This document shows, piece after piece, positions 1-64,000 of a stretch of DNA of 64,000 nucleotides. Source of the DNA: Saccharothrix obliqua (GTDB taxonomy: Bacteria > Actinomycetota > Actinomycetes > Mycobacteriales > Pseudonocardiaceae); contig NZ_JAHXGQ010000004.1 in assembly GCF_019375475.1 (NCBI RefSeq), positions 620,001 through 684,000 on the forward strand, in the 5' to 3' direction. Under the pieces are notes generated by a model, which ran no database searches, was not told the origin of the DNA, and saw nothing but the letters and a program-made list of their open reading frames with translations. How positions within the stretch are numbered: position 1 is the first letter of the stretch; each line of letters starts with the position of its first letter. Both the position numbers and the translations under genes were made by a program.

Positions 1-275
1 CGGTGGTCGAGGCGATGCGCGAGGTCGGCATCGACATCTCCGCCCAGATCCCCAAGGTGCTCACCGTCGACGCGGTTCGCGAGTCCGACGTCTGCGTGAC
101 CATGGGCTGCGGCGACGCCTGCCCGGTCTTCCCCGGCAAGCGCTACCTGGACTGGCAGCTCACCGACCCCGCCGGGCGGGGAGTCGAGGCCGTCCGACCC
201 ATCCGCGACCGGATCAGGACCCTGGTCGAGGGCCTGATCGCCGAGATCGCTCCCCCACCGGGCACGAGCGCGTGA
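1..275 (+). CDS. arsC: Arsenate reductase (ArsC, low-molecular-weight phosphatase type), C-terminal part
   Basis: This is the 3' end of a gene that begins before the window; the frame is open from base 3 back to the edge. The visible ~90 residues carry VTMGCGDACPVFPGKRYLDW, the C-terminal signature of LMW-phosphatase-fold arsenate reductases. In that family this region holds the second redox cysteines used with thioredoxin or mycothiol. The enzyme would reduce As(V) to As(III) in the cytosol. The N-terminal CxxN(S)xRS loop lies outside the window. Its 3' end meets the ArsO-like gene on the opposite strand 18 bases later, so the two genes converge. The position at the edge of an arsenic island supports the call. 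Confidence 0.88.
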   Translation, partial: VVEAMREVGIDISAQIPKVLTVDAVRESDVCVTMGCGDACPVFPGKRYLDWQLTDPAGRGVEAVRPIRDRIRTLVEGLIAEIAPPPGTSA

Positions 276-293
276 CCACCGGCAGCACCCGGC

Positions 294-1616
294 TCAGCGG
301 GCCGGCGGCGCGGGCAGCGACAGCACCTCGACCGGAGCCGGGGCGCAGCAGCCGCTGCCCGGACCGTCGGCGGGTCCGTCGAACACCCCCGACCCGCCGC
401 ACACCCCGGTCTCGGGCAGCACCAGCTCCACCTCCGCCGCGCTCTCGTGGTCGCCGGCGATCTCGGCGACCACGCTGCGCACCTGCTCGTACCCGGTCAA
501 CGCCAGGAACGTCGGCGCGCGGCCGTAACTCTTCATCCCCACCAGGTAGACGCCGGGCTCGGGCTGCCGCAGCTCGTTCGCCCCGTGCGGGTGGACGCTG
601 CCGCAGGAGTGCGCGTTCGGGTCGATCAACGGCGCCAACCGGACCGGGGCGCCGAGCACCGGGTCCAGCTCCAGCCGCACCTCCGACAGCCACGAGTGGT
701 CCGGTCGGAACCCGGTCAGCGCCACGACCTCGTCCACCGGGTCCAGGCGGTGCCCGTCCTGCGACACCAGCACCACCCGCCCGCCCTCGCGCTCGACGGC
801 CGCGGTGCGGAACCCGGTGACCACCTCCACGTGCCCGGCGCGTGCCGCCGCCCGTGCCTCGAGCCCGAGCGCGCCCCGGGCCGGGAGCTGGTCGGCCGCA
901 CCGCCGCCGAAGGCGTCGCCCACCCGGCCGCGGCGCAGCAGCCACGTGACGCGGGTGCCGGGGTGCCGCTCCGCGAGGTCGGCCAGCGCCACCAGGGCGG
1001 TCAGCGCCGAATGGCCGCTGCCGGCGACCGCGATCCGCTTACCCGCGTACCGCCGCGCTTCCACGGCCAGGTCGGGCACCCGGTAGGTGATCCGGTCGGC
1101 CGCCGCGCGCTCGCCGACCGCGGGCAGCCCGTCGCCACCCAGCGGGTTGGGCGAGGTCCACGTGCCCGAGGCGTCGACGACCGCGCGAGCGGTGATCCGC
1201 TCCTCCCCGTCCGCGGTTTCCACGTGCACGGTCAGCGGCTCGCCGTCCCGCCCGGCGTCCACCACCCGGTCCCGACCGCGCCGCGCCACCCCGACCACCC
1301 GCGTGCCGAACCGGACGTGCCCGTCCAACGCGTCGGCCAACGGCACCAGGTACTCCGACGCCCACTCCGCGCCCGTGGGGTACCGGCCGGCCCCCGCCGC
1401 GCTCCGCCCGGCGGCCTCCAGGAGCCGCCGGGCAGCCGGGTCGACCAGCTCCGACCACGGCGAGAACAACCGGACGTGGTGCCACTGGGCCACCGCGGCC
1501 CCCGCCTGCGAGCCCGCCTCCAGCACCAACGGCCGCAGCCCGCGCTCCAACAGGTGCGCCGCCGCGGCCAGACCGGCCGGGCCCGCGCCCACCACGACCA
1601 CCGGGAACTCGTTCAC
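294..1616 (-). CDS. ArsO-like FAD/NAD(P)-dependent flavoprotein monooxygenase
   Basis: This 440-residue flavoprotein has an N-terminal FAD Rossmann motif VVVVGAGPAGLAAAAHLLER (residues ~6-25) and a second nucleotide motif IAVAGSGHSALTALVAL in mid-protein, as in FMO/ArsO-type enzymes. I place the start at a GTG (1614-1616) with GAGGTGG just upstream; an ATG at 1628 is possible. It is divergent from the ArsR-ArsN fusion and shares its operator region. ArsO-type genes are common in actinobacterial ars operons, but their reaction is poorly defined (oxidation of arsenicals or of thiols is proposed). The product is probably cytosolic. Family assignment is solid; the substrate is inferred from context only. 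Confidence 0.82.
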   Translation of the reverse strand: MNEFPVVVVGAGPAGLAAAAHLLERGLRPLVLEAGSQAGAAVAQWHHVRLFSPWSELVDPAARRLLEAAGRSAAGAGRYPTGAEWASEYLVPLADALDGHVRFGTRVVGVARRGRDRVVDAGRDGEPLTVHVETADGEERITARAVVDASGTWTSPNPLGGDGLPAVGERAAADRITYRVPDLAVEARRYAGKRIAVAGSGHSALTALVALADLAERHPGTRVTWLLRRGRVGDAFGGGAADQLPARGALGLEARAAARAGHVEVVTGFRTAAVEREGGRVVLVSQDGHRLDPVDEVVALTGFRPDHSWLSEVRLELDPVLGAPVRLAPLIDPNAHSCGSVHPHGANELRQPEPGVYLVGMKSYGRAPTFLALTGYEQVRSVVAEIAGDHESAAEVELVLPETGVCGGSGVFDGPADGPGSGCCAPAPVEVLSLPAPPAR

Positions 1617-1626
1617 GATCCACCTC

Positions 1627-1707
1627 ATCCATAGAAGTCTCTCTATCAAGCAGATGGGGAATCTATAGACGAGCAACTATGGATGCAACCGGAGGGGCGG
1701 CTATAGT
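1627..1707. promoter_or_regulatory. Divergent arsenic promoter with inverted-repeat ArsR operator and leaderless -10
   Basis: This AT-richer island separates the two divergent ars genes. ATCCATAG (1627-1634) and CTATGGAT (1677-1684) form a perfect 8-bp inverted repeat, with further CTATAG/CTCTAT sequences between and after them, as expected for an ArsR/SmtB operator. TATAGT at 1702-1707 is a good -10 box for the rightward gene. It would start transcription at about the GTG at 1715, giving a leaderless mRNA. Operator occupancy is inferred. Confidence 0.6.
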
Positions 1708-1714
1708 CGGTGTC

Positions 1715-2557
1715 GTGACGCCGACGACGCCCACCGCGCTGCCCGACGAGGACGCCGCGACCTTCGCCCGCTGGTTCGCCTGCCTGTCCGACCCCACCCG
1801 CGTGAAGCTGCTGCACACCGTCGCCGTCCAACCCGGCGGCACCACCGTCGGCGCCCTGGCCGAACTGCTCGGCGTCAGCCAGCCCACCTGCACCCACCAC
1901 CTGCGCAAACTCGCCGACGTCGGCTTCGTCCACCTGCGCAGGCAGGGCACCACCACCCTGGTCACGGTCAACGCCGCGTGCTGCACCGGCCTGCCCCACG
2001 CCGCCGACGCGGTCATGGGCACCATCGTCACCCGCCCCTGCTGCCCCACCGACCTGCCGGACGACGTCACCGTGCGCGCGATGACCGACGACGACTGGGC
2101 GGACGTGCGGCGCATCTACGGCGAGGGCATCGCCACCCGCAACGCCACCTTTGAGACCGAGACCGCCAGCCGCCGCACCCTCGACGCCAAGTGGCTGCCC
2201 GACCACCGCTGGGTCGCCGAGGTCGACGGCCGCGTCGCCGGCTGGGCCGCCGCCACCCCGGTCTCGGCACGCGACTGCTACGCGGGCGTGGCCGAGACGT
2301 CGATCTACGTCGGCGGTGGGTTCCGGGGGCGTGGTGTCGGGAAGTCCTTGGTGCACAAGCAGGTCACCGCCGCCGACGAAGGCGGGCTCTGGACGTTGCA
2401 GACCGCGATCTTCCCGGAGAACCGGGCAAGCATCGCCTTGCACCACTCGGCGGGGTTCCGCACCGTCGGTGTCCGTGAGCGCATCGCGCAGCACCACGGC
2501 GTATGGCGCGACACCGTCATGCTCGAACGCCGTGCGCAGCCTGGCCCGACGCGTTGA
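1715..2557 (+). CDS. ArsR-ArsN fusion: As(III)-responsive repressor joined to GNAT acetyltransferase
   Basis: Residues ~14-85 form an ArsR winged helix (LSDPTRVKLLHTV, VSQPTCTHHLRKL). Two Cys pairs follow, C89-C90 and C109-C110, suited to trivalent arsenic. Residues ~118-280 are a GNAT domain with the acetyl-CoA loop RGRGVGKSL and an ETSIYV strand, as in the phosphinothricin/arsinothricin acetyltransferase (ArsN) family. A single chain could thus sense As(III) and acetylate an amino-acid arsenical or phosphinothricin-like toxin. I chose the GTG at 1715 because an upstream ATG (1679) lies inside the operator repeat and TATAGT sits at -10 relative to this GTG. The gene ends 6 bases before the convergent ArsM-like gene. 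Confidence 0.85.
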   Translation: MTPTTPTALPDEDAATFARWFACLSDPTRVKLLHTVAVQPGGTTVGALAELLGVSQPTCTHHLRKLADVGFVHLRRQGTTTLVTVNAACCTGLPHAADAVMGTIVTRPCCPTDLPDDVTVRAMTDDDWADVRRIYGEGIATRNATFETETASRRTLDAKWLPDHRWVAEVDGRVAGWAAATPVSARDCYAGVAETSIYVGGGFRGRGVGKSLVHKQVTAADEGGLWTLQTAIFPENRASIALHHSAGFRTVGVRERIAQHHGVWRDTVMLERRAQPGPTR

Positions 2558-2563
2558 CGCGGG

Positions 2564-3526
2564 CTACCTCCCGGGGACGAGGACGTCGGTGAGGTCGTCC
2601 GCGGGCACGACGGCCGCGTCGACCGACACCGCGAGCGGTGTGGTGAACGGCAGTCCCGCGGCGTCGAGCACGAGACGGGCGACGGCGGTGTGGTCGGGTT
2701 CGTCGATGTCGGCCAGGCGGATGCCCAGCGGCAACCGGTGCGCCGAGACCAGCTCGCCGAGCCCGATGACCAGTCGCTCGGCTTCGGCTCGGTGGGACTG
2801 GCGGTAGAGCACCTGCACGTCGGCGTGCCCGATGGGCATACCGTGGCGGGCGTGGAAGGTGACGCTGGCGGCCCGGGCACCGTCCCGGAAGCGGGCTCGG
2901 CGGATGCGGATCGGGCGGATGCCGCTGAACCCGTTGGCACGCAGGAGATCCCGGTACTGCGACCACTCCAGGCCGGTTTCGCAGCGGGCCTTGGCGTCGA
3001 GACCGGGGTCCGTGCCGCCGATGATGTCGGACATGGCGACCCGACCGCCGGGCGCGAGTACGCGGGCGATCTCGGTCCAGGTGGCGGCCGGGTCCGCGCT
3101 CAGCGACAGCACGCAGTTGCTGATGGCCAGGTCGACGCTGTCGTCCGCGCACGGCAGGTCGTCGGCGGTTCCCTCCCGGTAGTCGATCCAGCCCAGGCCC
3201 ACCTCCTCGGCGTGCCGGGAGGCCACGGCACGCATGGACGACGAGGGGTCGACGCCGATCACCACGCCGTTCCGCCCGACGCGCCGCGCGGCGAGCAGGC
3301 AGTCCGCACCCGCGCCGGAACCGATGTCGAGCACGGTGCTGCCGGGTTCGACGACGACGTCGTCCAACGGGTGCCCGCACCCCGAGGACAGGCGGAGCAC
3401 GTCCTCGGGGATCGAGGCCAGTTCGTCGGGCCGGTACAGCTCGACCGGCGAGCAGCACAGCCCGGACTCACCGAGTTGCGCCAGTTGCTCGTAGGTCGCC
3501 CGGATGAAGGCGGAGTCGGTCGTCAT
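2564..3526 (-). CDS. arsM: ArsM-like arsenite S-adenosylmethionine methyltransferase with thioredoxin-like C-terminal extension
   Basis: This 320-residue protein carries the class I SAM motif VLDIGSGAGADCLLAARRVG (65-84). It also has the Cys set expected of ArsM: C24-C25, C50 (SSGCGHP), C138 (SNCVLSLS) and C182. The family methylates As(III) using glutathione/mycothiol and thioredoxin. Residues ~235-320 are not typical of ArsM. They read as beta-helix-beta-helix-(TTP)-beta-beta, a thioredoxin-like fold without its cysteines. The ATG at 3526 overlaps the stop of the upstream ArsI-like gene (ATGA), so the two are translationally coupled. The product is cytosolic. The methyltransferase call is good; the tail's role is unknown. 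Confidence 0.82.
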   Translation of the reverse strand: MTTDSAFIRATYEQLAQLGESGLCCSPVELYRPDELASIPEDVLRLSSGCGHPLDDVVVEPGSTVLDIGSGAGADCLLAARRVGRNGVVIGVDPSSSMRAVASRHAEEVGLGWIDYREGTADDLPCADDSVDLAISNCVLSLSADPAATWTEIARVLAPGGRVAMSDIIGGTDPGLDAKARCETGLEWSQYRDLLRANGFSGIRPIRIRRARFRDGARAASVTFHARHGMPIGHADVQVLYRQSHRAEAERLVIGLGELVSAHRLPLGIRLADIDEPDHTAVARLVLDAAGLPFTTPLAVSVDAAVVPADDLTDVLVPGR

Positions 3527-4311
3527 CGGGCGCTCGGGTCGACGGCGGTGGTGGCGGCGCCCGCGATGAAGCTGCGCTCCAGGTCCTGGTAGCAGACGCA
3601 GTCCGCGCCGCAGCCCTCGTCGGCCTCGGCCTCGGTGACGACGAAGACCTCCCACCGGTTGCCGTCCGGGTCGACCACCCAGATCTTGGTCTGCACCGCG
3701 TAGCAGCAGGCGGTCTCGGTCTCCTCGGTGATGGCGAACCCGGCTTCGCGCAGCCGCTTCTCCGTCTCGCGCACCATGCCGCTGGACTTGACCTGGATGC
3801 CGTAGTGGCCGCTGGAGGCGTGGCCTTCCTCGTGCTCGTTGAGGGTGATGTTCAGGCGTGGTTCTTCCAGCTCGAACTTCACGTAGTCGTCGCGGCGCTT
3901 GGTGGGACGCGCGTCGAACAACAGCATGTAGAACGGCAGAGCGGCCTCGACGCTGGTCACGTCCAGGCTGATGTGCACGCGGCTGGCACCGGCGAACTCC
4001 ACCGCGTTGACCGCGTCGGTAACCAGTGCGACCGGTTCGCTGACGCCGGAGGCGATCCAGCCCTTGAGGTCGGCCGGGTTGGGCAGGTCGCCGCTCTTGG
4101 CCGGGTTGCCGTCGACCACCGCGAGGGGGAACGCGTCCGCGCCCTTGAGCGCCATGACCTGGAGCACCGACATCGGCAACCGCTGGTCACCCATGCCCGC
4201 GTCGTGCACCCGTACGACGTCGAGGGAAACACCCTCGGACGACACCTGGTCCACGGTCTGGCGCGCGGTCTGCTGGTCGCTGTCGTTCGTGACGTATAAC
4301 CGGATCTCCAC
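3523..4311 (-). CDS. ArsI-like C-As lyase (VOC dioxygenase) with N-terminal ArsD-like domain
   Basis: Residues ~110-225 are a vicinal-oxygen-chelate domain with the ArsI pattern: metal ligands H113, H169 and E221, and the As-binding pair C202-C203 in TACCYAVQTKIW. ArsI cleaves the carbon-arsenic bond of trivalent methyl- or aryl-arsenicals with Fe(II) and O2. Residues 1-95 are an extra thioredoxin-fold domain resembling ArsD (ALKGADAFPLAVVDGNP) but without cysteines. The C-terminus adds GCGADCVC (C234, C238, C240), possibly a metalloid-delivery site. Typical ArsI has ~150 residues, so this 262-residue form is a fusion. It lies 17 bases after the ArsD-like gene and overlaps arsM. Confidence 0.82.
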   Translation of the reverse strand: MEIRLYVTNDSDQQTARQTVDQVSSEGVSLDVVRVHDAGMGDQRLPMSVLQVMALKGADAFPLAVVDGNPAKSGDLPNPADLKGWIASGVSEPVALVTDAVNAVEFAGASRVHISLDVTSVEAALPFYMLLFDARPTKRRDDYVKFELEEPRLNITLNEHEEGHASSGHYGIQVKSSGMVRETEKRLREAGFAITEETETACCYAVQTKIWVVDPDGNRWEVFVVTEAEADEGCGADCVCYQDLERSFIAGAATTAVDPSAR

Positions 4312-4328
4312 GACGCGGTCTCCTCGGG

Positions 4329-4667
4329 TCAGCAGCAGCCGGACGAGCCCGGGGCGAGGGTCAGGGTCAGGGTGCCCGCGGGTGCCTCGGCGCGACCGGT
4401 GGCGAGGTCGAGCGCGTCCATCAGGTTGGGCATCGATCCCGCGGCGACGATCTGCCCGTTGACGGCCATGACCGGCAGCGCGCCCTGGCTGCTCAGGTGG
4501 CCGATGACGGAACTGGGCACGCTCACCGGCTCAGTGCCGGAGGAGTTCAGGTTGTGGTACTCGACGGCCACGCCTTCCCCGACGCGGTCGCGCAGGAAGT
4601 CGGCGAGGTTGGACGCCGCGGACGGACCGCAGCACGGGCGGTCGAAGAACTGGACGATGTCGGCCAT
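4329..4667 (-). CDS. ArsD-like thioredoxin-fold arsenic metallochaperone candidate
   Basis: This is a 112-residue protein. It starts VQFFDRPCCGPS (C12-C13) and continues VEYHNLNSSG...QGALPVMAVNGQIV. This matches the ArsD layout (Cys pair after the first strand, 'NL' motif, LP..VnG hairpin). It ends with a second pair, C111-C112. ArsD passes As(III) to the ArsA ATPase, but no arsA or arsB is visible here, so another partner is likely, perhaps the neighbouring fused ArsI/ArsM. The ATG at 4667 has GTGGAGTG upstream. It lies between the desulfurase-like gene (29-base gap) and the ArsI fusion. Identity is moderately certain; function is inferred. Confidence 0.7.
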   Translation of the reverse strand: MADIVQFFDRPCCGPSAASNLADFLRDRVGEGVAVEYHNLNSSGTEPVSVPSSVIGHLSSQGALPVMAVNGQIVAAGSMPNLMDALDLATGRAEAPAGTLTLTLAPGSSGCC

Positions 4668-4696
4668 TGTCACTCCACTGTGGACGAAGGGGTGGT

Positions 4697-5956
4697 TCAG
4701 CGCAGCAGCGTGGTGGCGATCTCGTCGACCGCGCGCACCGTCCGGTCGACTTCCTCGGCGGTGTTGTAGAGGTAGACACCGGCCCGGACGTTGCCCGGTG
4801 AGCCCGCGTGGCCGTTGACCTCGTTGAAGTAGTTGACCGCGCAGTGCTGACCGGTGCGCACGCCGATGTGGTAGCGCTCGTTGAGGATGCGGCCGACCTC
4901 GTCGGGGTGCAGGTCGCCGATGTTGAACGACACGATCGCCAGCCGGTCGGCGTTGTCCTCCGGGCCGTAGATGTCGATGCCCTTCACCGACCGCAACCCG
5001 TCCACCAGGCGGTCCATCAGTGCCCGGTCGTGCGCGGCGATCCGGTCGAACCCGACGCCGCGCAGGTACTCGATGGCGGCGTGCAGGCCGTACGCCTCGG
5101 CGATCGGCGGTGTCCCGGCCTGCCACTTGTCGGGGAGTTCGCTGTAGGAGCAGTAGTCCAGGCTGCACTCCTCCAGCGACGGGCAGTCGCACGCGCTGGT
5201 GTCCAGGGTGCCGCCGCCGATCATGCCCGGCATCAGCGAAGTCGCCAGGTCCATGCGGATGTACAGCACGCCGATGCCGGTCGGGCCGAGCATCTTGTGA
5301 CCGGAGAACGCCAGGAAGTCGCAGTTCAGCTCGACGACGTCCAGCGGCAGGTGCGGTGCGGCCTGCGCGGCGTCGACCAGGAACAGCACACCGCGCTCGC
5401 GGCAGGCCCGACCGATGGCGGCGATCGGGGGCATCGTGCCCAGGACGTTGGAGACGGCCGTGCAGGTGACGAGTTTGGTGCGCGGCCCGATGAGCTTGAT
5501 CAGCTCGTCGGCGTCGACGTGCCCGGTACGGCCGGCGTTGTACCAGCGCAGCTGGAGGTCTTTCTCCTGCGCCATGCGGACCCACGGCGCCATGTTCGAC
5601 GTGTGTTCCAGGCTGGTCAGCACGATCTCGTCACCGGGCTGGAAGTCCAGGGTGTGCGCGACCAGGTTGATCGAGTGCGTGGTGTTGCTCGTCAGCACGA
5701 TCTCCTGCGGCAGCGCGCCGATGAACCCGGCGACCGACGCGACGGCCGCGTCGAACTTCTCCGACGCCCGCATGGACAGGTCGTAGGTGCCGCGGTGGAT
5801 GTTCGCCCGGTCGTTGAGGTAGTACGAGGTCATCGCGTCGACCACGGACCTGGGCGTCAGCGACGAGGCGACGCTGTCCAGGAACACCTCGTCCGGCCGG
5901 ATGGTCGGGAAGTCGGCGCGCAACGCCGTCAGGTCCGACACCGTTGGAGTGCTCAC
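4697..5956 (-). CDS. SufS/CsdA-like cysteine desulfurase with Cys-rich insertion, arsenic-operon associated
   Basis: This 419-residue class V PLP enzyme has the PLP lysine K221 in FSGHKMLGPTGIGVLY, the pocket NTTHSINLVA, and the persulfide cysteine C372 in GVRTGQHCAVNYF. It therefore should release sulfur from cysteine or a related C-S (or C-Se) substrate. Before the conserved QAGTPPIAEAYG it carries CDCPSLEECSLDYC (C256, C258, C264, C269), which I do not expect in SufS and which could hold a metalloid or metal. The start is the GTG at 5954-5956 with AGGGGG upstream. It is the first gene of the leftward ars operon behind an ArsR-type operator. Its role in arsenic metabolism is unknown. Confidence 0.78.
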   Translation of the reverse strand: MSTPTVSDLTALRADFPTIRPDEVFLDSVASSLTPRSVVDAMTSYYLNDRANIHRGTYDLSMRASEKFDAAVASVAGFIGALPQEIVLTSNTTHSINLVAHTLDFQPGDEIVLTSLEHTSNMAPWVRMAQEKDLQLRWYNAGRTGHVDADELIKLIGPRTKLVTCTAVSNVLGTMPPIAAIGRACRERGVLFLVDAAQAAPHLPLDVVELNCDFLAFSGHKMLGPTGIGVLYIRMDLATSLMPGMIGGGTLDTSACDCPSLEECSLDYCSYSELPDKWQAGTPPIAEAYGLHAAIEYLRGVGFDRIAAHDRALMDRLVDGLRSVKGIDIYGPEDNADRLAIVSFNIGDLHPDEVGRILNERYHIGVRTGQHCAVNYFNEVNGHAGSPGNVRAGVYLYNTAEEVDRTVRAVDEIATTLLR

Positions 5957-5996
5957 AAGTTCCCCCTGACGACACGGGGCCGCCACATAGATGACG

Positions 5997-6008
5997 GTCG
6001 ATATCGAC
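5997..6008. promoter_or_regulatory. Candidate ArsR operator upstream of the desulfurase/ArsD/ArsI/ArsM operon
   Basis: GTCGATATCGAC is a perfect 12-bp palindrome 40 bases upstream of the operon's GTG start. Its right half continues as TATCGACAA (6002-6010). The same nonamer recurs at 6500-6508 ahead of the second arsR, so one repressor probably controls both sites. Confidence 0.5.
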
Positions 6009-6047
6009 AAGCGTGGATACGCCCGAGGGCGTTGTCAAGGGGATCGG

Positions 6048-6458
6048 TCAGACCAGCGACGCGGCCAGGCCGGTGGCGGCGCGCAACGCGTCCAACACCT
6101 CGACGATCGCCTCGCGGCGCACCGAGTACCAGATCCAGGTGCCCCGGCGTTCGCCGTCGACCAGGCCCGCGTCACGCAGCACCTTGAGGTGGTGGCTGAT
6201 CGTGGGCTGACTGCGGCCCAGCGGCTCCACCAGGTCGCACGCGCACACTTCGCCCGCCGGCGCGGTCGCCAGCAGGTTGAGCAGCCGCAGGCGGACGGGG
6301 TCGGCCAGCAGCTTGAGCTTGGCCGCCAGGTCCGCGGCCGCGCCGGTGTCGAGGCTGCCCGCGCCGGCCGTGCCGCAGCCCTCGGGACCGCAGCCGCCGG
6401 GACCGCACTCCCCGGAGTCGCAGGCCGTGCGGTCGTCCACCATCGGCAGCTCTCGCAT
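6048..6458 (-). CDS. arsR: ArsR/SmtB-family repressor
   Basis: This is a winged-helix repressor of 136 residues. It has LLADPVRLRLLNLL and the As-type sensor helix EVCACDLVEPLGRSQPTISHHLKVL, where the CxC pair in the recognition region binds As(III)/Sb(III). The N-terminus is unusually Cys- and Gly-rich (several Cys within the first ~25 residues), which may supply further thiol ligands. The start is uncertain: ATG at 6458, or ATG at 6443, which has GAGAG upstream. It lies 91 bases upstream of the desulfurase-led operon on the same strand and is divergent from the G3E GTPase gene. It very likely represses both directions in the absence of arsenite. Confidence 0.85.
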   Translation of the reverse strand: MRELPMVDDRTACDSGECGPGGCGPEGCGTAGAGSLDTGAAADLAAKLKLLADPVRLRLLNLLATAPAGEVCACDLVEPLGRSQPTISHHLKVLRDAGLVDGERRGTWIWYSVRREAIVEVLDALRAATGLAASLV

Positions 6459-6496
6459 ACGCCCAGTATGCCGTTTGCCGGGGACGTCCGGAACAG

Positions 6497-6522
6497 CCGT
6501 ATCGACAACTACGAATATTGAC
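6497..6522. promoter_or_regulatory. Divergent promoter/operator of arsR and the GTPase gene
   Basis: A short AT-rich stretch holds TATCGACAA (6500-6508), also present in the operator at 5997-6010, followed by ACGAATATTGACC. It lies between the second arsR and the rightward G3E GTPase gene. It is a likely repressor site with overlapping promoters. Confidence 0.42.
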
Positions 6523-6647
6523 CTTGATTGAAGGACGACGGTGACGCAGACTCGCGGTCTCACCAGGCTCAACCCATCTCGGCACGTCCCACCGGGGGAA
6601 GTCCGACTTGCGCGTCCTCCTCGGGGTGCCTTCACGAGGAGGACGAC

Positions 6648-7730
6648 ATGCGTTTCGTACCGTTGGGCGGGTTCCTGGGCGCCGGCAAGACCACCACGAT
6701 GATCGCCGCCGGGCGCCGCTTCGAGGGCGCCGGCAGCACGGTCAGCGTCATCACCAACGACCAGGGCGTCGACCTGGTCGACACCTCGCTCGCCGCCGCC
6801 TCGCTGGGCGACGTCTCCGAGGTCACCGGTGGCTGTTTCTGCTGCAAGTTCGAGGACTTAGCCGCCGTGGTCACCCGGTTGACCAGCGACGCGCACCCGG
6901 ATGTGGTGCTGGCCGAGGCGGTCGGGAGCTGCACCGACCTCCAGTCCACCGTCATCCGGCCGTTGCGCCACTTCTACGGCGACGACCTGCACGTCGCCCC
7001 GCTGACCGTGCTCGTGGACCCGGTGCGCTACGCGGGCCTGAGCCCGCTGTGGGACGACCCCGCCACCGAACCCGACCTCGCGTACCTGTTCCGCCACCAA
7101 CTCGACGAGGCCGACATCATCGCGATCAACAAGGCCGACCTGCTCTCCCCGGTCGAGGTCGGCCGCGTCCGCGACCAGGTGCAGGTTCGGTTCCCGCACG
7201 CGCGCGTCGTCGCCTTCTCCGCCGCGACCGGAGCCGGGCTGGACGAACTGGTGGCGCTGTGGGCCACCTCCGGTTCCGGCGAACACCGGCCGTTCGCCGT
7301 CGACTACCGGCGTTACGGCGCCGCCGAAGCCGAACTCGCCTGGACCAACCAGTCCTTGTCCCTGCGCTCCGCCACGACGTTCGCACCCGCCGAGTGGGTC
7401 CGCCACCTGCTCGCCGAACTGGGCTCCGCCGCCGCGCGCGCGGGCATGACCGTCGGCCACGTGAAGGTCCGCGTCACCAGCCCGGACGGCACCACGAAGG
7501 CCAGCCTCACCGGGGCGGGCGCCGAGCCGACCTTCGACGAGCAGCTCTGGGTGCCCACCCGCACCGCGGAGGTCGTCCTCAACGCCCGCGTGCGCACCAG
7601 TCCCGACGACCTCGACACCCTGATCGGCCGGTGCCTGGCCGCGGCCGACGCGGCGACCGGGGCCGACAGCGGCACGCGCGCCGGCGACGTCTTCCGCCCC
7701 GGGTTCCCCGAGCCCGTGCACCGGATGTGA
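6648..7730 (+). CDS. CobW/HypB/UreG-family G3E GTPase (metal chaperone type)
   Basis: This 360-residue GTPase has Walker A GGFLGAGKTTT (7-17), the GGCFCC metal site (C63, C65, C66), the specificity motif INKADLL, and a C-terminal CobW-like region. G3E proteins insert or traffic metals (Zn, Co, Ni) in the cytosol. The ATG at 6648 follows GAGGAGG by a normal spacing; an upstream in-frame extension looks non-coding. It is divergent from arsR and precedes a PiT transporter. It may therefore belong to the metalloid response, either restoring a displaced metal cofactor or loading an arsenic enzyme such as the Fe-dependent ArsI. That link is inference. Confidence 0.85.
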   Translation: MRFVPLGGFLGAGKTTTMIAAGRRFEGAGSTVSVITNDQGVDLVDTSLAAASLGDVSEVTGGCFCCKFEDLAAVVTRLTSDAHPDVVLAEAVGSCTDLQSTVIRPLRHFYGDDLHVAPLTVLVDPVRYAGLSPLWDDPATEPDLAYLFRHQLDEADIIAINKADLLSPVEVGRVRDQVQVRFPHARVVAFSAATGAGLDELVALWATSGSGEHRPFAVDYRRYGAAEAELAWTNQSLSLRSATTFAPAEWVRHLLAELGSAAARAGMTVGHVKVRVTSPDGTTKASLTGAGAEPTFDEQLWVPTRTAEVVLNARVRTSPDDLDTLIGRCLAAADAATGADSGTRAGDVFRPGFPEPVHRM

Positions 7731-7744
7731 CCGTATTTCCCGCA

Positions 7745-7769
7745 CTCCGGTCGGGCAAGCCGGCCGGAG
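7745..7769 (+). terminator. Hairpin terminator after the G3E GTPase gene
   Basis: CTCCGGTCGG (7745-7754) pairs with CCGGCCGGAG (7760-7769): ten pairs, one of them G-U, around a 5-base loop. It starts 14 bases after the stop. There is no immediate U run, which is usual for high-GC actinomycetes. Confidence 0.5.
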
Positions 7770-7890
7770 CACTGCCTCGCGCATTCTTTTTGGTGCGGTG
7801 CCGAATGGAAGATCCCGCAATCGGCCGATCGCGTCGTTCGATCGACGGGTGAACGTTGGGGAAATTCCGGGGAAACGTGGGGAGTGCGTC

Positions 7891-8850
7891 ATGACGGTGG
7901 CCGTGGTGCTTGTCCTGGTGACCTTCCTCGCTGCCGTCAACGGCAGCAACGACGTGCCCAAAGGCGTCGCCACCCTGGCCGGGGCGGGCGTGGCGGGATT
8001 CCGCACCGCGATTCTGTGGGGCACCGTCACGACCCTGGCCGGGTGCCTCGTGTCCTTGCAGCTCGCTTCCCGGATGACCGCCCTGTTCTCCACGGGGATC
8101 GTGTCCGCCCCACCGACCGCCGAATTCGCGATCGCCGTGCTCGTGGGAACCGGCGCGTGGGTCGCCCTCGCCACCGTCCTGCGCTTACCGGTGTCGACGA
8201 CCCACGCGTTGATCGGCTCCCTGCTCGGGGCGGGGGCGTTGTTCGCCTCGGGCTCGGTGGTGTGGTCGGCCGTGGTGCCGCGGCTGGTGCAACCGCTGCT
8301 GCTCAGCGTCGTCGTCGCCTACGGCGTCTCCGTACTGCTCGCGGTGTTGGCCGGGCGACGTTCCCGCGCGGCCTCGGCCGGGCGGGCGGACCGCGTGCTC
8401 GGCGTCGCGCACTGGATCACCAGCGGCCTCACCGGGTTCGCCCGCGGCCTCAACGACGCACCGAAGATCGTCGCCATCGGCGCGTTCGCCCTGGTGCCAG
8501 CCGGCTTCGCCCCTTGGCAGGTCCTGCTCGTCGTCGCCGGCGCGATGGCCGCCGGTTCCGTGATCGGCGGCCTGCGCGTGGCCGAGCGCCTGGCCGAGGA
8601 CGTCGTCCGCATGAGTCATCGCGAAGGCTTCACCGCCAACCTCACCACCGCCGCCCTCGTCGGCATCGGCGCCTCCGCCGGCCTGCCGATGTCCACCACC
8701 CACGTCTCCACGGGCGCGATCGCCGGCAGCGCCGGCCTGGCCGTGAACCGCGTCAACCGCAAGACCATCGGCCAGTTCGCCATCGCCTGGCTGGTCACCC
8801 CGCCCGTCGCCGGAGCAGTCGCCGCCATCACCTACCTGCTGACCGCCTGA
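7891..8850 (+). CDS. PiT-family inorganic phosphate transporter
   Basis: This integral membrane protein of 319 residues has the two duplicated PiT signatures: FLAAVNGSNDVPKGVATL near the N-terminus with VSTTHALIGSLLGAG, and GFARGLNDAPKIVAIGAFAL with MSTTHVSTGAIAG in the second half. Such carriers import phosphate with H+ or as metal-phosphate, and they discriminate poorly against arsenate. The ATG at 7891 has GGGGAGTG upstream. Its location beside an ars island suggests a role in phosphate/arsenate balance, for example keeping phosphate supply during arsenic stress, but it is separated from the GTPase gene by a hairpin. A second PiT gene with a DUF47 partner lies at 16647-18256. Confidence 0.88.
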   Translation: MTVAVVLVLVTFLAAVNGSNDVPKGVATLAGAGVAGFRTAILWGTVTTLAGCLVSLQLASRMTALFSTGIVSAPPTAEFAIAVLVGTGAWVALATVLRLPVSTTHALIGSLLGAGALFASGSVVWSAVVPRLVQPLLLSVVVAYGVSVLLAVLAGRRSRAASAGRADRVLGVAHWITSGLTGFARGLNDAPKIVAIGAFALVPAGFAPWQVLLVVAGAMAAGSVIGGLRVAERLAEDVVRMSHREGFTANLTTAALVGIGASAGLPMSTTHVSTGAIAGSAGLAVNRVNRKTIGQFAIAWLVTPPVAGAVAAITYLLTA

Positions 8851-8965
8851 CCGCCGGGGACCCGGCAGCGCGCCCCGCTCCACCGGCCGGGTGGCCGGCA
8901 GGCCGACCCGCGCGATCACGGTTGCCCGGTGGCCACGCTCGGACATCGGGTGCCGAAGGACCGGC

Positions 8966-9799
8966 TCAGTCCTCTTCCTCGTGGGGCGCGTCTTCGGACT
9001 TGCCCCGCCGCCAGTAGCCGCCGAAGTAGACCCGGCCGCGGTCCAGGCCGCGGTCGCCCACGAGGTGGCGGCGGAGGGCTCGGACCACGCCGGCCTCGCC
9101 CGCGAGCCACGCGTAGCCGGCACCGGGTGGCAGGTTCGCGGCACGCACGGCCGTCGCCAGGTCGCCCTCGCCACGCACCAGCCAGGTCACCGCCACACCC
9201 GGCGGCACGGCCCAGTCGACCCGGTCACCCTCGGCGGGCACCTCCACGAACACGTGGGCCACGCAGTCGTCGGGCAGCACCGCCACGATGCCCGAGATCG
9301 CCGGCAACGCGGTCTCGTCACCGGCGATCAACTGCCAGTCGGCGTCGGCGGGCGGCGCGTAGTCGGCGCCGATCCGCTCGCCGTCCCGGTAGCCGGGGTA
9401 CCTGCCGTCCGGCGCGATGAGCACCACGCGGTCACCCGGCGCCACCGCACCCGCCCACCGCGACGCCGGCCCGACGTCGCCGTGCAGCACGAAGTCGACG
9501 TCGATCTCGCCGTCCCGCGCCGCGCGGATCGTGTAGGTCCGCATCACCGGCTTGCCCGCCGGCGGCAACGCGCGGTACCGCGCGTACCAGTCCGCCCCCG
9601 TGGGCACCGGCACCGCGAGCCCGTCCTCCGCCGGCAGGAACACCTTGATCCGCTGATCGGGACCACTGGTGGTCACGTCCCGCATGTCGGGCCCCCCGAA
9701 CGTCACCCGCACCAGGCTCGCCCCCACGGGGCGAACGGCCAGCACCTCGGCGTCGAAGTGCCGGAAGGGTTCGACCTCGACCGCTGTGGCCACCGACAT
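8966..9799 (-). CDS. Siderophore-interacting protein (FAD-dependent ferric-siderophore reductase)
   Basis: This 277-residue protein has the SIP/ViuB layout. The N-terminal FAD-binding barrel has MRTYTIRAARDGEIDVDFVLHG (RxYT FAD motif) and GPASRWAGAVAPGD. The C-terminal NAD(P)H-type domain has AGDETALPAISGIV and ends with the typical RVYFGGYWRRGKSED. It reduces Fe(III)-siderophores in the cytosol to release iron. The gene stands alone in the window, with no siderophore genes nearby. An IdeR/DmdR-type iron box lies ~40 bases upstream of its ATG, so it should be derepressed by iron starvation. Confidence 0.92.
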   Translation of the reverse strand: MSVATAVEVEPFRHFDAEVLAVRPVGASLVRVTFGGPDMRDVTTSGPDQRIKVFLPAEDGLAVPVPTGADWYARYRALPPAGKPVMRTYTIRAARDGEIDVDFVLHGDVGPASRWAGAVAPGDRVVLIAPDGRYPGYRDGERIGADYAPPADADWQLIAGDETALPAISGIVAVLPDDCVAHVFVEVPAEGDRVDWAVPPGVAVTWLVRGEGDLATAVRAANLPPGAGYAWLAGEAGVVRALRRHLVGDRGLDRGRVYFGGYWRRGKSEDAPHEEED

Positions 9800-9840
9800 C
9801 CGGGCACCGCCTTTCCTCGACCACCGGCAGGTGATCTTAC

Positions 9841-9859
9841 GTAGGTAAGGCTAACCATA
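9841..9859. promoter_or_regulatory. IdeR/DmdR1-type iron box
   Basis: GTAGGTAAGGCTAACCAT closely follows the actinobacterial iron-box consensus TTAGGTTAGGCTAACCTAA, with the core AGGCTAACC intact. It lies 42 bases upstream of the siderophore-interacting protein start and overlaps the last codons of the MBL gene on the same strand. It implies Fe(II)-dependent repression. Confidence 0.72.
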
Positions 9860-10657
9860 CATACCGGTGGGAGGCAGCGGGAACGTGTCGCCGCGCGCCA
9901 GGTAGGTGACGTCGACGGCGGGTCGGCGGCGGGCGACCTCGGCGACGAAGTCGGACAGCGGCGATTTCATCAGGCCGTAGTCGTCGAAGTGCACCGGGAC
10001 GGCGTGCCGCGGGCGCAGCAGCTCCAGCAGGTCGACGCCCTGCGTGCCGTCCATCGTCAGCAGGATGCCGAGGAACTTGGTGCCACCCAGGTGCACCACG
10101 GCCACGTCGATCGAGGGGAAGCGCTCCCGGATCTCCCGGAGGTCGTCGTGGACGAGCGTGTCCCCGCTGAAGTACACGCGCAGCGGCGGCGCGCCCGGTC
10201 GGGGGCGGTACTCCACCATGGTGCCCATCACCGGCGGCAGCAGGGCGGCGACCCGGCCCAGCGCGTGCCTGCCCGGCAGGGCCGTCACGGTCAGCACCGC
10301 CTCGTCCTTGACCAGCACCTGCTCCGACCACCTCGCCAGGGCGACCGGCTCGCGGAAACCCCGGCGCGCCAACCACTTCGCGGCGTGCGCGGTGGTCAGG
10401 ACCGGCAGGTCGCGGTCCAGTTCGCGAGCCGCCACCCGGTCGAAGTGGTCGCCGTGCAGGTGCGAGAGCACGACGGCGTCCAGCGCGGGCAGGTCGGCCA
10501 CCTCCACCGCCGGGTCCGCGCGCCGCCGGGAGAACAGGCCCTGGCCGAAGTACGCCCACTGTCCTTTGTGGATGAAGTTGGGATCGGTCAGCAACGTGAA
10601 CGGCCCCACGCGCAGGACGGTCGTCGCGTTGCCGACGAAGAACAGCGAATCCGGCAC
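9851..10657 (-). CDS. Metallo-beta-lactamase-fold hydrolase
   Basis: This 268-residue MBL-fold enzyme has the metal motif SHLHGDHFD (H66, H68, D70, H71), later ligands in PGRHALGR, FSGDTLVHDD and PVHFDDYGL, and an N-terminal VGNATTVLRVGPFTLLTDPNF. This architecture resembles UlaG/NAPE-PLD-like lactonases and phosphodiesterases (beta-lactamase_2 domain). The start is the GTG at 10655-10657 with AAGGGG upstream. No signal peptide is seen, so it is probably cytosolic. It reads toward the siderophore-interacting protein gene but is separated by the iron box. The substrate cannot be told from sequence. Confidence 0.85.
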   Translation of the reverse strand: MPDSLFFVGNATTVLRVGPFTLLTDPNFIHKGQWAYFGQGLFSRRRADPAVEVADLPALDAVVLSHLHGDHFDRVAARELDRDLPVLTTAHAAKWLARRGFREPVALARWSEQVLVKDEAVLTVTALPGRHALGRVAALLPPVMGTMVEYRPRPGAPPLRVYFSGDTLVHDDLREIRERFPSIDVAVVHLGGTKFLGILLTMDGTQGVDLLELLRPRHAVPVHFDDYGLMKSPLSDFVAEVARRRPAVDVTYLARGDTFPLPPTGMYG

Positions 10658-11006
10658 GGCGAACCCCTTTCGACCAGCGCTCCGGCACACCCCGATTACC
10701 CACCACCGGCCCGACCATGCGGGCGCGCCGGACCGACCATGCGGGCGCGCCGGACCGACCACGCACGTGCCAGGCCGGCCACGCGGGCGCGCCGGACCAG
10801 ACAGTTGGCGCGCTGAGCTGGACAGGGCACGCCGGGGGCTGGGCGCGCCGGGCAGGCAGGGCGCGCCGGGGCCGGGCGCACTGGGCCGGGCAGGTGGTTC
10901 CCGGGCCCGGTCGGGGGAAGGGGGATGGCTGCTCGCCGGCACGCCCGCACATACTCGCGACGTGCCCGGCACCGCGGGCACCCGGACGTGGAACGGAGCA
11001 CCGCAG
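10658..11006. repeat. Intergenic region with clustered GGCGCGCC octamers and a 22-bp tandem repeat
   Basis: The gap between the MBL and lectin genes holds GGCGCGCC at 10722, 10744, 10786, 10842 and 10860. A 22-bp unit is repeated head-to-tail at 10712-10733 and 10734-10755, with decayed copies to ~10797. No convincing gene is present. Promoters for the two divergent flanking genes must lie here, but none is clear. Confidence 0.6.
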
Positions 11007-11477
11007 ATGGCACACCGCGCGCTCACCGCAGCCACCACCACCGTCCTCACCGCCGCGCTGCTCGCCGCGACGCCGACCGCGGCCGTCGCGGTCGAGCACC
11101 TGGTCTTCCTCGGCAGCGCCGACGTGGGCACGGGTGTCTGGGACGGGGCCGGCGGCGCGCCCGTGACCCTGCGCGAGTTCACCGACACCGGGTCCCAGCA
11201 CTGGTACTGGGACCCGGACGCGGGCACGTTCCGCAACGCCGCGAGCGCGCACTGCCTGGCCGCCACGAGCGGCGCGCTGTCGCAGGCCGCGTGCGCCGCC
11301 GAGGACGCGCAGCGGTGGGAGCGGCGGCCGATCGGCGACCCCGGCAGCACCCCGTCCCTGTTCGCGAACGCGGCCACCGGCGAGTGCGTCACGCACGCCG
11401 GGTTGTCGGCCCAACTGGCGCTGGCGCCCTGCGACGCCAACCGCGCCGACCAGCAGTGGAACATCTACCTGGTGTGA
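11007..11477 (+). CDS. Secreted ricin-type (beta-trefoil) lectin-like protein
   Basis: This 156-residue protein has a Sec signal peptide (residues 1-~28: ATTTVLTAALLAATPTAAVA). The mature part has three QxW-like motifs (QHWYW, QRWERR, QQWNIY) and paired Cys (AHCLAA, AACAAED, GECVTH, APCDAN), as in ricin B carbohydrate-binding domains. It probably binds glycans outside the cell; no catalytic domain is attached. The ATG at 11007 gives an ideal signal sequence, while earlier in-frame starts only extend into the GC-rich repeat region. It is followed directly by recQ, with no sign of a shared function. Confidence 0.78.
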   Translation: MAHRALTAATTTVLTAALLAATPTAAVAVEHLVFLGSADVGTGVWDGAGGAPVTLREFTDTGSQHWYWDPDAGTFRNAASAHCLAATSGALSQAACAAEDAQRWERRPIGDPGSTPSLFANAATGECVTHAGLSAQLALAPCDANRADQQWNIYLV

Positions 11478-11522
11478 GCGCGCGGTGCGTTTCCGGCACG
11501 CGTGCGGTGGTACGCCTCGGCG

Positions 11523-13160
11523 GTGACGACCTCCAGCGATGAGCTGCGGCGGCTGGCCGCGACGAAGTTCGGGTGGACGCGGTTGCGGCCCGAGCAGGTC
11601 GAGGCGATGGAGCACGTGGTGGCGGGGCACGACGTGCTCGTGGTGCTGCCGACCGGCGCGGGCAAGTCCGCGATCTACCAGGTGCCGGCGCTGGTCCTGG
11701 CCGGGCCGACGGTGGTGGTGTCGCCGCTCATCGCGCTCCAGCACGACCAGGTGGAGGGCATCGAGGACAGCCGGGCCCCGGAGGCGGTGGTGGTGAACTC
11801 CGCGCAGCGGGCGGACGAGCGGCGGGACGCCTGGGAGGCGTTGCGGGAGGGCGCCGCCGAGTACGTGTTCCTCGCACCGGAGCAGTTGGCCGACGAAGCG
11901 CGGGTCGAGGAACTGGCGAAGCTCGGCGTGTCGTTGTTCGTGGTCGACGAAGCGCACTGCGTCTCGTCGTGGGGCCACGACTTCCGGCCCGACTACCTGC
12001 GACTGGGTGACGTGGTCGAGCGGCTGGGCCACCCGGTCGTCGTCGCGTTGACGGCCACCGCCGCGCCGCCGGTGCGGCGGGACGTCGTGACGCGGCTGGG
12101 TCTCCGGGACCACCGGGAGGTGGTGGCGAGCTTCGACCGGCCGGAGCTGCACCTCGCGGTGGAGCGGTTCACCGACGACGCCGCCAAGCGCGCCGCCGTC
12201 ACCGCGCGCGTGCGCGGGCTGACCGCCGACCCCGCCACGCGGCGCGGCCTGGTCTACGCGGCCAGCCGCAAGGAGGCCGAGTTCCACGCCGCGGAGCTGG
12301 CCCGCGCCGGTGTGCGCGCGGAGGGTTACCACGCCGGGATGAAGGCGGCCGACCGCGAACGGGTGCACCAGGGGTTCATGGCCGACGAGGTCGACGTGGT
12401 GGTGGCCACCTCGGCGTTCGGGATGGGCATCGACAAACCCGACGTGCGGTTCGTCGTGCACGCGTCCGCGCCGGAGTCCCTGGACTCGTACTACCAGCAG
12501 ATCGGACGCGCCGGGCGGGACGGTGAACCGGCCGAGGTGGTGCTCTGCTACCGCCCCGAGGACCTGGGCCTCCAGCGGTTCCTGACCTCCGGCAAGTCGG
12601 CGGAGGAGACCGTCGGCCAGGTGGTCCGGGCCCTTGACGAGCACGAAGGCCCCGTTGCCCCGGACACGCTGGCCGAAGAGGTCGAAGCGCCGCCGGCCCG
12701 GCGCACGCGGGCGGTCAACCTGCTGGTCCAGGCCGACGCCGTGACCGTGGACGGTTCCGGACGCCTGGGCACCGACCCGGACCTGACCCCCGACGAGGCG
12801 GTCGAGCAGGCCGTGGACGCCGAGCAGGCGTACCGGCGGCTGGTGCGCTCCCGGATCGACATGGTGCGCGAGTACGCCGAGACCACGGGGTGCCGGCGGC
12901 AGCACCTCCTGGGTTACTTCGGCGAGCGGCTGCCGGAGCCGTGCGGCAACTGCGACACGTGCGACGCCGGCACCGCGCGCCGCGTCGCGCCGGGCACCGA
13001 CGCGTTCCCCGTGGACAGCCGCGTCCACCACCGGGAGTGGGGTCCCGGTGTCGTGATGTCGGTGGAGGCCGACCGCATCACCGTCCTGTTCGACCGGGTG
13101 GGGTACAAGACGCTGTCCCTGCGCGCGGTGCGGGAGCAGGACCTGCTGGACGGGTCGTGA
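11523..13160 (+). CDS. recQ: RecQ-family ATP-dependent DNA helicase
   Basis: This is an SF2 helicase of ~545 residues. It has Walker A LPTGAGKSAIYQ, motif II VVDEAHCVSSWGHDFRP, motif III ALTATAAPP, and motifs V-VI VATSAFGMGIDKPDVRF and QQIGRAGRDGE. The C-terminal zinc site ends CGNCDTCDAG. After the zinc module there is a short beta domain (SRVHHREWGPGVVMSVEADRITVLFD) in place of the usual HRDC domain. It unwinds DNA 3'-5' in recombination and repair. Start is GTG at 11523; another GTG at 11502 is possible. No HRDC is visible, so it belongs to the short actinobacterial RecQ type. Confidence 0.9.
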   Translation: MTTSSDELRRLAATKFGWTRLRPEQVEAMEHVVAGHDVLVVLPTGAGKSAIYQVPALVLAGPTVVVSPLIALQHDQVEGIEDSRAPEAVVVNSAQRADERRDAWEALREGAAEYVFLAPEQLADEARVEELAKLGVSLFVVDEAHCVSSWGHDFRPDYLRLGDVVERLGHPVVVALTATAAPPVRRDVVTRLGLRDHREVVASFDRPELHLAVERFTDDAAKRAAVTARVRGLTADPATRRGLVYAASRKEAEFHAAELARAGVRAEGYHAGMKAADRERVHQGFMADEVDVVVATSAFGMGIDKPDVRFVVHASAPESLDSYYQQIGRAGRDGEPAEVVLCYRPEDLGLQRFLTSGKSAEETVGQVVRALDEHEGPVAPDTLAEEVEAPPARRTRAVNLLVQADAVTVDGSGRLGTDPDLTPDEAVEQAVDAEQAYRRLVRSRIDMVREYAETTGCRRQHLLGYFGERLPEPCGNCDTCDAGTARRVAPGTDAFPVDSRVHHREWGPGVVMSVEADRITVLFDRVGYKTLSLRAVREQDLLDGS

Positions 13161-13213
13161 CCCGCCCGGTGGATTGCCCGTTTCGCACCCGGTCGCCCGG
13201 GTAGCCAGCGCGC

Positions 13214-13543
13214 ATGGACGACGCCTTCCCCATCCGGGACTACGACCACCTCACGCTCGGCGACCTGCGCCACCGGATCAGGTCGCTGTCGGCCGAGGAG
13301 CTGCGCCAAGTGCTCGACCACGAACGGCGGCACGGCGACCGGACACCCGTGACCGAGCTGCTGACCACCCGCCTGGCCGAGGTGGAGGGCGGCGCGGAAC
13401 CGGCGGCCGGCGACCAGCGCTCCGCCCCGCCCGCGGACCGGGGCCGGCGGGCGCCGGAGGTCTCGCCCGCCCACTCCCCCGACCCGACCACACCGCTGAG
13501 GCACGGCGTCGCGGACCAGACGCCCTCCCGCGGCCGTTCCTGA
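13214..13543 (+). CDS. Small conserved actinobacterial protein (helical N-terminal motif, disordered tail)
   Basis: This 109-residue protein has an N-terminus, YDHLTLGDLRHRIRSLSAEEL, followed by LDHERRHGDRTPVTELLTTRL. This is a short helical motif I recognise from small actinobacterial proteins of unknown function, where a 'leucine-arginine' helix pair precedes a 'YE/HER..R.pV' helix. The C-terminal half is rich in Pro, Ala and Arg and looks disordered. No signal peptide or membrane segment is seen. It sits 53 bases after recQ and 42 bases before cydA, with no clear link to either. Confidence 0.68.
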   Translation: MDDAFPIRDYDHLTLGDLRHRIRSLSAEELRQVLDHERRHGDRTPVTELLTTRLAEVEGGAEPAAGDQRSAPPADRGRRAPEVSPAHSPDPTTPLRHGVADQTPSRGRS

Positions 13544-13585
13544 CCGGCGGCCCGCGCCGGGTGCGCCCCACGTGGAGGGAGTCCG

Positions 13586-14941
13586 GTGGCCGGACTGGAG
13601 TTCGTGCTCGCCGAGGGTGCGGGGAACCTGCTCCCGGCACGCACCCAGATGGCGTTGTCGCTCGGCTGGCACATCGTCTTCGCCTGCTTCGGGATCGCCT
13701 TCCCGGCGATCGTGGTGTTCACCGAGTGGCGGGGTCACCGCCGCGGTGACGAAGCGCTGACGCGGCTGGCGCACACGTGGGCCAAGGCGATGGGCGTGCT
13801 GTTCGCCGCGGGCGCGGTGTCGGGCACGCTGCTGTCGTTCGAGATGGGCATCCTGTGGCCGGGGCTGATGGCGCGGTTCGGCGAGGTGTTCGGCTTCCCG
13901 TTCGTGCTGGAGGGCTTCGCGTTCTTCGTGGAGGCCATCTTCGTCGGCGTCTACCTGTTCGGCTGGAACCGGCTGTCGCCGCGCGCGCACATGCTCAGCG
14001 CGCTGCCGATGGTGGTGGCCGGCATCGCCGGCGCGTTCTTCGTGGTGTCGGCCAACGCCTGGATGAACAACCCCACCGGGTTCCGCCTGGACGAGCGGGG
14101 CGACGTGGTCGACGCCCGGCCGTGGGCGGCGATGTTCGGGCCGTCGACGTGGCCGCAGTTCGTCCACATGTGGTTGGCGGCGTTCATGGTCACCGGCTTC
14201 CTGGTCGCCTCGGTCTACGCGATCGGGATGCTGCGCGGTCGGCGCGACCGCTACCACCGGCTGGGCCTGCTGGTACCGCTGACCGTCGCGGCGATCGCGG
14301 CCCCGGTGCAGGTCGGTGTCGGTGACTGGATCGCCAACACCGTGGCCGACAACCAGCCGGCGAAGCTGGCCGCGATGGAGGCCCAGTACGAGACGACGGC
14401 GGGCGCGGGTCTGTCCTTCGGCGGCATCTACCGCGACGACGCGCTCCACTACGCGTTGGAAATCCCCTACGGGCTGTCGTTGTTGATCCACCACGACCCG
14501 TCCGGGGTGGTGCCGGGGTTGGCGGAGGTGCCCGCCGACCAGCGGCCGCCGGTCAACGTCGTGCACCTGTCCTACAACGCGATGGTCGGCCTGGGCACCG
14601 GGTTGCTGCTGCTCGCGCTCTGGTTCGGCCTGGTGTGGTGGCGTCGGCGGCGGCTGCCGCGCACCGACTGGTTCCTGCGCGCGGTCGCGGTGTCCGGGGT
14701 CGCCGCCGTGGTCGCCATGGAGGCCGGGTGGGTCACCACCGAGGTCGGCCGGCAGCCGTGGATCGTCTACGGGCTGCTGCGCACCGCGGACGCCGTGAGC
14801 CCGGCACCCGGCCTGGGGTGGGGCCTGGTGGCGGTGCTGGCGGTCTACACCGTGCTCACCGTGTTCACGGTCATCGTGCTGCGCAGGCTGGCGCGGGGCC
14901 GCGACACGCGTGCGCCCCAGGAGCTGGAGGAGGCGCGGTGA
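13586..14941 (+). CDS. cydA: Cytochrome bd-type quinol oxidase subunit I
   Basis: This 451-residue polytopic protein has CydA features: the N-terminal ARTQMALSLGWHIVFACFG with a heme-ligand His, FPFVLEGFAFFVEAIF, a heme b ligand region, and the late signature VGRQPWIVYGLLRTADAVS. The quinol-binding loop is short, as in bd oxidases lacking the long Q-loop. It oxidises quinol and reduces O2 at the membrane with high affinity. The GTG start has GGAGGGA upstream. It overlaps cydB by GTGA, so the pair is coupled. The cydDC assembly genes are not in the window. Confidence 0.93.
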   Translation: MAGLEFVLAEGAGNLLPARTQMALSLGWHIVFACFGIAFPAIVVFTEWRGHRRGDEALTRLAHTWAKAMGVLFAAGAVSGTLLSFEMGILWPGLMARFGEVFGFPFVLEGFAFFVEAIFVGVYLFGWNRLSPRAHMLSALPMVVAGIAGAFFVVSANAWMNNPTGFRLDERGDVVDARPWAAMFGPSTWPQFVHMWLAAFMVTGFLVASVYAIGMLRGRRDRYHRLGLLVPLTVAAIAAPVQVGVGDWIANTVADNQPAKLAAMEAQYETTAGAGLSFGGIYRDDALHYALEIPYGLSLLIHHDPSGVVPGLAEVPADQRPPVNVVHLSYNAMVGLGTGLLLLALWFGLVWWRRRRLPRTDWFLRAVAVSGVAAVVAMEAGWVTTEVGRQPWIVYGLLRTADAVSPAPGLGWGLVAVLAVYTVLTVFTVIVLRRLARGRDTRAPQELEEAR

Positions 14942-15954
14942 CCCTCGCGGAAGCCGTGCTGGGCGCGGCGTTCGTCGGACTCGTCGCGTACGCGTTGTTC
15001 GGCGGCGCGGACTTCGGCGGCGGTGTGTGGGACCTGCTCGCGGGCGGCACCGAGCGCGGGCGACGCGTGCGGGACCGGGTCGAGCGGTCGATCGGACCGG
15101 TGTGGGAGGCCAACCACGTCTGGTTGATCTTCGTGCTGGTGGTGTTGTGGACCGGTTTCCCGAGGGCGTTCGCCGCCGCGGTCACGACCCTGTACGTGCC
15201 GCTCACGCTGGCGGCGTTCGGGATCATCGCGCGTGGCGCGGCGTTCGCCTACCGCAAGAGCGTCGACACCCCGGGTATGCGGCGGTTCTTCGGGGCCGCG
15301 TTCGCCCTGTCGTCGTTGCTCACGCCGTTCTTCCTGGGCGCGGTCGTGGGCGGGGCGGCCTCGGGGCGGGTGCACCGGGACGTCGGCGGGGGCGATGTCG
15401 TGGGCAGCTGGGTGAACCCCACGTCGGCGCTCGGCGGGACGCTCGCCGTGCTGGCCTGCGCCTACCTGGCGGCGGTGTTCCTGTGCGGTGACGCGCGGCG
15501 CGACGGCGAGGACGACCTGGCCGAGGCGTTCCGCCGCCGCGCGCTGCTCACCGCCGCCGCGACCGGTGCGGTCGGGCTGGCGGGCATCGCCGTGCTGCAC
15601 GCCGACGCGCCGCTGCTGTTCACCGGGCTGACCGGCCGCGGCCTGCCGGTCGTGCTGCTGTCCGCGGTGGCCGGCTCGGTGGCGCTGGTCCTGCTGTGGA
15701 CGCGCCGGTACACCGCCGCCCGGATCGCGTCGGCGGTCGCCGTCAGCGCGATCCTGGTCGGCTGGGCGGTGGGCCAGTACCCGTACGTGCTGCTGCCCGA
15801 GCTGACCGTGGAGCAGGCGGCGGCCGGTCGGCCGACGCTGCTCGCGCTGCTCGTCGCCCTGTGCGCGGGCGCGCTGGTGCTCGGTCCCGCCCTGACCTAC
15901 CTCTACGTCCTGTTCCAGCGACCGGCGACGGCGCGGGAGCGGTCCGGGGTGTGA
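14938..15954 (+). CDS. cydB: Cytochrome bd-type quinol oxidase subunit II
   Basis: This is a membrane protein of 338 residues. The N-terminal signature VAYALFGGADFGGGVWDLL and VWEANHVWLIFVLVVLWTGFP are diagnostic of CydB. About eight to nine hydrophobic helices follow, and VGQYPYVL lies near the C-terminus. It pairs with CydA to form the bd oxidase core. The start is the GTG at 14938, whose last bases form the cydA stop. It ends two bases before the convergent PEBP-family gene. Confidence 0.93.
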   Translation: MTLAEAVLGAAFVGLVAYALFGGADFGGGVWDLLAGGTERGRRVRDRVERSIGPVWEANHVWLIFVLVVLWTGFPRAFAAAVTTLYVPLTLAAFGIIARGAAFAYRKSVDTPGMRRFFGAAFALSSLLTPFFLGAVVGGAASGRVHRDVGGGDVVGSWVNPTSALGGTLAVLACAYLAAVFLCGDARRDGEDDLAEAFRRRALLTAAATGAVGLAGIAVLHADAPLLFTGLTGRGLPVVLLSAVAGSVALVLLWTRRYTAARIASAVAVSAILVGWAVGQYPYVLLPELTVEQAAAGRPTLLALLVALCAGALVLGPALTYLYVLFQRPATARERSGV

Positions 15955-15955
15955 C

Positions 15956-16597
15956 TCAGCGGCCGAACAACCCGACCAGGGTGCCCCCGGCCAGCACGTG
16001 GCCGTCGATCGCGGCACGCAGGTCGTCGGCCGTGACGCCGTCGCCCAACCCGAGCGGCCGGTCCACGGCGAACAGCCGGAACACGTACTGGTGCGGCTCG
16101 TCGCCCACGGGCGGCTGCGGACCGCCCCAGCCGGTGTCGCCGTAGTCGTTGCGACCGACCGATGCGCCGTCCGGCGTCGAGCCCTCCTCGACGGAGGTCA
16201 CGTCGGCCGGGATGCCGGTGACGACCCAGTGCGTGAACGTGCCGCCGGGCGCGTCCGGGTCCTCGCACAGCAGCGCCAGTTCCTCCGCCCCGGACGGCGC
16301 GGACGACCACCGCAACGGCGGTGAGGTGTTGCCGCCGTCGCGCGAGTAGCGGTCGGGGATGAGGGTGTGCCCGCTGAACGCGGCGCTGCGCAGGTCCAGA
16401 CCGCCGTCCTCGGCCGCGCCGCCGCCACCGCCCGCCGGGCCCGCCGCGCGCTCACCCACCGGGCGCGGCGGGTGCTCCTGCCGCAACCGCTCGTTGGCGG
16501 CCCGGTCGGCGTGCTGGTCGGGCACCCCGCTGTTGTCGAGTTCGCCGCGCAACCGCGTGCGCTTGACGTCGTACGCGTGACTGCCTGGGTCGGGCAT
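15956..16597 (-). CDS. YbhB/YbcL-family PEBP-like protein
   Basis: This 213-residue protein has a PEBP (Raf-kinase-inhibitor-like) domain from residue ~65: FSGHTLIPDRYSRDGGNTSPPLRW, CEDPDAPGGTFTHWVVTGIP, and a C-terminal HQYVFRLFAVDRPLGL. These hold the anion-binding Asp/His residues of the YbhB/YbcL family. Residues 1-60 are a charged, low-complexity extension not usual for bacterial PEBPs, with a Gly-rich linker. No signal peptide. The ATG has GAGGAGACGG upstream. Its biochemical role is unknown in bacteria. It is convergent with cydB and follows the PiT gene on the same strand by 49 bases. Confidence 0.85.
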   Translation of the reverse strand: MPDPGSHAYDVKRTRLRGELDNSGVPDQHADRAANERLRQEHPPRPVGERAAGPAGGGGGAAEDGGLDLRSAAFSGHTLIPDRYSRDGGNTSPPLRWSSAPSGAEELALLCEDPDAPGGTFTHWVVTGIPADVTSVEEGSTPDGASVGRNDYGDTGWGGPQPPVGDEPHQYVFRLFAVDRPLGLGDGVTADDLRAAIDGHVLAGGTLVGLFGR

Positions 16598-16646
16598 GTC
16601 CGTCTCCTCTCGATACCTCCATTCGGGCTACCCAACCCCGTCTTCC

Positions 16647-17636
16647 TCACACGAGCCCAACGACGCCGTACGCGGCTGCGGCCACCACGGCGGCGGCGGG
16701 CAGCGTGAGCACCCAGCCCTTCGCGATATCCGCCGCGACGGACCACCGCACCGCCGAACGGCGGGTCGTCGCGCCCACGCCCATCACCGCCGAGGTGATG
16801 ACGTGCGTGGTGGACACCGGAGCGTGGAACGCGAACGCCGTCAGGTAAAGCACCGAGGCGGCCGACACCTCGGCGGCGAAGCCGTGCGGCGGTGTCAGGT
16901 GGAAGATGCGCCTGCCGAGGGTGCGCATGATCCGCAGGCCGCCCGAGTACGTGCCCGCCGACAACGCCAGCGCGCACGCCAGGACCACCCACAGCGGCAC
17001 GCCGTAGTCGGCCTGGTGGCCGCTCACCACGAGCGCGAGCACGATCACGCCCATGCTCTTCTGCGCGTCCTGGAGGCCGTGCCCCAGGGCGAGGCCCGCG
17101 GCCGAGAACACCTGAGCCCGGCGCATCAGGCGGCTCGCGCGGTGCGCGTTGGCGTCGCGGAACGCCCACCGGATCGCGGTCATCACCCCGTAACCCAGGA
17201 CCAGGCCGATCACCGGTGAGATGATCATCGGCACGACGACCTTCTCCAGCACGCCCGACCAGTGCACCCGGGTCGTGGACGCCAGCGCGGCGCCCACCAG
17301 CCCGCCGACCAGCGCGTGCGACGACGAGGACGGCAGGCCGAAGTACCACGTGACGAGGTTCCACGTGATCGCGCCGACCAGGGCGGCGATCACGACGTGC
17401 AGCGCGTCCTCGCCCATCGGCGTGTCGATGACACCCGACGCGATGGTCACGGCGACCCCCGTGCCCAGCAGCGCGCCCACCAGGTTCATCACCGCGGCCA
17501 GCGCCAGTGCGCCGCGCAACGTCAGGGCACGCGTCGACACCGCGCTCGCGATGGCGTTCGCGGCGTCGTGGAAGCCGTTGGTGAAGTCGAACGCCAAGGC
17601 GAGCACGACCACGAGCACCAGCCCGGCGGTCGGCAT
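16647..17636 (-). CDS. PiT-family inorganic phosphate transporter
   Basis: This 329-residue membrane protein shows the PiT repeats: ALAFDFTNGFHDAANAIASAVSTRAL and GLPSSSSHALVGGLVGAAL in the first half, AAGLALGHGLQDAQKSMGVI and VSTTHVITSAVMG in the second. Its ATG (17636) overlaps the stop of the DUF47 gene by one base (TGATG), so the two are translationally coupled. DUF47-PiT pairs are a standard low-affinity phosphate import arrangement. It differs from the arsenic-adjacent PiT at 7891 in having the classic 'NGFHDAANAIA' motif and a cognate regulator. Confidence 0.93.
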   Translation of the reverse strand: MPTAGLVLVVVLALAFDFTNGFHDAANAIASAVSTRALTLRGALALAAVMNLVGALLGTGVAVTIASGVIDTPMGEDALHVVIAALVGAITWNLVTWYFGLPSSSSHALVGGLVGAALASTTRVHWSGVLEKVVVPMIISPVIGLVLGYGVMTAIRWAFRDANAHRASRLMRRAQVFSAAGLALGHGLQDAQKSMGVIVLALVVSGHQADYGVPLWVVLACALALSAGTYSGGLRIMRTLGRRIFHLTPPHGFAAEVSAASVLYLTAFAFHAPVSTTHVITSAVMGVGATTRRSAVRWSVAADIAKGWVLTLPAAAVVAAAAYGVVGLV

Positions 17637-18256
17637 CAGGACTCCTTGACCGCGATGGAGTGCACGACGTCCGCCACGTGCTCGAAGGCGTCGGCCGCCG
17701 ACTCCAACTCGTCCACGACCTCCTTCAGCTTCATGACCTCCAACGCGTCGCGTTGCCCGTTGAACAACACCGCCAGCAGCTTCCGGTACACCTGGTCCGC
17801 TTCGTTCTCCAGCTCGTTGACCTCCACCCAGTACGCGGTGAGGTCCTGGGGCGTGACCAGGCGCGGCATGGCGTCCGCGGTCCGGCCGGCGGCCCGGCAC
17901 AGCAGCTCCACCTGGGCGGTCACGCCGGGTGGCAGCTCGCCGACCTGGTAGAGGGTGGCCAGGTCGACCGCCGCGTCCATGTGGTCGACCACGTCGTCCA
18001 GCCGGATCGCCAGCCGGTAGATGTCGTCCCGGTCGAACGGGGTCACGAACGACCGGTCGAGCAGTTCGACGAGCGCGTGCGTCGCGTCGTCGCCCGCGTG
18101 CTCCAGCTCGTGCATCCGCGCGGCCAGGTCCGCCCGCCGCTCGACCGGTGCCGCCACGAACTGCTTCAGCACGTCGACGCTGGCGCCGATGTTCGTCCCG
18201 ATGCCCGCGAACAGCTCGAAGAACTTCGCCCCTTTGGGCTTCCGACTGAACCGCAT
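17636..18256 (-). CDS. DUF47/PhoU-like phosphate transport accessory protein
   Basis: This 206-residue all-helical protein reads FFELFAGIGTNIGASVDVLKQF, then HELEHAGDDATHALVELLDRSFVTPFDRDDIYRLAIRLDDVVDHMDAA. This is the PhoU-like DUF47 pattern with conserved E/DxxxD metal-binding motifs (E-L-E-H, D-D-V-V-D). Members associate with and regulate PiT carriers at the membrane. It is the first gene of the two-gene unit with the PiT transporter. The ATG lies in a region with no strong upstream Shine-Dalgarno sequence. A repeat-rich non-coding stretch lies upstream. Confidence 0.92.
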   Translation of the reverse strand: MRFSRKPKGAKFFELFAGIGTNIGASVDVLKQFVAAPVERRADLAARMHELEHAGDDATHALVELLDRSFVTPFDRDDIYRLAIRLDDVVDHMDAAVDLATLYQVGELPPGVTAQVELLCRAAGRTADAMPRLVTPQDLTAYWVEVNELENEADQVYRKLLAVLFNGQRDALEVMKLKEVVDELESAADAFEHVADVVHSIAVKES

Positions 18257-18724
18257 GACGGTGAGTACCCCGGCGGGTCCTGATCGACCCGGCCCCGTGG
18301 GTGTGCTGGTTTCTCACCCGGTGCGGTGGCACGGGTCGCCGTCCGCGCCCGTCGCCACTCGACCGGGTGAGGCTCAGGACACCCCGACGAGGCGGAACAG
18401 CGGGTCGGCCCCGGTCGTTGCACGAAGCGGTCAGTGCGAGCCGCGAGCCGCGGTCCGCGACCGCGAGCCACGAGCCACGGGTAGCGAACGCGGGCCGTGA
18501 ACGCGAGCCACGGGCCGCGAGCCACGGACCGCGAGCCCGCGAGCCACGGTCCGTGAGCCGTGAGCCCGCGAGCCACGAGCCCTCGGCCCGCGGTCCGTGA
18601 GCCGTGAGCCGCCGTTCGGCCGACGCCGAGCGGTGACCGCCGCACCGACCCCCTGATCACGCCCCCGGTCCGCCGCCGCCCCCGCCGCGGCCGGGGGCGT
18701 GCCCGCGTTCGCGTTCGGACCGTC
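18257..18724. repeat. Intergenic region with degenerate GCGAGCCACGG-type repeats
   Basis: From ~18430 to ~18620 the sequence is built from imperfect copies of a short G/C-rich word (GCGAGCCAC, GTGAGCCGTGAGCC, CCACGGTCCGTGAGCC), in alternating pieces that can also pair with one another. It codes for no recognisable protein on either strand, and it separates the DUF47 gene from a small acidic protein gene. It looks like an expanded low-complexity or structured repeat. Confidence 0.6.
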
Positions 18725-18886
18725 TCAGTCGGGCGGTTCCACGGTGCCCGCCTCCTCCCGCACGTCCTGCGCCGCGGGTTCCTCGCGCGCGACCTCCGGC
18801 ACCTCCACGTCGAGGTCGTCCAGTCCCGGGGTGCCCGGCGAGCGGGGTGGTTCCGGGTTGAGCGGTGCGTCATCCGGTTCGGACAT
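18725..18886 (-). CDS. Small acidic hypothetical protein (53 aa)
   Basis: This short reading frame encodes a 53-residue acidic, proline-rich protein beginning MSEPDDAPLNPEPPRSPG, with a run LDDLDVEVPEVAREEP and ending TVEPPD. I know no family for it. Third positions are almost all G or C, in line with real genes here, and the composition (Glu/Asp/Pro) resembles other small acidic actinomycete proteins such as the one at 56492. A Shine-Dalgarno sequence is not obvious. It stands alone between two gene-poor stretches. Confidence 0.5.
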   Translation of the reverse strand: MSEPDDAPLNPEPPRSPGTPGLDDLDVEVPEVAREEPAAQDVREEAGTVEPPD

Positions 18887-19412
18887 GGTGGTCGGCTACC
18901 CGGCGGCCGGGTGGCCGAACCACGCGGGGGCCGACCGGGGGTCCCGTCGCCGACAGTGTCGACCCACGGGCCGCCGTGCCCACCGATGAGCCGCTGCCCG
19001 TCACCGGCACGGGCGGAACCGTCCCGCCGACCGGGCCTCCCGGTGACGCGGTGTCAGCGGAGTCCGATGTGGCAGTCCTATGGCGACGGTCCCGACCGCC
19101 GGGGCGGTCGCGATGGACCGTTCGGCCCACCGCCACCGGTGCGTGATCCCGAACCCGGTGCGCGATGGGGCCGTCCGCCGGCACGAACGGATCATCCGTT
19201 CGCCATTCAGGACGGCGATTCGGCGAGAGGTCCACCGGCGACGGTGGATCCGGCCGGGGCTCCCTTGCCTCTTCGGGCGGCGTGGCCGGTACGAGTGTCG
19301 GCCGCACCCGATAGCCGGTTCCGCGTAGTGGTACGACCAATGCCGCAACGCGTTCGGCCACGCCGGCCAAGCACGCCGTGACGTTGACGGAACACCGCAA
19401 AGTGGGATTCTG
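18887..19412. other. Gene-poor stretch upstream of the two-component system
   Basis: About 525 bases without a convincing gene. A forward frame from an ATG at 19067 to 19381 reads SYGDGPDRRGGRDGPFGPPPPV, then loses any protein-like character. It could be a decayed gene. GC content drops toward 19300-19410, where the promoter of the response regulator gene probably lies. No clear repeat or hairpin was found. Confidence 0.4.
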
Positions 19413-20108
19413 GTGGACGTGCACGGCACCACCGAACTCCGGCAGGCCAACCGCTTCCGCTTGCTCCTGGTCGAGGACGACCGCGAACTCGTGGAACTGC
19501 TCTCCGACGCCCTGCGCGGGGAGGGTTATGCCGTGGACGTGGCCATGGACGGGCACCGCGGTCTGCACCTCGGGCTCACCCGCCCCTACGACGTCGTGGT
19601 CATCGACCGCGGCTTACCCGCCCTCGACGGGATGGACCTCTTGGTGCGCTTGAGGTCCAGGGCCGTGCGGGCGCGGGCGTTGATGCTCACCGCGCTGGGC
19701 ACCGTGCACGACCGGATCGACGGCCTCGACGCGGGCGCCGACGACTACCTGGTCAAGCCGTTCGACCTGGACGAGCTGAGCGCCCGCCTGCGTGCGCTGT
19801 GCCGGCGGGCGCTGGAGCTGAGCGACGTGCTGGACGTCGGCGCGGGCCACCTCGACATCCGGCAGCGGGAGGTGGTGCTGCCCGACGGCGTGCGGGTGCG
19901 GCTCACCACCCGCGAGTTCGCGCTGCTGCGCATCCTCGCCGCCCACCCGGAACGGGTGCACACGCGGTCGGCGCTGCGGCGGTCGGTGTTCCAGGACGCG
20001 TCCGCGCACTCCATTGTGGACACCTACGTGTACTACCTGCGGACCAAGCTCGGCCGTTCGGTGGTGCGCACGGTGCCGGGACTCGGATATCAGTTGGGGG
20101 CGCTGTGA
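19413..20108 (+). CDS. OmpR/PhoB-family response regulator
   Basis: This 231-residue regulator has a receiver domain with acidic pocket E21-D22-D23, phospho-acceptor D65 (VVVIDRGLPALDG), T93 and K115 (YLVKPFD), followed by a winged-helix DNA-binding domain (VRLTTREFALLRILAAHPERVHTRSALRR...YVYYLRTKLG) typical of OmpR/PhoB. The start is the GTG at 19413. Its stop overlaps the histidine kinase start (GTGA), so they form a coupled pair. Target genes are not evident; the flanking lyase gene is on the other strand. Confidence 0.92.
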   Translation: MDVHGTTELRQANRFRLLLVEDDRELVELLSDALRGEGYAVDVAMDGHRGLHLGLTRPYDVVVIDRGLPALDGMDLLVRLRSRAVRARALMLTALGTVHDRIDGLDAGADDYLVKPFDLDELSARLRALCRRALELSDVLDVGAGHLDIRQREVVLPDGVRVRLTTREFALLRILAAHPERVHTRSALRRSVFQDASAHSIVDTYVYYLRTKLGRSVVRTVPGLGYQLGAL

Positions 20109-21403
20109 GCCGTTCGTGGGCCGAAGCGGAACGAGTGGTGATCCGACGGGCACGGCTGCGGGTGAGCCTGCTGGTGGGGTTGGCGATCACCGTGCTGGTC
20201 GGGTTCGTCGGCGGGATCGCCTACGCCGTGATGGTGCAGGCCCAGGGCACGCAGGTGACGCGCGAGCTGCGGTACAACGCCAAGTACGGCACGCCGTCCA
20301 CTCCCCCGGGCTGCACGTGGCTGTTCACACAGGACAACGGGGTGATCGACGACGGCGTGCTGCCGGTGCCGCGTGGGTTCCCGCTGCACGACGACCTCGC
20401 CGCGGCGCGCGAGTCGGGCAGCGCGATCGAGCGCACGGTGGAACGCGACAACACGGTGTACCTGGTGCTCACGCAGCCGGGTCCCGGCACCAGCACGGTG
20501 CAGGCGGTGTTCGACACCCGCTACCAGATCGCCGACCGGCAACACCTGCTGCTGGCCCTGGCGGTCGCGGAGATCTGCGGCCTGCTCGCGGCGGCCGTGA
20601 CGGGGCTGCTGGTGGGCAGGCGCGCGGTCGCGCCGCTGGCGGAGGCGCTGGCGCGGCAGCGGCGGTTCGTCACCGACGCCAGCCACGAGCTGCGCACGCC
20701 GATCGCACGGGCCTACACGCGGGCCCAGCTCCTCGCGCGGCGCGCGGCGGCGGCCGACCTGCCCGGCGAGCACCGCGCCGGCCTGGCCAAGCTCGCCGGT
20801 TCGATCCGGGGTCTCGGTGACGTGGTCGACGACCTCCTGCTGTCGGCGCGGCTGAACGCCGAGTCCACCGGTCAGGTCGTGGACCTGGGCGGCCTGGCGG
20901 AGTCCGCCGTGGCGACGGAGGGCGACCGGGCCCGCGAGCGGCGCATCGCGTTGACCGTCGAGCGCCCCGCCGGTCCGCTGGCGGTGATCGGCGTCGAGAC
21001 CGCGTTGCGGCGCGCGATCGGCGAGCTGCTGGCGAACGCGGTGCGCCACACCCCGGCGGGCGGCCGGATCGACGTGCGCCTGGAGCGGGGGCCGGACGGC
21101 TGGGTGGAGGTGACCGTCGAGGACACCGGCGAGGGTTTCGACCCGGTCGAGGCGGACCGGCTGTTCGACCGGTTCCGCCGCGGCGCGGGCGGCTCGGAGC
21201 GGCGCTTCGGACTGGGGCTGGCGTTGCTGCGGGAGGTGGTGACCGCGCACGGCGGCACGGTCGAGGCGGTCGGCAACCCGGGTCGGGGCGCGCGGTTCAC
21301 GCTGCGCCTGCCGCCGGCCGAGGTGGTGCGTGAGCCCGCGCCCGAACCGTCGTCCGCCGCGGCGGCGGACGACGGTCGGGAGATCAGCACCGGGCACCGG
21401 TGA
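20105..21403 (+). CDS. Membrane-bound sensor histidine kinase
   Basis: This 432-residue kinase has two membrane helices (~residues 20-45 and ~148-170) enclosing a ~100-residue extracytoplasmic sensor. HisKA follows with FVTDASHELRTPIA (phospho-acceptor H194), then N-box ELLANAVRHTP, G1 DTGEGFDPVEADRLFDRF and G2 FGLGLALLREVVTAHGG. The GTG start at 20105 overlaps the response regulator stop. No HAMP domain is obvious; a short linker joins TM2 to the dimerisation helix. The sensor sequence (TWLFTQDNG) matches nothing I recognise, so the signal is unknown. Its 3' end overlaps the last 20 bases of the convergent lyase gene. Confidence 0.92.
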   Translation: MSRSWAEAERVVIRRARLRVSLLVGLAITVLVGFVGGIAYAVMVQAQGTQVTRELRYNAKYGTPSTPPGCTWLFTQDNGVIDDGVLPVPRGFPLHDDLAAARESGSAIERTVERDNTVYLVLTQPGPGTSTVQAVFDTRYQIADRQHLLLALAVAEICGLLAAAVTGLLVGRRAVAPLAEALARQRRFVTDASHELRTPIARAYTRAQLLARRAAAADLPGEHRAGLAKLAGSIRGLGDVVDDLLLSARLNAESTGQVVDLGGLAESAVATEGDRARERRIALTVERPAGPLAVIGVETALRRAIGELLANAVRHTPAGGRIDVRLERGPDGWVEVTVEDTGEGFDPVEADRLFDRFRRGAGGSERRFGLGLALLREVVTAHGGTVEAVGNPGRGARFTLRLPPAEVVREPAPEPSSAAAADDGREISTGHR

Positions 21404-22892
21404 CGACCTCGGCGGCGCGGCGGACGTCCGCGTCGAGCGGGCGGTCCGGGTCGACCGGCGGTATCGCCTCGACGAGGGCGTCGAGCAACTCCGCGCACCG
21501 GGGCGCCGTGGGCCGCCTGCCGCCGACGTGGACGGCCTGGCGCAGTCCCAGCGCGAGCGAACCGCACAGCAGGCGCAGGAGTTCGGCGAGGTCGTGGGCA
21601 CGCAGGGCGGCCTGCGTGCCGAACGGCACGACGTCCTGGTTGTGCAGGTTCGTGGGCAGGCTCTGGGTGCTCGCGGGCAGCGTGCCGCGGCGGATCTCGG
21701 CGACGAACGCGGTGGTGGCCAGCTGCACGCCCTGCAACCCGTGCTGGCGTCCCGGTCCGGCGGCCAGCATCGGCGGCAGGCCGGTGTTGCGGGCCGGGTC
21801 CACCAGCAGGTCGAGCTGCCGCTCCGCGAGGTTGCCCAGGGAAGCGGTGACCATGGCGAGGACGTCGGCGGCGAACGCGGCCGGCTGGCCGAAGAAGTTG
21901 CCGCCGTGGGCGACGAGGTCGTCGTCCGGGAAGAACAACGGGTTGTCACTGACACCGGCCAGGTCGGCGGCCACCACGCCGTCCACGTAGCGCAACGCGT
22001 CCTCGGCCGCGCCGAGGAGCTGCGGTGAGCACCGGATGCTGTAGGGCTCCTGGAGCGCGCGGGAACCGCTGGGCGCGGTGCCGGCCAGCGTCTCGCGCAT
22101 GTGGTCGGCGACGGTGGCCGCGCCCGGGTGGCGGTACGCGGCGATCAGGCGCGGGTCGAGGAAACCCGGGTCCGCGCCGACGACGTCCACCAGCAGGCAG
22201 GTGAGGTCCCGCACGGCGCGGTGCGAGGCGCGGACCGAGTCGAGCGCGAGCGCGGTGGCGGCGGTGGTCACCGACGTGCCGTTCACCAGGGCCAGCGCGT
22301 CGCGGCCGTCCAGGCTCAGCGGGACGAGGCCGGCGAGGCGCAGGGCGTCCCGGGCGGGCATCCGCTCGCCGGCCAGGTAGGCGTGGCCCCGGCCGCGCAG
22401 CGCCTGGGTCGCGTAGGCGAGCGGGATGAGGTCGCCGCTCGCGCCGACCGAGCCGTACCGCGGCACGGCCGGGACGAACGTGGTCGCGAACATCGCGGCC
22501 AGGCCGTCCAGGACGTGGGCGGACACCCCGGACACGCCTTGGGCCAGCGACCACGCGCGCACCAGCAGCGCGGCGCGGACGACGTCGGCGGGCAGGTCGG
22601 GTCCCTGGCCCGCGCCGAGGTGTGCCAGGGTGTTGTCGCTCTGGTCGGCGGGGTCGGCGCGACCGGCGTAGCCGATCAGCGCGCCGAACCCGGTCTTGGC
22701 CCCGTACACGGGGCGGTCGTCGTCGGCGAGCACCGTGCGCAGGAACTCGCGGCCCCGGTCGACGCGGTTCCGGACGTCGGGGCCGACGAGCACCGGCAGG
22801 GGTGCTGCCGCGCGGTGGAGGTCTGCGCCGCGCAACGGCGCGCCGAGGTCCACGGGGGCGTCGGTCGCGGTGCGGGAGTCGGTCGTGGTCAC
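21384..22892 (-). CDS. MIO-type aromatic amino acid ammonia-lyase, tyrosine-type predicted
   Basis: This 502-residue enzyme has the MIO-forming Ala-Ser-Gly (A151-S152-G153 in YGSVGASGDLIPLA), the catalytic Tyr63 (VYGAKTGFG), and LQEPYSIRCSPQLLG. The C-terminal HNQDV motif is the phenylalanine/tyrosine lyase form rather than the NQED of histidine lyases. The selectivity pair appears as H91-L92 (LAHLGAG), which in characterised enzymes goes with tyrosine. It would convert L-Tyr to p-coumarate (or act as an aminomutase). It is divergent from the FMO/ligase/oxidase/P450 operon across a 63-base spacer, so it is very likely part of that pathway. Annotation as histidine ammonia-lyase would be the common alternative. 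Confidence 0.82.
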   Translation of the reverse strand: MTTTDSRTATDAPVDLGAPLRGADLHRAAAPLPVLVGPDVRNRVDRGREFLRTVLADDDRPVYGAKTGFGALIGYAGRADPADQSDNTLAHLGAGQGPDLPADVVRAALLVRAWSLAQGVSGVSAHVLDGLAAMFATTFVPAVPRYGSVGASGDLIPLAYATQALRGRGHAYLAGERMPARDALRLAGLVPLSLDGRDALALVNGTSVTTAATALALDSVRASHRAVRDLTCLLVDVVGADPGFLDPRLIAAYRHPGAATVADHMRETLAGTAPSGSRALQEPYSIRCSPQLLGAAEDALRYVDGVVAADLAGVSDNPLFFPDDDLVAHGGNFFGQPAAFAADVLAMVTASLGNLAERQLDLLVDPARNTGLPPMLAAGPGRQHGLQGVQLATTAFVAEIRRGTLPASTQSLPTNLHNQDVVPFGTQAALRAHDLAELLRLLCGSLALGLRQAVHVGGRRPTAPRCAELLDALVEAIPPVDPDRPLDADVRRAAEVVTGARC

Positions 22893-22916
22893 GGCGTCGA
22901 CGGTAGGCCGCCGATC

Positions 22917-22930
22917 TCAGAGTGTTCTGA
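22917..22930. promoter_or_regulatory. Palindrome in the divergent promoter of the lyase/FMO locus
   Basis: TCAGAGTGTTCTGA has perfect 5-bp arms around GTGT. It lies in the 63-base spacer between the ammonia-lyase and the first FMO gene, 26 bases from the FMO start. It is a candidate operator serving both directions. No regulator gene is adjacent. Confidence 0.4.
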
Positions 22931-22955
22931 AATCGCGTGGGTAGCTTCCGACTGC

Positions 22956-24506
22956 ATGGCGCACGACTACCTGATCATCGGAGCCGGGCCCGCCGGTCTC
23001 CAGCTCGCCGCCCTGATGGAACGCGACGGCCGCGACTACGCCGTCCTCGAACGCGCGGCCGGTCCGGGCAGCAGCTTCACCCGCTTCCCCCGGCACCGCA
23101 CGCTGATCTCCACCAACAAGGTGCACTCGCCCCACACCGACCCGGAGCGGCGGCTGCGCGCGGACTGGAACTCGTTGCTGTCCGACGATCCCGCGTTGCT
23201 GTTCACCCGGTACAGCGACCGGTACTTCCCCCACGCCGACGACATGGTCCGCTACCTGGCCGATTTCGCCGCGGCGACCGGTGCGCGCGTGCACTACGGC
23301 ACCGAGGTCGTGCGGATCTCCCGGGACGACGGCGGTTTCACCGCGGTCGACCGCGACGGGCGGACGTGGCGCGCGGCGCGGGTCGTCGTGGCCACCGGTG
23401 TGCCCCGGCTGCACCTGCCGCCGATCCCGGGCATCGAGCACGTCGAGCACTACGACACGTTCGACACCGACCCGACGTCGTTCACCGGGCAGCGGGTCCT
23501 GGTGCTGGGCAAGGGGAACTCGGGGTTCGAGACCGCCGACTCGCTGATCGCGCACGCGGCGGTCATCCACGTCGCCGGTCCGCACTCGGTGCGGCTCGCC
23601 TGGCAGACGCACTACGTCGGGCACCTGCGGGCGGTGAACAACAACTTCCTCGACACCTACCAGCTCAAGTCCGACAACGCGGTGCTCGACGGCACCGTGG
23701 AACGCATCGAGCCCCGGCCAGGCGGAGGGTTCCGGGTCCTGTTCCGCTACGCGCGCACGGTGGAGTCGGCGCGGGAGCTGGAGTACGACCGGATCATCGC
23801 GTGCACCGGTTTCCGGTTCGACGCCTCGGTGTTCGCCGACGGCTGCCGGCCGGCGCTGGCCATCGACGACCGGTTCCCCGAGCAGACCTCGGCGTACGAG
23901 TCGACCACCGTGCCCGGCCTGTACTTCGCGGGCACGGTCACCCAGCAGCGGGACTTCAAGAAATCCACGAACGGCTTCATCCACGGCTTCCGCTACGGGG
24001 TCCGCGCGCTGCACCACATCCTCGCCGCCCGCCACCACGGCGTCCCGTGGCCGGCCACCCCGGTCGACCCGTCGCCGGAGGCGATCGGCGACGCGGTGAT
24101 CGCGCGGGTGAACCGGTCTTCCGCGCTGTGGCAGCAGTTCGGGGTGATCGGCGACGTGGTGGCGGTGACCGGGGAGACCGCGCGGTACGAGGAGGAGGTG
24201 CCGGTGGCGTACCTCGCGGACGGCGGGCTCGGCCCGGCGGAGCACCGGTTCGTCGCGACGCTGGAGTACGGGCCGGACCACGACACCGCGGACCCGTTCG
24301 ACATCTCGGTGCCGCGGGTGGCGGAGAACGACGCCGAGAACGCCCACGAGGCGAGCTACCTGCACCCGGTGGTCCGCCACTACCGGGACGGCGTGCTCAC
24401 CGCGACCCACCACCTGGCCGAGAACCTGGACAACCGCTGGGACCTGCCCGCGGTGCACCGGCAGCCGCTGGCCGCGTTCGTGAAGGAGTGCCTTGTCGAC
24501 GCGTGA
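22956..24506 (+). CDS. FOXRED2-like flavin-dependent monooxygenase (paralog 1)
   Basis: This 516-residue flavoprotein has FAD motif LIIGAGPAGLQLAALMER (residues 5-22) and an NADPH Rossmann motif VLVLGKGNSGFETADSL in mid-protein. It also has a long conserved block TRFPRHRTLISTNKVH...DWNSLLSDDPALLF that I recognise from FOXRED2/ERFAD-type proteins rather than classical FMOs. The later DFKKSTNGFIHGFRYGVRAL is shared with its paralog at 26021. Such enzymes usually oxygenate N, S or a carbonyl. The ATG opens the rightward operon. The ligase gene overlaps its end by 14 bases. Substrate unknown. Confidence 0.85.
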   Translation: MAHDYLIIGAGPAGLQLAALMERDGRDYAVLERAAGPGSSFTRFPRHRTLISTNKVHSPHTDPERRLRADWNSLLSDDPALLFTRYSDRYFPHADDMVRYLADFAAATGARVHYGTEVVRISRDDGGFTAVDRDGRTWRAARVVVATGVPRLHLPPIPGIEHVEHYDTFDTDPTSFTGQRVLVLGKGNSGFETADSLIAHAAVIHVAGPHSVRLAWQTHYVGHLRAVNNNFLDTYQLKSDNAVLDGTVERIEPRPGGGFRVLFRYARTVESARELEYDRIIACTGFRFDASVFADGCRPALAIDDRFPEQTSAYESTTVPGLYFAGTVTQQRDFKKSTNGFIHGFRYGVRALHHILAARHHGVPWPATPVDPSPEAIGDAVIARVNRSSALWQQFGVIGDVVAVTGETARYEEEVPVAYLADGGLGPAEHRFVATLEYGPDHDTADPFDISVPRVAENDAENAHEASYLHPVVRHYRDGVLTATHHLAENLDNRWDLPAVHRQPLAAFVKECLVDA

Positions 24507-26004
24507 CACCGGGCCGTTCCCGCGCGCGGTGCTCGACGCGCTCGCCGCCGCGGCGGACCGGCCGGTGTTCGAGCACGGCGCCCGCTTGGTCGGCGGAGCG
24601 GAGCTGCTGGACCTCGTCGAGCGGATCGCGGCCGGGTTGCGCGGCGCGGGGGTGGGTCCCGGCGACGGCGTCGCGCTCCTGCTCGGCGTCCACGCGGAGG
24701 CGTTCGCCACGATCCTCGCCGCCCACGCGGTGGGCGCCCGGGTGGTGGGCGTGCGGCCGGGGCTGCCCGACGCGCAGGTGCGCCACCTGCTCGGTCTCGA
24801 CATCGCCGCGGTGGTCACCGATTCGAGCGGTGCCCACGCCTCGCACGCGATCGCGGAGCCGCACCCCGCCGAGCCGAGCAGCACCGCCAACGGCGACACC
24901 CCGCTCATGCTCACCGTCGAGCAGCTGTGCGAGGCACGTGCCGGGAGCGGCCCGTTGCGGCTCGGGGGGCGGGCGGCGGACGTGGCCCGGCTGACCCACA
25001 CCAGTGGCAGCACGGGGATGCCCAAGGCGTGCGCGCAGACCTACGCCGCGCTGACCGCCGCGTGGGTCGCGCGGCCCGCCGCGTGGCCGCCGGCGGTCCG
25101 CGAGCTGGCGTCCCGGCTGGACCGCTTCCTGGTCTTCGGGACGCTGTCGAGCCAGGTGGTGTTCGACTACGCCGTGCTCGCCATCGCCGCGGGCGGCACG
25201 GCGGTCGTCGCCGACCGGCCGGCGTTGCCCGACGCGATCACGCGCCTGCGCGCCTCGGGCTGCGTGATCACGGTGCCGCGATTGGCGAAGCTCGTCGCGG
25301 CGCAGCGCCGCGCACCCGCCGACCTGTCGACGCTGCGGGCGCTGATGGTGTCCGGCTCGCCCCTCACACCCGACCGGCACCGCGAGGCGCTGGACGTGCT
25401 CGGCCCGGTCGTCTTCCACGGCTACGGCCAGACCGAGACCGGGATGATCTCCATGGCGACCCCGGACGACCCGCCGGGCTCGGTGGGCGTCCCGCCGGCC
25501 GCCGTGGACGTCGAGATCCGCGACCCGGCCGGCACACCGGTGCCGACCGGCGTGGACGGCGAGCTGTTCGTCCGCACCCCGGCCCAGGCCACGTCGTACT
25601 GGGCGGACCCGGAGCGGTCGGCGGAGGTGTTCGTCGGCGGCTGGGTGCGCACCCGCGACCTCGGCCGCTTCACCCCGACGGGCCGGCTGCGCCTGACCGG
25701 CCGGACCCGGGACGTGGTGATCGTCAACGCGAACCTGCACCACGTCGGCCCCATCGAGCAGGTCATCGCCGAGCACCCGGACGTCGCCGAGGCGTACGTG
25801 GTCGCCGTCCCGGACGACGAGACCGGCGAGGCGGTGCACGCGTTCGTGGTGCCGACCGCCGACCGGGCGCCCGACCTGGCGGCGCTGCGCGACCTGGTGA
25901 CCGCCCGGCTGGGCGCGGCGTGCGCGCCGGCGCGGCTGACCGTGATCGCGGAACCACCGCTCGCCCCGAGCGGCAAGCCGGACAAGCGCCTGCTGACCCC
26001 CTGA
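24493..26004 (+). CDS. AMP-dependent acyl/aryl-CoA ligase or adenylating enzyme
   Basis: This 503-residue ANL-superfamily enzyme has the P-loop LTHTSGSTGMPKA, A5 motif GYGQTETGM, A7 RTRDLGRF, hinge GRTRDVVIVNANLHHVGPIE, and the adenylation lysine in PSGKPDKRLL. There is no carrier-protein domain. The hinge sequence NANLHHV departs from the usual GxNV/IxP. It probably activates a carboxylate, plausibly the cinnamate/coumarate-type product of the ammonia-lyase or a later intermediate, as AMP ester and CoA thioester. The start is a TTG at 24493 preceded by AAGGAG, overlapping the FMO gene by 14 bases. Confidence 0.82.
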   Translation: MSTRDTGPFPRAVLDALAAAADRPVFEHGARLVGGAELLDLVERIAAGLRGAGVGPGDGVALLLGVHAEAFATILAAHAVGARVVGVRPGLPDAQVRHLLGLDIAAVVTDSSGAHASHAIAEPHPAEPSSTANGDTPLMLTVEQLCEARAGSGPLRLGGRAADVARLTHTSGSTGMPKACAQTYAALTAAWVARPAAWPPAVRELASRLDRFLVFGTLSSQVVFDYAVLAIAAGGTAVVADRPALPDAITRLRASGCVITVPRLAKLVAAQRRAPADLSTLRALMVSGSPLTPDRHREALDVLGPVVFHGYGQTETGMISMATPDDPPGSVGVPPAAVDVEIRDPAGTPVPTGVDGELFVRTPAQATSYWADPERSAEVFVGGWVRTRDLGRFTPTGRLRLTGRTRDVVIVNANLHHVGPIEQVIAEHPDVAEAYVVAVPDDETGEAVHAFVVPTADRAPDLAALRDLVTARLGAACAPARLTVIAEPPLAPSGKPDKRLLTP

Positions 26005-26020
26005 GAACCGAGGAGAAACC

Positions 26021-27604
26021 GTGCCCAGCGAAATCTCGACCGAGTACCTCGTCATCGGCGCCGGCCCGGCGGGGTTGCAGGCGTCGCACCTGCTCTCCCG
26101 CGCCGGCCGCGACCACCTGGTGCTCGAAGCCGGCGACGCGCCCGGCGCGTTCTTCACCCGCTTCCCCCGCCACCGCACGCTGATCTCCAGCAACAAGGTG
26201 CACACCGGCTGGGACGACCCCGAGCTGAACCTCCGGGTCGACTGGAACTCGCTGCTGTCCGACGACCCGTCGCTGCTGTTCACCGGCTACACGCCCCGTT
26301 ACTTCCCGCCCGCCGAGGTCATGGTCCGGTACCTGGCGGACTTCGCCACCAAGCTGGACCTGCCCGTGCGCTGCGGGGTCAGGGTCGTGTCGATCACCCG
26401 CCCGGACGACTTCGTGGTCCGCGACCAGCGCGGCGACACCTACCGGGCGCGGCGGCTCATCGTCGCCACCGGCGTGACCAAGCCGTACGTGCCGCCGATC
26501 GAGGGCGTGGAGCACGCCGAGCGGTACGACGAGGTGTCGGTGGACCCGGCCGACTTCACCGGGCAGCGGGTGTTGATCATCGGGCGCGGCAACTCGGCGT
26601 TCGAGACCGCCGACAACCTCATCGAGACGGCGGCGGTCATCCACGTCGCCGGGCCGGGCTCGCTGAAGCTGGCGTGGCGGACGCACTTCGTCGGCCACCT
26701 GCGCGCGGTCAACAACAACTTCCTCGACACCTACCAGCTGAAGTCGCAGAACGCGGTGCTGGACGGGCGGATCGCGGGCATCCGCCGCGACGGCGACGAG
26801 TACGCGGTGCGGGTCGCCTTCGCGCGGGTCGGCGACCGGGTGAAGGAGATCCGCTACGACCGGGTGATCCTCGCGACCGGTTTCCGGTTCGACGCGTCGA
26901 TCTTCGCGCCCGAGTGCCGCCCCGAGCTGACGATCAACGACCGCTTCCCGGGCCAGACCGCGGCGTGGGAGTCGGTGAACGTGCCCGACCTGTTCTTCGC
27001 GGGCACCATCACGCAGGCCCGCGACTTCAAGAAGTCGACCAGCGGTTTCATCCACGGCTTCCGCTACGGGGTGCGGGCGCTGCACCGGCTCCTCGAGCAC
27101 CGCTACCACCGCGTGCCGTGGCCGGGTGCCGACCTCCCCCCGACGCCGGGCGCGGTGGCCGACGCGGTCATCGCCAGGGTGAACCGCACGTCGGCGCTGT
27201 GGCAGATGTTCTCGTTCCTGGCCGACGCGGTGCTGTTGGGTCGGGACGGCACCTTCCGCTACGCCGAGGAGGTGCCGCTGGACCACCTGCACGAGGCGGT
27301 CGGGCGCGGCGAGTTCGGCGATGTCGACTCCTACCTGGCGGTGACGCTGGAGTACGGCGAGGGCCACGACCGCGTGGACCCGTTCGACATCACCGAGGGG
27401 CGTGCCGCGAAGGACAGCACCGGCGGGCTCGACGGCCGCTACCTGCACCCCGTGGTGCGGCACTACCGCGGCGGCGTGCTGGTCGGCGAGCACCACCTCA
27501 CCGAGAACCTGGACAACGAGTGGGACAGCGAGGAGGGGCACCGCGCGCCGCTGCTGGCGTTCCTGCGCGCCCGGCTCGCCCCGATCACCGCGGAGGCCCG
27601 GTGA
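26021..27604 (+). CDS. FOXRED2-like flavin-dependent monooxygenase (paralog 2)
   Basis: This 527-residue enzyme matches the first FMO over its whole length: VIGAGPAGLQASHLLSRAGR, TRFPRHRTLISSNKVHT, DWNSLLSDDPSLLF, IIGRGNSAFETADNL and RDFKKSTSGFIHGFRYGV are all shared or nearly so. The two paralogs flank the ligase gene and probably arose by duplication, then specialised to consecutive oxidations. The GTG start at 26021 follows GAGGAG. Its stop overlaps the FMN oxidase start (GTGA). The substrate is unknown; N-oxidation, Baeyer-Villiger oxidation and S-oxidation are all possible. Confidence 0.85.
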   Translation: MPSEISTEYLVIGAGPAGLQASHLLSRAGRDHLVLEAGDAPGAFFTRFPRHRTLISSNKVHTGWDDPELNLRVDWNSLLSDDPSLLFTGYTPRYFPPAEVMVRYLADFATKLDLPVRCGVRVVSITRPDDFVVRDQRGDTYRARRLIVATGVTKPYVPPIEGVEHAERYDEVSVDPADFTGQRVLIIGRGNSAFETADNLIETAAVIHVAGPGSLKLAWRTHFVGHLRAVNNNFLDTYQLKSQNAVLDGRIAGIRRDGDEYAVRVAFARVGDRVKEIRYDRVILATGFRFDASIFAPECRPELTINDRFPGQTAAWESVNVPDLFFAGTITQARDFKKSTSGFIHGFRYGVRALHRLLEHRYHRVPWPGADLPPTPGAVADAVIARVNRTSALWQMFSFLADAVLLGRDGTFRYAEEVPLDHLHEAVGRGEFGDVDSYLAVTLEYGEGHDRVDPFDITEGRAAKDSTGGLDGRYLHPVVRHYRGGVLVGEHHLTENLDNEWDSEEGHRAPLLAFLRARLAPITAEAR

Positions 27605-28689
27605 ACCCCGCGCTGGCCGAACTGCACGCCGAGGCACGCGCGGCGCTCGACCCCGTGCACTACGACTACTTCGCGGGCGGTGTCGGCGAGGAGGTCGTGC
27701 TCGGCGCGAACGAGGCGGCGTTCGGGCGACTGGCGCTGCTGCCGCGGGTGTTGCGCGGCAGCACCACCCGCGACACGGCCGTGGACCTGCCGGGCGGTCG
27801 CCTGGCCGCGCCCGTGCTGGTCGCGCCCACCGCCTTCCACCGGCTCGCCCACCCCGACGGCGAGCTGGCGACGGCGCGGGCCGCCGCGGCGGCCCGGACG
27901 GTGCTGGTGTCCGGGGTGGCCTCGACCGTGGCGATCGGCGAGGTGGTGGCGGCGGCACGGGCGGTGGACCCGGGCGCGGCCGTGTGGTTCCAGCTCTACC
28001 CCGAGCCCGACGAGGACGTGACGGCGTGCCTGGTGCGCCGCGCCGAGCACGCCGGCTGCACCGCGCTGGTGGTGACCGCCGACTCACCGGTGTTCGGCCG
28101 GCACCGCCGCGACATCGCGCACGGCTTCCACGACCTGCCCGCGGGCCTCGCGGCGGAGAACATGCGGGACCTGCCGGGCGGTCCGCCGGGTGCGGTCCGG
28201 GACATCGGGATGTCGCCGGCGGCGTCGTGGGCGCACCTGGACCGGCTGCGGGAGCTGACGTCGCTCCCGGTGTGGCTCAAGGGTGTCCTGCACCCGGCGG
28301 ACGCGGTGCTCGCCGTCGAGCACGGCGTGGCCGGTGTCGTGGTGTCCAACCACGGTGGCCGCCAGTCCGACGTGGTGCCCGCCGCCGTCGAAGCGCTGCC
28401 CGCCGTGGTCGACGCGGTCGCCGGGCGGGTGCCGGTGGTGCTGGACGGCGGTGTGCGGCGTGGCGGCGACGTCGCCGTGGCGCTCGCACTCGGCGCGGCA
28501 GCGGTCGGCGTCGGCCGACCGGTGCTGTGGGGCCTGGCCGCGGCCGGCGAGGCGGGCGTGACCCGTGTCCTGGACGTGCTGCGCGACGAGTTCGACCACG
28601 TCCTCGCGTTGTGCGGTGGGCGCGACGCCGCCGACCTCACCCGGGACCAGGTCGTCACCCGGGGGGTGACCACGCGGTGTGGGTGCTGA
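27601..28689 (+). CDS. FMN-dependent alpha-hydroxy acid oxidase/dehydrogenase
   Basis: This 362-residue TIM-barrel flavoenzyme is of the glycolate/lactate/mandelate oxidase family. It has an N-terminal HYDYFAGGVGEEVV (FMN-side Tyr), PVLVAPTAFHRL, WFQLYPEPDE, K227 (WLKGVL), catalytic H251 and R254 in VVSNHGGRQSD, and the phosphate-binding DGGVRRGGDV. It oxidises an L-alpha-hydroxy acid to the keto acid, passing electrons to O2 or a carrier. Relatives include the hydroxymandelate oxidases of glycopeptide pathways, which would fit a tyrosine-derived substrate, though this is inference. It overlaps FMO2 by GTGA, and its 3' end overlaps the P450 start by 13 bases. Confidence 0.88.
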   Translation: MNPALAELHAEARAALDPVHYDYFAGGVGEEVVLGANEAAFGRLALLPRVLRGSTTRDTAVDLPGGRLAAPVLVAPTAFHRLAHPDGELATARAAAAARTVLVSGVASTVAIGEVVAAARAVDPGAAVWFQLYPEPDEDVTACLVRRAEHAGCTALVVTADSPVFGRHRRDIAHGFHDLPAGLAAENMRDLPGGPPGAVRDIGMSPAASWAHLDRLRELTSLPVWLKGVLHPADAVLAVEHGVAGVVVSNHGGRQSDVVPAAVEALPAVVDAVAGRVPVVLDGGVRRGGDVAVALALGAAAVGVGRPVLWGLAAAGEAGVTRVLDVLRDEFDHVLALCGGRDAADLTRDQVVTRGVTTRCGC

Positions 28690-30065
28690 CGGGGTTGCTC
28701 GCCGCGGCGGCGCTGACCGCGCCGCGCTGGCTGCCCGCGCGGGTGGTCGCCCTGCGCGGCAAGGTTTTCGAGAAGGTCAACGGGGACAACGCGATCACGT
28801 TCCCGAACGCCGTGGTCGGGCCGGACCGGTTCGAGGAGGTCTACGGCCACCCGGCGGCGAACGGCCGCAGCCGGGGCGCCGGGCTCTCGGACCTGTTCTG
28901 GTACTGGCTCTCCCCCGGCGCGGAGGTGCACCAGGAGCACCTGGAGGACGGGCCGCGCTACGACGACGTGGCGCGCACGACGCGTGCGCTGCTGTCGGGG
29001 CCGAGCGACGCGCTGTCGGCGGCGGCGGCGCGTTGTGCCGGGCGGGTGCTGGACGAGCTGGTCACCGGGCAGGTGACCCTGGTGCGGTTGCGCGACCTGA
29101 TGGTGCCGGTGTGGGCGGAGTTCTTCTACGAGGTGGTGTTCGGCGAGCCGTGCCCCCGCGCGGCCCGGGACCTGATCGTGGGGCACGCCGACGACGTGGT
29201 GACGGCGTTGAAGTGCACCGGCCTGCGCCACCCGGCGCGGCGGGCCCGGCTGACCCGCTACCTCGCCCGGCGCGTCGCGGCCGGTGACGTGCGGCAGCCG
29301 CTGCCCACCACCCTGACGCCCGCCGAGCAGGCGCATTACCTCCAGGGCACGTTCTTCAACACGGCCGTGGTCCAGATGTCCGAGGCCATGGCGCACCTGC
29401 TGCTCGCGCTGGCCCAGCACCCGGAGGTGGCGGCCCGGCTGGCGGCCGACCCGGACGACGACCGCTACTTCACGCACGTCCTCGACGAGACCATGCGGCG
29501 CTACCCGTTGTTCGGCATCGCGCACCGCATCACCACGGCCGACATCGTGCTGGACGAGCACACCACGCTGGCCAAGGGCTCGGTGCTGTGCTTCAGCTAC
29601 CCCGACTACCACGCCAGCGGCTACCGCGACCCGGACGTGTTCGACCCGGACCGCTGGGAAGACCTCCCGGCGCGGGCGGCGCACCACATCCCGTTCGGCG
29701 TCGCCGCCAACCGGCCGTGCCCGGCGTGGCGGCTGTCCCCGCTGGCGATCCGCGCCGCGACCGCGGAGGTGTTGCGCCGCTTCACGTTGCACTCCACGGC
29801 CGGCCACACCCGGTCGCTGCCCAACCGGGGACCGTGCCTGCTGGTGCGGGTCGGGCACGCGCTGCCGCCACGCCGCCTGGCCGTGTTCGGCGGTCTCCTG
29901 CGCGTCCGCGACCGGTGGGAGGACGTGTGGCGCAGCGTGGTCCAACTCGTGCTCGGCACGGTCATGGTCCTCGACGCGCGCAGGAAGCGCTTGGCCGGGC
30001 GCTACTTCGACAAGCACGACACCGGGGGCTGCCCGGTGCCCCACACCTCGGAGGTCACCGGGTGA
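28677..30065 (+). CDS. Cytochrome P450-like protein with degenerate I-helix and heme-loop motifs
   Basis: This 462-residue P450-fold protein has K-helix ETMRRYP (E271/R274), the meander DPDVFDPDRW, and a heme loop FGVAANRPCPAW with thiolate C348. Two features depart from the norm. The usual Gly of FxxGxxxCxG and the Gly two residues after Cys are both Ala. The I-helix region (GTFFNTAVVQMSEAMAHLL) lacks the A-G-x-D/E-T oxygen-activation motif. An N-terminal hydrophobic helix (~1-25) may anchor it in the membrane, and ~80 residues follow the usual end. It may not be an O2-activating monooxygenase. The GTG start follows GGGGGGTGA; its stop overlaps the antiporter start. Confidence 0.8.
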   Translation: MWVLTGLLAAAALTAPRWLPARVVALRGKVFEKVNGDNAITFPNAVVGPDRFEEVYGHPAANGRSRGAGLSDLFWYWLSPGAEVHQEHLEDGPRYDDVARTTRALLSGPSDALSAAAARCAGRVLDELVTGQVTLVRLRDLMVPVWAEFFYEVVFGEPCPRAARDLIVGHADDVVTALKCTGLRHPARRARLTRYLARRVAAGDVRQPLPTTLTPAEQAHYLQGTFFNTAVVQMSEAMAHLLLALAQHPEVAARLAADPDDDRYFTHVLDETMRRYPLFGIAHRITTADIVLDEHTTLAKGSVLCFSYPDYHASGYRDPDVFDPDRWEDLPARAAHHIPFGVAANRPCPAWRLSPLAIRAATAEVLRRFTLHSTAGHTRSLPNRGPCLLVRVGHALPPRRLAVFGGLLRVRDRWEDVWRSVVQLVLGTVMVLDARRKRLAGRYFDKHDTGGCPVPHTSEVTG

Positions 30066-31351
30066 ACCAGATCGAGTTCGCGTTGCGGGTGTTCGCGGCG
30101 CTGGCGGTCGTGCTCGTCGCGACGAGCCTGTGCGGGCGGTTGGCCATGCTGGTCAAGCAGCCCAGGGTGGTCGGCGAGATGGTCGCCGGCGTCCTGCTCG
30201 GGCCGGCCCTGCTGGGCGCGGTCGCACCGCAGGCGCAGGCGCAGCTGTTCCCCGCGGACGTCAAGAACGTCCTGTACGTGTTGAGCACCATCGGGTTGAC
30301 GTTCTACATGTTCCTGGTCGGCGCGTCGCTGGACCACGGGCGGACCGCCGGGCGCAACATGCGGCGCGCCTCGGTGCTGGCCGCGTCGGGCATCCTGCCC
30401 ACGTTCCTGCTCGGCGCGGGCGCGGCGGCGTTGTTCGCCGGTTCGCTGAGCCCCGAGGGGTCCAGCCCGTGGGAGTTCATGCTGTTCGTCGGCGGCGCGC
30501 TGTCCATCACCGCGTTCCCCATGCTGGCCCGCATCCTGGACGAGCGCGGTATCGCCAACACGCCCATCGGCGGCCTCACCCTGGTGGCCGCCGCGATCGA
30601 CGACGCGGTGGCGTGGGTGCTCCTCGCGGTGATCATCGCGGTCGGCACGGCGGGCAGCCCGTTGGACGCGTTGGACACCGTGGTGGGCGCGGCGGTGTTC
30701 GCGCTGGTGATGCTCACCGCGGGCCGCAAGCTGCTCGGCCGGCTCGGCGAGCGGGTGGAGCGTGCCGGCCGGATGAGCCGCGACGTGATGGCCCTCGTGC
30801 TGTTCGTCGTGCTGGCGGCGGGCTGGTTCACCGACTACATCGGCGTCTTCTCGGTGTTCGGCGGTTTCATCACCGGCCTGGCGATGCCGCAGTCGGCCGT
30901 CGTGCGGAAGGAGTTGGAGACCAAGCTGACGGACCTCAACTCGATCCTGCTGCTGCCGGTGTTCTTCGCGTTCAGCGGCCTGAACACGGAGGTTTCCGGC
31001 TTCACCGCGGGAGGCTCCCTCTGGCTGCCGCTCGCGGTGATCACGGTGGCGGCGGTCGCGGGCAAGTACCTCGGCTGCGCCGCGGTCGTGCGTGCCCAGG
31101 GCTTCCCGTGGCGGTTCGCGTCGGCGGTCGGCGGCCTGATGAACGCCCGCGGCCTGATGATCCTGATGTTCATCAACATCGGGCTCGCGCACGGGTTGGT
31201 GACGTCCGAGATGTTCGCGATCCTGGTCGTGGTCGCGATCGCCACCACGGCCGCCGCGATGCCGATCTACCGCGCGTCCCTGCCCGAGAGCTTGGAGCAG
31301 GGCACGTCCACCGCCCCGCCGGCCCCGGTGCCGGTCCGGAACCGGCGGTAG
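30062..31351 (+). CDS. CPA2-family cation/proton antiporter
   Basis: This 429-residue integral membrane protein of about 12 helices is from the Kef/NapA (CPA2) superfamily. It has a family signature VGEMVAGVLLGPALLG near the N-terminus, the transport-site Asp pair in VAAAIDDAVAWVLLAV, FFAFSGLNTEVS, and GLMNARGLMILMFINIGL. No RCK/TrkA-N domain is attached, so it is not a full KefB/C. It overlaps the P450 stop (GTGA) and is the last gene of the operon. Antiporters of this kind often close antibiotic clusters, where they may export the product or balance ions. A terminator hairpin follows ten bases after the stop. Confidence 0.88.
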   Translation: MNQIEFALRVFAALAVVLVATSLCGRLAMLVKQPRVVGEMVAGVLLGPALLGAVAPQAQAQLFPADVKNVLYVLSTIGLTFYMFLVGASLDHGRTAGRNMRRASVLAASGILPTFLLGAGAAALFAGSLSPEGSSPWEFMLFVGGALSITAFPMLARILDERGIANTPIGGLTLVAAAIDDAVAWVLLAVIIAVGTAGSPLDALDTVVGAAVFALVMLTAGRKLLGRLGERVERAGRMSRDVMALVLFVVLAAGWFTDYIGVFSVFGGFITGLAMPQSAVVRKELETKLTDLNSILLLPVFFAFSGLNTEVSGFTAGGSLWLPLAVITVAAVAGKYLGCAAVVRAQGFPWRFASAVGGLMNARGLMILMFINIGLAHGLVTSEMFAILVVVAIATTAAAMPIYRASLPESLEQGTSTAPPAPVPVRNRR

Positions 31352-31360
31352 CCGAGCGGT

Positions 31361-31392
31361 CGAGCCCCGGTGCCGAGCGGTGCCGGGGCTCG
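31361..31392 (+). terminator. Terminator hairpin ending the FMO/ligase/P450/antiporter operon
   Basis: CGAGCCCCGG (31361-31370) and CCGGGGCTCG (31383-31392) form a perfect 10-bp stem with a 12-base loop, right after the antiporter stop. No T tract follows. Confidence 0.62.
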
Positions 31393-31547
31393 CAACCGAC
31401 CCACCGCGCCCCGCTCACCCGGCGCCCGCGCGAACCACGGGGACCGGCCGAGCGAACCCCTCGTGCGCGCGGAACCGCCCGCGCTCTCGCCGCGTGCCCG
31501 CCCGAACCACCAGCCGCCGGCCGCCCGCCTGATCCGAGCGGAGCCCC

Positions 31548-32030
31548 TCAGCCCACGGCCTTCCGGATGAGGGCGGCGATGCGCTCCTCCACCTCCGGCG
31601 TCATCTCGACGATCGCGAAGCCGGTCGCCCACATGGGACCGTCGTCGAGGTTCGCGAGGTCGTTGAACCCCAGCGTCCCGTACCGCGCCTTGAACTTGTC
31701 CGCGTTCTGGAAGAAGCAGACCACCTTGCCGTCCAACGCGTACGCGGGCATCCCGTACCAGAGCTTCGGCGCGAGCGTCGGCGCGTTGGCGGTGACGACG
31801 GCGTGGATGCGCTCGGCCAGGACCCGGTCGGACTCGGGCATCTCGGCGATCTTCGCGAGCACGTCCTTCAACGCCTCCGCCGCCTTGTCGGCGGCCGAAC
31901 CGCGGCGCGACGCCTTCTTGACCTCCTTGGCGTGCTCCTTCATCGCGGCCCGCTCCTCGGCCGTGAATCCCTCGTACCCACTCGTCTCGGCGGCGTCCTG
32001 CTGGTCGGCGTTCTTCTTGGCGGGGCTCAT
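31548..32030 (-). CDS. DUF1801-family protein
   Basis: This 160-residue protein has a Lys/Glu-rich N-terminus (SPAKKNADQQDAAETSGYEG...EHAKEVKKASRRG). A DUF1801 domain follows, with RIHAVVTANAPTLAPKLWYGMPAYALDGKVVCFFQNADKFKARYGTLGF. This family includes the YdhG/frataxin-like fold and is suggested to handle iron, but its function is unsettled. There is no signal peptide. The ATG at 32030 has a GAGAGGAACCCGCG upstream region. It is a single gene between the antiporter operon terminator and the VOC gene. Confidence 0.85.
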   Translation of the reverse strand: MSPAKKNADQQDAAETSGYEGFTAEERAAMKEHAKEVKKASRRGSAADKAAEALKDVLAKIAEMPESDRVLAERIHAVVTANAPTLAPKLWYGMPAYALDGKVVCFFQNADKFKARYGTLGFNDLANLDDGPMWATGFAIVEMTPEVEERIAALIRKAVG

Positions 32031-32199
32031 CGCGGGTTCCTCTCGCGGGTCGTGGTGTGCGGGATGCTAGTCGCGCTCACCGCGCTGACCAGGTGCTCTT
32101 CGGTGTGCGGAAGTGTGATGTCGTCCACGTCGGACGGTTGCGCCGGCGACCCGGCCCGGTCCCGGGCGGCGGTCAGCCCGTGCAGGCGGTAGCGGCACA

Positions 32200-32826
32200 T
32201 CAGGACACGGCCGCCGGTGCGGTGGTCTCCCAGGCGAACCCGTCCGGGTCGGTGAAGGGCTCGACCGGGCCGCCGATCGCGATCCGGTGCGACCCCGAGC
32301 CCTCGGGTGCGACGCCGACGACCTTCGCCAGGGCGCGCCGCCGGTACAGCGCCAGCTTGACCGAGTCCGGCCCGGAGGCGAACTCGACGTACATGCGGCC
32401 GAAGCTCTTCCCGACGGTGAACCCGCGCTCGACGTAGGCGCGCTTGCTCGCGCCGATGTCGGCGACACCCAGCAGGAGCACGACCTCGTCGATGCGACCG
32501 GTGGCCGGGCCGGTGTCCTTCTTGGCCGACGTGGCGATCTTCCAGATCGTCCCGTCCGGAGCCCGCACCACGCCGCCGTAACCCCAGATGGACTTGGCCG
32601 CGGGCTTGAGGATCGTCGCCCCGGCGGTGCGGGCGGCGTCGACCAGGGCGTTGACGTCCGCCGGCTGGGACACGGTGAGCGCCGCCGTGAACCCGCGGAA
32701 CCCGGTGGTCGCTTCCCGCGCGGCACGCAGGCGCAGCCGACCGTCCAAACCGAACGCTCCGGTGTAGAACCGCTCGGCGGCCTCCGGGTCGGCCACTTCG
32801 AGCGTGATGCTGTCGATCGAGGTCAT
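32200..32826 (-). CDS. VOC (glyoxalase/bleomycin-resistance) family protein, two-module
   Basis: This 208-residue protein has two tandem vicinal-oxygen-chelate modules. The first starts SITLEVADPEAAERFYTGAFGL, with GGVVRAPDGTIWKIATSAKK. The second starts DEVVLLLGVADIGASKRAYVERGF and ends PVEPFTDPDGFAWET. Such proteins are dioxygenases, glyoxalase-like isomerases or drug-binding proteins. Canonical metal-binding His residues are not obvious in either module, so a binding rather than catalytic role is possible. The ATG at 32826 is chosen because the frame upstream has no coding character. It is divergent from the MFS exporter gene. Confidence 0.8.
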   Translation of the reverse strand: MTSIDSITLEVADPEAAERFYTGAFGLDGRLRLRAAREATTGFRGFTAALTVSQPADVNALVDAARTAGATILKPAAKSIWGYGGVVRAPDGTIWKIATSAKKDTGPATGRIDEVVLLLGVADIGASKRAYVERGFTVGKSFGRMYVEFASGPDSVKLALYRRRALAKVVGVAPEGSGSHRIAIGGPVEPFTDPDGFAWETTAPAAVS

Positions 32827-33023
32827 GGCACGAACGCTAATCGCGGCCCGGCGGACGGCGCTTCTCCATTCCTGATCGGTTCCACGGGGTCGGTCCGATG
32901 TGGAGCCGCGGCCGGAGCGCCGCGGAGAAATGTGTTGCAACTCACGTCCGTTTTGTCCGGTTACCGGGTCCGCGCGCCCCGACATGATGCGAGCGCAGAT
33001 CGTCCAGCAACCAGGAGAAGCGC

Positions 33024-34397
33024 GTGCGTGACAAGGAAAACGTCGGCTCATGGCGGGAACTCGGTGCTCATGCGAGCACCGCGCTCGTGTTGGCCGGAGG
33101 GGTGCTCATGGGTGCCGTCAACATCTACGTGGCGGCGAGCCTGCTGCCGACCGTGGTGGGCGATATCGGCGGCGAGTTGTTGTACGCGTGGACCATGACG
33201 GCCTTCCTGGTCGCCCAGGTGGTCGCCACGATGTGCGTGAGCCGGGTGCTCTCCCGGTACGGCGGCGTCGGCGCCTACCTGATCGGGTTCGGGGTGTTCG
33301 CCGCCGGGTCGCTGGTCTGCGTGGTGAGCCCGGTGATGCCGGTGCTCCTGGTCGGCCGCGGCGTCCAGGGGCTCGGGGCCGGGTTGTTGACGGGCCTGGG
33401 TTTCGCCGTGATCCACTCGGCGCTGCCGCCCCAACTGTGGACCCGCGGGAGCGCCCTGATCTCCGCCATGTTCGGTGTCGGCAACCTCGTCGGCCCGGCA
33501 CTGGGCGGGGTCTTCGCGCAGTTCGGGTCGTGGCGGCCGGCGTTCGCCGTGCCGGCGGTCGCGGCGGTCGCCATGGCGGCGTTCGTGCCGCGTGCGCTGC
33601 CACGCGGTGAGCGGGACGGGCAGGCGGCCCCGGTGCCGGTCGCCTCGTTGGCGCTGGTGGTCGGGGCGGTCGGCGCGGTGAGCGTCGCCGGGATCCTCGC
33701 GGACCCCGTCGCGATGGCGGCGTTCATCGTGCTGGGCCTGGTGCTGGTGGTGGCGTTCCTGGTGGTGGAGAAGCGGGCGGCCGTGCAGGTGCTCCCGCGT
33801 TCGACGTACCGGCCCGGCTCGGTGACGCGGTGGGTCTACCCGACCATCGCGATCCTCGCGTCCGGTGTGGCCGTGGAGACGTTCCTGCCGTTGTTCAGCC
33901 GGAACCTGGGCGGGCTGCCGCCCGTGGCGGCGGGGTTCTTCGCCGGGGCGCTGTCGCTCGGCTGGTCGGCGAGCCAGGTCGTCGGCTCCTCGGCGCACCG
34001 GGCGAGCGCGGTCCGGCGGCTCCGGGTCGCCGGACCGGCGTTGCTCGCCGCCGCGTTCACCGCGCTCGCCCTGCTGTCGCACGAGAACGCGGCCACGCTC
34101 ACCGTCGTCGCCTGGTTGCCCGTCCTCCTGGTCGGCGGCGCGGGTATCGGCATCGCCATGCCGCACCTCTCGGTCGCCGCCATGACCGGCGCCGCCGACG
34201 CCGAGGAGGGCAGGCGGGCCGCCGCGGCGATCGCGACCGTGCTCACCACGGCCACCGCGTTCGGCGCGGCGGTCGCCGGCCTCCTGGTCAACCTGGCCGT
34301 GCCGGAGACCGCCGCCTCCGCCCGCTACCTCTTCGCGGGGTTCGCCGTCATCGCCGCCCTCGGCACCGGCACCGCGCGGATGGTGAACCGGGCCTGA
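33024..34397 (+). CDS. MFS drug exporter (DHA2-like)
   Basis: This is a 457-residue transporter with about 12-14 predicted helices. Motif C-like VGNLVGPALGGVFAQFGSWRPAF lies in helix 5, there is a GRGVQGLGAGLLTGL segment, and the loops are Gly/Arg-rich. The layout fits the major facilitator drug:H+ antiporter families. The GTG start follows AGGAG. No regulator gene adjoins it. It converges with the ABC-F gene at 34397/34398 with no gap. The two could both be resistance genes, but the cargo is unknown. Confidence 0.85.
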   Translation: MRDKENVGSWRELGAHASTALVLAGGVLMGAVNIYVAASLLPTVVGDIGGELLYAWTMTAFLVAQVVATMCVSRVLSRYGGVGAYLIGFGVFAAGSLVCVVSPVMPVLLVGRGVQGLGAGLLTGLGFAVIHSALPPQLWTRGSALISAMFGVGNLVGPALGGVFAQFGSWRPAFAVPAVAAVAMAAFVPRALPRGERDGQAAPVPVASLALVVGAVGAVSVAGILADPVAMAAFIVLGLVLVVAFLVVEKRAAVQVLPRSTYRPGSVTRWVYPTIAILASGVAVETFLPLFSRNLGGLPPVAAGFFAGALSLGWSASQVVGSSAHRASAVRRLRVAGPALLAAAFTALALLSHENAATLTVVAWLPVLLVGGAGIGIAMPHLSVAAMTGAADAEEGRRAAAAIATVLTTATAFGAAVAGLLVNLAVPETAASARYLFAGFAVIAALGTGTARMVNRA

Positions 34398-36383
<1,986 letters not shown>

Positions 36384-36417
36384 GACGGAACTGCCTCCAA
36401 CAAGAGGTGATGCGCAG

Positions 36418-36470
36418 AAAAGGACGATGTCCGGCACCGTGGTCCACGGCACCGGGTGGAGGCGTCGTCC
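36418..36470 (-). terminator. Terminator-like attenuator in the ABC-F leader
   Basis: On the mRNA strand, GGACGA (complement of 36465-36470) pairs with TCGTCC (complement of 36422-36427), followed at once by TTTT (36421-36418). Inside lies a 10-pair hairpin (36431-36455, two G-U pairs, loop GGACC). The structure sits between a 7-codon leader ORF and the ABC-F start, as in translation-controlled transcription attenuators. Confidence 0.62.
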
Positions 36471-36471
36471 C

Positions 36472-36495
36472 TCAGAGGTAGAACAGCTGCTGCAT
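36472..36495 (-). CDS. Leader peptide MQQLFYL upstream of the ABC-F gene
   Basis: The ATG at 36495 opens a 7-codon frame, MQQLFYL, ending in TGA at 36472. It is preceded by GGTGAG (weak Shine-Dalgarno) and TAGACT, a good -10 candidate ~20 bases further upstream. It ends directly before the terminator-like hairpin. Short leader ORFs of this kind regulate many antibiotic-resistance ABC-F and erm genes by drug-induced ribosome stalling. No conserved stalling motif can be confirmed by eye, so the role is inferred from position and structure. Confidence 0.55.
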   Translation of the reverse strand: MQQLFYL

Positions 36496-36555
36496 CACGC
36501 TCACCAGTCTAAACCGCCCGAAACACCGGGTCACCCGGATTTCGGCGGCACGCGC

Positions 36556-37539
36556 TCAGTCGGGCAGCACGTACTCGTCCCGACCGGCCGGGTGCACCAC
36601 CCGGAAGCTGCTGACCCGCTCGGGCCGGACCGCCACCACGACCTTGTCCGCCAACCCCTCGGGCACCGCACCGCGCAACGCGGCGATCGCCTCCTCGGGC
36701 CGGTCGGTGGTGACGTGGAACCGCACCCCGTCCGCCGAGGCCGCGCCCATCGAGATGTGGCCGAGGTCCTCCACGGCCGCCGCGAAGCGGTCGATGTCGG
36801 GGACGCCCCGGTCGGTCAGGACGGCCTGCTCCGCACCGGTCAAGCCCTCGAACGCGACCACCACCTCCTGCGGCCCGCCCGGCGGGTCGAGCGCGACCAC
36901 CCGGGCCAACCGGTCGAACGCCGCCCGCGTCGCGGTCATCCACTCCAGGTCCGCGTCGCCACGCAGCACGGTGTCGGCGTCGCCACGCGGCGGCGTGCCC
37001 CAGAACGGGTTGCCGGGCACGGCCAGCTCCGGGTACGCGGCCGACTCCCCGGCCCCGACGTGCGCGGTGCCGCCACGCACACCGGGGGCGAGCCGTCCGA
37101 GCGGACCAACCCGGGTGCCCGCCCAGACGCCGACCAGGGTGTCGCTGAGCACCATGCCGTGCAACGCCTCCGGCAACGGCGTCGGGGGGAACGGGAAGTC
37201 CTCCTCGTCCAGCACGCAGACACCGTCCGCGCGGGCGATCAACGCCCACACGCCCTGGTTCTCCTCCCACACCACCACGCCGCCGCCGGCCCGGCGCACC
37301 GTGCCCGGCGTCGACGCCGCGTCCTGGACGGCCCGCAGCCGCCGCCCGACCAGGGTGAACCACTCGGCCACGCCCACCGGCAGCCCACCGCCGGCCCGGT
37401 CCGCGGCGGCGGCGACCTCGTCGGGCGTGCTGCCGTCGGCGGCGGTCAGCGGCTCGGCGTACCACCGGTCCACGACGTCACCCAGCCAGGACCAGCGTTC
37501 GGTGGTCAGCAACGCGCGCTGCGCGTCCGAGGCGATCAT
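36556..37539 (-). CDS. Hypothetical protein, SUKH/SMI1-like features
   Basis: This 327-residue soluble protein has no signal peptide. It has a central GLPVGVAEWFTLVGRRLRAVQDAAST followed by GGGVVVWEENQGVWALIARADG, a pattern reminiscent of SMI1/KNR4 (SUKH) proteins. The next stretch is ALHGMVLSDTLVGVWAGTR, and a C-terminal half follows with an IDRFAAAVEDLGHISMG segment. I cannot assign it to a family with confidence. It is divergent from the WGR/propeller gene, 105 bases apart. The ABC-F leader promoter lies downstream of it. Confidence 0.7.
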   Translation of the reverse strand: MIASDAQRALLTTERWSWLGDVVDRWYAEPLTAADGSTPDEVAAAADRAGGGLPVGVAEWFTLVGRRLRAVQDAASTPGTVRRAGGGVVVWEENQGVWALIARADGVCVLDEEDFPFPPTPLPEALHGMVLSDTLVGVWAGTRVGPLGRLAPGVRGGTAHVGAGESAAYPELAVPGNPFWGTPPRGDADTVLRGDADLEWMTATRAAFDRLARVVALDPPGGPQEVVVAFEGLTGAEQAVLTDRGVPDIDRFAAAVEDLGHISMGAASADGVRFHVTTDRPEEAIAALRGAVPEGLADKVVVAVRPERVSSFRVVHPAGRDEYVLPD

Positions 37540-37644
37540 GGCCGTCAGCCTAGGTCGACGTCCTGGTCACCGGGCCGCTACCCCGGTTTTGTCGGTGCCG
37601 CCCGATAACGTCCGCCACAGATCACGCGAAGAGGGAGCGAACGC

Positions 37645-39069
37645 ATGTCTGCCACGACGTACCTGGAGCTGTCCGAAGCGGGCGGTGGGGCGCACAAGTT
37701 CTACGAAGTGCGCGTCGACGACACCGAGGTCACCATCACCTACGGGCGCATCGGGGAACAGGGGCAGGTCAGGACGGCCACCTTCGCCGACCACGCCAAG
37801 GCGCTCAAGGCGGCCGAGAAGAAGATCGGCGAGAAGGTGCGCAAGGGCTACGCGCCCGCCGTCAAGGGCGAGCGGCAGCGCCGGCCGGTGAGCAGGCGGC
37901 AGATCGTCAGCACCCGCTCGACCGCGCACCAGGCGCCGGTGCTGTGGCGGTTCGCCTCCGGCGCGCCGGCGTTCGGCATCTTCATCGGCGAGGACAGCGC
38001 CTGGGTCGGCAACGAGAAAGGCGACGTCTACACCCTCACCCACGACGGCCGGGTCACCGGGCGGTTCGGGTTGCCCGACTCCGTCAAGTGCATCGTCGCC
38101 GACGACTTCTGGATCTACGCCGGGTGCGACGACGGCCAGGTGTACGACCTCGGCGCCAAGGTGCCGCGCGTGGCCTACGAGATCGCCGACGACGTCGACA
38201 TCTACTGGCTCGACATCCACGACGGCGTGCTGGGCGTGTCCGACCGGCAGGGCCGGGTGACCGTGGTGGACCACGAGGACGAGTTCCAGTGGTCCCGCCC
38301 GGCCACCGGCGACCACGCCTGGATGGTCCGCTGCTCACCGGAAGGCGTGTTCCACGGCCACTCCCGGGGCGTCACGCACTACACCGGTCGCGGCTCGGAG
38401 GTGTGGCACGCCCGGACCGCGGGCGACGTGCTGTTCGGTTGGCAGGAGCGCGACGAGGTCTTCGCGGGCACCAGCCGGGGCCGGGTGCACCGGTTCGCCA
38501 AGGCCGACGGGCGCACGACGGGCGAGTACCGCTGCGACGCGCCCGTGTTCTCCTGCGCGACCTCACCCGACGGCGAGTTCGTCTTCGCGGGCGACAACCA
38601 GTCGTCGGTGTACTGCTTCGCCGCCGACGGCACCCGGCTGTGGAAGCTCGCCACCGGCTCCGGCTCGGCGTACTCCATGCAGTACAGGGACGAACGCCTC
38701 TACCTGGTGACGACGGACGGCTCCCTCGCGTGCCTGGACGCCAGCCCGGCCGCCGTGCGCGCGGCCGAGCAGGGTGAACTGCCGCCGCGCCAGGACATCA
38801 AGGCCGGCAGCATCGACCGCGTCGAGGCGACCGCCGAGGTGGAGATCGTCTCGCACGCCCTCGCCGGCGAGGGCGTCGTCGTGGAGTGCGTGCAGGAGGG
38901 CAGCCGCGTCCGGGTGCACGTCGTCTCGGACGGCTACGACCGCAGCTGGGGCGTGCAGTTCCCGAAGAACATCCGCGTGCCCGGCGCGCGTTACCTGGTC
39001 TCCGAGGTCCTCACCTCGGCCGGCGGCTCGTTCTACCGCGTCCGCGGTGAGATCAAGCGCCTCCGCTGA
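37645..39069 (+). CDS. WGR-domain plus beta-propeller protein
   Basis: This 474-residue protein has an N-terminal WGR domain (~residues 5-75: YLELSEAGGGAHKFYEVRVD, TYGRIGEQGQ). A series of ~40-residue propeller blades follows (GEDSAWVGNEKGDVYTLTHDG, YAGCDDGQVYDLGAKVPR, FAGTSRGRVHRF, VFAGDNQSSVYCFAADGTRLW), most like PQQ/quinoprotein repeats. A C-terminal beta domain ends EVLTSAGGSFYRVRGEIKRL. WGR domains bind nucleic-acid ends in PARP-type proteins but occur widely in bacteria without that role. There is no signal peptide, so the propeller is probably cytosolic. Upstream GAGGGAG supports the ATG. Confidence 0.78.
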   Translation: MSATTYLELSEAGGGAHKFYEVRVDDTEVTITYGRIGEQGQVRTATFADHAKALKAAEKKIGEKVRKGYAPAVKGERQRRPVSRRQIVSTRSTAHQAPVLWRFASGAPAFGIFIGEDSAWVGNEKGDVYTLTHDGRVTGRFGLPDSVKCIVADDFWIYAGCDDGQVYDLGAKVPRVAYEIADDVDIYWLDIHDGVLGVSDRQGRVTVVDHEDEFQWSRPATGDHAWMVRCSPEGVFHGHSRGVTHYTGRGSEVWHARTAGDVLFGWQERDEVFAGTSRGRVHRFAKADGRTTGEYRCDAPVFSCATSPDGEFVFAGDNQSSVYCFAADGTRLWKLATGSGSAYSMQYRDERLYLVTTDGSLACLDASPAAVRAAEQGELPPRQDIKAGSIDRVEATAEVEIVSHALAGEGVVVECVQEGSRVRVHVVSDGYDRSWGVQFPKNIRVPGARYLVSEVLTSAGGSFYRVRGEIKRLR

Positions 39070-39129
39070 GCGCCGTCGGCGGCGACCCGTCGTCATCCCG
39101 GGCCGCCGCCGGTCCACTCCGGACTGTCC

Positions 39130-40089
39130 TCAGTCGGGCAGCTCCGCCGCGATCCTGAGCAGCCAGTGGGTGATCTCGGCGGTGTCGTCGAACGTGGTGG
39201 GCACCGGTTCGCCGGGCGACCAGCAGCCGTCCGGCGACTGGGCGGACAGCAGGTGCTCGGTGACGCCGACCGCCAGGTCGAGCCGACGCGGGTCGCCGGT
39301 GTGGCGGGCCAGGAGCGCGGCGCCCCAGGCGACCTTGTGGCTGAGCTGGGTGGTGCGCAGGTTCTCGCCGCACGAGGCGGCGTAGTCCGCGTAACCGGCG
39401 GCGGCGGCGAGTTCGGCCGGGTCGCCGGTGACCTGGTGCAGGCGGGTGAGGAACGCGATCGGGTAGCCGATCATGAAGTAGGGCTGGTCGGGCGCGCCGG
39501 TGGTGAGCGCGTGCAGCGGCGAGTCGCTTTCCTCGCACAAGCCGTTCTCGTTGGCACGCAGGAAGAAGCGCTTGTGCGGTTCGGGTTGCGCGTGCAGCAG
39601 GGACGCCAGCCACGCACCCGCGGCGCGGGCCGCGGGCAGGTCGCCGAGGGTGAGCGCGAGGTAGCCGAGGTGCGCCGTGCTGATGGCGTCGGCCGGTCCG
39701 GTGCGGTTGGCCCGGTGACCACCCGATTCACCGAACCGGTAGGCACGCAGGTGGCGGTGGGCGCGGTCGGCCAGGTCGAACCGGCCGAGCTGGTGCGCGC
39801 CCAGCGCGATCCAGCCGTTGGGGTAGGACCAGAACTCCTGGTACACCGGGTTCTCGCTCTTGAGACCGGGCGCGGTGACGAAATCGCCGTCGTCGGTGGC
39901 GTAGCGGGCGTCGATGAACTCCAGCAGCCGGCGGGCCGCGCGCGGCCGGCCGGCGGACGCCAGCGCGGCGGGTGACTTGTAGTGGCAGGCCAGGTCGTCC
40001 TGCCCGTAGGAGCCGTCGGCGGCGATCCGCGCCACCAACCAGTTCGCGCCACGCGCGGCGGCGGCCGCGCAGCGCTCGGCGAGCGTCAT
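39130..40089 (-). CDS. Alpha/alpha-toroid (terpene-cyclase/prenyltransferase-like) protein
   Basis: This 319-residue protein has repeating helix-hairpin units with Gln/Trp-type repeats (LLSAQSPDGCWSPGEPVPTTFDDTAEITHWLL; SYGQDDLACHYKSPAALASAG). This is the alpha/alpha-barrel fold of prenyltransferase/squalene-cyclase repeats and polysaccharide-modifying enzymes. No DxDD or DDxxD catalytic motif is clear, and FDD-T-A-E near the C-terminus is only partly similar. Its ATG at 40089 overlaps the stop of the O-methyltransferase gene (ATGA), so the two are coupled within a three-gene set headed by a P450. The reaction is unknown. Confidence 0.68.
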   Translation of the reverse strand: MTLAERCAAAAARGANWLVARIAADGSYGQDDLACHYKSPAALASAGRPRAARRLLEFIDARYATDDGDFVTAPGLKSENPVYQEFWSYPNGWIALGAHQLGRFDLADRAHRHLRAYRFGESGGHRANRTGPADAISTAHLGYLALTLGDLPAARAAGAWLASLLHAQPEPHKRFFLRANENGLCEESDSPLHALTTGAPDQPYFMIGYPIAFLTRLHQVTGDPAELAAAAGYADYAASCGENLRTTQLSHKVAWGAALLARHTGDPRRLDLAVGVTEHLLSAQSPDGCWSPGEPVPTTFDDTAEITHWLLRIAAELPD

Positions 40090-41141
40090 CGGGGTGTCCC
40101 TCCGGGTTCGTCCGCCGGGCCGTCGACGACGGCCTCCACGACGGACAGGACGGTCGGCGTGGGCACGACGCGGGTCAGCCGCAGTCCGGCCGAGGCGAAC
40201 AACGCGCGGAAGTCCTCCTCGGTGCGCTCGCGGCCGACCAGCGACGCCATCATCATCAGGTCCAGCGCCTTGCCCTGGTGCGGCACGTCGCCGGGCGGGA
40301 GGACCGCGTCGATCACGAGCACCCGCCCGCCCGGTCGCAGGGCGCGGCGGCAGTTGCGCAGGACGGTGGCGCACTGGTCGTCCGTCCAGTCGTGCAGGAT
40401 CCGCTTGAGCACGTGCACGTCGCCGGGTGGCACCGCGGCGAAGAAGTCGCCCTCCGCCGTCGACCAGCGCCCCCGCGTGCCGTCGACGTCGAGGCGGTGG
40501 CCGGCCAGCACGTGCCCCTCGTCGTGGAGCACGCCCTTCAGGTCCGGGCGTGCGAGCAGGACGGCGGCCAGGAAACCGCCGTGCCCGCCGCCCACGTCCA
40601 CCACCACGGCGTTCGGCGGGAAGTCGCAGCAGGCGGCGATGGGCGCGTTCTCCGTCTCGGAGAACGCCGCCATCCCGTCGTGGAACACCGCCGCGGTCGG
40701 GGCGTCCCGCGCGAAGTGCTCGAAGAAGGGCACGCCGAAGATGGCGTCGAACGCCGAGCCGCCGCCGGTCAGGCAGCGGGCCATCTCGCCGGCGGGCCGC
40801 CACATCGTCGGGTCGGTCAGCATCAGCACCGCCGACCGCGCCGACACCGGCGCGTCGGTGCGCAACGCGTCACCGGCCTCCGTCAACCGGAACCGGCCGC
40901 GCTCGTCCTGCTCGAACAACCCGCGGGTCGCCAGCAGCCGCAGCACGCGGAACAGGTTGTCCGCGTCCGTCCCGGTCAGCTCCGCCAGTTCGGCGGCGGC
41001 ACGCGGGCCGCCCGCCAGGTGGTCGGCGACGCCGACCTCCGCCGCCGCCCGCAACGCGGCCGGGTACAGGTACCCCAACGCCTCGTCGATGACCGCCGCC
41101 GCCGCGCGACGCGGGTCGGGTCCGGCCGGTGCGCCGCTCAC
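40086..41141 (-). CDS. SAM-dependent O-methyltransferase (dimerisation plus AdoMet domain)
   Basis: This ~350-residue class I methyltransferase has an N-terminal helical dimerisation domain (GVADHLAGGPRAAAELAELTGTD, NLFRVLRLLATRGLF). The AdoMet domain follows with VVVDVGGGHGGFLAAVL, the RILHDWTDDQC motif and RVLVIDAVLPP. These are hallmarks of COMT-type small-molecule O-methyltransferases. I chose the GTG at 41141; another GTG at 41180 is possible but lacks a ribosome-binding site. It is coupled to the downstream toroid protein by ATGA and follows the P450. A phenolic or hydroxyl substrate is likely. Confidence 0.87.
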   Translation of the reverse strand: MSGAPAGPDPRRAAAAVIDEALGYLYPAALRAAAEVGVADHLAGGPRAAAELAELTGTDADNLFRVLRLLATRGLFEQDERGRFRLTEAGDALRTDAPVSARSAVLMLTDPTMWRPAGEMARCLTGGGSAFDAIFGVPFFEHFARDAPTAAVFHDGMAAFSETENAPIAACCDFPPNAVVVDVGGGHGGFLAAVLLARPDLKGVLHDEGHVLAGHRLDVDGTRGRWSTAEGDFFAAVPPGDVHVLKRILHDWTDDQCATVLRNCRRALRPGGRVLVIDAVLPPGDVPHQGKALDLMMMASLVGRERTEEDFRALFASAGLRLTRVVPTPTVLSVVEAVVDGPADEPGGTPR

Positions 41142-41257
41142 GCGCCGCCCCCGCACGGGGTTTCGACCGCCGCGCACCACCCGGTGCGACCGCCTGCGGT
41201 TCGGTGGACTTCACGGGACATCACGCCTCCAGCGTCCGGTGGGGCGGCGGCACGGCA

Positions 41258-42508
41258 CTACGCGGCGACGACCCGCAACGCCTGGGGGCCGCGGAAACCG
41301 AGGTTGTTGTTCCAGTCGATCTCCTGGTCCGGCACCCGCAGGTGCGGCAACCGCGTGTACAGGGTAGCCAGGGCGGTCCGGGTGGTGGCGCGCACCAGCG
41401 GGTCGCCGAAGCACAGGTGCAGCCCCGAGCCGAGGGTCAGGTGCTCGTTGGGCAGCGGCCGGGTGAGCACCAGTTCATCCGCCCGGGGGAACTTGTCCGA
41501 GTCGCGGTTGGCCGACGCGGTGTACAGCATCACCGGCTGCCCCGCCCGGATCTCGGCGTACCGGCCGTCGTCGTACTCGTACGCGAAGTCCTCGCGCGCC
41601 ACCCGGCCGACGAACTGGACCGGGTTGCAGTACCGCAGCAGCTCCTCCACCGCGGCGGGCGCCGTGCGCGGGTCCACCAGCAGCTCCTTGGCGCCGGGCG
41701 GGGCCTGGTCGACCGCGCGGACGCTGTTGCCGATCAGGTACCGGATGGAGGCGGTGCCGGCGAACAGCAGCAGGGCGGCCTGGGCGATCACGTCCTCGTC
41801 GTCCAGGGAGTCGTCCGGCCCGCCCACGGCACGCATCGCGTGCAGGAGACCGCCCTGCCGCTCGGAGGACCTGAGCGATTCCGCCGAGGACAGGAACGCC
41901 ACCAGCTCCTCCGTGGACGCGCGGGCACGCAGCGCGAACTCCTCGGTCACCTGGGTCGAGCCGAGGAGCTGCGCGATGTCGTCGGTCCAGCGGATGAGTT
42001 CCGCGTGTGCTTCGGCCGGCACGCCCAGCAGGTCGGCGATCACGATGGCGGGCAACGGGAACGCCAGCTCCGACATGAGGTCGAACTCGTCGCCCGGCAA
42101 CCCGGCCAGCAACGCGTCGACCGTGGCCTGGATGCTCCGGTGCAGCCGCTCGCCGCCGAGCGGCTGGTAGCCGCGGTGCACGTACCGGCGCAGCCTGCGG
42201 TGGCTCTCCCCGTCGTGGAAGGCGAACCACCGGCCGAGCACCCCGACCATGTCGTCGAACTCCACCCGCCGGTCCGGCGGCAGGAACCTCAGCGGCACGT
42301 CCGACCGGTTGTTGGACAGCCGCTCGTCCCGGATGAGGTGGCGGCAGTCGGCGTGGCGGAAGAACAGCCACGCGCCGCCGAACACCCGGTCGGACTGGTA
42401 GGCGGGTTGTTCGGCGCGCATCTTCGCGTAGAAGTCGAACGGATCACTGATGTAGTCGGATTCGTTGTGCGAGAAACGTTCGGCAGTGAGCGCGAGGGTC
42501 ATCGTCAT
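41258..42508 (-). CDS. Cytochrome P450, actinobacterial class I
   Basis: This is a 416-residue soluble P450. The heme loop LGSGLHLCFGDPLVRA has thiolate C366, the K-helix is EELLRYCNP, and the substrate region is around helices B and F/G. The I-helix reads FAGTASIR: the acid and Thr of the usual A-G-x-E/D-T are Ala253 and Ser254, so oxygen activation may depend on another residue or substrate. It needs ferredoxin partners, which are not in the window. The ATG at 42508 (or 42502) is chosen for spacing to a GATGGG. It is the first gene of a set with an O-methyltransferase and toroid protein. Confidence 0.88.
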   Translation of the reverse strand: MTMTLALTAERFSHNESDYISDPFDFYAKMRAEQPAYQSDRVFGGAWLFFRHADCRHLIRDERLSNNRSDVPLRFLPPDRRVEFDDMVGVLGRWFAFHDGESHRRLRRYVHRGYQPLGGERLHRSIQATVDALLAGLPGDEFDLMSELAFPLPAIVIADLLGVPAEAHAELIRWTDDIAQLLGSTQVTEEFALRARASTEELVAFLSSAESLRSSERQGGLLHAMRAVGGPDDSLDDEDVIAQAALLLFAGTASIRYLIGNSVRAVDQAPPGAKELLVDPRTAPAAVEELLRYCNPVQFVGRVAREDFAYEYDDGRYAEIRAGQPVMLYTASANRDSDKFPRADELVLTRPLPNEHLTLGSGLHLCFGDPLVRATTRTALATLYTRLPHLRVPDQEIDWNNNLGFRGPQALRVVAA

Positions 42509-43051
42509 CCCATCACTCGGCACGATTTGGCGAGAGCTGTCGGAACGCGGTTCAGCCAAACTCGCCAAAGCCCGCGGATGCTGTCCGCGGCAGCTATTCC
42601 CGCGACCGCGCCGGGGTGTCTCAACGTCGAACCCGGCGATCACGCGGCCCGGTCACCCGATCAACCCAGGACTACCTCAGCGGTCACTCGCGCGCACCGG
42701 CGGTCCGGGCGATACACACGTTCCGCCGACCCGGGTCGCTCTTCCAGCGCAATCACGCCGGTCCGCCGACCTGCGACGACACCGGGCGTGACGACGGGCG
42801 GCGGCCCGGTTTTCCACGCCACCGGCACACCACCGCCGTACGGGTGACCGCGCCCGGGGCGCCCACCCGGTTCCGGTGACAATTCCAATCGAACACACCG
42901 CGCGCATTCCCCTCGGGACACTTCGGGTGACCGCAATTTCCCGGTTCACCGGAATTGCCGCGAATGCAGCGGCAATCTGCCGCGCGCAGGCCGGTGCGCG
43001 CCCCCTTTCGGTGGTAGGGCGCGGACCCCGGGCGTGGTTAGGCTCGGTGCC
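42509..43051. other. Divergent intergenic region with a perfect stem-loop
   Basis: A 543-base gap between the P450 and methyltransferase genes, with no convincing gene. GC content drops near 42870-42990. ATTGCCGC (42954-42961) and GCGGCAAT (42969-42976) form a perfect 8-bp stem around GAATGCA, preceded by a looser GCAATT...AATTGC repeat (42933-42958). Promoters of the two diverging transcripts should lie here. Confidence 0.5.
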
Positions 43052-43813
43052 ATGACAACCCAAAGCCCGCGTTATGACACGGTTGGCGATCTGTACCGGC
43101 AGTACAAAACGACCGCGACCGCACCCGTTCTCGAACGCCGGTTGTTCCTCGACCTGCTCGGCGACCCGACCGGGCTGCGGGTGCTGGACCTGGCGACGGG
43201 GTACGGGCTCTACGCGCGGCTGGCCGCGGAACTGGGCGCCGCGGAGGTGGTCGGCACGGACGTCTCCGGCGAGATGGTCCGTCACGCCCGCGAGGCCACC
43301 ACCTCCCCCGGCATCACCTTCCACACGGTCGACGCCCTCGACCTCGGCCGGGCGAGCGGCCCCGACCTCGGCACCTTCGACCTGGTGACCGCCGTCTGGC
43401 TGTTCAACTACGCGGCGTCGCCCGACGAGGTGGCGGCCATGGCGGCGGGCGTGCGCCGCGTCCTGCGCCCCGGTGGGCGGCTGGTGGCCATCACCCTCAA
43501 CCCCGGGTACGACGTCGCCGGTCCGGACTGGACTCCCTACGGCCTGGCACCACGCGCCTCCGTCCGCGCCGGACGCGGGAACCGGCTGGACGTCGCCCTG
43601 CTGACCTCGACCACGGACATCCCGCTGTCCGTGCACCAGTGGGACGCCGACGTCTACGCCGAGGCGTTGACGCGCAGCGGCTTGGCCGCGCCGGCGTGGC
43701 GGCTGCCCACCGCGCCCGAGGAGGACGGGGTGGAGCGGGAGCCGGGCTACTGGGCCGCGGCGACGACCAACCCCGTTTTCGCCGGGTTCACCACGCATCG
43801 CGCGGACCGGTGA
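43052..43813 (+). CDS. Class I SAM-dependent methyltransferase
   Basis: This 253-residue enzyme has motif I VLDLATGYGLYARLAAELG, motif II VVGTDVSGEMVRHA, motif III GTFDLVTAVWLFNYAAS and post-III VLRPGGRLVAITLNPGY. This is the Methyltransf_11/25 layout of small-molecule or ubiquinone-like methyltransferases. The N-terminal region (YDTVGDLYRQYKTT) is typical of those acting on small acceptors. There is no signal peptide. The ATG at 43052 is used; the in-frame GTG 18 bases earlier has no ribosome-binding site. It may be unrelated to the neighbouring P450 set, since it is divergent from it. Confidence 0.85.
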   Translation: MTTQSPRYDTVGDLYRQYKTTATAPVLERRLFLDLLGDPTGLRVLDLATGYGLYARLAAELGAAEVVGTDVSGEMVRHAREATTSPGITFHTVDALDLGRASGPDLGTFDLVTAVWLFNYAASPDEVAAMAAGVRRVLRPGGRLVAITLNPGYDVAGPDWTPYGLAPRASVRAGRGNRLDVALLTSTTDIPLSVHQWDADVYAEALTRSGLAAPAWRLPTAPEEDGVEREPGYWAAATTNPVFAGFTTHRADR

Positions 43814-43951
43814 CCGGAGCGTCCGCAAAGGACTGATCGGGCGTGGGCGGGTCCCCCGCGGCGACGCGTCGCGGCCTGCGGGGGAACCGCCGGGCGCAGG
43901 TTGCTAGCCTGACGCGTACCTGTGCGCGCCGTGAGCTGGAGACCTGACCTG

Positions 43952-45601
43952 ATGCTTGACCGTGCCGTCATCGACGCCCTGTTCCCGGCGGACCTGCCCG
44001 AACCCGCGTACTGGGAGCAGCAGTACCCCGAGCGGAGCCTGCCCGAGGGCGCCCAGGTCACCCGCTTCGGCCCGTCGCCGACCGGGTTCGTGCACATCGG
44101 TGGCATCTACGTGGCGACCATCGACCGCTCGATCGCCCACGCCACCGGTGGCTCCTACCTGGTCCGCGTCGAGGACACCGACCAGTCCCGCGAGGTCGAG
44201 GGCGCGCTGGACCAGTTCGACCGCGCCTTCGACTACTTCGACCTGCGCCCCGACGAGGGCGGCGAGCAGGGCGACTACGGGCCGTACCGCCAGTCCGAGC
44301 GCGAGCGGATCTACCTGACCTACGCGCGGGAACTGCTGCGCCAGGGCAAGGCGTACCTGTGCTTCGCCACGCCCGAGGAGCTGGCCGACATCCGGCACCG
44401 CCAGGAGGCCGCCAAGCTGCCGACCGGTTACTACGGTGGCTGGGCGATCTGGCGCGACCGCGATGCCGCCGAGGTCCGGGCCAAGCTGGACGAGGGCGCG
44501 CCCTACGTCGTGCGGTTCCGCTCGGAGGGGCGGGTCGACGCGAAGGTGTCGTTCACCGACGCGATCCGGGGTCGCCTGGAGCACGAGGACAACCGCAACG
44601 ACGTGGTCATCGTCAAGTCCTCGGCCAACGCCGTGCGGCTGCCCACCTACCACTTCGCGCACGCCGTGGACGACCACCTCATGCGGGTCTCGCTGGTCAT
44701 CCGCGGCGAGGAGTGGATCAGCTCGGTGCCGACGCACCTGCAACTGTTCGCGGCGCTGGGCTTCGAGGTGCCGACCTACGCGCACATCGCGCCGTTGATG
44801 AAGCAGATCCCCGGCGGCAAGCGCAAGCTGTCCAAGCGCAAGGACCCCGAGGCGGGCGTCGACTTCTACATCGAGCAGGGTTACCCGGCCGAGGCGGTGC
44901 TGTACTACCTGCGCGGCCTGGCCAACGGCCGCCTGGCCGAGACGCCGCTGCCCGAGGCGCTGGCCGCGCCGATCCGGCTGGACGAGTGCGGCGTGGCCGG
45001 TCCGCTGGTCGACCTGGTCAAGCTGGACGACATCAGCGCCGACCACATCGCCACGTTGACCGGCGAGCAGATCCTCACCGCCGTGCGCGCGTGGGCCACC
45101 CGGTACGACCCCGACCTGGTGCCCGTGCTCGACGCGCGTCGCGAGCAGGCGTTGGCCGCGCTGGCGGTCGAGCGCGACGGCGTGGAGAACCCGCGCAAGG
45201 ACCTGCGCAAGTGGTCGGACTTCCGCCGTGCCTACGGGTTCTTCTTCGCCGAGCTGTTCCAGCCCGTGGCTGCCGACGACGAGCAGCTCGGTGGCCTGGA
45301 CCCGCGGCTGGTGCGTGCGTTCGCCGCCGACTTCGCCGACCGCTACCAGGTCCTGGACGACGCGCAGGAGTGGTTCGGCCAGATCCGCGCGTTGGCCGCG
45401 GAGCACGGTTTCGCGCCCAACGCCAAGGAGTACAAGAAGAACCCCGACGCCTACCCCGGTTCCATCCGGGAGGCGTCGCAGGTCATCCGGGTCGCGCTGA
45501 CCGGGTCCACCCGCAGCCCGGACCTGTTCTCGGTGGCGGGCGCGCTCGGCGCGGAGGAAGTGCTGCGGCGGGTCCGGGCCGTGGCGGGCGCCCAGTCCTG
45601 A
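43952..45601 (+). CDS. gltX: Glutamyl-tRNA synthetase (long, Clostridia-like type)
   Basis: This 549-residue class I synthetase has the GluRS HIGH-region motif FGPSPTGFVHIGGIYVA, the KMSKS equivalent KRKLSKRKDPEAG, and DTDQSREVEGAL, RQSERERIYLTYAREL and THFAHAVDD-type catalytic blocks (VRLPTYHFAHAVDDHLMR). Several blocks and the length match the second GluRS form found mainly in Clostridia rather than the ~490-residue actinobacterial GluRS, so this is probably an extra copy or a horizontally acquired one. The ATG at 43952 is chosen; GTGs at 43922/43931 are alternatives. A 13-bp hairpin terminator follows. Charging tRNA(Glu), or supplying Glu-tRNA to a secondary pathway, are both possible. Confidence 0.85.
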   Translation: MLDRAVIDALFPADLPEPAYWEQQYPERSLPEGAQVTRFGPSPTGFVHIGGIYVATIDRSIAHATGGSYLVRVEDTDQSREVEGALDQFDRAFDYFDLRPDEGGEQGDYGPYRQSERERIYLTYARELLRQGKAYLCFATPEELADIRHRQEAAKLPTGYYGGWAIWRDRDAAEVRAKLDEGAPYVVRFRSEGRVDAKVSFTDAIRGRLEHEDNRNDVVIVKSSANAVRLPTYHFAHAVDDHLMRVSLVIRGEEWISSVPTHLQLFAALGFEVPTYAHIAPLMKQIPGGKRKLSKRKDPEAGVDFYIEQGYPAEAVLYYLRGLANGRLAETPLPEALAAPIRLDECGVAGPLVDLVKLDDISADHIATLTGEQILTAVRAWATRYDPDLVPVLDARREQALAALAVERDGVENPRKDLRKWSDFRRAYGFFFAELFQPVAADDEQLGGLDPRLVRAFAADFADRYQVLDDAQEWFGQIRALAAEHGFAPNAKEYKKNPDAYPGSIREASQVIRVALTGSTRSPDLFSVAGALGAEEVLRRVRAVAGAQS

Positions 45602-45670
45602 CCCGCCGGTCGGCGCGACCGCTCAGCAGCCCTTGAACCGGTCGCCGCGGGGCACGCCGGAGAACCGCTC

Positions 45671-45708
45671 GCGCAGCCCGTCATCGGCCACTCGGTGACG
45701 GGCTGCGC
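45671..45708 (+). terminator. Strong hairpin downstream of the glutamyl-tRNA synthetase gene
   Basis: GCGCAGCCCGTCA (45671-45683) and TGACGGGCTGCGC (45696-45708) form a perfect 13-bp stem around a 12-base loop, 70 bases after the stop. There is no U tract; the hairpin would work in either orientation. Confidence 0.65.
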
Positions 45709-45963
45709 CGTGCGGGCACGTGTGCACGCCGTCGGAACTGCGAACGCACGATCAGCAGCACGACAACCGGCTCGCGCCAAGCCGGTCCAGCAGCCCGCCG
45801 ACTCGGCGAGCAGGTGCCGGCGGTTGTGTCGTGACGACCACGGTCGGGGCCCGATGTCCCGCCGGCGTCCGATGCCGGTCGCGAGCGTGTCGCAGAACCC
45901 CGTGCGGCCGGGGGTAGTATCCGCGGTCGCGAAGTGATCACGCGGCGCGGAGATCGGACACCC
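45709..45963. other. Intergenic stretch before the nucleotidyltransferase gene
   Basis: About 255 bases without a convincing gene on either strand; short frames have no protein-like composition. GGTCGGGGCCCGATGTCCC-type dyads occur around 45840-45870. The promoter for the nucleotidyltransferase gene is expected near 45910-45955 (CGGGGGTAGTATCCG). Nothing else is visible. Confidence 0.4.
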
Positions 45964-46713
45964 ATGACCGACGAGACGTTCCTCGACCACGTCGCCGACC
46001 GACTGGCGGACCTGCCCGGCGTGCACGCCGTGGCCCTCGGCGGTTCGCGTGCGGAGGGCACGGGCGCCCCGGACAGCGACTGGGACTTCGCCGTCTACTA
46101 CCGGGACGGCTTCGACCCGGCGGACCTGCGCGCGATCGGTTGGGAGGGCGAGGTTTCCGCGATCGGCGGCTGGGGCGGCGGTGTCTTCAACGGCGGGGCC
46201 TGGCTCACCGTCGACGGTCGGCACGTCGACGTCCACTACCGCGACCTGGCCGTGGTCGAGCACGAACTCGCCGAGGCCGAGCACGGCCGCTTCCACTGGG
46301 AGCCGCTGATGTTCCACCTCGCGGGCATCCCGAGCTACCTGGTGGTCGCCGAACTCGGCGTCACCCGGGTGCTGCGCGGCGACCTGCCCCGCCCCGCCTT
46401 CCCCGCGGCGCTGCGCGCGACGGCTCCGCCGGTGTGGCGCGAGCGGGCGGCGCTGACGTTGCGCTACGCGCGGGGCGCGCACGTCCCGCGCGGGCAGGCC
46501 ACCGAGGTCGCGGGCGCGCTGGCGACCGCCGCCGCGGCGACCGCGCACGCGGTGCTCGCGGCCCGCGGCGAGTGGGTCACCAACGAGAAGCGGCTGCTGC
46601 GCCGGGCGGGCCTGCGCGGCGTCGACGCGGTGCTGGCGGACCTCGGCACGACACCCGGGAGCCTGGAACGAGCGGTCACCGCGGCGGAAGCCCTGTTCCG
46701 GACAGCGGTCTGA
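45964..46713 (+). CDS. Nucleotidyltransferase-fold protein (aminoglycoside adenylyltransferase-like)
   Basis: This 249-residue protein is of the Pol-beta nucleotidyltransferase superfamily. It has VALGGSRAEGTGAPDSDWDFAVYY, with the GS motif and acidic metal residues (D-x-D), then HVDVHYRD and an all-helical C-terminal half. This is the plan of aminoglycoside/lincosamide adenylyltransferases and of uncharacterised NTases. A drug-modifying role is only one option. The ATG follows CGGAGATC. It is convergent with the phosphotransferase gene, 168 bases apart. The two have resistance-type folds but no shared operon. Confidence 0.78.
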   Translation: MTDETFLDHVADRLADLPGVHAVALGGSRAEGTGAPDSDWDFAVYYRDGFDPADLRAIGWEGEVSAIGGWGGGVFNGGAWLTVDGRHVDVHYRDLAVVEHELAEAEHGRFHWEPLMFHLAGIPSYLVVAELGVTRVLRGDLPRPAFPAALRATAPPVWRERAALTLRYARGAHVPRGQATEVAGALATAAAATAHAVLAARGEWVTNEKRLLRRAGLRGVDAVLADLGTTPGSLERAVTAAEALFRTAV

Positions 46714-46881
46714 GCGGCGCTCACCGCGCGGGCAGCCGGCCGGTTCGGTCGACGTCCCGCGGGTGAACGTCCCGACGACGCCCGGCGCGTTGTCCGCGCG
46801 GATGTCGTCGCCGTGGAGGCGGGCGTTCTCGCGCACCGACCGCACACCGGGTGAAGCGCGCCGACTCGTCGCCGAGGGGGC

Positions 46882-47829
46882 TCACAGCGTGCGCGTGCCG
46901 GCGTCGGCCCGGCGGAGGCGTTCACGGGCCTCCTCCTCGGACAGCGATGTGACGCGCTGCCCGACCGCGTGCTGGTACTTGGCGTCATAGGCCCTGGTCC
47001 ACACGCCCGCCGCCCACGCCCGCCGCAGTTCGCCGGCGTTGAACCCCCGACCGCGCGCCCGGCCGTACGCGGCGAGGAACAGCTCGGTCTCCTCGACGGT
47101 GGCGAGCGCGTCCACGCGGGCGGTCGAGTACAGCGCGGCGGCGAAGCCGACCAGGACGGCTTCGTCCTCCGCGATCACGCTGTCCCAGTCGTGCACGACC
47201 AGCAGCGCGTCGCCGTTCCAGCGCAGGTTGGCGGCGAGCCAGTCGCAGTGACCGATCACGGCGCCGGACCCGCCGGTCCGCAGCAGGTCACGGGCACGCC
47301 GCCCGGCATCGTCGATCCACCCCGCCGACTCGTGGAGATCGACGTCGGGGTCCTCCTCCGAAGGCGGCCACAGCCCTTCCCCGGCGTGGTTCCAGGCCGC
47401 CCACGACGGCGGCGGGTCGAGCGCGGGCACCTCGGCCGGTCGGGGTGCCAGCCGGATCAGCCGCGCGAACGCCTCGGCGAAGGCCCGGACCGCGTGCTCC
47501 GGGCCGGGGAGCACGTCGCCGCCGGGCACGCAGGTCTCCGCGGTGGCGGTACCGCCGTCGAACGGCGTGACACCGGTGAGCGGCCGGGGGCAGGGGTAAC
47601 CGGCCTCGAACAGGCGCCGCTGGACTTCGACGCAGGCCGCCGTCCGCGGCGAGTCCGGGCGAACCTTGACCACGACCTCGCGGTCGTCGGCCAGTCGCAG
47701 CCCGATGACCGCGGACAGGTGGCCGGACCGGAACAGCTCCTCCACCGGAGGACTGCCCAGGTGCTCCTCGCACCACTGGGCGAGGCGGCCTGGGTCGACG
47801 GCACGGGCGCGAGGCGGCACGGGGTGCAT
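46882..47829 (-). CDS. APH-family phosphotransferase
   Basis: This 315-residue kinase-fold protein has VVVKVRPDSPRTAACVEVQRRLFEAG (ATP-binding Lys), the catalytic IGHCDWLAANLRWNG (HxDxxxxN) and metal-binding VVHDWDSV. This is the aminoglycoside phosphotransferase/choline kinase family. Its substrate could be a drug or a metabolite. The start is the ATG at 47829, close behind GCGAGG. It is convergent with the nucleotidyltransferase and follows the STAS gene on the same strand by ~170 bases, with no sign of an operon. Confidence in the fold is high; the function is open. Confidence 0.82.
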   Translation of the reverse strand: MHPVPPRARAVDPGRLAQWCEEHLGSPPVEELFRSGHLSAVIGLRLADDREVVVKVRPDSPRTAACVEVQRRLFEAGYPCPRPLTGVTPFDGGTATAETCVPGGDVLPGPEHAVRAFAEAFARLIRLAPRPAEVPALDPPPSWAAWNHAGEGLWPPSEEDPDVDLHESAGWIDDAGRRARDLLRTGGSGAVIGHCDWLAANLRWNGDALLVVHDWDSVIAEDEAVLVGFAAALYSTARVDALATVEETELFLAAYGRARGRGFNAGELRRAWAAGVWTRAYDAKYQHAVGQRVTSLSEEEARERLRRADAGTRTL

Positions 47830-47999
47830 CCTCGCGGGTCCGGCGCACGCCCGCACCCGACTTGGCGAGCTTCGCCTGCCGGGAGTGTCGGCCTCGGGGC
47901 CGCCACCCCGCGAAACTTTCAGGAAGCCTGCCTGATAGTTAGGCCCCGCCTGACCCACGTGGGGCGGTCCGGGCCGCGCGCCGGCTTGGGGGACAGGTC

Positions 48000-48485
48000 T
48001 CAGCTCTCCTGGGGTGCACTCGGTTCGGCACGGCGGGCCAAGGCGGCTTCCAGGGACGACGCCACGGGCACCACCTGGTGCAACGCCGTCGTCCACAGCA
48101 GACGGACCAGCTTGTGGTCCTCCGCGAGCACCACGACCATCTCACCGCCCGCGTCCTGCATCCGCTGGTGGGTCCGGATCAGGGCGGACAGGCCGACCGA
48201 GGCCAGGAAGCCGGTCGCGTCGAGGTCCACGACGAGCAGGTCGGCCTTCGCGTCAACCGCGTGCCGCACTCCTTCGTCCAGGCCGTCGGAGAGGGTGGTG
48301 ACGGACGCCTGGTCGACGTCACCACCGACCCGCACCCGGACGGCACGCCCGTCGGCGACGCCCTCGACCTTCGTCCACGTCTTGCTCTCGCCTTCCGCGC
48401 CCGGTGTTCCCCCGGTCGGGTCGTCGGCCGGTTGGCCGGCGCTGTCGCCCACGATCGCTCCCCGTGACGCGTGATAGGTGAACAT
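48000..48485 (-). CDS. STAS-domain anti-anti-sigma factor
   Basis: This 161-residue protein has a ~40-residue disordered N-terminal extension. A STAS domain follows with RVRVGGDVDQASVTTLSDGL, ADLLVVDLDATGFLASVGLSALIRTHQRM and GGEMVVVLAEDHKLVRLLWTTAL. The Ser in FLASVGLSAL is the site phosphorylated by anti-sigma kinases in the SpoIIAA/RsbV family. No anti-sigma kinase or sigma factor gene is nearby. It probably works in a partner-switching stress pathway. The start codon could also be a downstream one, shortening the tail. Confidence 0.85.
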   Translation of the reverse strand: MFTYHASRGAIVGDSAGQPADDPTGGTPGAEGESKTWTKVEGVADGRAVRVRVGGDVDQASVTTLSDGLDEGVRHAVDAKADLLVVDLDATGFLASVGLSALIRTHQRMQDAGGEMVVVLAEDHKLVRLLWTTALHQVVPVASSLEAALARRAEPSAPQES

Positions 48486-48534
48486 TCCTCAATCGACCGG
48501 GTACCCGGCTTTCACCGGCCGAACCCACCCCCGG

Positions 48535-49506
48535 TCAGACCCGCCCGGCCCCGACCTCCTCCAGGCGCGGGGCGACCTCCCGCTGCCAGAACTCGAAGAA
48601 CCGCTCCTGGTCGGCGCCGATCTGCTGCACGTACAGCTCGTCGAAGCCCGCGCCCACGAACTTCCGGACGTGGTCGACGTAACGCCCGGGGTCCGGCCCG
48701 GCGGGCACCGCCTCCGCCACCACCTGCTCGGTCACCATTGTCGACGCCTGCTCGAAGTGGCGCGGCGTCGGCAGCACCTGGGCCAGTTCACCGGGCAGCT
48801 GCTCGCTGGGCCACATCCGCAGCGCCGCCCGGACACCCTCCTCCTCGGTGGAGGCGTGGCACACCTTGAACCCGCCCTGGACCGGTCCCGCGCCGCCCTG
48901 CCGCCGGTAGGCCGCGACGAGGTCGCCGTCCGGCTTGTTGCTGCACAACCCGTCCCCGATCCGCGCCGCCACCCGCACCGCCTTCGGGCCGAACGCCGAG
49001 ACGTAGATCGGCACGGGCCGCTCCGGCAACGTGTACAGGCGTGCGTTCTCCACGGTGTAGTGCCGGCCGTGGTGGTCGACCTCGGCCCCGGTGTGCAACG
49101 CGCGGATGATCTCGACGGCCTCCTCCAGCATCTCCAGGCGCACCGGGGCGGGTGGCCACGCGGCGCCGAGGATGTGCTCGTTGAGCGCTTCGCCGGAACC
49201 CACGCCGAGCACGAACCGGCCCTCGCACTGGACCGCCGCGGTGGCGGCGGCCTGCGCGATGATCGCCGGGTGCACGCGCGTGGTCGGGCAGGTGACGGCC
49301 GTGGTGATCGGCAACCGGGTCGCCTGGGACAGCGCGCCGATCACCGACCACACGAACGGGCTCTCACCCTGCGCGTCGTTCCAGGGGTGGAAGTGGTCGG
49401 AGATCCACAGGGCCCCGAAACCGGCCTCCTCGGCCAGCACGGCCTGGCGGACCAGTTCGCGCGGCCCGAACTCCTCGCACGACAGGAAGTACCCGATGCG
49501 GACCAT
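48535..49506 (-). CDS. LLM-class F420-dependent oxidoreductase (FGD-like)
   Basis: This 323-residue TIM-barrel enzyme of the luciferase-like monooxygenase superfamily has EEAGFGALWISDHFHPW, the FVLGVGSGEALNEHILGAAWP loop and PIYVSAFGPKAVRVAARIGDG. These resemble F420-dependent glucose-6-phosphate dehydrogenase and related F420 enzymes (WPP and G-S-G-E motifs). It would use coenzyme F420 for a two-electron oxidation or reduction. The substrate is unknown. It sits on the same strand as the SDR gene, 74 bases away. Confidence 0.88.
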   Translation of the reverse strand: MVRIGYFLSCEEFGPRELVRQAVLAEEAGFGALWISDHFHPWNDAQGESPFVWSVIGALSQATRLPITTAVTCPTTRVHPAIIAQAAATAAVQCEGRFVLGVGSGEALNEHILGAAWPPAPVRLEMLEEAVEIIRALHTGAEVDHHGRHYTVENARLYTLPERPVPIYVSAFGPKAVRVAARIGDGLCSNKPDGDLVAAYRRQGGAGPVQGGFKVCHASTEEEGVRAALRMWPSEQLPGELAQVLPTPRHFEQASTMVTEQVVAEAVPAGPDPGRYVDHVRKFVGAGFDELYVQQIGADQERFFEFWQREVAPRLEEVGAGRV

Positions 49507-49580
49507 GGCGGGCGGTTACCCCCGCGCCGGGTGCCGAACCACACCCGACCGACCACCAGCCGTCCGGGTGAACCACGAGG

Positions 49581-50375
49581 TCAGGGCACGATGGAGTCGA
49601 CGTAGCCGCCGTCCACGCGGACCGCGGCCCCGGTCGTGGCGGACGCGAGCGGCGAGCCGAGGTAGACCACCAGGTTGGCGATCTCCTCCGGCTCGATGAG
49701 CCTGCGCAGCAGCGACTGCGGGCGGTGCAGGCGCATGAACTCGCGTTGCGCCTCGTCCCACGGCAGGTCCTTGTCCACCAACTGGTAGACGAAGTCCTCC
49801 ACGCCCCCGGTGTGCGTGGGCCCGGCGATGACGCTGTTGACCGTCACACCGGTGCCGGCGGCGTCCTTGGCGAACCCGCGCGACACGGCCAGCAGCGCCG
49901 TCTTGGACATCCCGTAGTGGATCATCTCGGCCGGGATCACCACGGCCGAGTCGCTGGCGATGTTGAGCACGCGCCCCCAGCCGCGCTCCTTCATCCCGGG
50001 CAGGTAGGTGCGCGTCAGCCGGACCGCGGACAGCACGTTGACCTCGAAGTAACGCCGCCACTCGGCGTCGTCGATCTCCAGGGCGGGCCGCGCGTCGAAG
50101 ATGCCGACGTTGTTCACCAGCACGTCGACCTCGGGCAACACCTCCCGCAGGCCGGCCACGCCGTCCGCCGCGGCCACGTCGGCGGGCGCTTCGACCAGGT
50201 CCGCGTCCGGTGCCTCGGCACGGATGCGCGCCACCGCCTCGGCGACCGCGTCGGGCTTGCGCCCGTTCACGGCCGTCCGCGCGCCCGCGCGGGCCAGGCC
50301 GGTGGCGATGGCTTCGCCGATGCCCTGCGTCGAGCCCGTGACCAGGGCCGTCCTACCGGTCAGATCGAGGTGCAC
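49581..50375 (-). CDS. Short-chain dehydrogenase/reductase
   Basis: This is a 264-residue classical SDR. It has the cofactor motif TGSTQGIGEAIATGL (TGxxxGxG), the stability motif NNVG, catalytic Ser in IASDS, and Y-x-x-x-K in MIHYGMSKTAL. It ends AAVRVDGGYVDSIVP. The start is the GTG at 50375 behind GGAGGAAC, 23 bases inside the 3' end of the glycosyltransferase gene, so the two are translated together. It probably reduces or oxidises a hydroxyl/keto group on a small molecule or sugar related to the glycosyltransferase. Confidence 0.9.
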   Translation of the reverse strand: MHLDLTGRTALVTGSTQGIGEAIATGLARAGARTAVNGRKPDAVAEAVARIRAEAPDADLVEAPADVAAADGVAGLREVLPEVDVLVNNVGIFDARPALEIDDAEWRRYFEVNVLSAVRLTRTYLPGMKERGWGRVLNIASDSAVVIPAEMIHYGMSKTALLAVSRGFAKDAAGTGVTVNSVIAGPTHTGGVEDFVYQLVDKDLPWDEAQREFMRLHRPQSLLRRLIEPEEIANLVVYLGSPLASATTGAAVRVDGGYVDSIVP

Positions 50376-51651
50376 GCCGGTTCCTCCGTTCCGCCGAATC
50401 GTCCTCACCATGCTCACCCCCACCACCCGCCGCGGCCACCCGGCGCGACCTCAGGACGTCGAGCACCACGTCCGCGGCAGCCGCCGCGCCGCCGCCCGCC
50501 GTCAGCTCGTCGCCGAGGGCGCGGGCGGCGGTGCGCACGGCGGGGTCGTGCAACGCGTCGGTCACGGCCGTGCGCAGCTCCGCCGCGGGAACCGCGCGGT
50601 GGGACAGGTTGTGCCGCAGGACGAAGCCCGCGCCGCGGTCGGCGACGGCACGCCCGATCAGGAGTTGCTCCACCTGCTGGGGCACGACGACGAGGGGCAC
50701 GCCGCAATTCAGGCCCTCCATGACGCTGTTCATGCCGCCGTGGGTGACGAAGACGGCCGCGTGCCGCAGGAGTTCCGGTTGGGGCACGGATTCCCGCACG
50801 AGCACGTTGGCGGGCGCGGGCCCCGGGTCACCGGCGTGGTGGCCGGTCACGACGACGGCGCGGACCGGCAGGTCGGCCAGGACCTGGAAGCAGGTGCGGA
50901 AGAAGTCGGCGGTGCCGCCGTGCAGGGTGCCGAGGGAGACCAGGACCACGGGTTCCGGTCCGCCGGTGTGGGCGGCCAGTTCCGGGTCGAGGTCGTCGCC
51001 CCGGTCGGTGAACGCGGGGCCGACGAAGTGGCAGCGCTCGTCCACCAGCGGGTTGGGGGCCTGGAGGGCGCGCGGGATCGGGAAGATCGTGACGTCACCA
51101 CGCATGGGCAGGGTCGGCGACGGCGGGTAGGTCTCCTTGCCGAGGCGGCGCACCACCTCGCGCCGCGCCCGCACGGCGGCCGGGAGGTCGGGCAGCATCG
51201 CGCGTGCGGTGTGGACCCACTCGCGCGCGGTGAGCACCTTCATGTCCCCCGCGCCGACCATCATCGTCGTCATGAAGGAGACCTTGGGCAGGTCCAGCGA
51301 CGCCGCCGCCATGTAGCCCCAGATGGCGTTGGAGTCGAAGCCGACCGCGTCCGGCGGGGTGTGCCGCAGTTCGTCCACGAGGAACGGCACCAGCACCCCC
51401 GTCGCGCGCAGCAGTCGGGCGACCACGCGCAGCGTGCTGCCGGACCGGGTGGCTTCGGCGATGTCCTGCGAGGTCAGCACGCCGTCCGGGTAGGCGTGGA
51501 ACTCCGCGCCCGCCCGTTCGACGGCGGGCCGGAACTGCTCGGTCGTGTAGTACGCCACCGCGACGCCACGCGTGACCAGTTCGCGCACGAGGGGCAGGCT
51601 CGGGTTGACGTGTCCGGGGGCGGGCATGCCCGCCATGACGAACTTGCTCAT
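50353..51651 (-). CDS. GT1-family glycosyltransferase (macrolide-inactivating/MGT type)
   Basis: This 432-residue GT-B enzyme has an N-terminal FVMAGMPAPGHVNPSLPLVREL, the C-terminal nucleotide-binding HAAVFVTHGGMNSVMEGLNCGVPLVVVPQQVEQ (the HGG...EG motif of UDP-glycosyltransferases) and a VLVSLGT strand. This group includes macrolide glycosyltransferases that inactivate drugs and enzymes that decorate natural products. It overlaps the SDR start and is divergent from a TetR gene with a palindromic spacer, so it is probably an inducible detoxification or tailoring unit. Confidence 0.88.
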   Translation of the reverse strand: MSKFVMAGMPAPGHVNPSLPLVRELVTRGVAVAYYTTEQFRPAVERAGAEFHAYPDGVLTSQDIAEATRSGSTLRVVARLLRATGVLVPFLVDELRHTPPDAVGFDSNAIWGYMAAASLDLPKVSFMTTMMVGAGDMKVLTAREWVHTARAMLPDLPAAVRARREVVRRLGKETYPPSPTLPMRGDVTIFPIPRALQAPNPLVDERCHFVGPAFTDRGDDLDPELAAHTGGPEPVVLVSLGTLHGGTADFFRTCFQVLADLPVRAVVVTGHHAGDPGPAPANVLVRESVPQPELLRHAAVFVTHGGMNSVMEGLNCGVPLVVVPQQVEQLLIGRAVADRGAGFVLRHNLSHRAVPAAELRTAVTDALHDPAVRTAARALGDELTAGGGAAAAADVVLDVLRSRRVAAAGGGGEHGEDDSAERRNRRAPRSDR

Positions 51652-51661
51652 GCCCCTGTTT

Positions 51662-51710
51662 TTACACTCGATGTAGCGATATAGCCAATGCATCCATACC
51701 GTTGGTGTAA
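51662..51710. promoter_or_regulatory. Palindromic spacer between glycosyltransferase and TetR genes
   Basis: TTACAC (51662-51667) and GTGTAA (51705-51710) are inverted half-sites in the AT-rich spacer between the divergent genes, with ATGTAGCGATATAGCC between. A TetR operator controlling both directions is likely. The right arm lies ten bases before the tetR start. Confidence 0.48.
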
Positions 51711-51719
51711 GGTTGTCGG

Positions 51720-52325
51720 GTGGCAGAGTCTCGGCGCGAACGCAGGAAGCAGCAGGTCAGGCGGGCCCTGATGGACGCGGCGATCAGGTTGTTCGCCGAA
51801 CAGGGCTACGAGCGGACGACGGTCGCCCAGATCGCCGAGGCCGCCGACGTGGTGCCCAAGACGTTCTTCAACCACTTCCCGACCAAGGAAGACGTGTTGT
51901 TCGCCGACACCGAGCCCGACCACGCGCGGGCGGTCGAGGTGATCGCCGCGCGCGCTCCCGGCGACGACGTCGCGGACGTGCTGGTGCGGGCGTACGAGAC
52001 GCTGCTGCGGGACTACCGCGCGGACGGCACGCGCGATCCCGGGGTGACCGAGTTGTACGGCCGCCTGCTGGTCACGGTGCCGACGCTCCAGGCCCGCGCG
52101 CTGCACCGGTCGCTGGCGTTCCAGCGCGAGGTCGCCGACGCCCTCCTCGCCGCCTTCCCGGACCGGCTCGACCCCGTCTCGGCCGCCGCGGTGGTCGGCG
52201 CGTCGGCCGGCGCGGCGCAGGCCGCCGCGTTGCGCAGCATGGAGCTGGGGCAGCCGGAGGAGCAGTTCTGGGACGCGATCCGGCGCGGCGTGCACATCGC
52301 CCTGCACGGCCTGCCCGCGCGGTGA
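51720..52325 (+). CDS. TetR-family transcriptional regulator
   Basis: This 201-residue repressor has an N-terminal TetR helix-turn-helix: LFAEQGYERTTVAQIAEAADVVPKTFFNHFPTKEDV. An all-helical ligand domain follows (VLVRAYETLLRDY, AALRSMELGQPEEQF). The start is the GTG at 51720. It is divergent from the glycosyltransferase/SDR pair and probably represses it, with the inducer binding the C-terminal pocket. Confidence 0.88.
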   Translation: MAESRRERRKQQVRRALMDAAIRLFAEQGYERTTVAQIAEAADVVPKTFFNHFPTKEDVLFADTEPDHARAVEVIAARAPGDDVADVLVRAYETLLRDYRADGTRDPGVTELYGRLLVTVPTLQARALHRSLAFQREVADALLAAFPDRLDPVSAAAVVGASAGAAQAAALRSMELGQPEEQFWDAIRRGVHIALHGLPAR

Positions 52326-52335
52326 CGTCACCCCG

Positions 52336-53094
52336 TCAGCGCACGTGGTACATCGGGTTGGGCAGCTTGATGTCGTGCCGCGAGAACCCGCCCTCGAAAT
52401 CGCTCTCCTGGTCGCCGACGTTGACGACGATCGTGTGGCCGCGAGCCTCCTGGAGGTGCTCCCGGGTCAGCGTCTTGTAGACACCCGTCCGGCACTTGTC
52501 CGCACACGGCAGGTAGGGCGGCGCGTCCTCGGCGCGGTCGGGCTTGAGGAACAGCTCGGCCGGCGGGAAGCCCTTCTCGGCCAGGTGCCGGGCGGTCGGC
52601 TCGCGCAGGCTCTCCGGGCGACCGGTGATGAAGAAGACCTTGATGCCGAGGCGGTGCGCGTCCCACGCGAGTTCGCGCACCGGCCGGATCGGCGGGAAGA
52701 CCCCCGCCCGGATCGCCTCGTGCTGCGCGCCCCGGTCGAAGCCGAAGTCGCGGTCGGCCGCCCAGCCGTAGGTGATCTCGGCGGTGTCGTCGACGTCCAG
52801 GACGATCGCCCGGCCGGCCGCCGGTTCCACCCGGTCGAGCAGCGCCTCCCGCGCCTCCCGCACCTTCGCCCCGGTGTCGCGACCCCACTGGCTGTCCTCC
52901 GAGTGCTGGTTGCGACCGTCGACCACGTGCCCGCCGTAATACTCCTTCACCGCCGCCTTCGCCCGGCCCAGGTTGGGCGGCTCCGCCGCGGTGGCGGTCG
53001 ACCCGGGACCGGCCAGGCCCACGGCGCCGCCCGCCAAGGTCAACCCCACCGACACCGCCACCACGAAGCCCGTCCAGCGCCCGCTCCGACTCAT
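52336..53094 (-). CDS. Secreted HAD-superfamily acid phosphatase (class B-like)
   Basis: This 252-residue protein has a signal peptide (GFVVAVSVGLTLAGGAVGLAG, cleavage near AAEPP) and HAD motif I IVLDVDDTAEITYGWAAD (nucleophile Asp pair). Motif II is in IKVFFITGRPESLREPTARHLAEKGFPPAELFLKPD, and later HDIKLPNP. This matches the periplasmic/secreted class B (AphA-like) or lipoprotein acid phosphatases. It would dephosphorylate organic phosphates outside the membrane. The ATG at 53094 gives the signal peptide. It is divergent from the DUF4383 gene. Confidence 0.88.
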   Translation of the reverse strand: MSRSGRWTGFVVAVSVGLTLAGGAVGLAGPGSTATAAEPPNLGRAKAAVKEYYGGHVVDGRNQHSEDSQWGRDTGAKVREAREALLDRVEPAAGRAIVLDVDDTAEITYGWAADRDFGFDRGAQHEAIRAGVFPPIRPVRELAWDAHRLGIKVFFITGRPESLREPTARHLAEKGFPPAELFLKPDRAEDAPPYLPCADKCRTGVYKTLTREHLQEARGHTIVVNVGDQESDFEGGFSRHDIKLPNPMYHVR

Positions 53095-53241
53095 CGAACC
53101 TCCCGCACCCGGTCCTGAATGGACTGTCTTGATCCAGTATGGACATATTGCTCCGGGCCACCGGAGATGCGCTTCGTTCAGGTGATTCCGCGTTGGTCGC
53201 CACGCCGCCGGGTAGCCGTGGGACAACGCGAAGGAGGCGCC

Positions 53242-53697
53242 ATGTCCGGAACGACCGAGAAGGTCACCCGCACGCCCGTGCAGTCCGCGGCCGTCGCGGT
53301 GGCCGTCGTGTTCCTGCTGGTCGGCGTCGCGGGTTTCATCCCCGGGTTGACCACCGACCTCGACTCGATCACGCTCGCCGGGCACCACTCCGGCGCGCAC
53401 CTGCTCGGCATCTTCGAGGTCTCGGTGCTGCACAACGCGGTCCACCTGCTGTTCGGCGTCCTCGGTGTGGTGCTCGCCAGGTCCGCGGGCGGCGCGCGGG
53501 CCTTCCTGCTCGGCGGCGCCGTCGTCTACCTGGCGCTCTGGCTCTACGGGCTGCTGATCGACCGCGGCAGCTCGGCGAACTTCGTCCCGGTGAACGAGGC
53601 CGACAACTGGCTGCACCTGGGCCTGGCGCTCGGCATGGCGGCCCTGGGCCTGGTGCTGAGCCGCCGCGTCGTGCCCCGGGACGGTCGCCGCACCTGA
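53242..53697 (+). CDS. DUF4383-family membrane protein
   Basis: This is a 151-residue protein with four predicted membrane helices: SAAVAVAVVFLLVGVAGFIPGL, LHNAVHLLFGVLGVVLARS, AFLLGGAVVYLALWLYGLLI and WLHLGLALGMAALGLVLSRR. It has the family motif HHSGAHLLGIFEVSVLHN followed by NEADNWLHL. DUF4383 proteins are common in actinobacteria and have no known function. The ATG follows GAAGGAGGCGCC. It is upstream of the permease gene by 48 bases, on the same strand. Confidence 0.88.
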   Translation: MSGTTEKVTRTPVQSAAVAVAVVFLLVGVAGFIPGLTTDLDSITLAGHHSGAHLLGIFEVSVLHNAVHLLFGVLGVVLARSAGGARAFLLGGAVVYLALWLYGLLIDRGSSANFVPVNEADNWLHLGLALGMAALGLVLSRRVVPRDGRRT

Positions 53698-53745
53698 CGC
53701 GAACCGGGTGGAGTGCCGCGCCCCGCGATGGGGAATGGGTAGGCC

Positions 53746-55068
53746 ATGGCGATCCCCTTGAAGCGGGCGGCGAGCACGTCGCTGCTGTACTTCTTCGTCC
53801 TGGGCGACATCCTCGGGGCGGGCGTGTACGTGCTGGTCGGCTCCGTGGCGGCCGAGGTAGGCGGTGCGGTGTGGTTGCCGCTGGTCACGGCGTTGTGCCT
53901 GGCCGGGCTGACTGCCGCGAGCTACGTCGAGCTGGTCACCCGGTTCCCGCGGGCCGGTGGCTCGTCCCACTACGCGACCAGGGCCTTCGGGTCGGCGGCC
54001 GGTTCGCTGGTGGGCTTCTGCATGGTGGCGGGCGGCGTGGTGTCGGTGGGCGCGCTGAGCCGCGCTTTCGCGGGCGACTACCTCGCGGCCGTGGTCGACC
54101 TGCCCACCGCGCCCGTCGTGGTGGTGTTCCTCGCCGCGCTGGCCGCGTTGAACATCCGCGGCGTGAAGGAGTCGCTGCGGACCAACGCCGTCGCCACCGT
54201 GGTCGAGGTGGGCGGCCTGCTGCTCGTCATCGGCCTGGGCACGTGGGTGGTGCTGCGTGGTGACGCCGACCTGTCGCGGCTGACGCGGGTGGACACCGGC
54301 GAGGGCGGCCTGAACGCGGTCCTGGCCGGCACCGTCCTGGCCTACTACTCCTTCGTCGGGTTCGAGACCTCGGTCAACCTCGCCGAGGAGGTCCGCGACC
54401 CCCGCCGGTCCTACCCGCGGGCGTTGCTCGGCGCGCTGGCCACCGCCGGGTTGGTGTACCTGGCCATCGGCCTGGTGACCAGCGCCGTGGTGCCTACCGA
54501 GCAGCTGGCCGGTTCGGACGGCCCGCTGCTGGAGGTGGTGCGTGCCGCGGGCGGCGTCCCCGGCTGGCTGTTCAGCCTGGTCGCCCTGGTCGCGGTGGCC
54601 AACGGCGCGCTGCTGACCGGCATCATGTCCTCCCGCCTCGCCTACGGCATGGCCATGGACGGGCTCCTGCCCAAGGCGTTGACCCGCGTCCTGCCGGGCC
54701 GCCGCACCCCGTGGGTCGCGGTCCTGGTCACCACGGCGGCGTCACTGGTGCTCGCCCTCACCGGCGAGGTCGCGGTGCTGGCGGAGACGCTGGTGCTGCT
54801 GCTCCTGGTCGTGTTCACCGCGGTGAACGCCGCCGTCCTCGTGCTCCGGCGGCAGGAGGGCGAGGCCGACCACTTCCGGGTGCCCACCGTCGTGCCGTGG
54901 CTGGCGCTGGCGTCGTGCCTGCTGCTGTTCACCAGGGTCGACGGCGAGGTGTGGTTGCGCGGGCTCGTGCTGGTCGGCCTCGGCGTGCTGCTCGCCGCCG
55001 TCAACCACGTCCGCCGGCGGCGCGCGGCTCCGGTGGCGGCCGGTGACCGGACGACCACCGCTCGGTAG
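53746..55068 (+). CDS. APC-family amino acid permease
   Basis: This 440-residue transporter has about 12 helices. The N-terminal helix 1 is VLGDILGAGVYVLVGSVAAEVG, with the conserved G-x-G(V) substrate loop. There is a YVELVTRFPRAGGSSHYATRAFG segment and AYYSFVGFETSVNLAEEVRDPRR in helices 6-7. This is the APC superfamily (amino acid/polyamine permease). Substrate not predicted. It could form a unit with the upstream DUF4383 gene. The ATG follows GGGTAGG. Confidence 0.88.
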   Translation: MAIPLKRAASTSLLYFFVLGDILGAGVYVLVGSVAAEVGGAVWLPLVTALCLAGLTAASYVELVTRFPRAGGSSHYATRAFGSAAGSLVGFCMVAGGVVSVGALSRAFAGDYLAAVVDLPTAPVVVVFLAALAALNIRGVKESLRTNAVATVVEVGGLLLVIGLGTWVVLRGDADLSRLTRVDTGEGGLNAVLAGTVLAYYSFVGFETSVNLAEEVRDPRRSYPRALLGALATAGLVYLAIGLVTSAVVPTEQLAGSDGPLLEVVRAAGGVPGWLFSLVALVAVANGALLTGIMSSRLAYGMAMDGLLPKALTRVLPGRRTPWVAVLVTTAASLVLALTGEVAVLAETLVLLLLVVFTAVNAAVLVLRRQEGEADHFRVPTVVPWLALASCLLLFTRVDGEVWLRGLVLVGLGVLLAAVNHVRRRRAAPVAAGDRTTTAR

Positions 55069-55103
55069 TCTCCGCGCGACCCGGCGACCCAGGAGGAGGC
55101 TCG

Positions 55104-55904
55104 GTGGCGGATCTCGCGGACTCGATCGAATCGGTGGAGCAGTTGGCCGCGGCGTGGCGGGACGTGGTGCTCGACCGCGATCCGGACGCCGATGTGCGGG
55201 ACCTCCCGGGCATCGCCGTGCGCTGGGCCGACTCCCGGTTCGCGTTCTGGAACTGCGTCACGTTGACCGACGTGGGCGCGGACGTGGCGCGGGCCGAGCA
55301 GCGCCTCGCCGAGGTCGCGGAGATCATGCGCGCCAAGCGGCACCCCGGGTTCCTGTGGTTGTTCGAGGACCTCCTGGCCGACGACGCGCGTGCCGAGCTG
55401 GACGCGGTGGCCGAGCGGGTGGGTCTCCGGCACGCCTTCAGCGGCAGGGGCATGGCCGGGGACCTGCTCCCCGTCCCCGAGCCCGACCACCCCGAACTGA
55501 CGTTCACCCGCGTGACCACCGACGAGCAGTTGCGGGCCTACGCGGACCTGAACTCGCGCGCCTACGGCTTCCCGCTGGAGGACGGTCGCGACGGGCTCGC
55601 CGGCACCGCGCTGTGGCAGCAGCGGGCACACGCCTACCTGGGCCTGCGGGACGGCGTCCCGGTGACGTGCGCGGCGAGCATCGAGGCGGACGGCCGGCTC
55701 TTCGTCGCCCTCGTCGCGACCGACCCGGACTGGCAGCACCGGGGCTACGGCGAGGCCGTGACGCGAAAGGCGCTGCACGCGGGCTACCGCGTCGGCGGGC
55801 CGACCCGCGCCACGCTGCACGCGACCGCCGCCGGGGAGCCCGTCTACCGGCGGATCGGCTTCAAGCCGAACTCGGTGGTGCGGTTCTACGGCCTCGGGGG
55901 CTGA
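55104..55904 (+). CDS. GNAT-family N-acetyltransferase
   Basis: This 266-residue protein has a GNAT domain in the second half: VSIEADGRLFVALVATDPDWQHRGYGEAVTRKALHAG, with the acetyl-CoA pyrophosphate loop Q-H-R-G-Y-G-E-A. It ends FKPNSVVRFYGLGG. The first ~130 residues are an extra helical/alpha-beta region (WADSRFAFWNCVTLTDVGADV, a typical N-terminal half of two-domain GNATs). The GTG start follows GGAGGAGGC. The substrate is unknown; it has no clear link to the permease. Confidence 0.85.
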   Translation: MADLADSIESVEQLAAAWRDVVLDRDPDADVRDLPGIAVRWADSRFAFWNCVTLTDVGADVARAEQRLAEVAEIMRAKRHPGFLWLFEDLLADDARAELDAVAERVGLRHAFSGRGMAGDLLPVPEPDHPELTFTRVTTDEQLRAYADLNSRAYGFPLEDGRDGLAGTALWQQRAHAYLGLRDGVPVTCAASIEADGRLFVALVATDPDWQHRGYGEAVTRKALHAGYRVGGPTRATLHATAAGEPVYRRIGFKPNSVVRFYGLGG

Positions 55905-55911
55905 GCCCGGC

Positions 55912-56472
55912 TCAGGTCGCCTCGCCGGCGTGACCGGGCGGCGGCGGCCCGCTGACCGGCGGGTGGGCGGCGCTGTCCCGGCGGCGGTAGGTCCACCAGG
56001 CGCTGAGCAGGGCCGCCGTCGCGACCACCACGCCCACGACCACCGCGTTCACCGCCGCGACCGTGGCGCGCGGCCAGGTCTCGTAGCCGAGCACGACGGG
56101 CGTGAACACCAGCCAGATGCCGACCGCGGTGGTCACCAGGCTCAGCCACGGCAGGCTGCGCGGGGCCAGCACCCGCAGCAGCGCCAGCACGGCGATCACC
56201 GCGCCCAGCACGATGTCGTGCCAGTAGCCGACGAACCCGTGTCCCGGCGGCGCGTAGTCCAAAGCGATGGGGGCGATGGTCAGCCACGCGCCGGCCACGA
56301 ACACCACCCCGCTGGTCAGGCCGTCGGCCGTGGGCGTGCGGGCGTCGTCCAGCAGCATCCCGCCCTCGGGCGGCACGAGGGGTTGGTGCCCGGCCGCGGT
56401 GATCGGGGTCGGGTCGAGCGGGCGGTCCTCCCGGCCCGTCGGCGGGTCGGGTTCCGGTGTCGAGTGGGTCAT
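55912..56472 (-). CDS. SPW-repeat membrane protein
   Basis: This 186-residue protein has a disordered, Pro/Asp-rich N-terminus (~50 residues). Four helices follow, containing the SPW-type repeats: GAWLTIAPIALDYAPPGHGFVGYWHDIVLGAVIAVLALLR and SLPWLSLVTTAVGIWLVFTPVVLGYETWPRA. SPW proteins are actinobacterial membrane proteins of unknown function. The C-terminus is a short Pro/Gly tail. It is coupled in orientation with the small protein at 56492, 19 bases upstream. Confidence 0.85.
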   Translation of the reverse strand: MTHSTPEPDPPTGREDRPLDPTPITAAGHQPLVPPEGGMLLDDARTPTADGLTSGVVFVAGAWLTIAPIALDYAPPGHGFVGYWHDIVLGAVIAVLALLRVLAPRSLPWLSLVTTAVGIWLVFTPVVLGYETWPRATVAAVNAVVVGVVVATAALLSAWWTYRRRDSAAHPPVSGPPPPGHAGEAT

Positions 56473-56491
56473 CGCTGCTCCCCGGGCGGCG

Positions 56492-56644
56492 TCACGCCTC
56501 CGGCCCGTCGTCTCCCGGACCGGACCACGGCGGGTTCTCGTCGGCCAGCTCGACGTACTGGTCGACCTCCTGCGGGGTGGGGTCCACACCGGCGTGCTCG
56601 GCGAACTCCTCCGGGTCCTGCGGGGGCGTCGTGGGATCGGTCAT
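56492..56644 (-). CDS. Small acidic protein (50 aa)
   Basis: This 50-residue protein, MTDPTTPPQDPEEFAEHAGVD..., is rich in Asp, Glu and Pro, with TPQEVDQYVELADENPPW. No signal peptide or membrane segment. The ATG has a strong ribosome-binding site, GGAGGTGG, seven bases upstream, which supports it as a real gene despite its size. It is immediately upstream of the SPW gene on the same strand and divergent from the cupin-like gene. I do not recognise its family. Confidence 0.68.
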   Translation of the reverse strand: MTDPTTPPQDPEEFAEHAGVDPTPQEVDQYVELADENPPWSGPGDDGPEA

Positions 56645-56776
56645 GTCGGCACCACCTCCGCACCTGGAGTGCCCGGCGGCACTCGGCGGAAACCGGTCGC
56701 CCCGGTGGGTTCGACCGGCGCGTGCCCGGTTACCCCGTCGGGCACGAACCCCCGTGCACAGCGAGGAGCCGCGGAC

Positions 56777-57112
56777 ATGAACGACCACCCCGACATCACC
56801 GACGTGGCACCACTGGCCGCCACCCTGCTGGAGGAGGCGCGCGGGCACAGCGCGCGGCGCGCGGCACGCACGTTGGTCACGGGGACGTCGCTGCGCGCCA
56901 CGCTCATCGCGTTGGCCGCGGGGGCGGAGATGGACGAGCACGAGGCGCCGCTGGCCGCGACGTTGCAGGCCGTCATCGGTGACGTCGTGCTGCACAGCGA
57001 CGGGCGGGAGCAGCCGGTACCCGAGGGGCGGTTGGCGCCGGTGCCGCCGACCCGGCACAGCCTCACGGCCGTGACGGACGCGGTCGTGCTGCTCACCGTC
57101 GCGCTGCGGTGA
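56777..57112 (+). CDS. Small cupin-like protein
   Basis: This 111-residue protein's central part, ALAAGAEMDEHEAPLAATLQAVIGDVVLHSDG, matches the cupin pattern (metal-type H/E spacing and G-D-V-V-L turn), with RHSLTAVTDAVVLLTVALR at the end. The family's conserved first-motif His pair appears reduced (E-H in DEHEAP). It may bind a metal or small ligand; function unknown. The ATG follows GCGAGGAGC. It converges with the MFS gene at 57118. Confidence 0.72.
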   Translation: MNDHPDITDVAPLAATLLEEARGHSARRAARTLVTGTSLRATLIALAAGAEMDEHEAPLAATLQAVIGDVVLHSDGREQPVPEGRLAPVPPTRHSLTAVTDAVVLLTVALR

Positions 57113-57117
57113 GGCTT

Positions 57118-58701
57118 TCAGCCCGGCGGTGACGGGCGGTCCGCCCACAGCAGGTGGCGCACCACGGGCGGGGCGGCGGCGAGGTCGCGGGCGACCCGCT
57201 CCACCTCCACGTCGGTGGTGGTGGAGCGTTCGAGGTGCTGGCGCAGGTGTTCCTGCCACGTGGCGACGGTGAACGTCTCCAGGTACACGTCGGGGTCCGC
57301 CGTGTCGCGGAACAGGCCCCACAGCGTCGCGCCCGTGCGCCGGCGCGACCGGCAGACCTTGCGCATCGCCGCCAGGAACTCGGCCGCCCGCGTCCCGTCG
57401 ACCCGCCACTCCACGGTCACCAGCACCGGTCCCCGCGCGACCTCGGGCATCTCCGGCGGCGCGTCCCAGAGGCTCGCGGGCGACGTGTCGAGCTGCCGCT
57501 CGGTCAACGGCAGCGCCCGCGCCGCCACCGCCACCACCAGCACCATCCCGGCCGCCGGCACGACCATCGCGCCCCGCACGCCCAACGCGTCGCCGAGCGC
57601 GCCCCACGCCAGCGCGCCGACGGCCTGCCCGCCCATGAAAACGAGCTGGTAGTAGGACAACGCCCGAGCCCGCGTCCACGCCGGGAGCAGCACCTGCGCG
57701 GTGGCGTTCAGGGTGGACAGCACGGCGATCCACGACGCGCCGGCCACCAGCATCGCGGGCACCGCCACCACCGGTGACGACGTCAGCCCGGCCACCGCCA
57801 TCGCCACCGCGTACGCGCACGTGGCGAAGGTGATCAGGAGGTTCTTCCCGGTCCGCCGCAGCACGCGCGGCACGACGAACGCGCCGCCGATCGCGCCGAC
57901 GCCGACGCTGCCGAGCAGCACGCCGTAACCACCCGCGCCCAGCCCCAGCGGACCACGCGCGATGGCGGGCAGCAACGCCCACAACGCGCTGCCGAACACG
58001 ACGAACAGGACCGACCGCTCCAGCACGCGTCGGAACAGCGGCGAGCTGCGCACGTACCGCGCGCCCGTCCGCACGGCCGTGGTCACGTGCTCCGCACCCA
58101 GCGGCCGGTGGTCGGACGGCCGACGCCACCGCCACAACACCAGCAGCACGCCGAAAAAGGACACGGTGTTGAACGCGAACGCGGCCTCCGGCCCGGCCGC
58201 CGCGATCAGCAGGCCGCCCAGCGCGGGACCGATGGCGCGGCCGACGTTCGCGTTCACGCCGTTGAGCAGCGCCGCGCGGGGTATCTCGGCACGCGGCACC
58301 AGCTCGGGCTGGATCGCCTGGAACGACGGCACCGCCAACGCCTGACCCACGCCCATCAACGCGATCAACGCCAGCAGCGTCACCGGCGTCGCGCCGCCGG
58401 CGGCGGTCAGGGCCGCCAGCCCGCCCGCGCCGGCGAGCATCAGCGACTGGCCGGCGATCAGCACGTGCCGCCGGTCGACGATGTCACCCACCGCGCCGAA
58501 CGGCACGACCAGCAGGAACACCGGGACGGTGGTCGCCGCCTGCACCAGCGCGACCGCCAGCGCACCGCCGCCGAGATCGCCCATCAGCCACTGCGCGCCC
58601 ACGGTCTGCGCCCACGTGCCGATGTTGGACGCGAACTGCGCCAGCCACAGCGCGCGGAACGTCCGCCGCCGCAGCGGCGCCCACGCCGAATCGCCGCCCA
58701 T
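57118..58701 (-). CDS. MFS exporter (EntS-like) with C-terminal ferredoxin-like domain
   Basis: This 527-residue protein has 10-12 predicted helices: FRALWLAQFASNIGTWAQTVG, VFLLVVPFGAVGDIVDRRHVLIAG (motif A), RAIGPALGGLLIAAAG. A C-terminal ~90-residue cytosolic part (VLVTVEWRVDGTRAAEFLAAMRK...VYLETFTVATWQEHLRQH) looks like a dimeric alpha/beta ferredoxin-type domain. This whole arrangement is the MFS_3 family, which includes enterobactin-type exporters. It is divergent from the TetR gene across a perfect operator palindrome and probably controlled by it, together with the flavin hydroxylase. Confidence 0.87.
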   Translation of the reverse strand: MGGDSAWAPLRRRTFRALWLAQFASNIGTWAQTVGAQWLMGDLGGGALAVALVQAATTVPVFLLVVPFGAVGDIVDRRHVLIAGQSLMLAGAGGLAALTAAGGATPVTLLALIALMGVGQALAVPSFQAIQPELVPRAEIPRAALLNGVNANVGRAIGPALGGLLIAAAGPEAAFAFNTVSFFGVLLVLWRWRRPSDHRPLGAEHVTTAVRTGARYVRSSPLFRRVLERSVLFVVFGSALWALLPAIARGPLGLGAGGYGVLLGSVGVGAIGGAFVVPRVLRRTGKNLLITFATCAYAVAMAVAGLTSSPVVAVPAMLVAGASWIAVLSTLNATAQVLLPAWTRARALSYYQLVFMGGQAVGALAWGALGDALGVRGAMVVPAAGMVLVVAVAARALPLTERQLDTSPASLWDAPPEMPEVARGPVLVTVEWRVDGTRAAEFLAAMRKVCRSRRRTGATLWGLFRDTADPDVYLETFTVATWQEHLRQHLERSTTTDVEVERVARDLAAAPPVVRHLLWADRPSPPG

Positions 58702-58774
58702 GCGGTGCGCCTCCGATGTGCTCGGTCCCGGAACGCTCGAACTTCCCCGCCCCGGCCGGGGCAAACCCGCCGTG

Positions 58775-58797
58775 GTGTACGGTACGGTTTCGTACAC
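58775..58797. promoter_or_regulatory. TetR operator between the MFS exporter and tetR
   Basis: GTGTACG (58775-58781) and CGTACAC (58791-58797) are perfect 7-bp arms around GTACGGTTT, in the spacer of the divergent exporter and TetR genes. This is a classic TetR operator layout, expected to control both promoters. Confidence 0.68.
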
Positions 58798-58818
58798 TAC
58801 GGCGACGGGGGTCGGGGG

Positions 58819-59376
58819 ATGCGGGGCGAAGCACGCGAGCGGGCCATCCTCGACGCCACCGCGGAACTGGTCGCCGAGGTCGGCTACCAGGCGATGACCG
58901 TGGACGCCGTGGCGGCGCGGGCAAGGGCCAGCAAAGCCACCATCTACCGCCGATGGCGCAACAAGGCGGAGCTGGTGAAGGCGGCGCTGGACGCCTACGA
59001 CGCCGGGTTCAACCTGGTCATCCCCGACACCGGCGACCTGCGCGGTGACCTCGTCGCGGTGATGGAAGCCATGCGGGCCAAGGCGACCGACCGGTACCTG
59101 GCCCTGCTGGACGGGCTCATCACCGCCGCCAGGTACGACCGGGTGCTGGCCGCCGCGTTGCGGGAGCACCAGGAGGACGACGAGCTGTCGCCGTTCACCG
59201 CCGGGTTGCAGCGCGCCGTCGCCCGCGGCGAGCTGCCCGCCGACGTGGACACCGCGCTGGTGCACGACGTGGCCGAGGCGTTGATCATGCGGCAGCTCAC
59301 CACCGGGCTGCCGTTCGACGCGGCGTTCATCGACCGCGTGGTCGACCGCGTGCTGCTGCCTTTGATCGGACGTTGA
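58819..59376 (+). CDS. TetR-family transcriptional regulator
   Basis: This is a 185-residue TetR protein. The N-terminal HTH is GYQAMTVDAVAARARASKATIYRRWRNKAEL, and a helical ligand domain includes MRQLTTGLPFDAAFIDRVV. The ATG at 58819 follows GGGGG. It is followed 13 bases later by the flavin hydroxylase, so repressor, exporter and hydroxylase make a compact inducible unit, typical of defence against a toxic aromatic or an antibiotic. Confidence 0.9.
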   Translation: MRGEARERAILDATAELVAEVGYQAMTVDAVAARARASKATIYRRWRNKAELVKAALDAYDAGFNLVIPDTGDLRGDLVAVMEAMRAKATDRYLALLDGLITAARYDRVLAAALREHQEDDELSPFTAGLQRAVARGELPADVDTALVHDVAEALIMRQLTTGLPFDAAFIDRVVDRVLLPLIGR

Positions 59377-59389
59377 GGGGGTTTCCGGG

Positions 59390-60856
59390 ATGACCGACCA
59401 CGTGCCCGTGCTGATCGCCGGCGCGGGACCCAGCGGCCTGGCGCTCGCCGTCGAACTCGCCCGCCGCGGGATCGGCTGCCGCGTCGTGGACCGGGCCGCC
59501 GGGCCGTTCGCCGGTTCGCGTGCCAAGGGCCTGCAACCACGCACCCTGGAGGTGCTGGAGGACCTCGGCGTGCTCGACGCCGTGCTGGCGGGCGGCGCGC
59601 CGTTCCCGGCGTTCCGCATGTACTCCGGGCGGGACGTGCTGTGGGAACGCGACCTGGGCGAGGTGCTGGGCACCGCGCTGCCCCGGCGCGGCCCGGACGT
59701 GCCGTACCCGCTGCCGTGGCTGATCCCGCAGTGGCGCACCGACGCGATCCTGGCCGACCGGCTGGCGGAACTCGGCGGTCGGGTCGAGCGGTCCACCGAG
59801 CTGGTCGGGTTCGACCAGGACGACGACGGCGTCACCGCGACGCTGCGTCACGACGGCCGGGACGAGCGGGTCCGCGCCGACTACCTCGTCGGCGCGGACG
59901 GTGGCCGCAGCTTCGTGCGCAAGCACGCGGGCGTCGGGTTCGCGGGCACCACCTACGAGAGCGAGCGGACGCTGATCGGCGACGTGCGGGCCGAGGGGGT
60001 CGAGGGCTTCTTCTGCCACATGTTCACCGGTGGCGACCTGGCGAAGCGGTTCTCGCTGTGGAACCTGCCCGCCGACGACCACTACCAGTTCGTGGCCGCG
60101 GTCGACCCGGGCGACGAGCCGGAGCCGACGCTCGCGACGGTGCGGCGGATGCTGGTCGAGCGGTCCGGGCGCACCGACATCCGGCTGCATGACCTGCGGT
60201 GGATCTCCCTGTACCGGATCAACGTCCGCATGGCCGAGCGGTTCCGGGTCGGGCGGGTGTTCCTGGTGGGTGATGCCGCGCACGTGCACTCGTCGGCCGG
60301 TGGCCAGGGGCTCAACACCAGCGTGCAGGACTCGTACAACCTGGGCTGGAAGCTCGCCGCCGTGCTCGGCGGCGCGCCTGCGGGGTTGCTGGACAGCTAC
60401 CACGACGAGCGCTTCCCGGTGGCGGCCGAAGTGCTCGACGTGAGCACCGCCTTGCACCGCAACGGTTTCCGGGCGACCACCGCACCCGTGGGCACGGCGC
60501 CCGCCATCCACCAGCTGGACATCACCTACCGCGGCAGCGCGCTCGCCGTGGACGATCGCGTGGCGCCCGGGCGCGTGCGGGCCGGCGACCGCGCGCCCGA
60601 CGCGCCGCTGCGGACCGGTGGGCGCCTCTTCGAGGTGTTCCGGGGTCCGCGGTGGACGTTGCTGGCGTTCGGCGGCGCGCCGACCCCCGACTTCGGTCCC
60701 GGGGTCGCGGTCCACCCGGTTGCCGTCGACGACGACCCGGCGCGGGTCTACGACGTGACCGGGGGTACCAACGTCCTGGTCCGGCCCGACGGCTACATCG
60801 GTCTCATCACCCCGGACGTCGGGCGTGTTCGGGAGTACCTGCGCGGTGTGCGCTAG
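59390..60856 (+). CDS. FAD-dependent aromatic hydroxylase (PHBH/polyketide hydroxylase type)
   Basis: This 488-residue flavoprotein monooxygenase has the N-terminal FAD motif VLIAGAGPSGLALAVELARRG, the DG motif DYLVGADGGRSFVRKHAG, and the GD motif VFLVGDAAHVHSSAGGQGLN. A C-terminal thioredoxin-like segment of the kind found in phenol- and rifampicin-type hydroxylases follows. It hydroxylates an aromatic ring with NAD(P)H and O2. It is the last gene of the TetR-controlled set and overlaps the end of the convergent LuxR-family gene by 4 bases. Detoxification of an antibiotic or plant phenolic is a fair guess; biosynthetic tailoring is possible. Confidence 0.9.
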   Translation: MTDHVPVLIAGAGPSGLALAVELARRGIGCRVVDRAAGPFAGSRAKGLQPRTLEVLEDLGVLDAVLAGGAPFPAFRMYSGRDVLWERDLGEVLGTALPRRGPDVPYPLPWLIPQWRTDAILADRLAELGGRVERSTELVGFDQDDDGVTATLRHDGRDERVRADYLVGADGGRSFVRKHAGVGFAGTTYESERTLIGDVRAEGVEGFFCHMFTGGDLAKRFSLWNLPADDHYQFVAAVDPGDEPEPTLATVRRMLVERSGRTDIRLHDLRWISLYRINVRMAERFRVGRVFLVGDAAHVHSSAGGQGLNTSVQDSYNLGWKLAAVLGGAPAGLLDSYHDERFPVAAEVLDVSTALHRNGFRATTAPVGTAPAIHQLDITYRGSALAVDDRVAPGRVRAGDRAPDAPLRTGGRLFEVFRGPRWTLLAFGGAPTPDFGPGVAVHPVAVDDDPARVYDVTGGTNVLVRPDGYIGLITPDVGRVREYLRGVR

Positions 60857-63423
60857 GACGCCCGTGCGGTATCGGCCGAGGCGAGCTTGAGCGCGATGCC
60901 CGCCCGGCTGGTCAGCTCCAGCTTGCGCAGCACGCGGCTGATGTGGTCCTCCACCGTGCGGGGGCTCAGGAACAGCTCGGTGGCGATCTGCTTGGTGCCC
61001 AGTCCACGCACCACCAGCTCGGCCACCTGGCGTTCGCGGCGGGACAGGCCGCGTGGTGCGGGTTGGCGGCCCGCGAGTCCGCGTTGCGCGCTGGTGGCCT
61101 CGCGGAGCAGGGCGTGCGCGCCGGCCGCGTGGAACAGCTCGCGGGCCCGGCCGATGTCGCGGGTGGCGCCGTCGAAGTCGCCCGCCCGACCCGCGGCCAC
61201 CGCGGCGGCCAGGAGGGCGCGGCCCTGGTGCAGGGGCATGGACGCGGTGGCGAACGCCGTCGCCGCCGACGTCGCGTCGGCCGCGGCGCGGCTGTGGTCG
61301 CCGCGCTCCAGCGCGCAGGCGGAGCTTCGCAGCAGTGCCGCGGCCAGCCGACCGCGCAAGCCGGTGCGCGTGGCCTCCCGGACGGCTTCGGCCGCGTGGG
61401 CCTCCGCGCCCGGCGCGGTGGCGGGGCGCGGGTCCAGGTCGAGCGCGGCTTCCGCCAGGTGCTCGTCCACCAGGCGGGACCACCAGCGCACGGCGGGGCG
61501 CGGTGATTCGTCCAGGGCGTGCCAGGAAGCGACGGCGTCGGCGCGGTCCCCGGTGAGCAGCCGAACCCGGGACCGCACCGCGCGTGCCAGCGGCAGCAGG
61601 TCGCGGCGGCCGGTGTCGCGGGCGGTGTCCTCCGCTTCGGCCGCCGCGGCGGCGGCCGCGTCGAGCCGGCCGAGCTTGCACAGCACGTGGGCGTGCACGG
61701 TGTGCAGGTGTGGTAGCGCCCTGGTGTGCCCGGACTCGCGGGCGACGTGCAGCGCGCGCTCGACGCGAACGGCCGCCCGCCGGTCGTCGTCCAGGAAGTG
61801 CCCGCTCCAGTGCAGGGCGGTGGTCGGTTCGAGCACGTCGCGGAGTGCTTCGTCGCCGAGGAGGTCGAAGCCGTCGACGGCGGTGCGGTGACCGGCACGG
61901 GCCTCGGCGACCCGGCCGAGGAAGAGGAGGGCGAGGGCACGCAGGGCGTGTGCGGCGACGCTGTGGGCGGTGCCTCGCACCGCGGGGGCGCGGGCGGGGC
62001 CGGGCGCGGGAGCGGCGGCGAAGGTGCCCGCCACCGCGGCGAGGGCGGAGCCAGCGGCGGGAGCTGAGCCGGGAGTGGTGCCGAGGAGTCGCTCCGCGCA
62101 TTCCACCGCGCCCCGCGGGTCGTCGTCCGCCAGGCGGAGCGCGGTCAGTTCCAGCCGCAGTTCCGGGTCCGCGGTGTGCGCCTCGACCTCCTCCAGGATC
62201 GCCCGCGCCCGTCTCGGCCGGCCGAGGTCCTGCTCGCACCGGGCCAGCGGGGTGAGGGTGCGGGGATCGCCCGGCGGCAGCCAGGCGGACAGCTCGACCA
62301 GCCGCTCCCGGGCCTGCGCGGGTCGGCCCGCCACCACGAGCGCCCGCACGTGCAGCAACGCCGCCTCGACGTGCTCCGGCGTGCCACGCAGCCGCTCCGG
62401 CAGGTCGCGCAACGCCACGCCGAGCCAACGGGCGCTCGTCACCGGGCACGTGTCCGCGACGGCCTTCGCCGCACCGACCAGCTCGCGCACCGCCCGGAGG
62501 TCGTGGTGCCGGTGTGACTTCTCCAGGTGGTAGGCCCTCGCGCGCAGCGGGGCGTCGCGAGCACGCAGGTGGCGAACCGCGCGGTGGTGCGCGCCGAACT
62601 CCCGCGACTCCGGGGCGAGGCGGTGCGCGGCGGCGTGCACGAGGGGGTGCCGGAACCGCAGGCCCGCGTCGTCGGACACCAGGACGTCGTGCCGCACCAA
62701 GCTCTCCAGCAGGTCGGTCACCTCGGTCTCGGACCGGTCGCTGAGCACGCGCACCAGGTCCACGTCCACTGTGGTCCCGCAATGGGCGGCGGCGCGGACC
62801 ACGGCGCGTTCCGCCGCCGGCAGCCCCGCCAACTCGGCCAGGATGGGGCGCTCCTCGACGGCCAGCGGCCGGTCCACGCCCTCGCCGGGGCCACGCGCGG
62901 GCCAGGTGTGCGGTGGCAGCTCGGCCAACGCCAGCAGGTAACGCGGGATGCCCGCACCCGCCGCCGCGATCCGGCCGCGCAGCACCGGACCGACCTCCGG
63001 CAGCAGTTCGGCCACCTCGTCGTCGGTCAACGGTGGCACCGACACGTGCCGCGCCGCCGGACCGGCCACCAGCACGGCGTGCACCAGCTCGGTCGGGCAG
63101 CGCCCGGCACGCGCGGACAGCAGCAACCGCAACCGGCCCGGCCGGTCGCGCACCACGTCGGCGAGCAGCCGCCGGGTCGGCGCGTCCGCCAGGTGCACGT
63201 CGTCCACGACCAGCAACCCGCCCTCGTCCGCCGACCGCTCGACCTCCGCCGCGGTGACCACCGCCGCCCACCGCACGGGTCCCGCGCCGCGTGCGGCGAC
63301 CTCGGCCAGCAGCCTGGTGCGCCCCGCACCCGGCGGCCCGGACACCAGCACCACCCACGCGGGTTCCCCGGCGAGGCAGTCCCCGACCTGGGCGGCCCTG
63401 CCCACGAATCCCCGACCGACCAC
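60853..63423 (-). CDS. Large LuxR-family (LAL) transcriptional regulator
   Basis: This ~856-residue regulator has an N-terminal P-loop region with VSGPPGAGRTRLLAE (Walker A, but Lys replaced by Arg) and Walker B GLLVVDDVHLAD. A long helical/TPR-like middle follows, then a C-terminal LuxR helix-turn-helix, GLSRRERQVAELVVRGLGTKQIATELFLSPRTVEDH. This is the LAL (MalT-like) family that often activates secondary-metabolism clusters. I choose the GTG at 63423, behind GGGAGGGTGGG. The Arg in place of the Walker Lys may abolish ATP hydrolysis. It converges with the flavin hydroxylase gene. Confidence 0.88.
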   Translation of the reverse strand: MVGRGFVGRAAQVGDCLAGEPAWVVLVSGPPGAGRTRLLAEVAARGAGPVRWAAVVTAAEVERSADEGGLLVVDDVHLADAPTRRLLADVVRDRPGRLRLLLSARAGRCPTELVHAVLVAGPAARHVSVPPLTDDEVAELLPEVGPVLRGRIAAAGAGIPRYLLALAELPPHTWPARGPGEGVDRPLAVEERPILAELAGLPAAERAVVRAAAHCGTTVDVDLVRVLSDRSETEVTDLLESLVRHDVLVSDDAGLRFRHPLVHAAAHRLAPESREFGAHHRAVRHLRARDAPLRARAYHLEKSHRHHDLRAVRELVGAAKAVADTCPVTSARWLGVALRDLPERLRGTPEHVEAALLHVRALVVAGRPAQARERLVELSAWLPPGDPRTLTPLARCEQDLGRPRRARAILEEVEAHTADPELRLELTALRLADDDPRGAVECAERLLGTTPGSAPAAGSALAAVAGTFAAAPAPGPARAPAVRGTAHSVAAHALRALALLFLGRVAEARAGHRTAVDGFDLLGDEALRDVLEPTTALHWSGHFLDDDRRAAVRVERALHVARESGHTRALPHLHTVHAHVLCKLGRLDAAAAAAAEAEDTARDTGRRDLLPLARAVRSRVRLLTGDRADAVASWHALDESPRPAVRWWSRLVDEHLAEAALDLDPRPATAPGAEAHAAEAVREATRTGLRGRLAAALLRSSACALERGDHSRAAADATSAATAFATASMPLHQGRALLAAAVAAGRAGDFDGATRDIGRARELFHAAGAHALLREATSAQRGLAGRQPAPRGLSRRERQVAELVVRGLGTKQIATELFLSPRTVEDHISRVLRKLELTSRAGIALKLASADTARAS

Positions 63424-63920
63424 GGCCCACCCTCCCGCACCGATACCGTGTTTTCCCGGATGCTCGCCGCCACCCGAACCTGGTTGATTGACCTCCGCAC
63501 AGCACCCGGGGGAATGGCCTGCGGCCGGGGCCAGGTTACTGGCGAAAATGTCCCGCAGCCAGCCGTTGACGGCACGCACGGATGTGCTCCGTTCAGCCCA
63601 GATAATCAACGAATACAACGAGGGGGACCGGTGCACACGGTCGGCACCACCCGGTTGGGTGGCCGGATACACCGAGGAAACGCCTGTTCAGCGCCTTGTC
63701 GGCGGTTACGGGAACAGCCGGCCGCCGCACCCGCCGGTGCGCGCCGGGCGATCGGCGAAGCCGCCCGCGGTATTTGGTTTCCCTATCGGGACACCCGATC
63801 CGTCCGTTTTGCGGAAAGCCACCGGGAAGTGGTTCCGATGACCTCCCGGCGACTACGCCCTAAACCGCCGGGCACAATAATCCCGACGCGACCCGGAACG
63901 CGTTCGAGCGGACGGGCCCG
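63424..63920. other. Intergenic region between the LAL regulator and the terminal flavoprotein gene
   Basis: About 497 bases holding the divergent promoters. No convincing gene: forward and reverse short frames lack protein-like composition. GC content drops around 63590-63630 (GATAATCAACGAATACAAC) and again around 63770-63890 (CACAATAATCCCGAC), which are likely promoter regions of the LAL gene and the gene that starts at 63921. Confidence 0.45.
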
Positions 63921-64000
63921 GTGAGCGCCGCCCGGCACGTCGTGGTGGTGGGCGCCGGCCTGGCGGGCACCCTCACCGCCGTGCACCTGGCCCGGCTGGG
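63921..64000 (+). CDS. FAD/NAD(P)-binding flavoprotein, N-terminal fragment
   Basis: A GTG-started frame runs to the end of the window. It encodes SAARHVVVVGAGLAGTLTAVHLARLG, an N-terminal nucleotide-binding Rossmann motif GxGxxG (a flavin-dependent oxidoreductase or monooxygenase). Only 26 residues are visible, so the family cannot be fixed. The gene is divergent from the LAL regulator, which might control it. Confidence 0.7.
   Translation, partial: MSAARHVVVVGAGLAGTLTAVHLARL

Follow-up and report, generated by a model that had tools for sequence, protein, structure and literature searches.

Introduction

Among described pathways, the closest to the locus analyzed here are those for bagremycin and ferroverdin (bag/fev), in which a tyrosine ammonia-lyase yields coumarate and an adenylating ligase condenses two small units. 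The bag/fev clusters also have 3,4-AHBA genes, a UbiX/UbiD decarboxylase, and a DAHP-type aldolase, and the words P450 and monooxygenase are absent from the available part of the text that describes them (PMC6692506). The ava and cma clusters are likewise actinobacterial and lead to a coumarate-type product, but they rely, as described in the available part of the source, on diazotization by AvaD/AvaE, CmaD/CmaE, and AvaA6/CmaA6 (PMC11705231); by Pfam, no such enzyme is encoded by the seven genes considered below.

We analyzed a 64,000-nucleotide stretch of the genome of the soil actinobacterium Saccharothrix obliqua (the window), in which seven open reading frames at positions 21384 to 31351 pair a tyrosine-type lyase and an adenylating ligase with two flavin oxygenases, an FMN oxidase, a P450, and an antiporter. 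With modest confidence, we favor the reading that this is a biosynthetic locus of two modules, placed under one two-component system, that makes a coumaroyl amide. As judged by comparison with relatives, the core module consists of FMO2, the FMN oxidase, the P450, and the antiporter, and the lyase module consists of the lyase, FMO1, and the ligase.

Results

Layout of the locus

The lyase gene lies on the minus strand (21384 to 22892) and encodes a predicted aromatic amino acid ammonia-lyase of the MIO family and tyrosine type (Pfam Lyase_aromatic, 4e-128). Across a divergent gap of 63 bases (22893 to 22955), six genes follow on the plus strand. FMO1 (22956 to 24506; Pyr_redox_3, 4e-44) overlaps by 14 bases the TTG-started gene of an ANL superfamily ligase (24493 to 26004; AMP-binding, 3e-53, plus the C-terminal domain), and a 16-base gap separates the ligase from FMO2 (26021 to 27604; Pyr_redox_3, 4e-47). 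An FMN-dependent alpha-hydroxy-acid oxidase (27601 to 28689; FMN_dh, 4e-111) starts in a GTGA overlap with FMO2, a divergent cytochrome P450 (28677 to 30065; p450, 1.3e-13) overlaps the oxidase by 13 bases, and a CPA2-type cation/proton antiporter (30062 to 31351; Na_H_Exchanger, 3e-46; TIGR00932, 6e-41, below its cutoff) starts in a GTGA overlap with the P450. All of the reading frames, the divergent gap, and the overlapping starts that the original prediction had named were borne out, with Pfam in agreement on the broad enzyme families, as was its statement that PKS and NRPS genes are absent: Pfam gives neither for any of the seven.

An OmpR-type response regulator (RR; 19413 to 20108, plus strand; Response_reg and Trans_reg_C) and a sensor histidine kinase (HK; 20108 to 21403, plus strand, start uncertain between 20108 and 20135; HisKA and HATPase_c) converge on the lyase, and the 3′ ends of HK and the lyase overlap by 20 bases; the locus is thus larger than the seven genes. 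This pair (19413 to 21403) and an inverted repeat at 22914 to 22933 had not been part of the originally predicted gene set.

A core trio recurs with and without the lyase

A scan of genome contigs with FMO2 gave 366 relatives, of which the best 80 were analyzed; gene content was scored by tblastn with the window proteins (15 of the 80 loci are shorter than 20 kb, and some misses may be contig ends). Among these best 80 of 366 loci, the FMN oxidase was found in all 80 and the P450 in 79, the sole miss being a 6.3-kb contig (L036). A ligase of at least 40% identity was present in 70 loci and the antiporter in 65, whereas RR (at least 55% identity) was found in 32 and the lyase in 26, leaving 54 loci in which the FMO-oxidase-P450 core stands without a lyase; the Streptomyces olivaceoviridis locus L045 is an example of such a core-only relative. 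On these gene counts, we regard the FMO2-oxidase-P450 trio as the core, usually accompanied by a ligase and an antiporter, and the lyase and FMO1 as an add-on. Trio loci span Pseudonocardiaceae, Streptomycetaceae, Nocardiaceae, Micromonosporaceae, Streptosporangiaceae, and Thermomonosporaceae.

The grouping exceeds chance, because the trio recurs in 79 of the 80 loci and lyase-bearing sets also occur in other gene orders; the 80-locus tally gives a hypergeometric P of 7e-21, a value that ignores kinship and is not to be taken as a probability. Gene order varies among relatives in which the lyase and core genes are fused into one locus (L065, L069, L071, L077, L080, L084, and L103), which argues for selection to keep the genes together. 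The recurrence of the trio agrees with the earlier proposal that the genes act together. Among 345 genomes drawn from the class, the P450 was found in 12, in each case next to an FMO2 match on the same contig. Among 249 family genomes (cutoffs, E ≤ 1e-100 for FMO2, ≤1e-60 for the P450, and ≤1e-120 for the lyase), FMO2 was found in 61, the P450 in 56, and the lyase in 42; sorted by identity, 27 of these 42 lyase-positive genomes have an ortholog (77 to 100%) and 15 have only paralogs (57 to 64%).

A quick tree of 121 FMO rows, some long branches of which were flagged, groups the 28 rows from the lyase module in a single clade (SH-aLRT, 99) nested within the wider family; duplication of a core FMO is thus the most likely origin of FMO1. 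In plasmid records, P450 matches above 36% identity were found only in Nonomuraea, where they are unannotated. Distant FMO homologs (L090 to L095; 42 to 48% identity) were considered as a clue to the chemistry and dropped, as their neighborhoods offered no lead: no other window protein matched in those six stretches.

The ligase and its link to the lyase

The best solved matches of the ligase are 6sq8 (210 bits) and 6h1b (207 bits; the next scores 162), both labeled fatty acid CoA ligase; we take both to be the amide synthetase McbA. The protein combines PF00501 and PF13193, and its C-terminal lysine motif, GKPDK, aligns with 6sq8. These features suggest that the ligase probably activates p-coumarate and forms an amide. 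It is somewhat unlikely that the enzyme instead supplies p-coumaroyl-CoA to an acyltransferase whose gene lies elsewhere, in which case the product would be an ester or other acyl conjugate decorated by the core. The NCBIfam best hits are acyl-CoA ligases (PRK06187, 211 bits, below the cutoff of 476) and solved CoA ligases match as well, as this alternative would predict; however, the closest solved relatives are the two presumed McbA entries, and Pfam finds no acyltransferase among the seven genes, although a conserved one farther out in the relatives is conceivable.

The coumaroyl amide reading also draws on the history of the ligase. A tree of 85 ligase rows (84 different), in which lyase-linked means within 9 kb of a lyase, splits with 100/100 support into 34 lyase-linked rows plus Labedaea L021, which has no lyase in the fetched stretch, and 50 lyase-less rows (two identical). 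Inheritance of this clade with the lyase suggests that the lyase-linked ligase likely acts on what the lyase produces. Median identities to the window in lyase-bearing versus lyase-less loci of the best 80 of 366, to which kinship contributes, are 70% versus 47% for the ligase, 71% versus 67% for the oxidase, and 77% versus 65% for the P450. The antiporter median falls from 80% to 41% without the lyase, but antiporters of 38 to 42% identity also occur in lyase-bearing loci (L069, L071, L077, L080, L084, and L103), so the antiporter does not track the lyase.

The two modules can lie apart

In eight genomes, the lyase is unlinked from the core (G348, G356, G358, G470, G490, and G521, of the 249; G016 and G161, of the 345). 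It either occupies a different contig or lies at a great distance (∼0.4 Mb in G348 and G356 and 3.7 Mb in G161, these three being single-contig genomes). Both loci were fetched for seven of the eight (G356 was left out): one place holds the lyase, the ligase, and FMO1 (FMO1 is missing in G490, and FMO1 and the lyase are each in two pieces in G521), and the other holds FMO2, the oxidase, the P450, and the antiporter. By this comparison, the window locus appears as the fused form of the two modules. The original prediction had envisaged one linear pathway; given that the core stands without a lyase in 54 of the best 80 of 366 loci, we see instead two modules with different histories, and the order of steps that it gave is conjectural. 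It had also named separate occurrence of the genes in relatives as evidence against a joint locus, and such separation was observed for linkage, in these eight genomes, but not for co-occurrence, as the core P450 accompanies the lyase ortholog in all 27 family genomes that have it.

One could also see in the two modules two independent pathways with two products, sharing a regulator and fused in this lineage. The eight unlinked lyase modules and the many lyase-less core loci are compatible with such independence, as are G016, G161, G348, and G358, where each module has a separate ligase, one of each clade. We nevertheless judge it unlikely, since the core P450 accompanied every lyase ortholog observed (27 of 27 among the 249 family genomes), and a lyase-type ligase is the only one found both in the fused loci (at ≥40% identity) and in G470, G490, and G521, which have it at the lyase locus and no ligase near the core.

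Substrate of the lyase

Ala151-Ser152 of the MIO triad, His91-Leu92, and Asn418-Gln419-Asp420 are present in 26 of 26 lyase rows (the window and 25 loci), and GASGDL is invariant in the alignment. The His-Leu pair plays a role in the substrate selectivity of MIO lyases; together with NQDVV, it aligns with the same residues in 2o6y, presumably the Rhodobacter tyrosine lyase. Two host paralogs lack the pair: L002 shares NQD, and L003, which by eye resembles HutH, carries Ser-His and QEDHV at those places. The lyase scores 347 bits against the HutH model TIGR01225 (cutoff, 539) and 230 bits against the bagremycin/ferroverdin model NF041222 (BagA/FevW; cutoff, 1,000), below the cutoff in each case. 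The tyrosine-type residues support the predicted use of tyrosine, and the enzyme likely makes p-coumaric acid from it. That phenylalanine or histidine is the substrate, giving cinnamate or urocanate, is improbable: MIO families differ by few residues, a HutH model heads the NCBIfam matches (355 bits, short of the cutoff of 524), and the best solved match is labeled probable histidine ammonia-lyase, but the His-Leu pair and NQDVV agree with 2o6y and not with the residues of L003.

An inverted repeat accompanies the response regulator

Alignment of the lyase-FMO1 gaps of 35 sources, 20 of which were listed, revealed an inverted repeat, ATCTCAGA-N4-TCTGAGAT. In the window, this operator-like element (22914 to 22933, no strand assigned), of the form ATCTCAGA-N4-TCTGARAT and conserved in relatives, lies between the lyase and FMO1. 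The loci searched total 2.19 Mb, with one contig represented more than once in a few cases, and contain 23 exact copies and 15 with one to three mismatches, one of the latter (L093) unrelated to the cluster; a reversed, uncomplemented control gave none at up to three mismatches and 3 at four, versus 21 at four for the real repeat. In the host's own genome (8.04 Mb; 96.8% complete), the repeat occurs at this one place at up to two mismatches and the backward control gave none.

Among the best 80 of 366 FMO2 relatives, the box (up to three mismatches) was found in 29 of the 32 loci with RR and in 1 of the 48 without it (Fisher P = 3e-17, which ignores kinship and is not to be taken as a probability). 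The one RR-less locus with a box (L016) begins inside the lyase; L066, L073, and L083 have RR and no box at up to three mismatches. Among the core RR loci listed, direct repeats TCTGAG-N5-TCTGAG lie shortly 5′ of FMO2 in L067, L075, L085, L098, L099, and L104, a single TCTGAG precedes it in L073, L083, L100, and L102, and none does in L066. G016 and G161 keep RR with the core genes, and their lyase modules are remote (on a different contig or at a distance of 3.7 Mb); boxes precede both unlinked modules in these genomes, the lyase-side box having three mismatches. In G348 and G358, RR and a box accompany the lyase module, and the core locus lacks a box at up to three mismatches. Because box occurrence tracks RR presence, we infer that RR binds the boxes, and the genes of the locus are probably switched together by the neighboring sensor pair.

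Flavin enzymes and an unusual P450

Class B flavin monooxygenases are marked by the fingerprint FxGxxxHxxx(W/Y). Within the corresponding stretch of the FMOs, G162 and Y169 are the sole invariant residues in A2, and the distance between them is one residue shorter than in the fingerprint. The FMO2 model (pLDDT, 79.0) is less sure than that of the P450 (84.9) and matches flavin monooxygenases and reductases alike.

A His/Arg and Tyr/Asp set has catalytic roles in FMN-dependent alpha-hydroxy-acid oxidases. In 80 oxidase rows (the window and 79 loci), D161, R170, H251, and R254 are invariant and Y133 is kept in 77; Tyr23 is kept in 29 and is Phe in 51. The earlier description of this enzyme as Hmo-like was right as to the FMN_dh family and loose as a label, since spinach glycolate oxidase scores 282 bits versus 231 for 4-hydroxymandelate oxidase.

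The P450 keeps the hallmarks of its fold in 80 rows (the window and 79 loci): E271 in 80 and R274 in 79 (ExxR), and N345, R346, C348, P349, and A350 in all 80, within the heme loop PFGVAANRPCPA (29691 to 29726, plus strand), which contains the heme ligand Cys348. The I-helix stretch FNTAVVQ (residues 227 to 233; 29355 to 29375, plus strand) is unusual: at residues 222 to 240, no row has an Asp or Glu followed by Thr or Ser, the acid-alcohol pair usual at this place. The invariant V232-Q233 was placed at the site of the pair by gap-free extension of alignments, a register that is not certain, as the aligned blocks begin one to two residues past it and the CYP152 alignment is gapped there; the nearest analogue of the pair is Asn228-Thr229 (79 and 80 of 80 rows). 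Because the pair is absent from this stretch, use of peroxide or a non-oxygenase reaction is possible. P450cin and EryF are true monooxygenases that lack part of the pair, and ordinary oxygen chemistry is also possible.

The P450 model matches many P450 folds, with CYP152 chains among the best by TM-score in the 50 matches listed (P450BSβ, TM ∼0.67 to 0.69 by target length, E ∼1e-9), and the sequence has a profile match (E = 1.9e-10 over 319 columns) to the CYP152 peroxygenases, which include P450BSβ and OleT. Unlike CYP152, in which an I-helix Arg-Pro is invariant in six CYP152-like rows, our P450 has no Arg at residues 222 to 240 in any of the 80 rows. We rejected membership in CYP152, as the Arg-Pro is absent and the C-terminal part (residues 235 to 393) aligns better, with an E of 3.6e-18 (class I control, 0.0025), to bacterial P450s of other kinds that the ApyO model hits weakly. 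The Asn in the I-helix and the N-R-x-C loop might point to a CYP74-like enzyme.

Discussion

In the mechanism we propose, the kinase would sense a signal and RR would bind the TCTGAGA boxes and turn on the divergent units. The lyase would deaminate tyrosine to p-coumarate, which the ligase would adenylate and transfer to a nucleophile. The core would most likely supply this partner as an amine, so that a coumaroyl amide results. To make the partner, the core enzymes would oxidize a primary metabolite: the FMN oxidase would dehydrogenate an acid of the alpha-hydroxy (or alpha-amino or N-hydroxy) type, releasing H2O2, and the P450, with no usual acid-alcohol pair, might work by peroxide or as a rearrangement or dehydration enzyme. 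The antiporter may serve in export or self-protection. Sequence comparison shows what the locus contains, that its parts are inherited together yet modular, and that a conserved box goes with RR. From knowledge of the families, we infer that p-coumarate forms from tyrosine and is adenylated, that an amide results, and that the oxidase releases peroxide; any use of this peroxide by the P450, and any view of what the core makes, are speculative.

The trio may even be a new and widespread oxidation cassette in which oxidase peroxide feeds the P450 and a shared reactive unit is built, to be capped by the ligase of each lineage with an acid of its own, here p-coumarate. We consider this rather improbable, slightly more so as the P450 register is an extension of alignments. 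Obligate peroxide coupling is weakened by Nonomuraea L104, where the FMN oxidase is missing from its place between FMO2 and P450. FMO1 is gone while the lyase stays in L008 (a short gene start remains), L024, and L111, and these losses, with that of the oxidase in L104, limit the model.

The locus offers an operon that is compact enough to test and has a likely switch, and the ligase clade with versus without a lyase provides a natural contrast. Its P450 family has no usual oxygen-activating pair, and the core trio includes neither a PKS nor an NRPS gene. In agreement with the original remark that the nearest named relatives of the parts suggest no known product, we found in the open-access PubMed Central literature no described cluster matching this gene set and no product of the core trio. 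The lentzeacin pyrazines were considered for a Lentzea lyase that is mentioned and were set aside, as the available part of the source shows no link to the locus (PMC8658869).

Compared with known systems, the oxidase resembles the 4-hydroxymandelate/glycolate oxidase family in its FMN_dh domain and catalytic His and Arg, but no hydroxymandelate synthase is encoded among the seven genes and Tyr23 is replaced by Phe in most rows. The ligase has as its closest solved relative what we take to be an McbA-type amide bond synthetase (6sq8), but no β-carboline-type enzyme is encoded among the seven genes, and its amide function here is predicted. Nearest in idea, though not gene for gene, are the bag/fev clusters, as far as the available part of their description extends (PMC6692506); beside them, the locus represents a family of clusters in which familiar types of enzyme are combined and the P450 is unusual.

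Gene loss and possible gene replacement in related loci

In most of the distant loci retrieved from relatives, the identity of the antiporter (window positions 30062-31351) drops to 38-44%, while the core trio of FMO2, FMN oxidase, and P450 holds at ∼55-75%; this contrast in sequence identity points to possible repeated replacement of the antiporter gene.

In individual relatives, certain genes are missing or split. Three (loci L008, L024, and L111) have kept the lyase but lack FMO1 between lyase and ligase, and a short remnant of the FMO1 start persists in L008. At L112 (4753-9075), the lyase match is split into two pieces in different frames, as is the FMO1 match, through either decay or an assembly error. 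No FMN oxidase gene lies between FMO2 and P450 in Nonomuraea gerenzanensis (L104, 16540-16570), where these two genes almost abut.

Paralogous and neighboring genes

A separate subfamily of MIO lyases, 56-64% identical to the window lyase (21384-22892, minus strand), recurs in the family (genomes G390, G396, G412, G430, G598, and others). Fifteen genomes carry paralogs of this kind alone, and 12 of them lack the core P450. A more remote FMO subfamily (42-48% identity) occurs in other actinobacteria (L090-L095). No small AhpD-type or SnoaL-like genes were seen by eye beside this FMO in L094; small genes accompany it in L090, L091, L093, and L095, and on visual inspection these resemble AhpD-type and SnoaL-like genes.

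The window also contains a second small gene group (39130-42508), comprising a P450 (41258-42508), a gene that looks methyltransferase-like by eye, and one further ORF. The contig carries another P450, at 59% identity, roughly 60 kb from this group.
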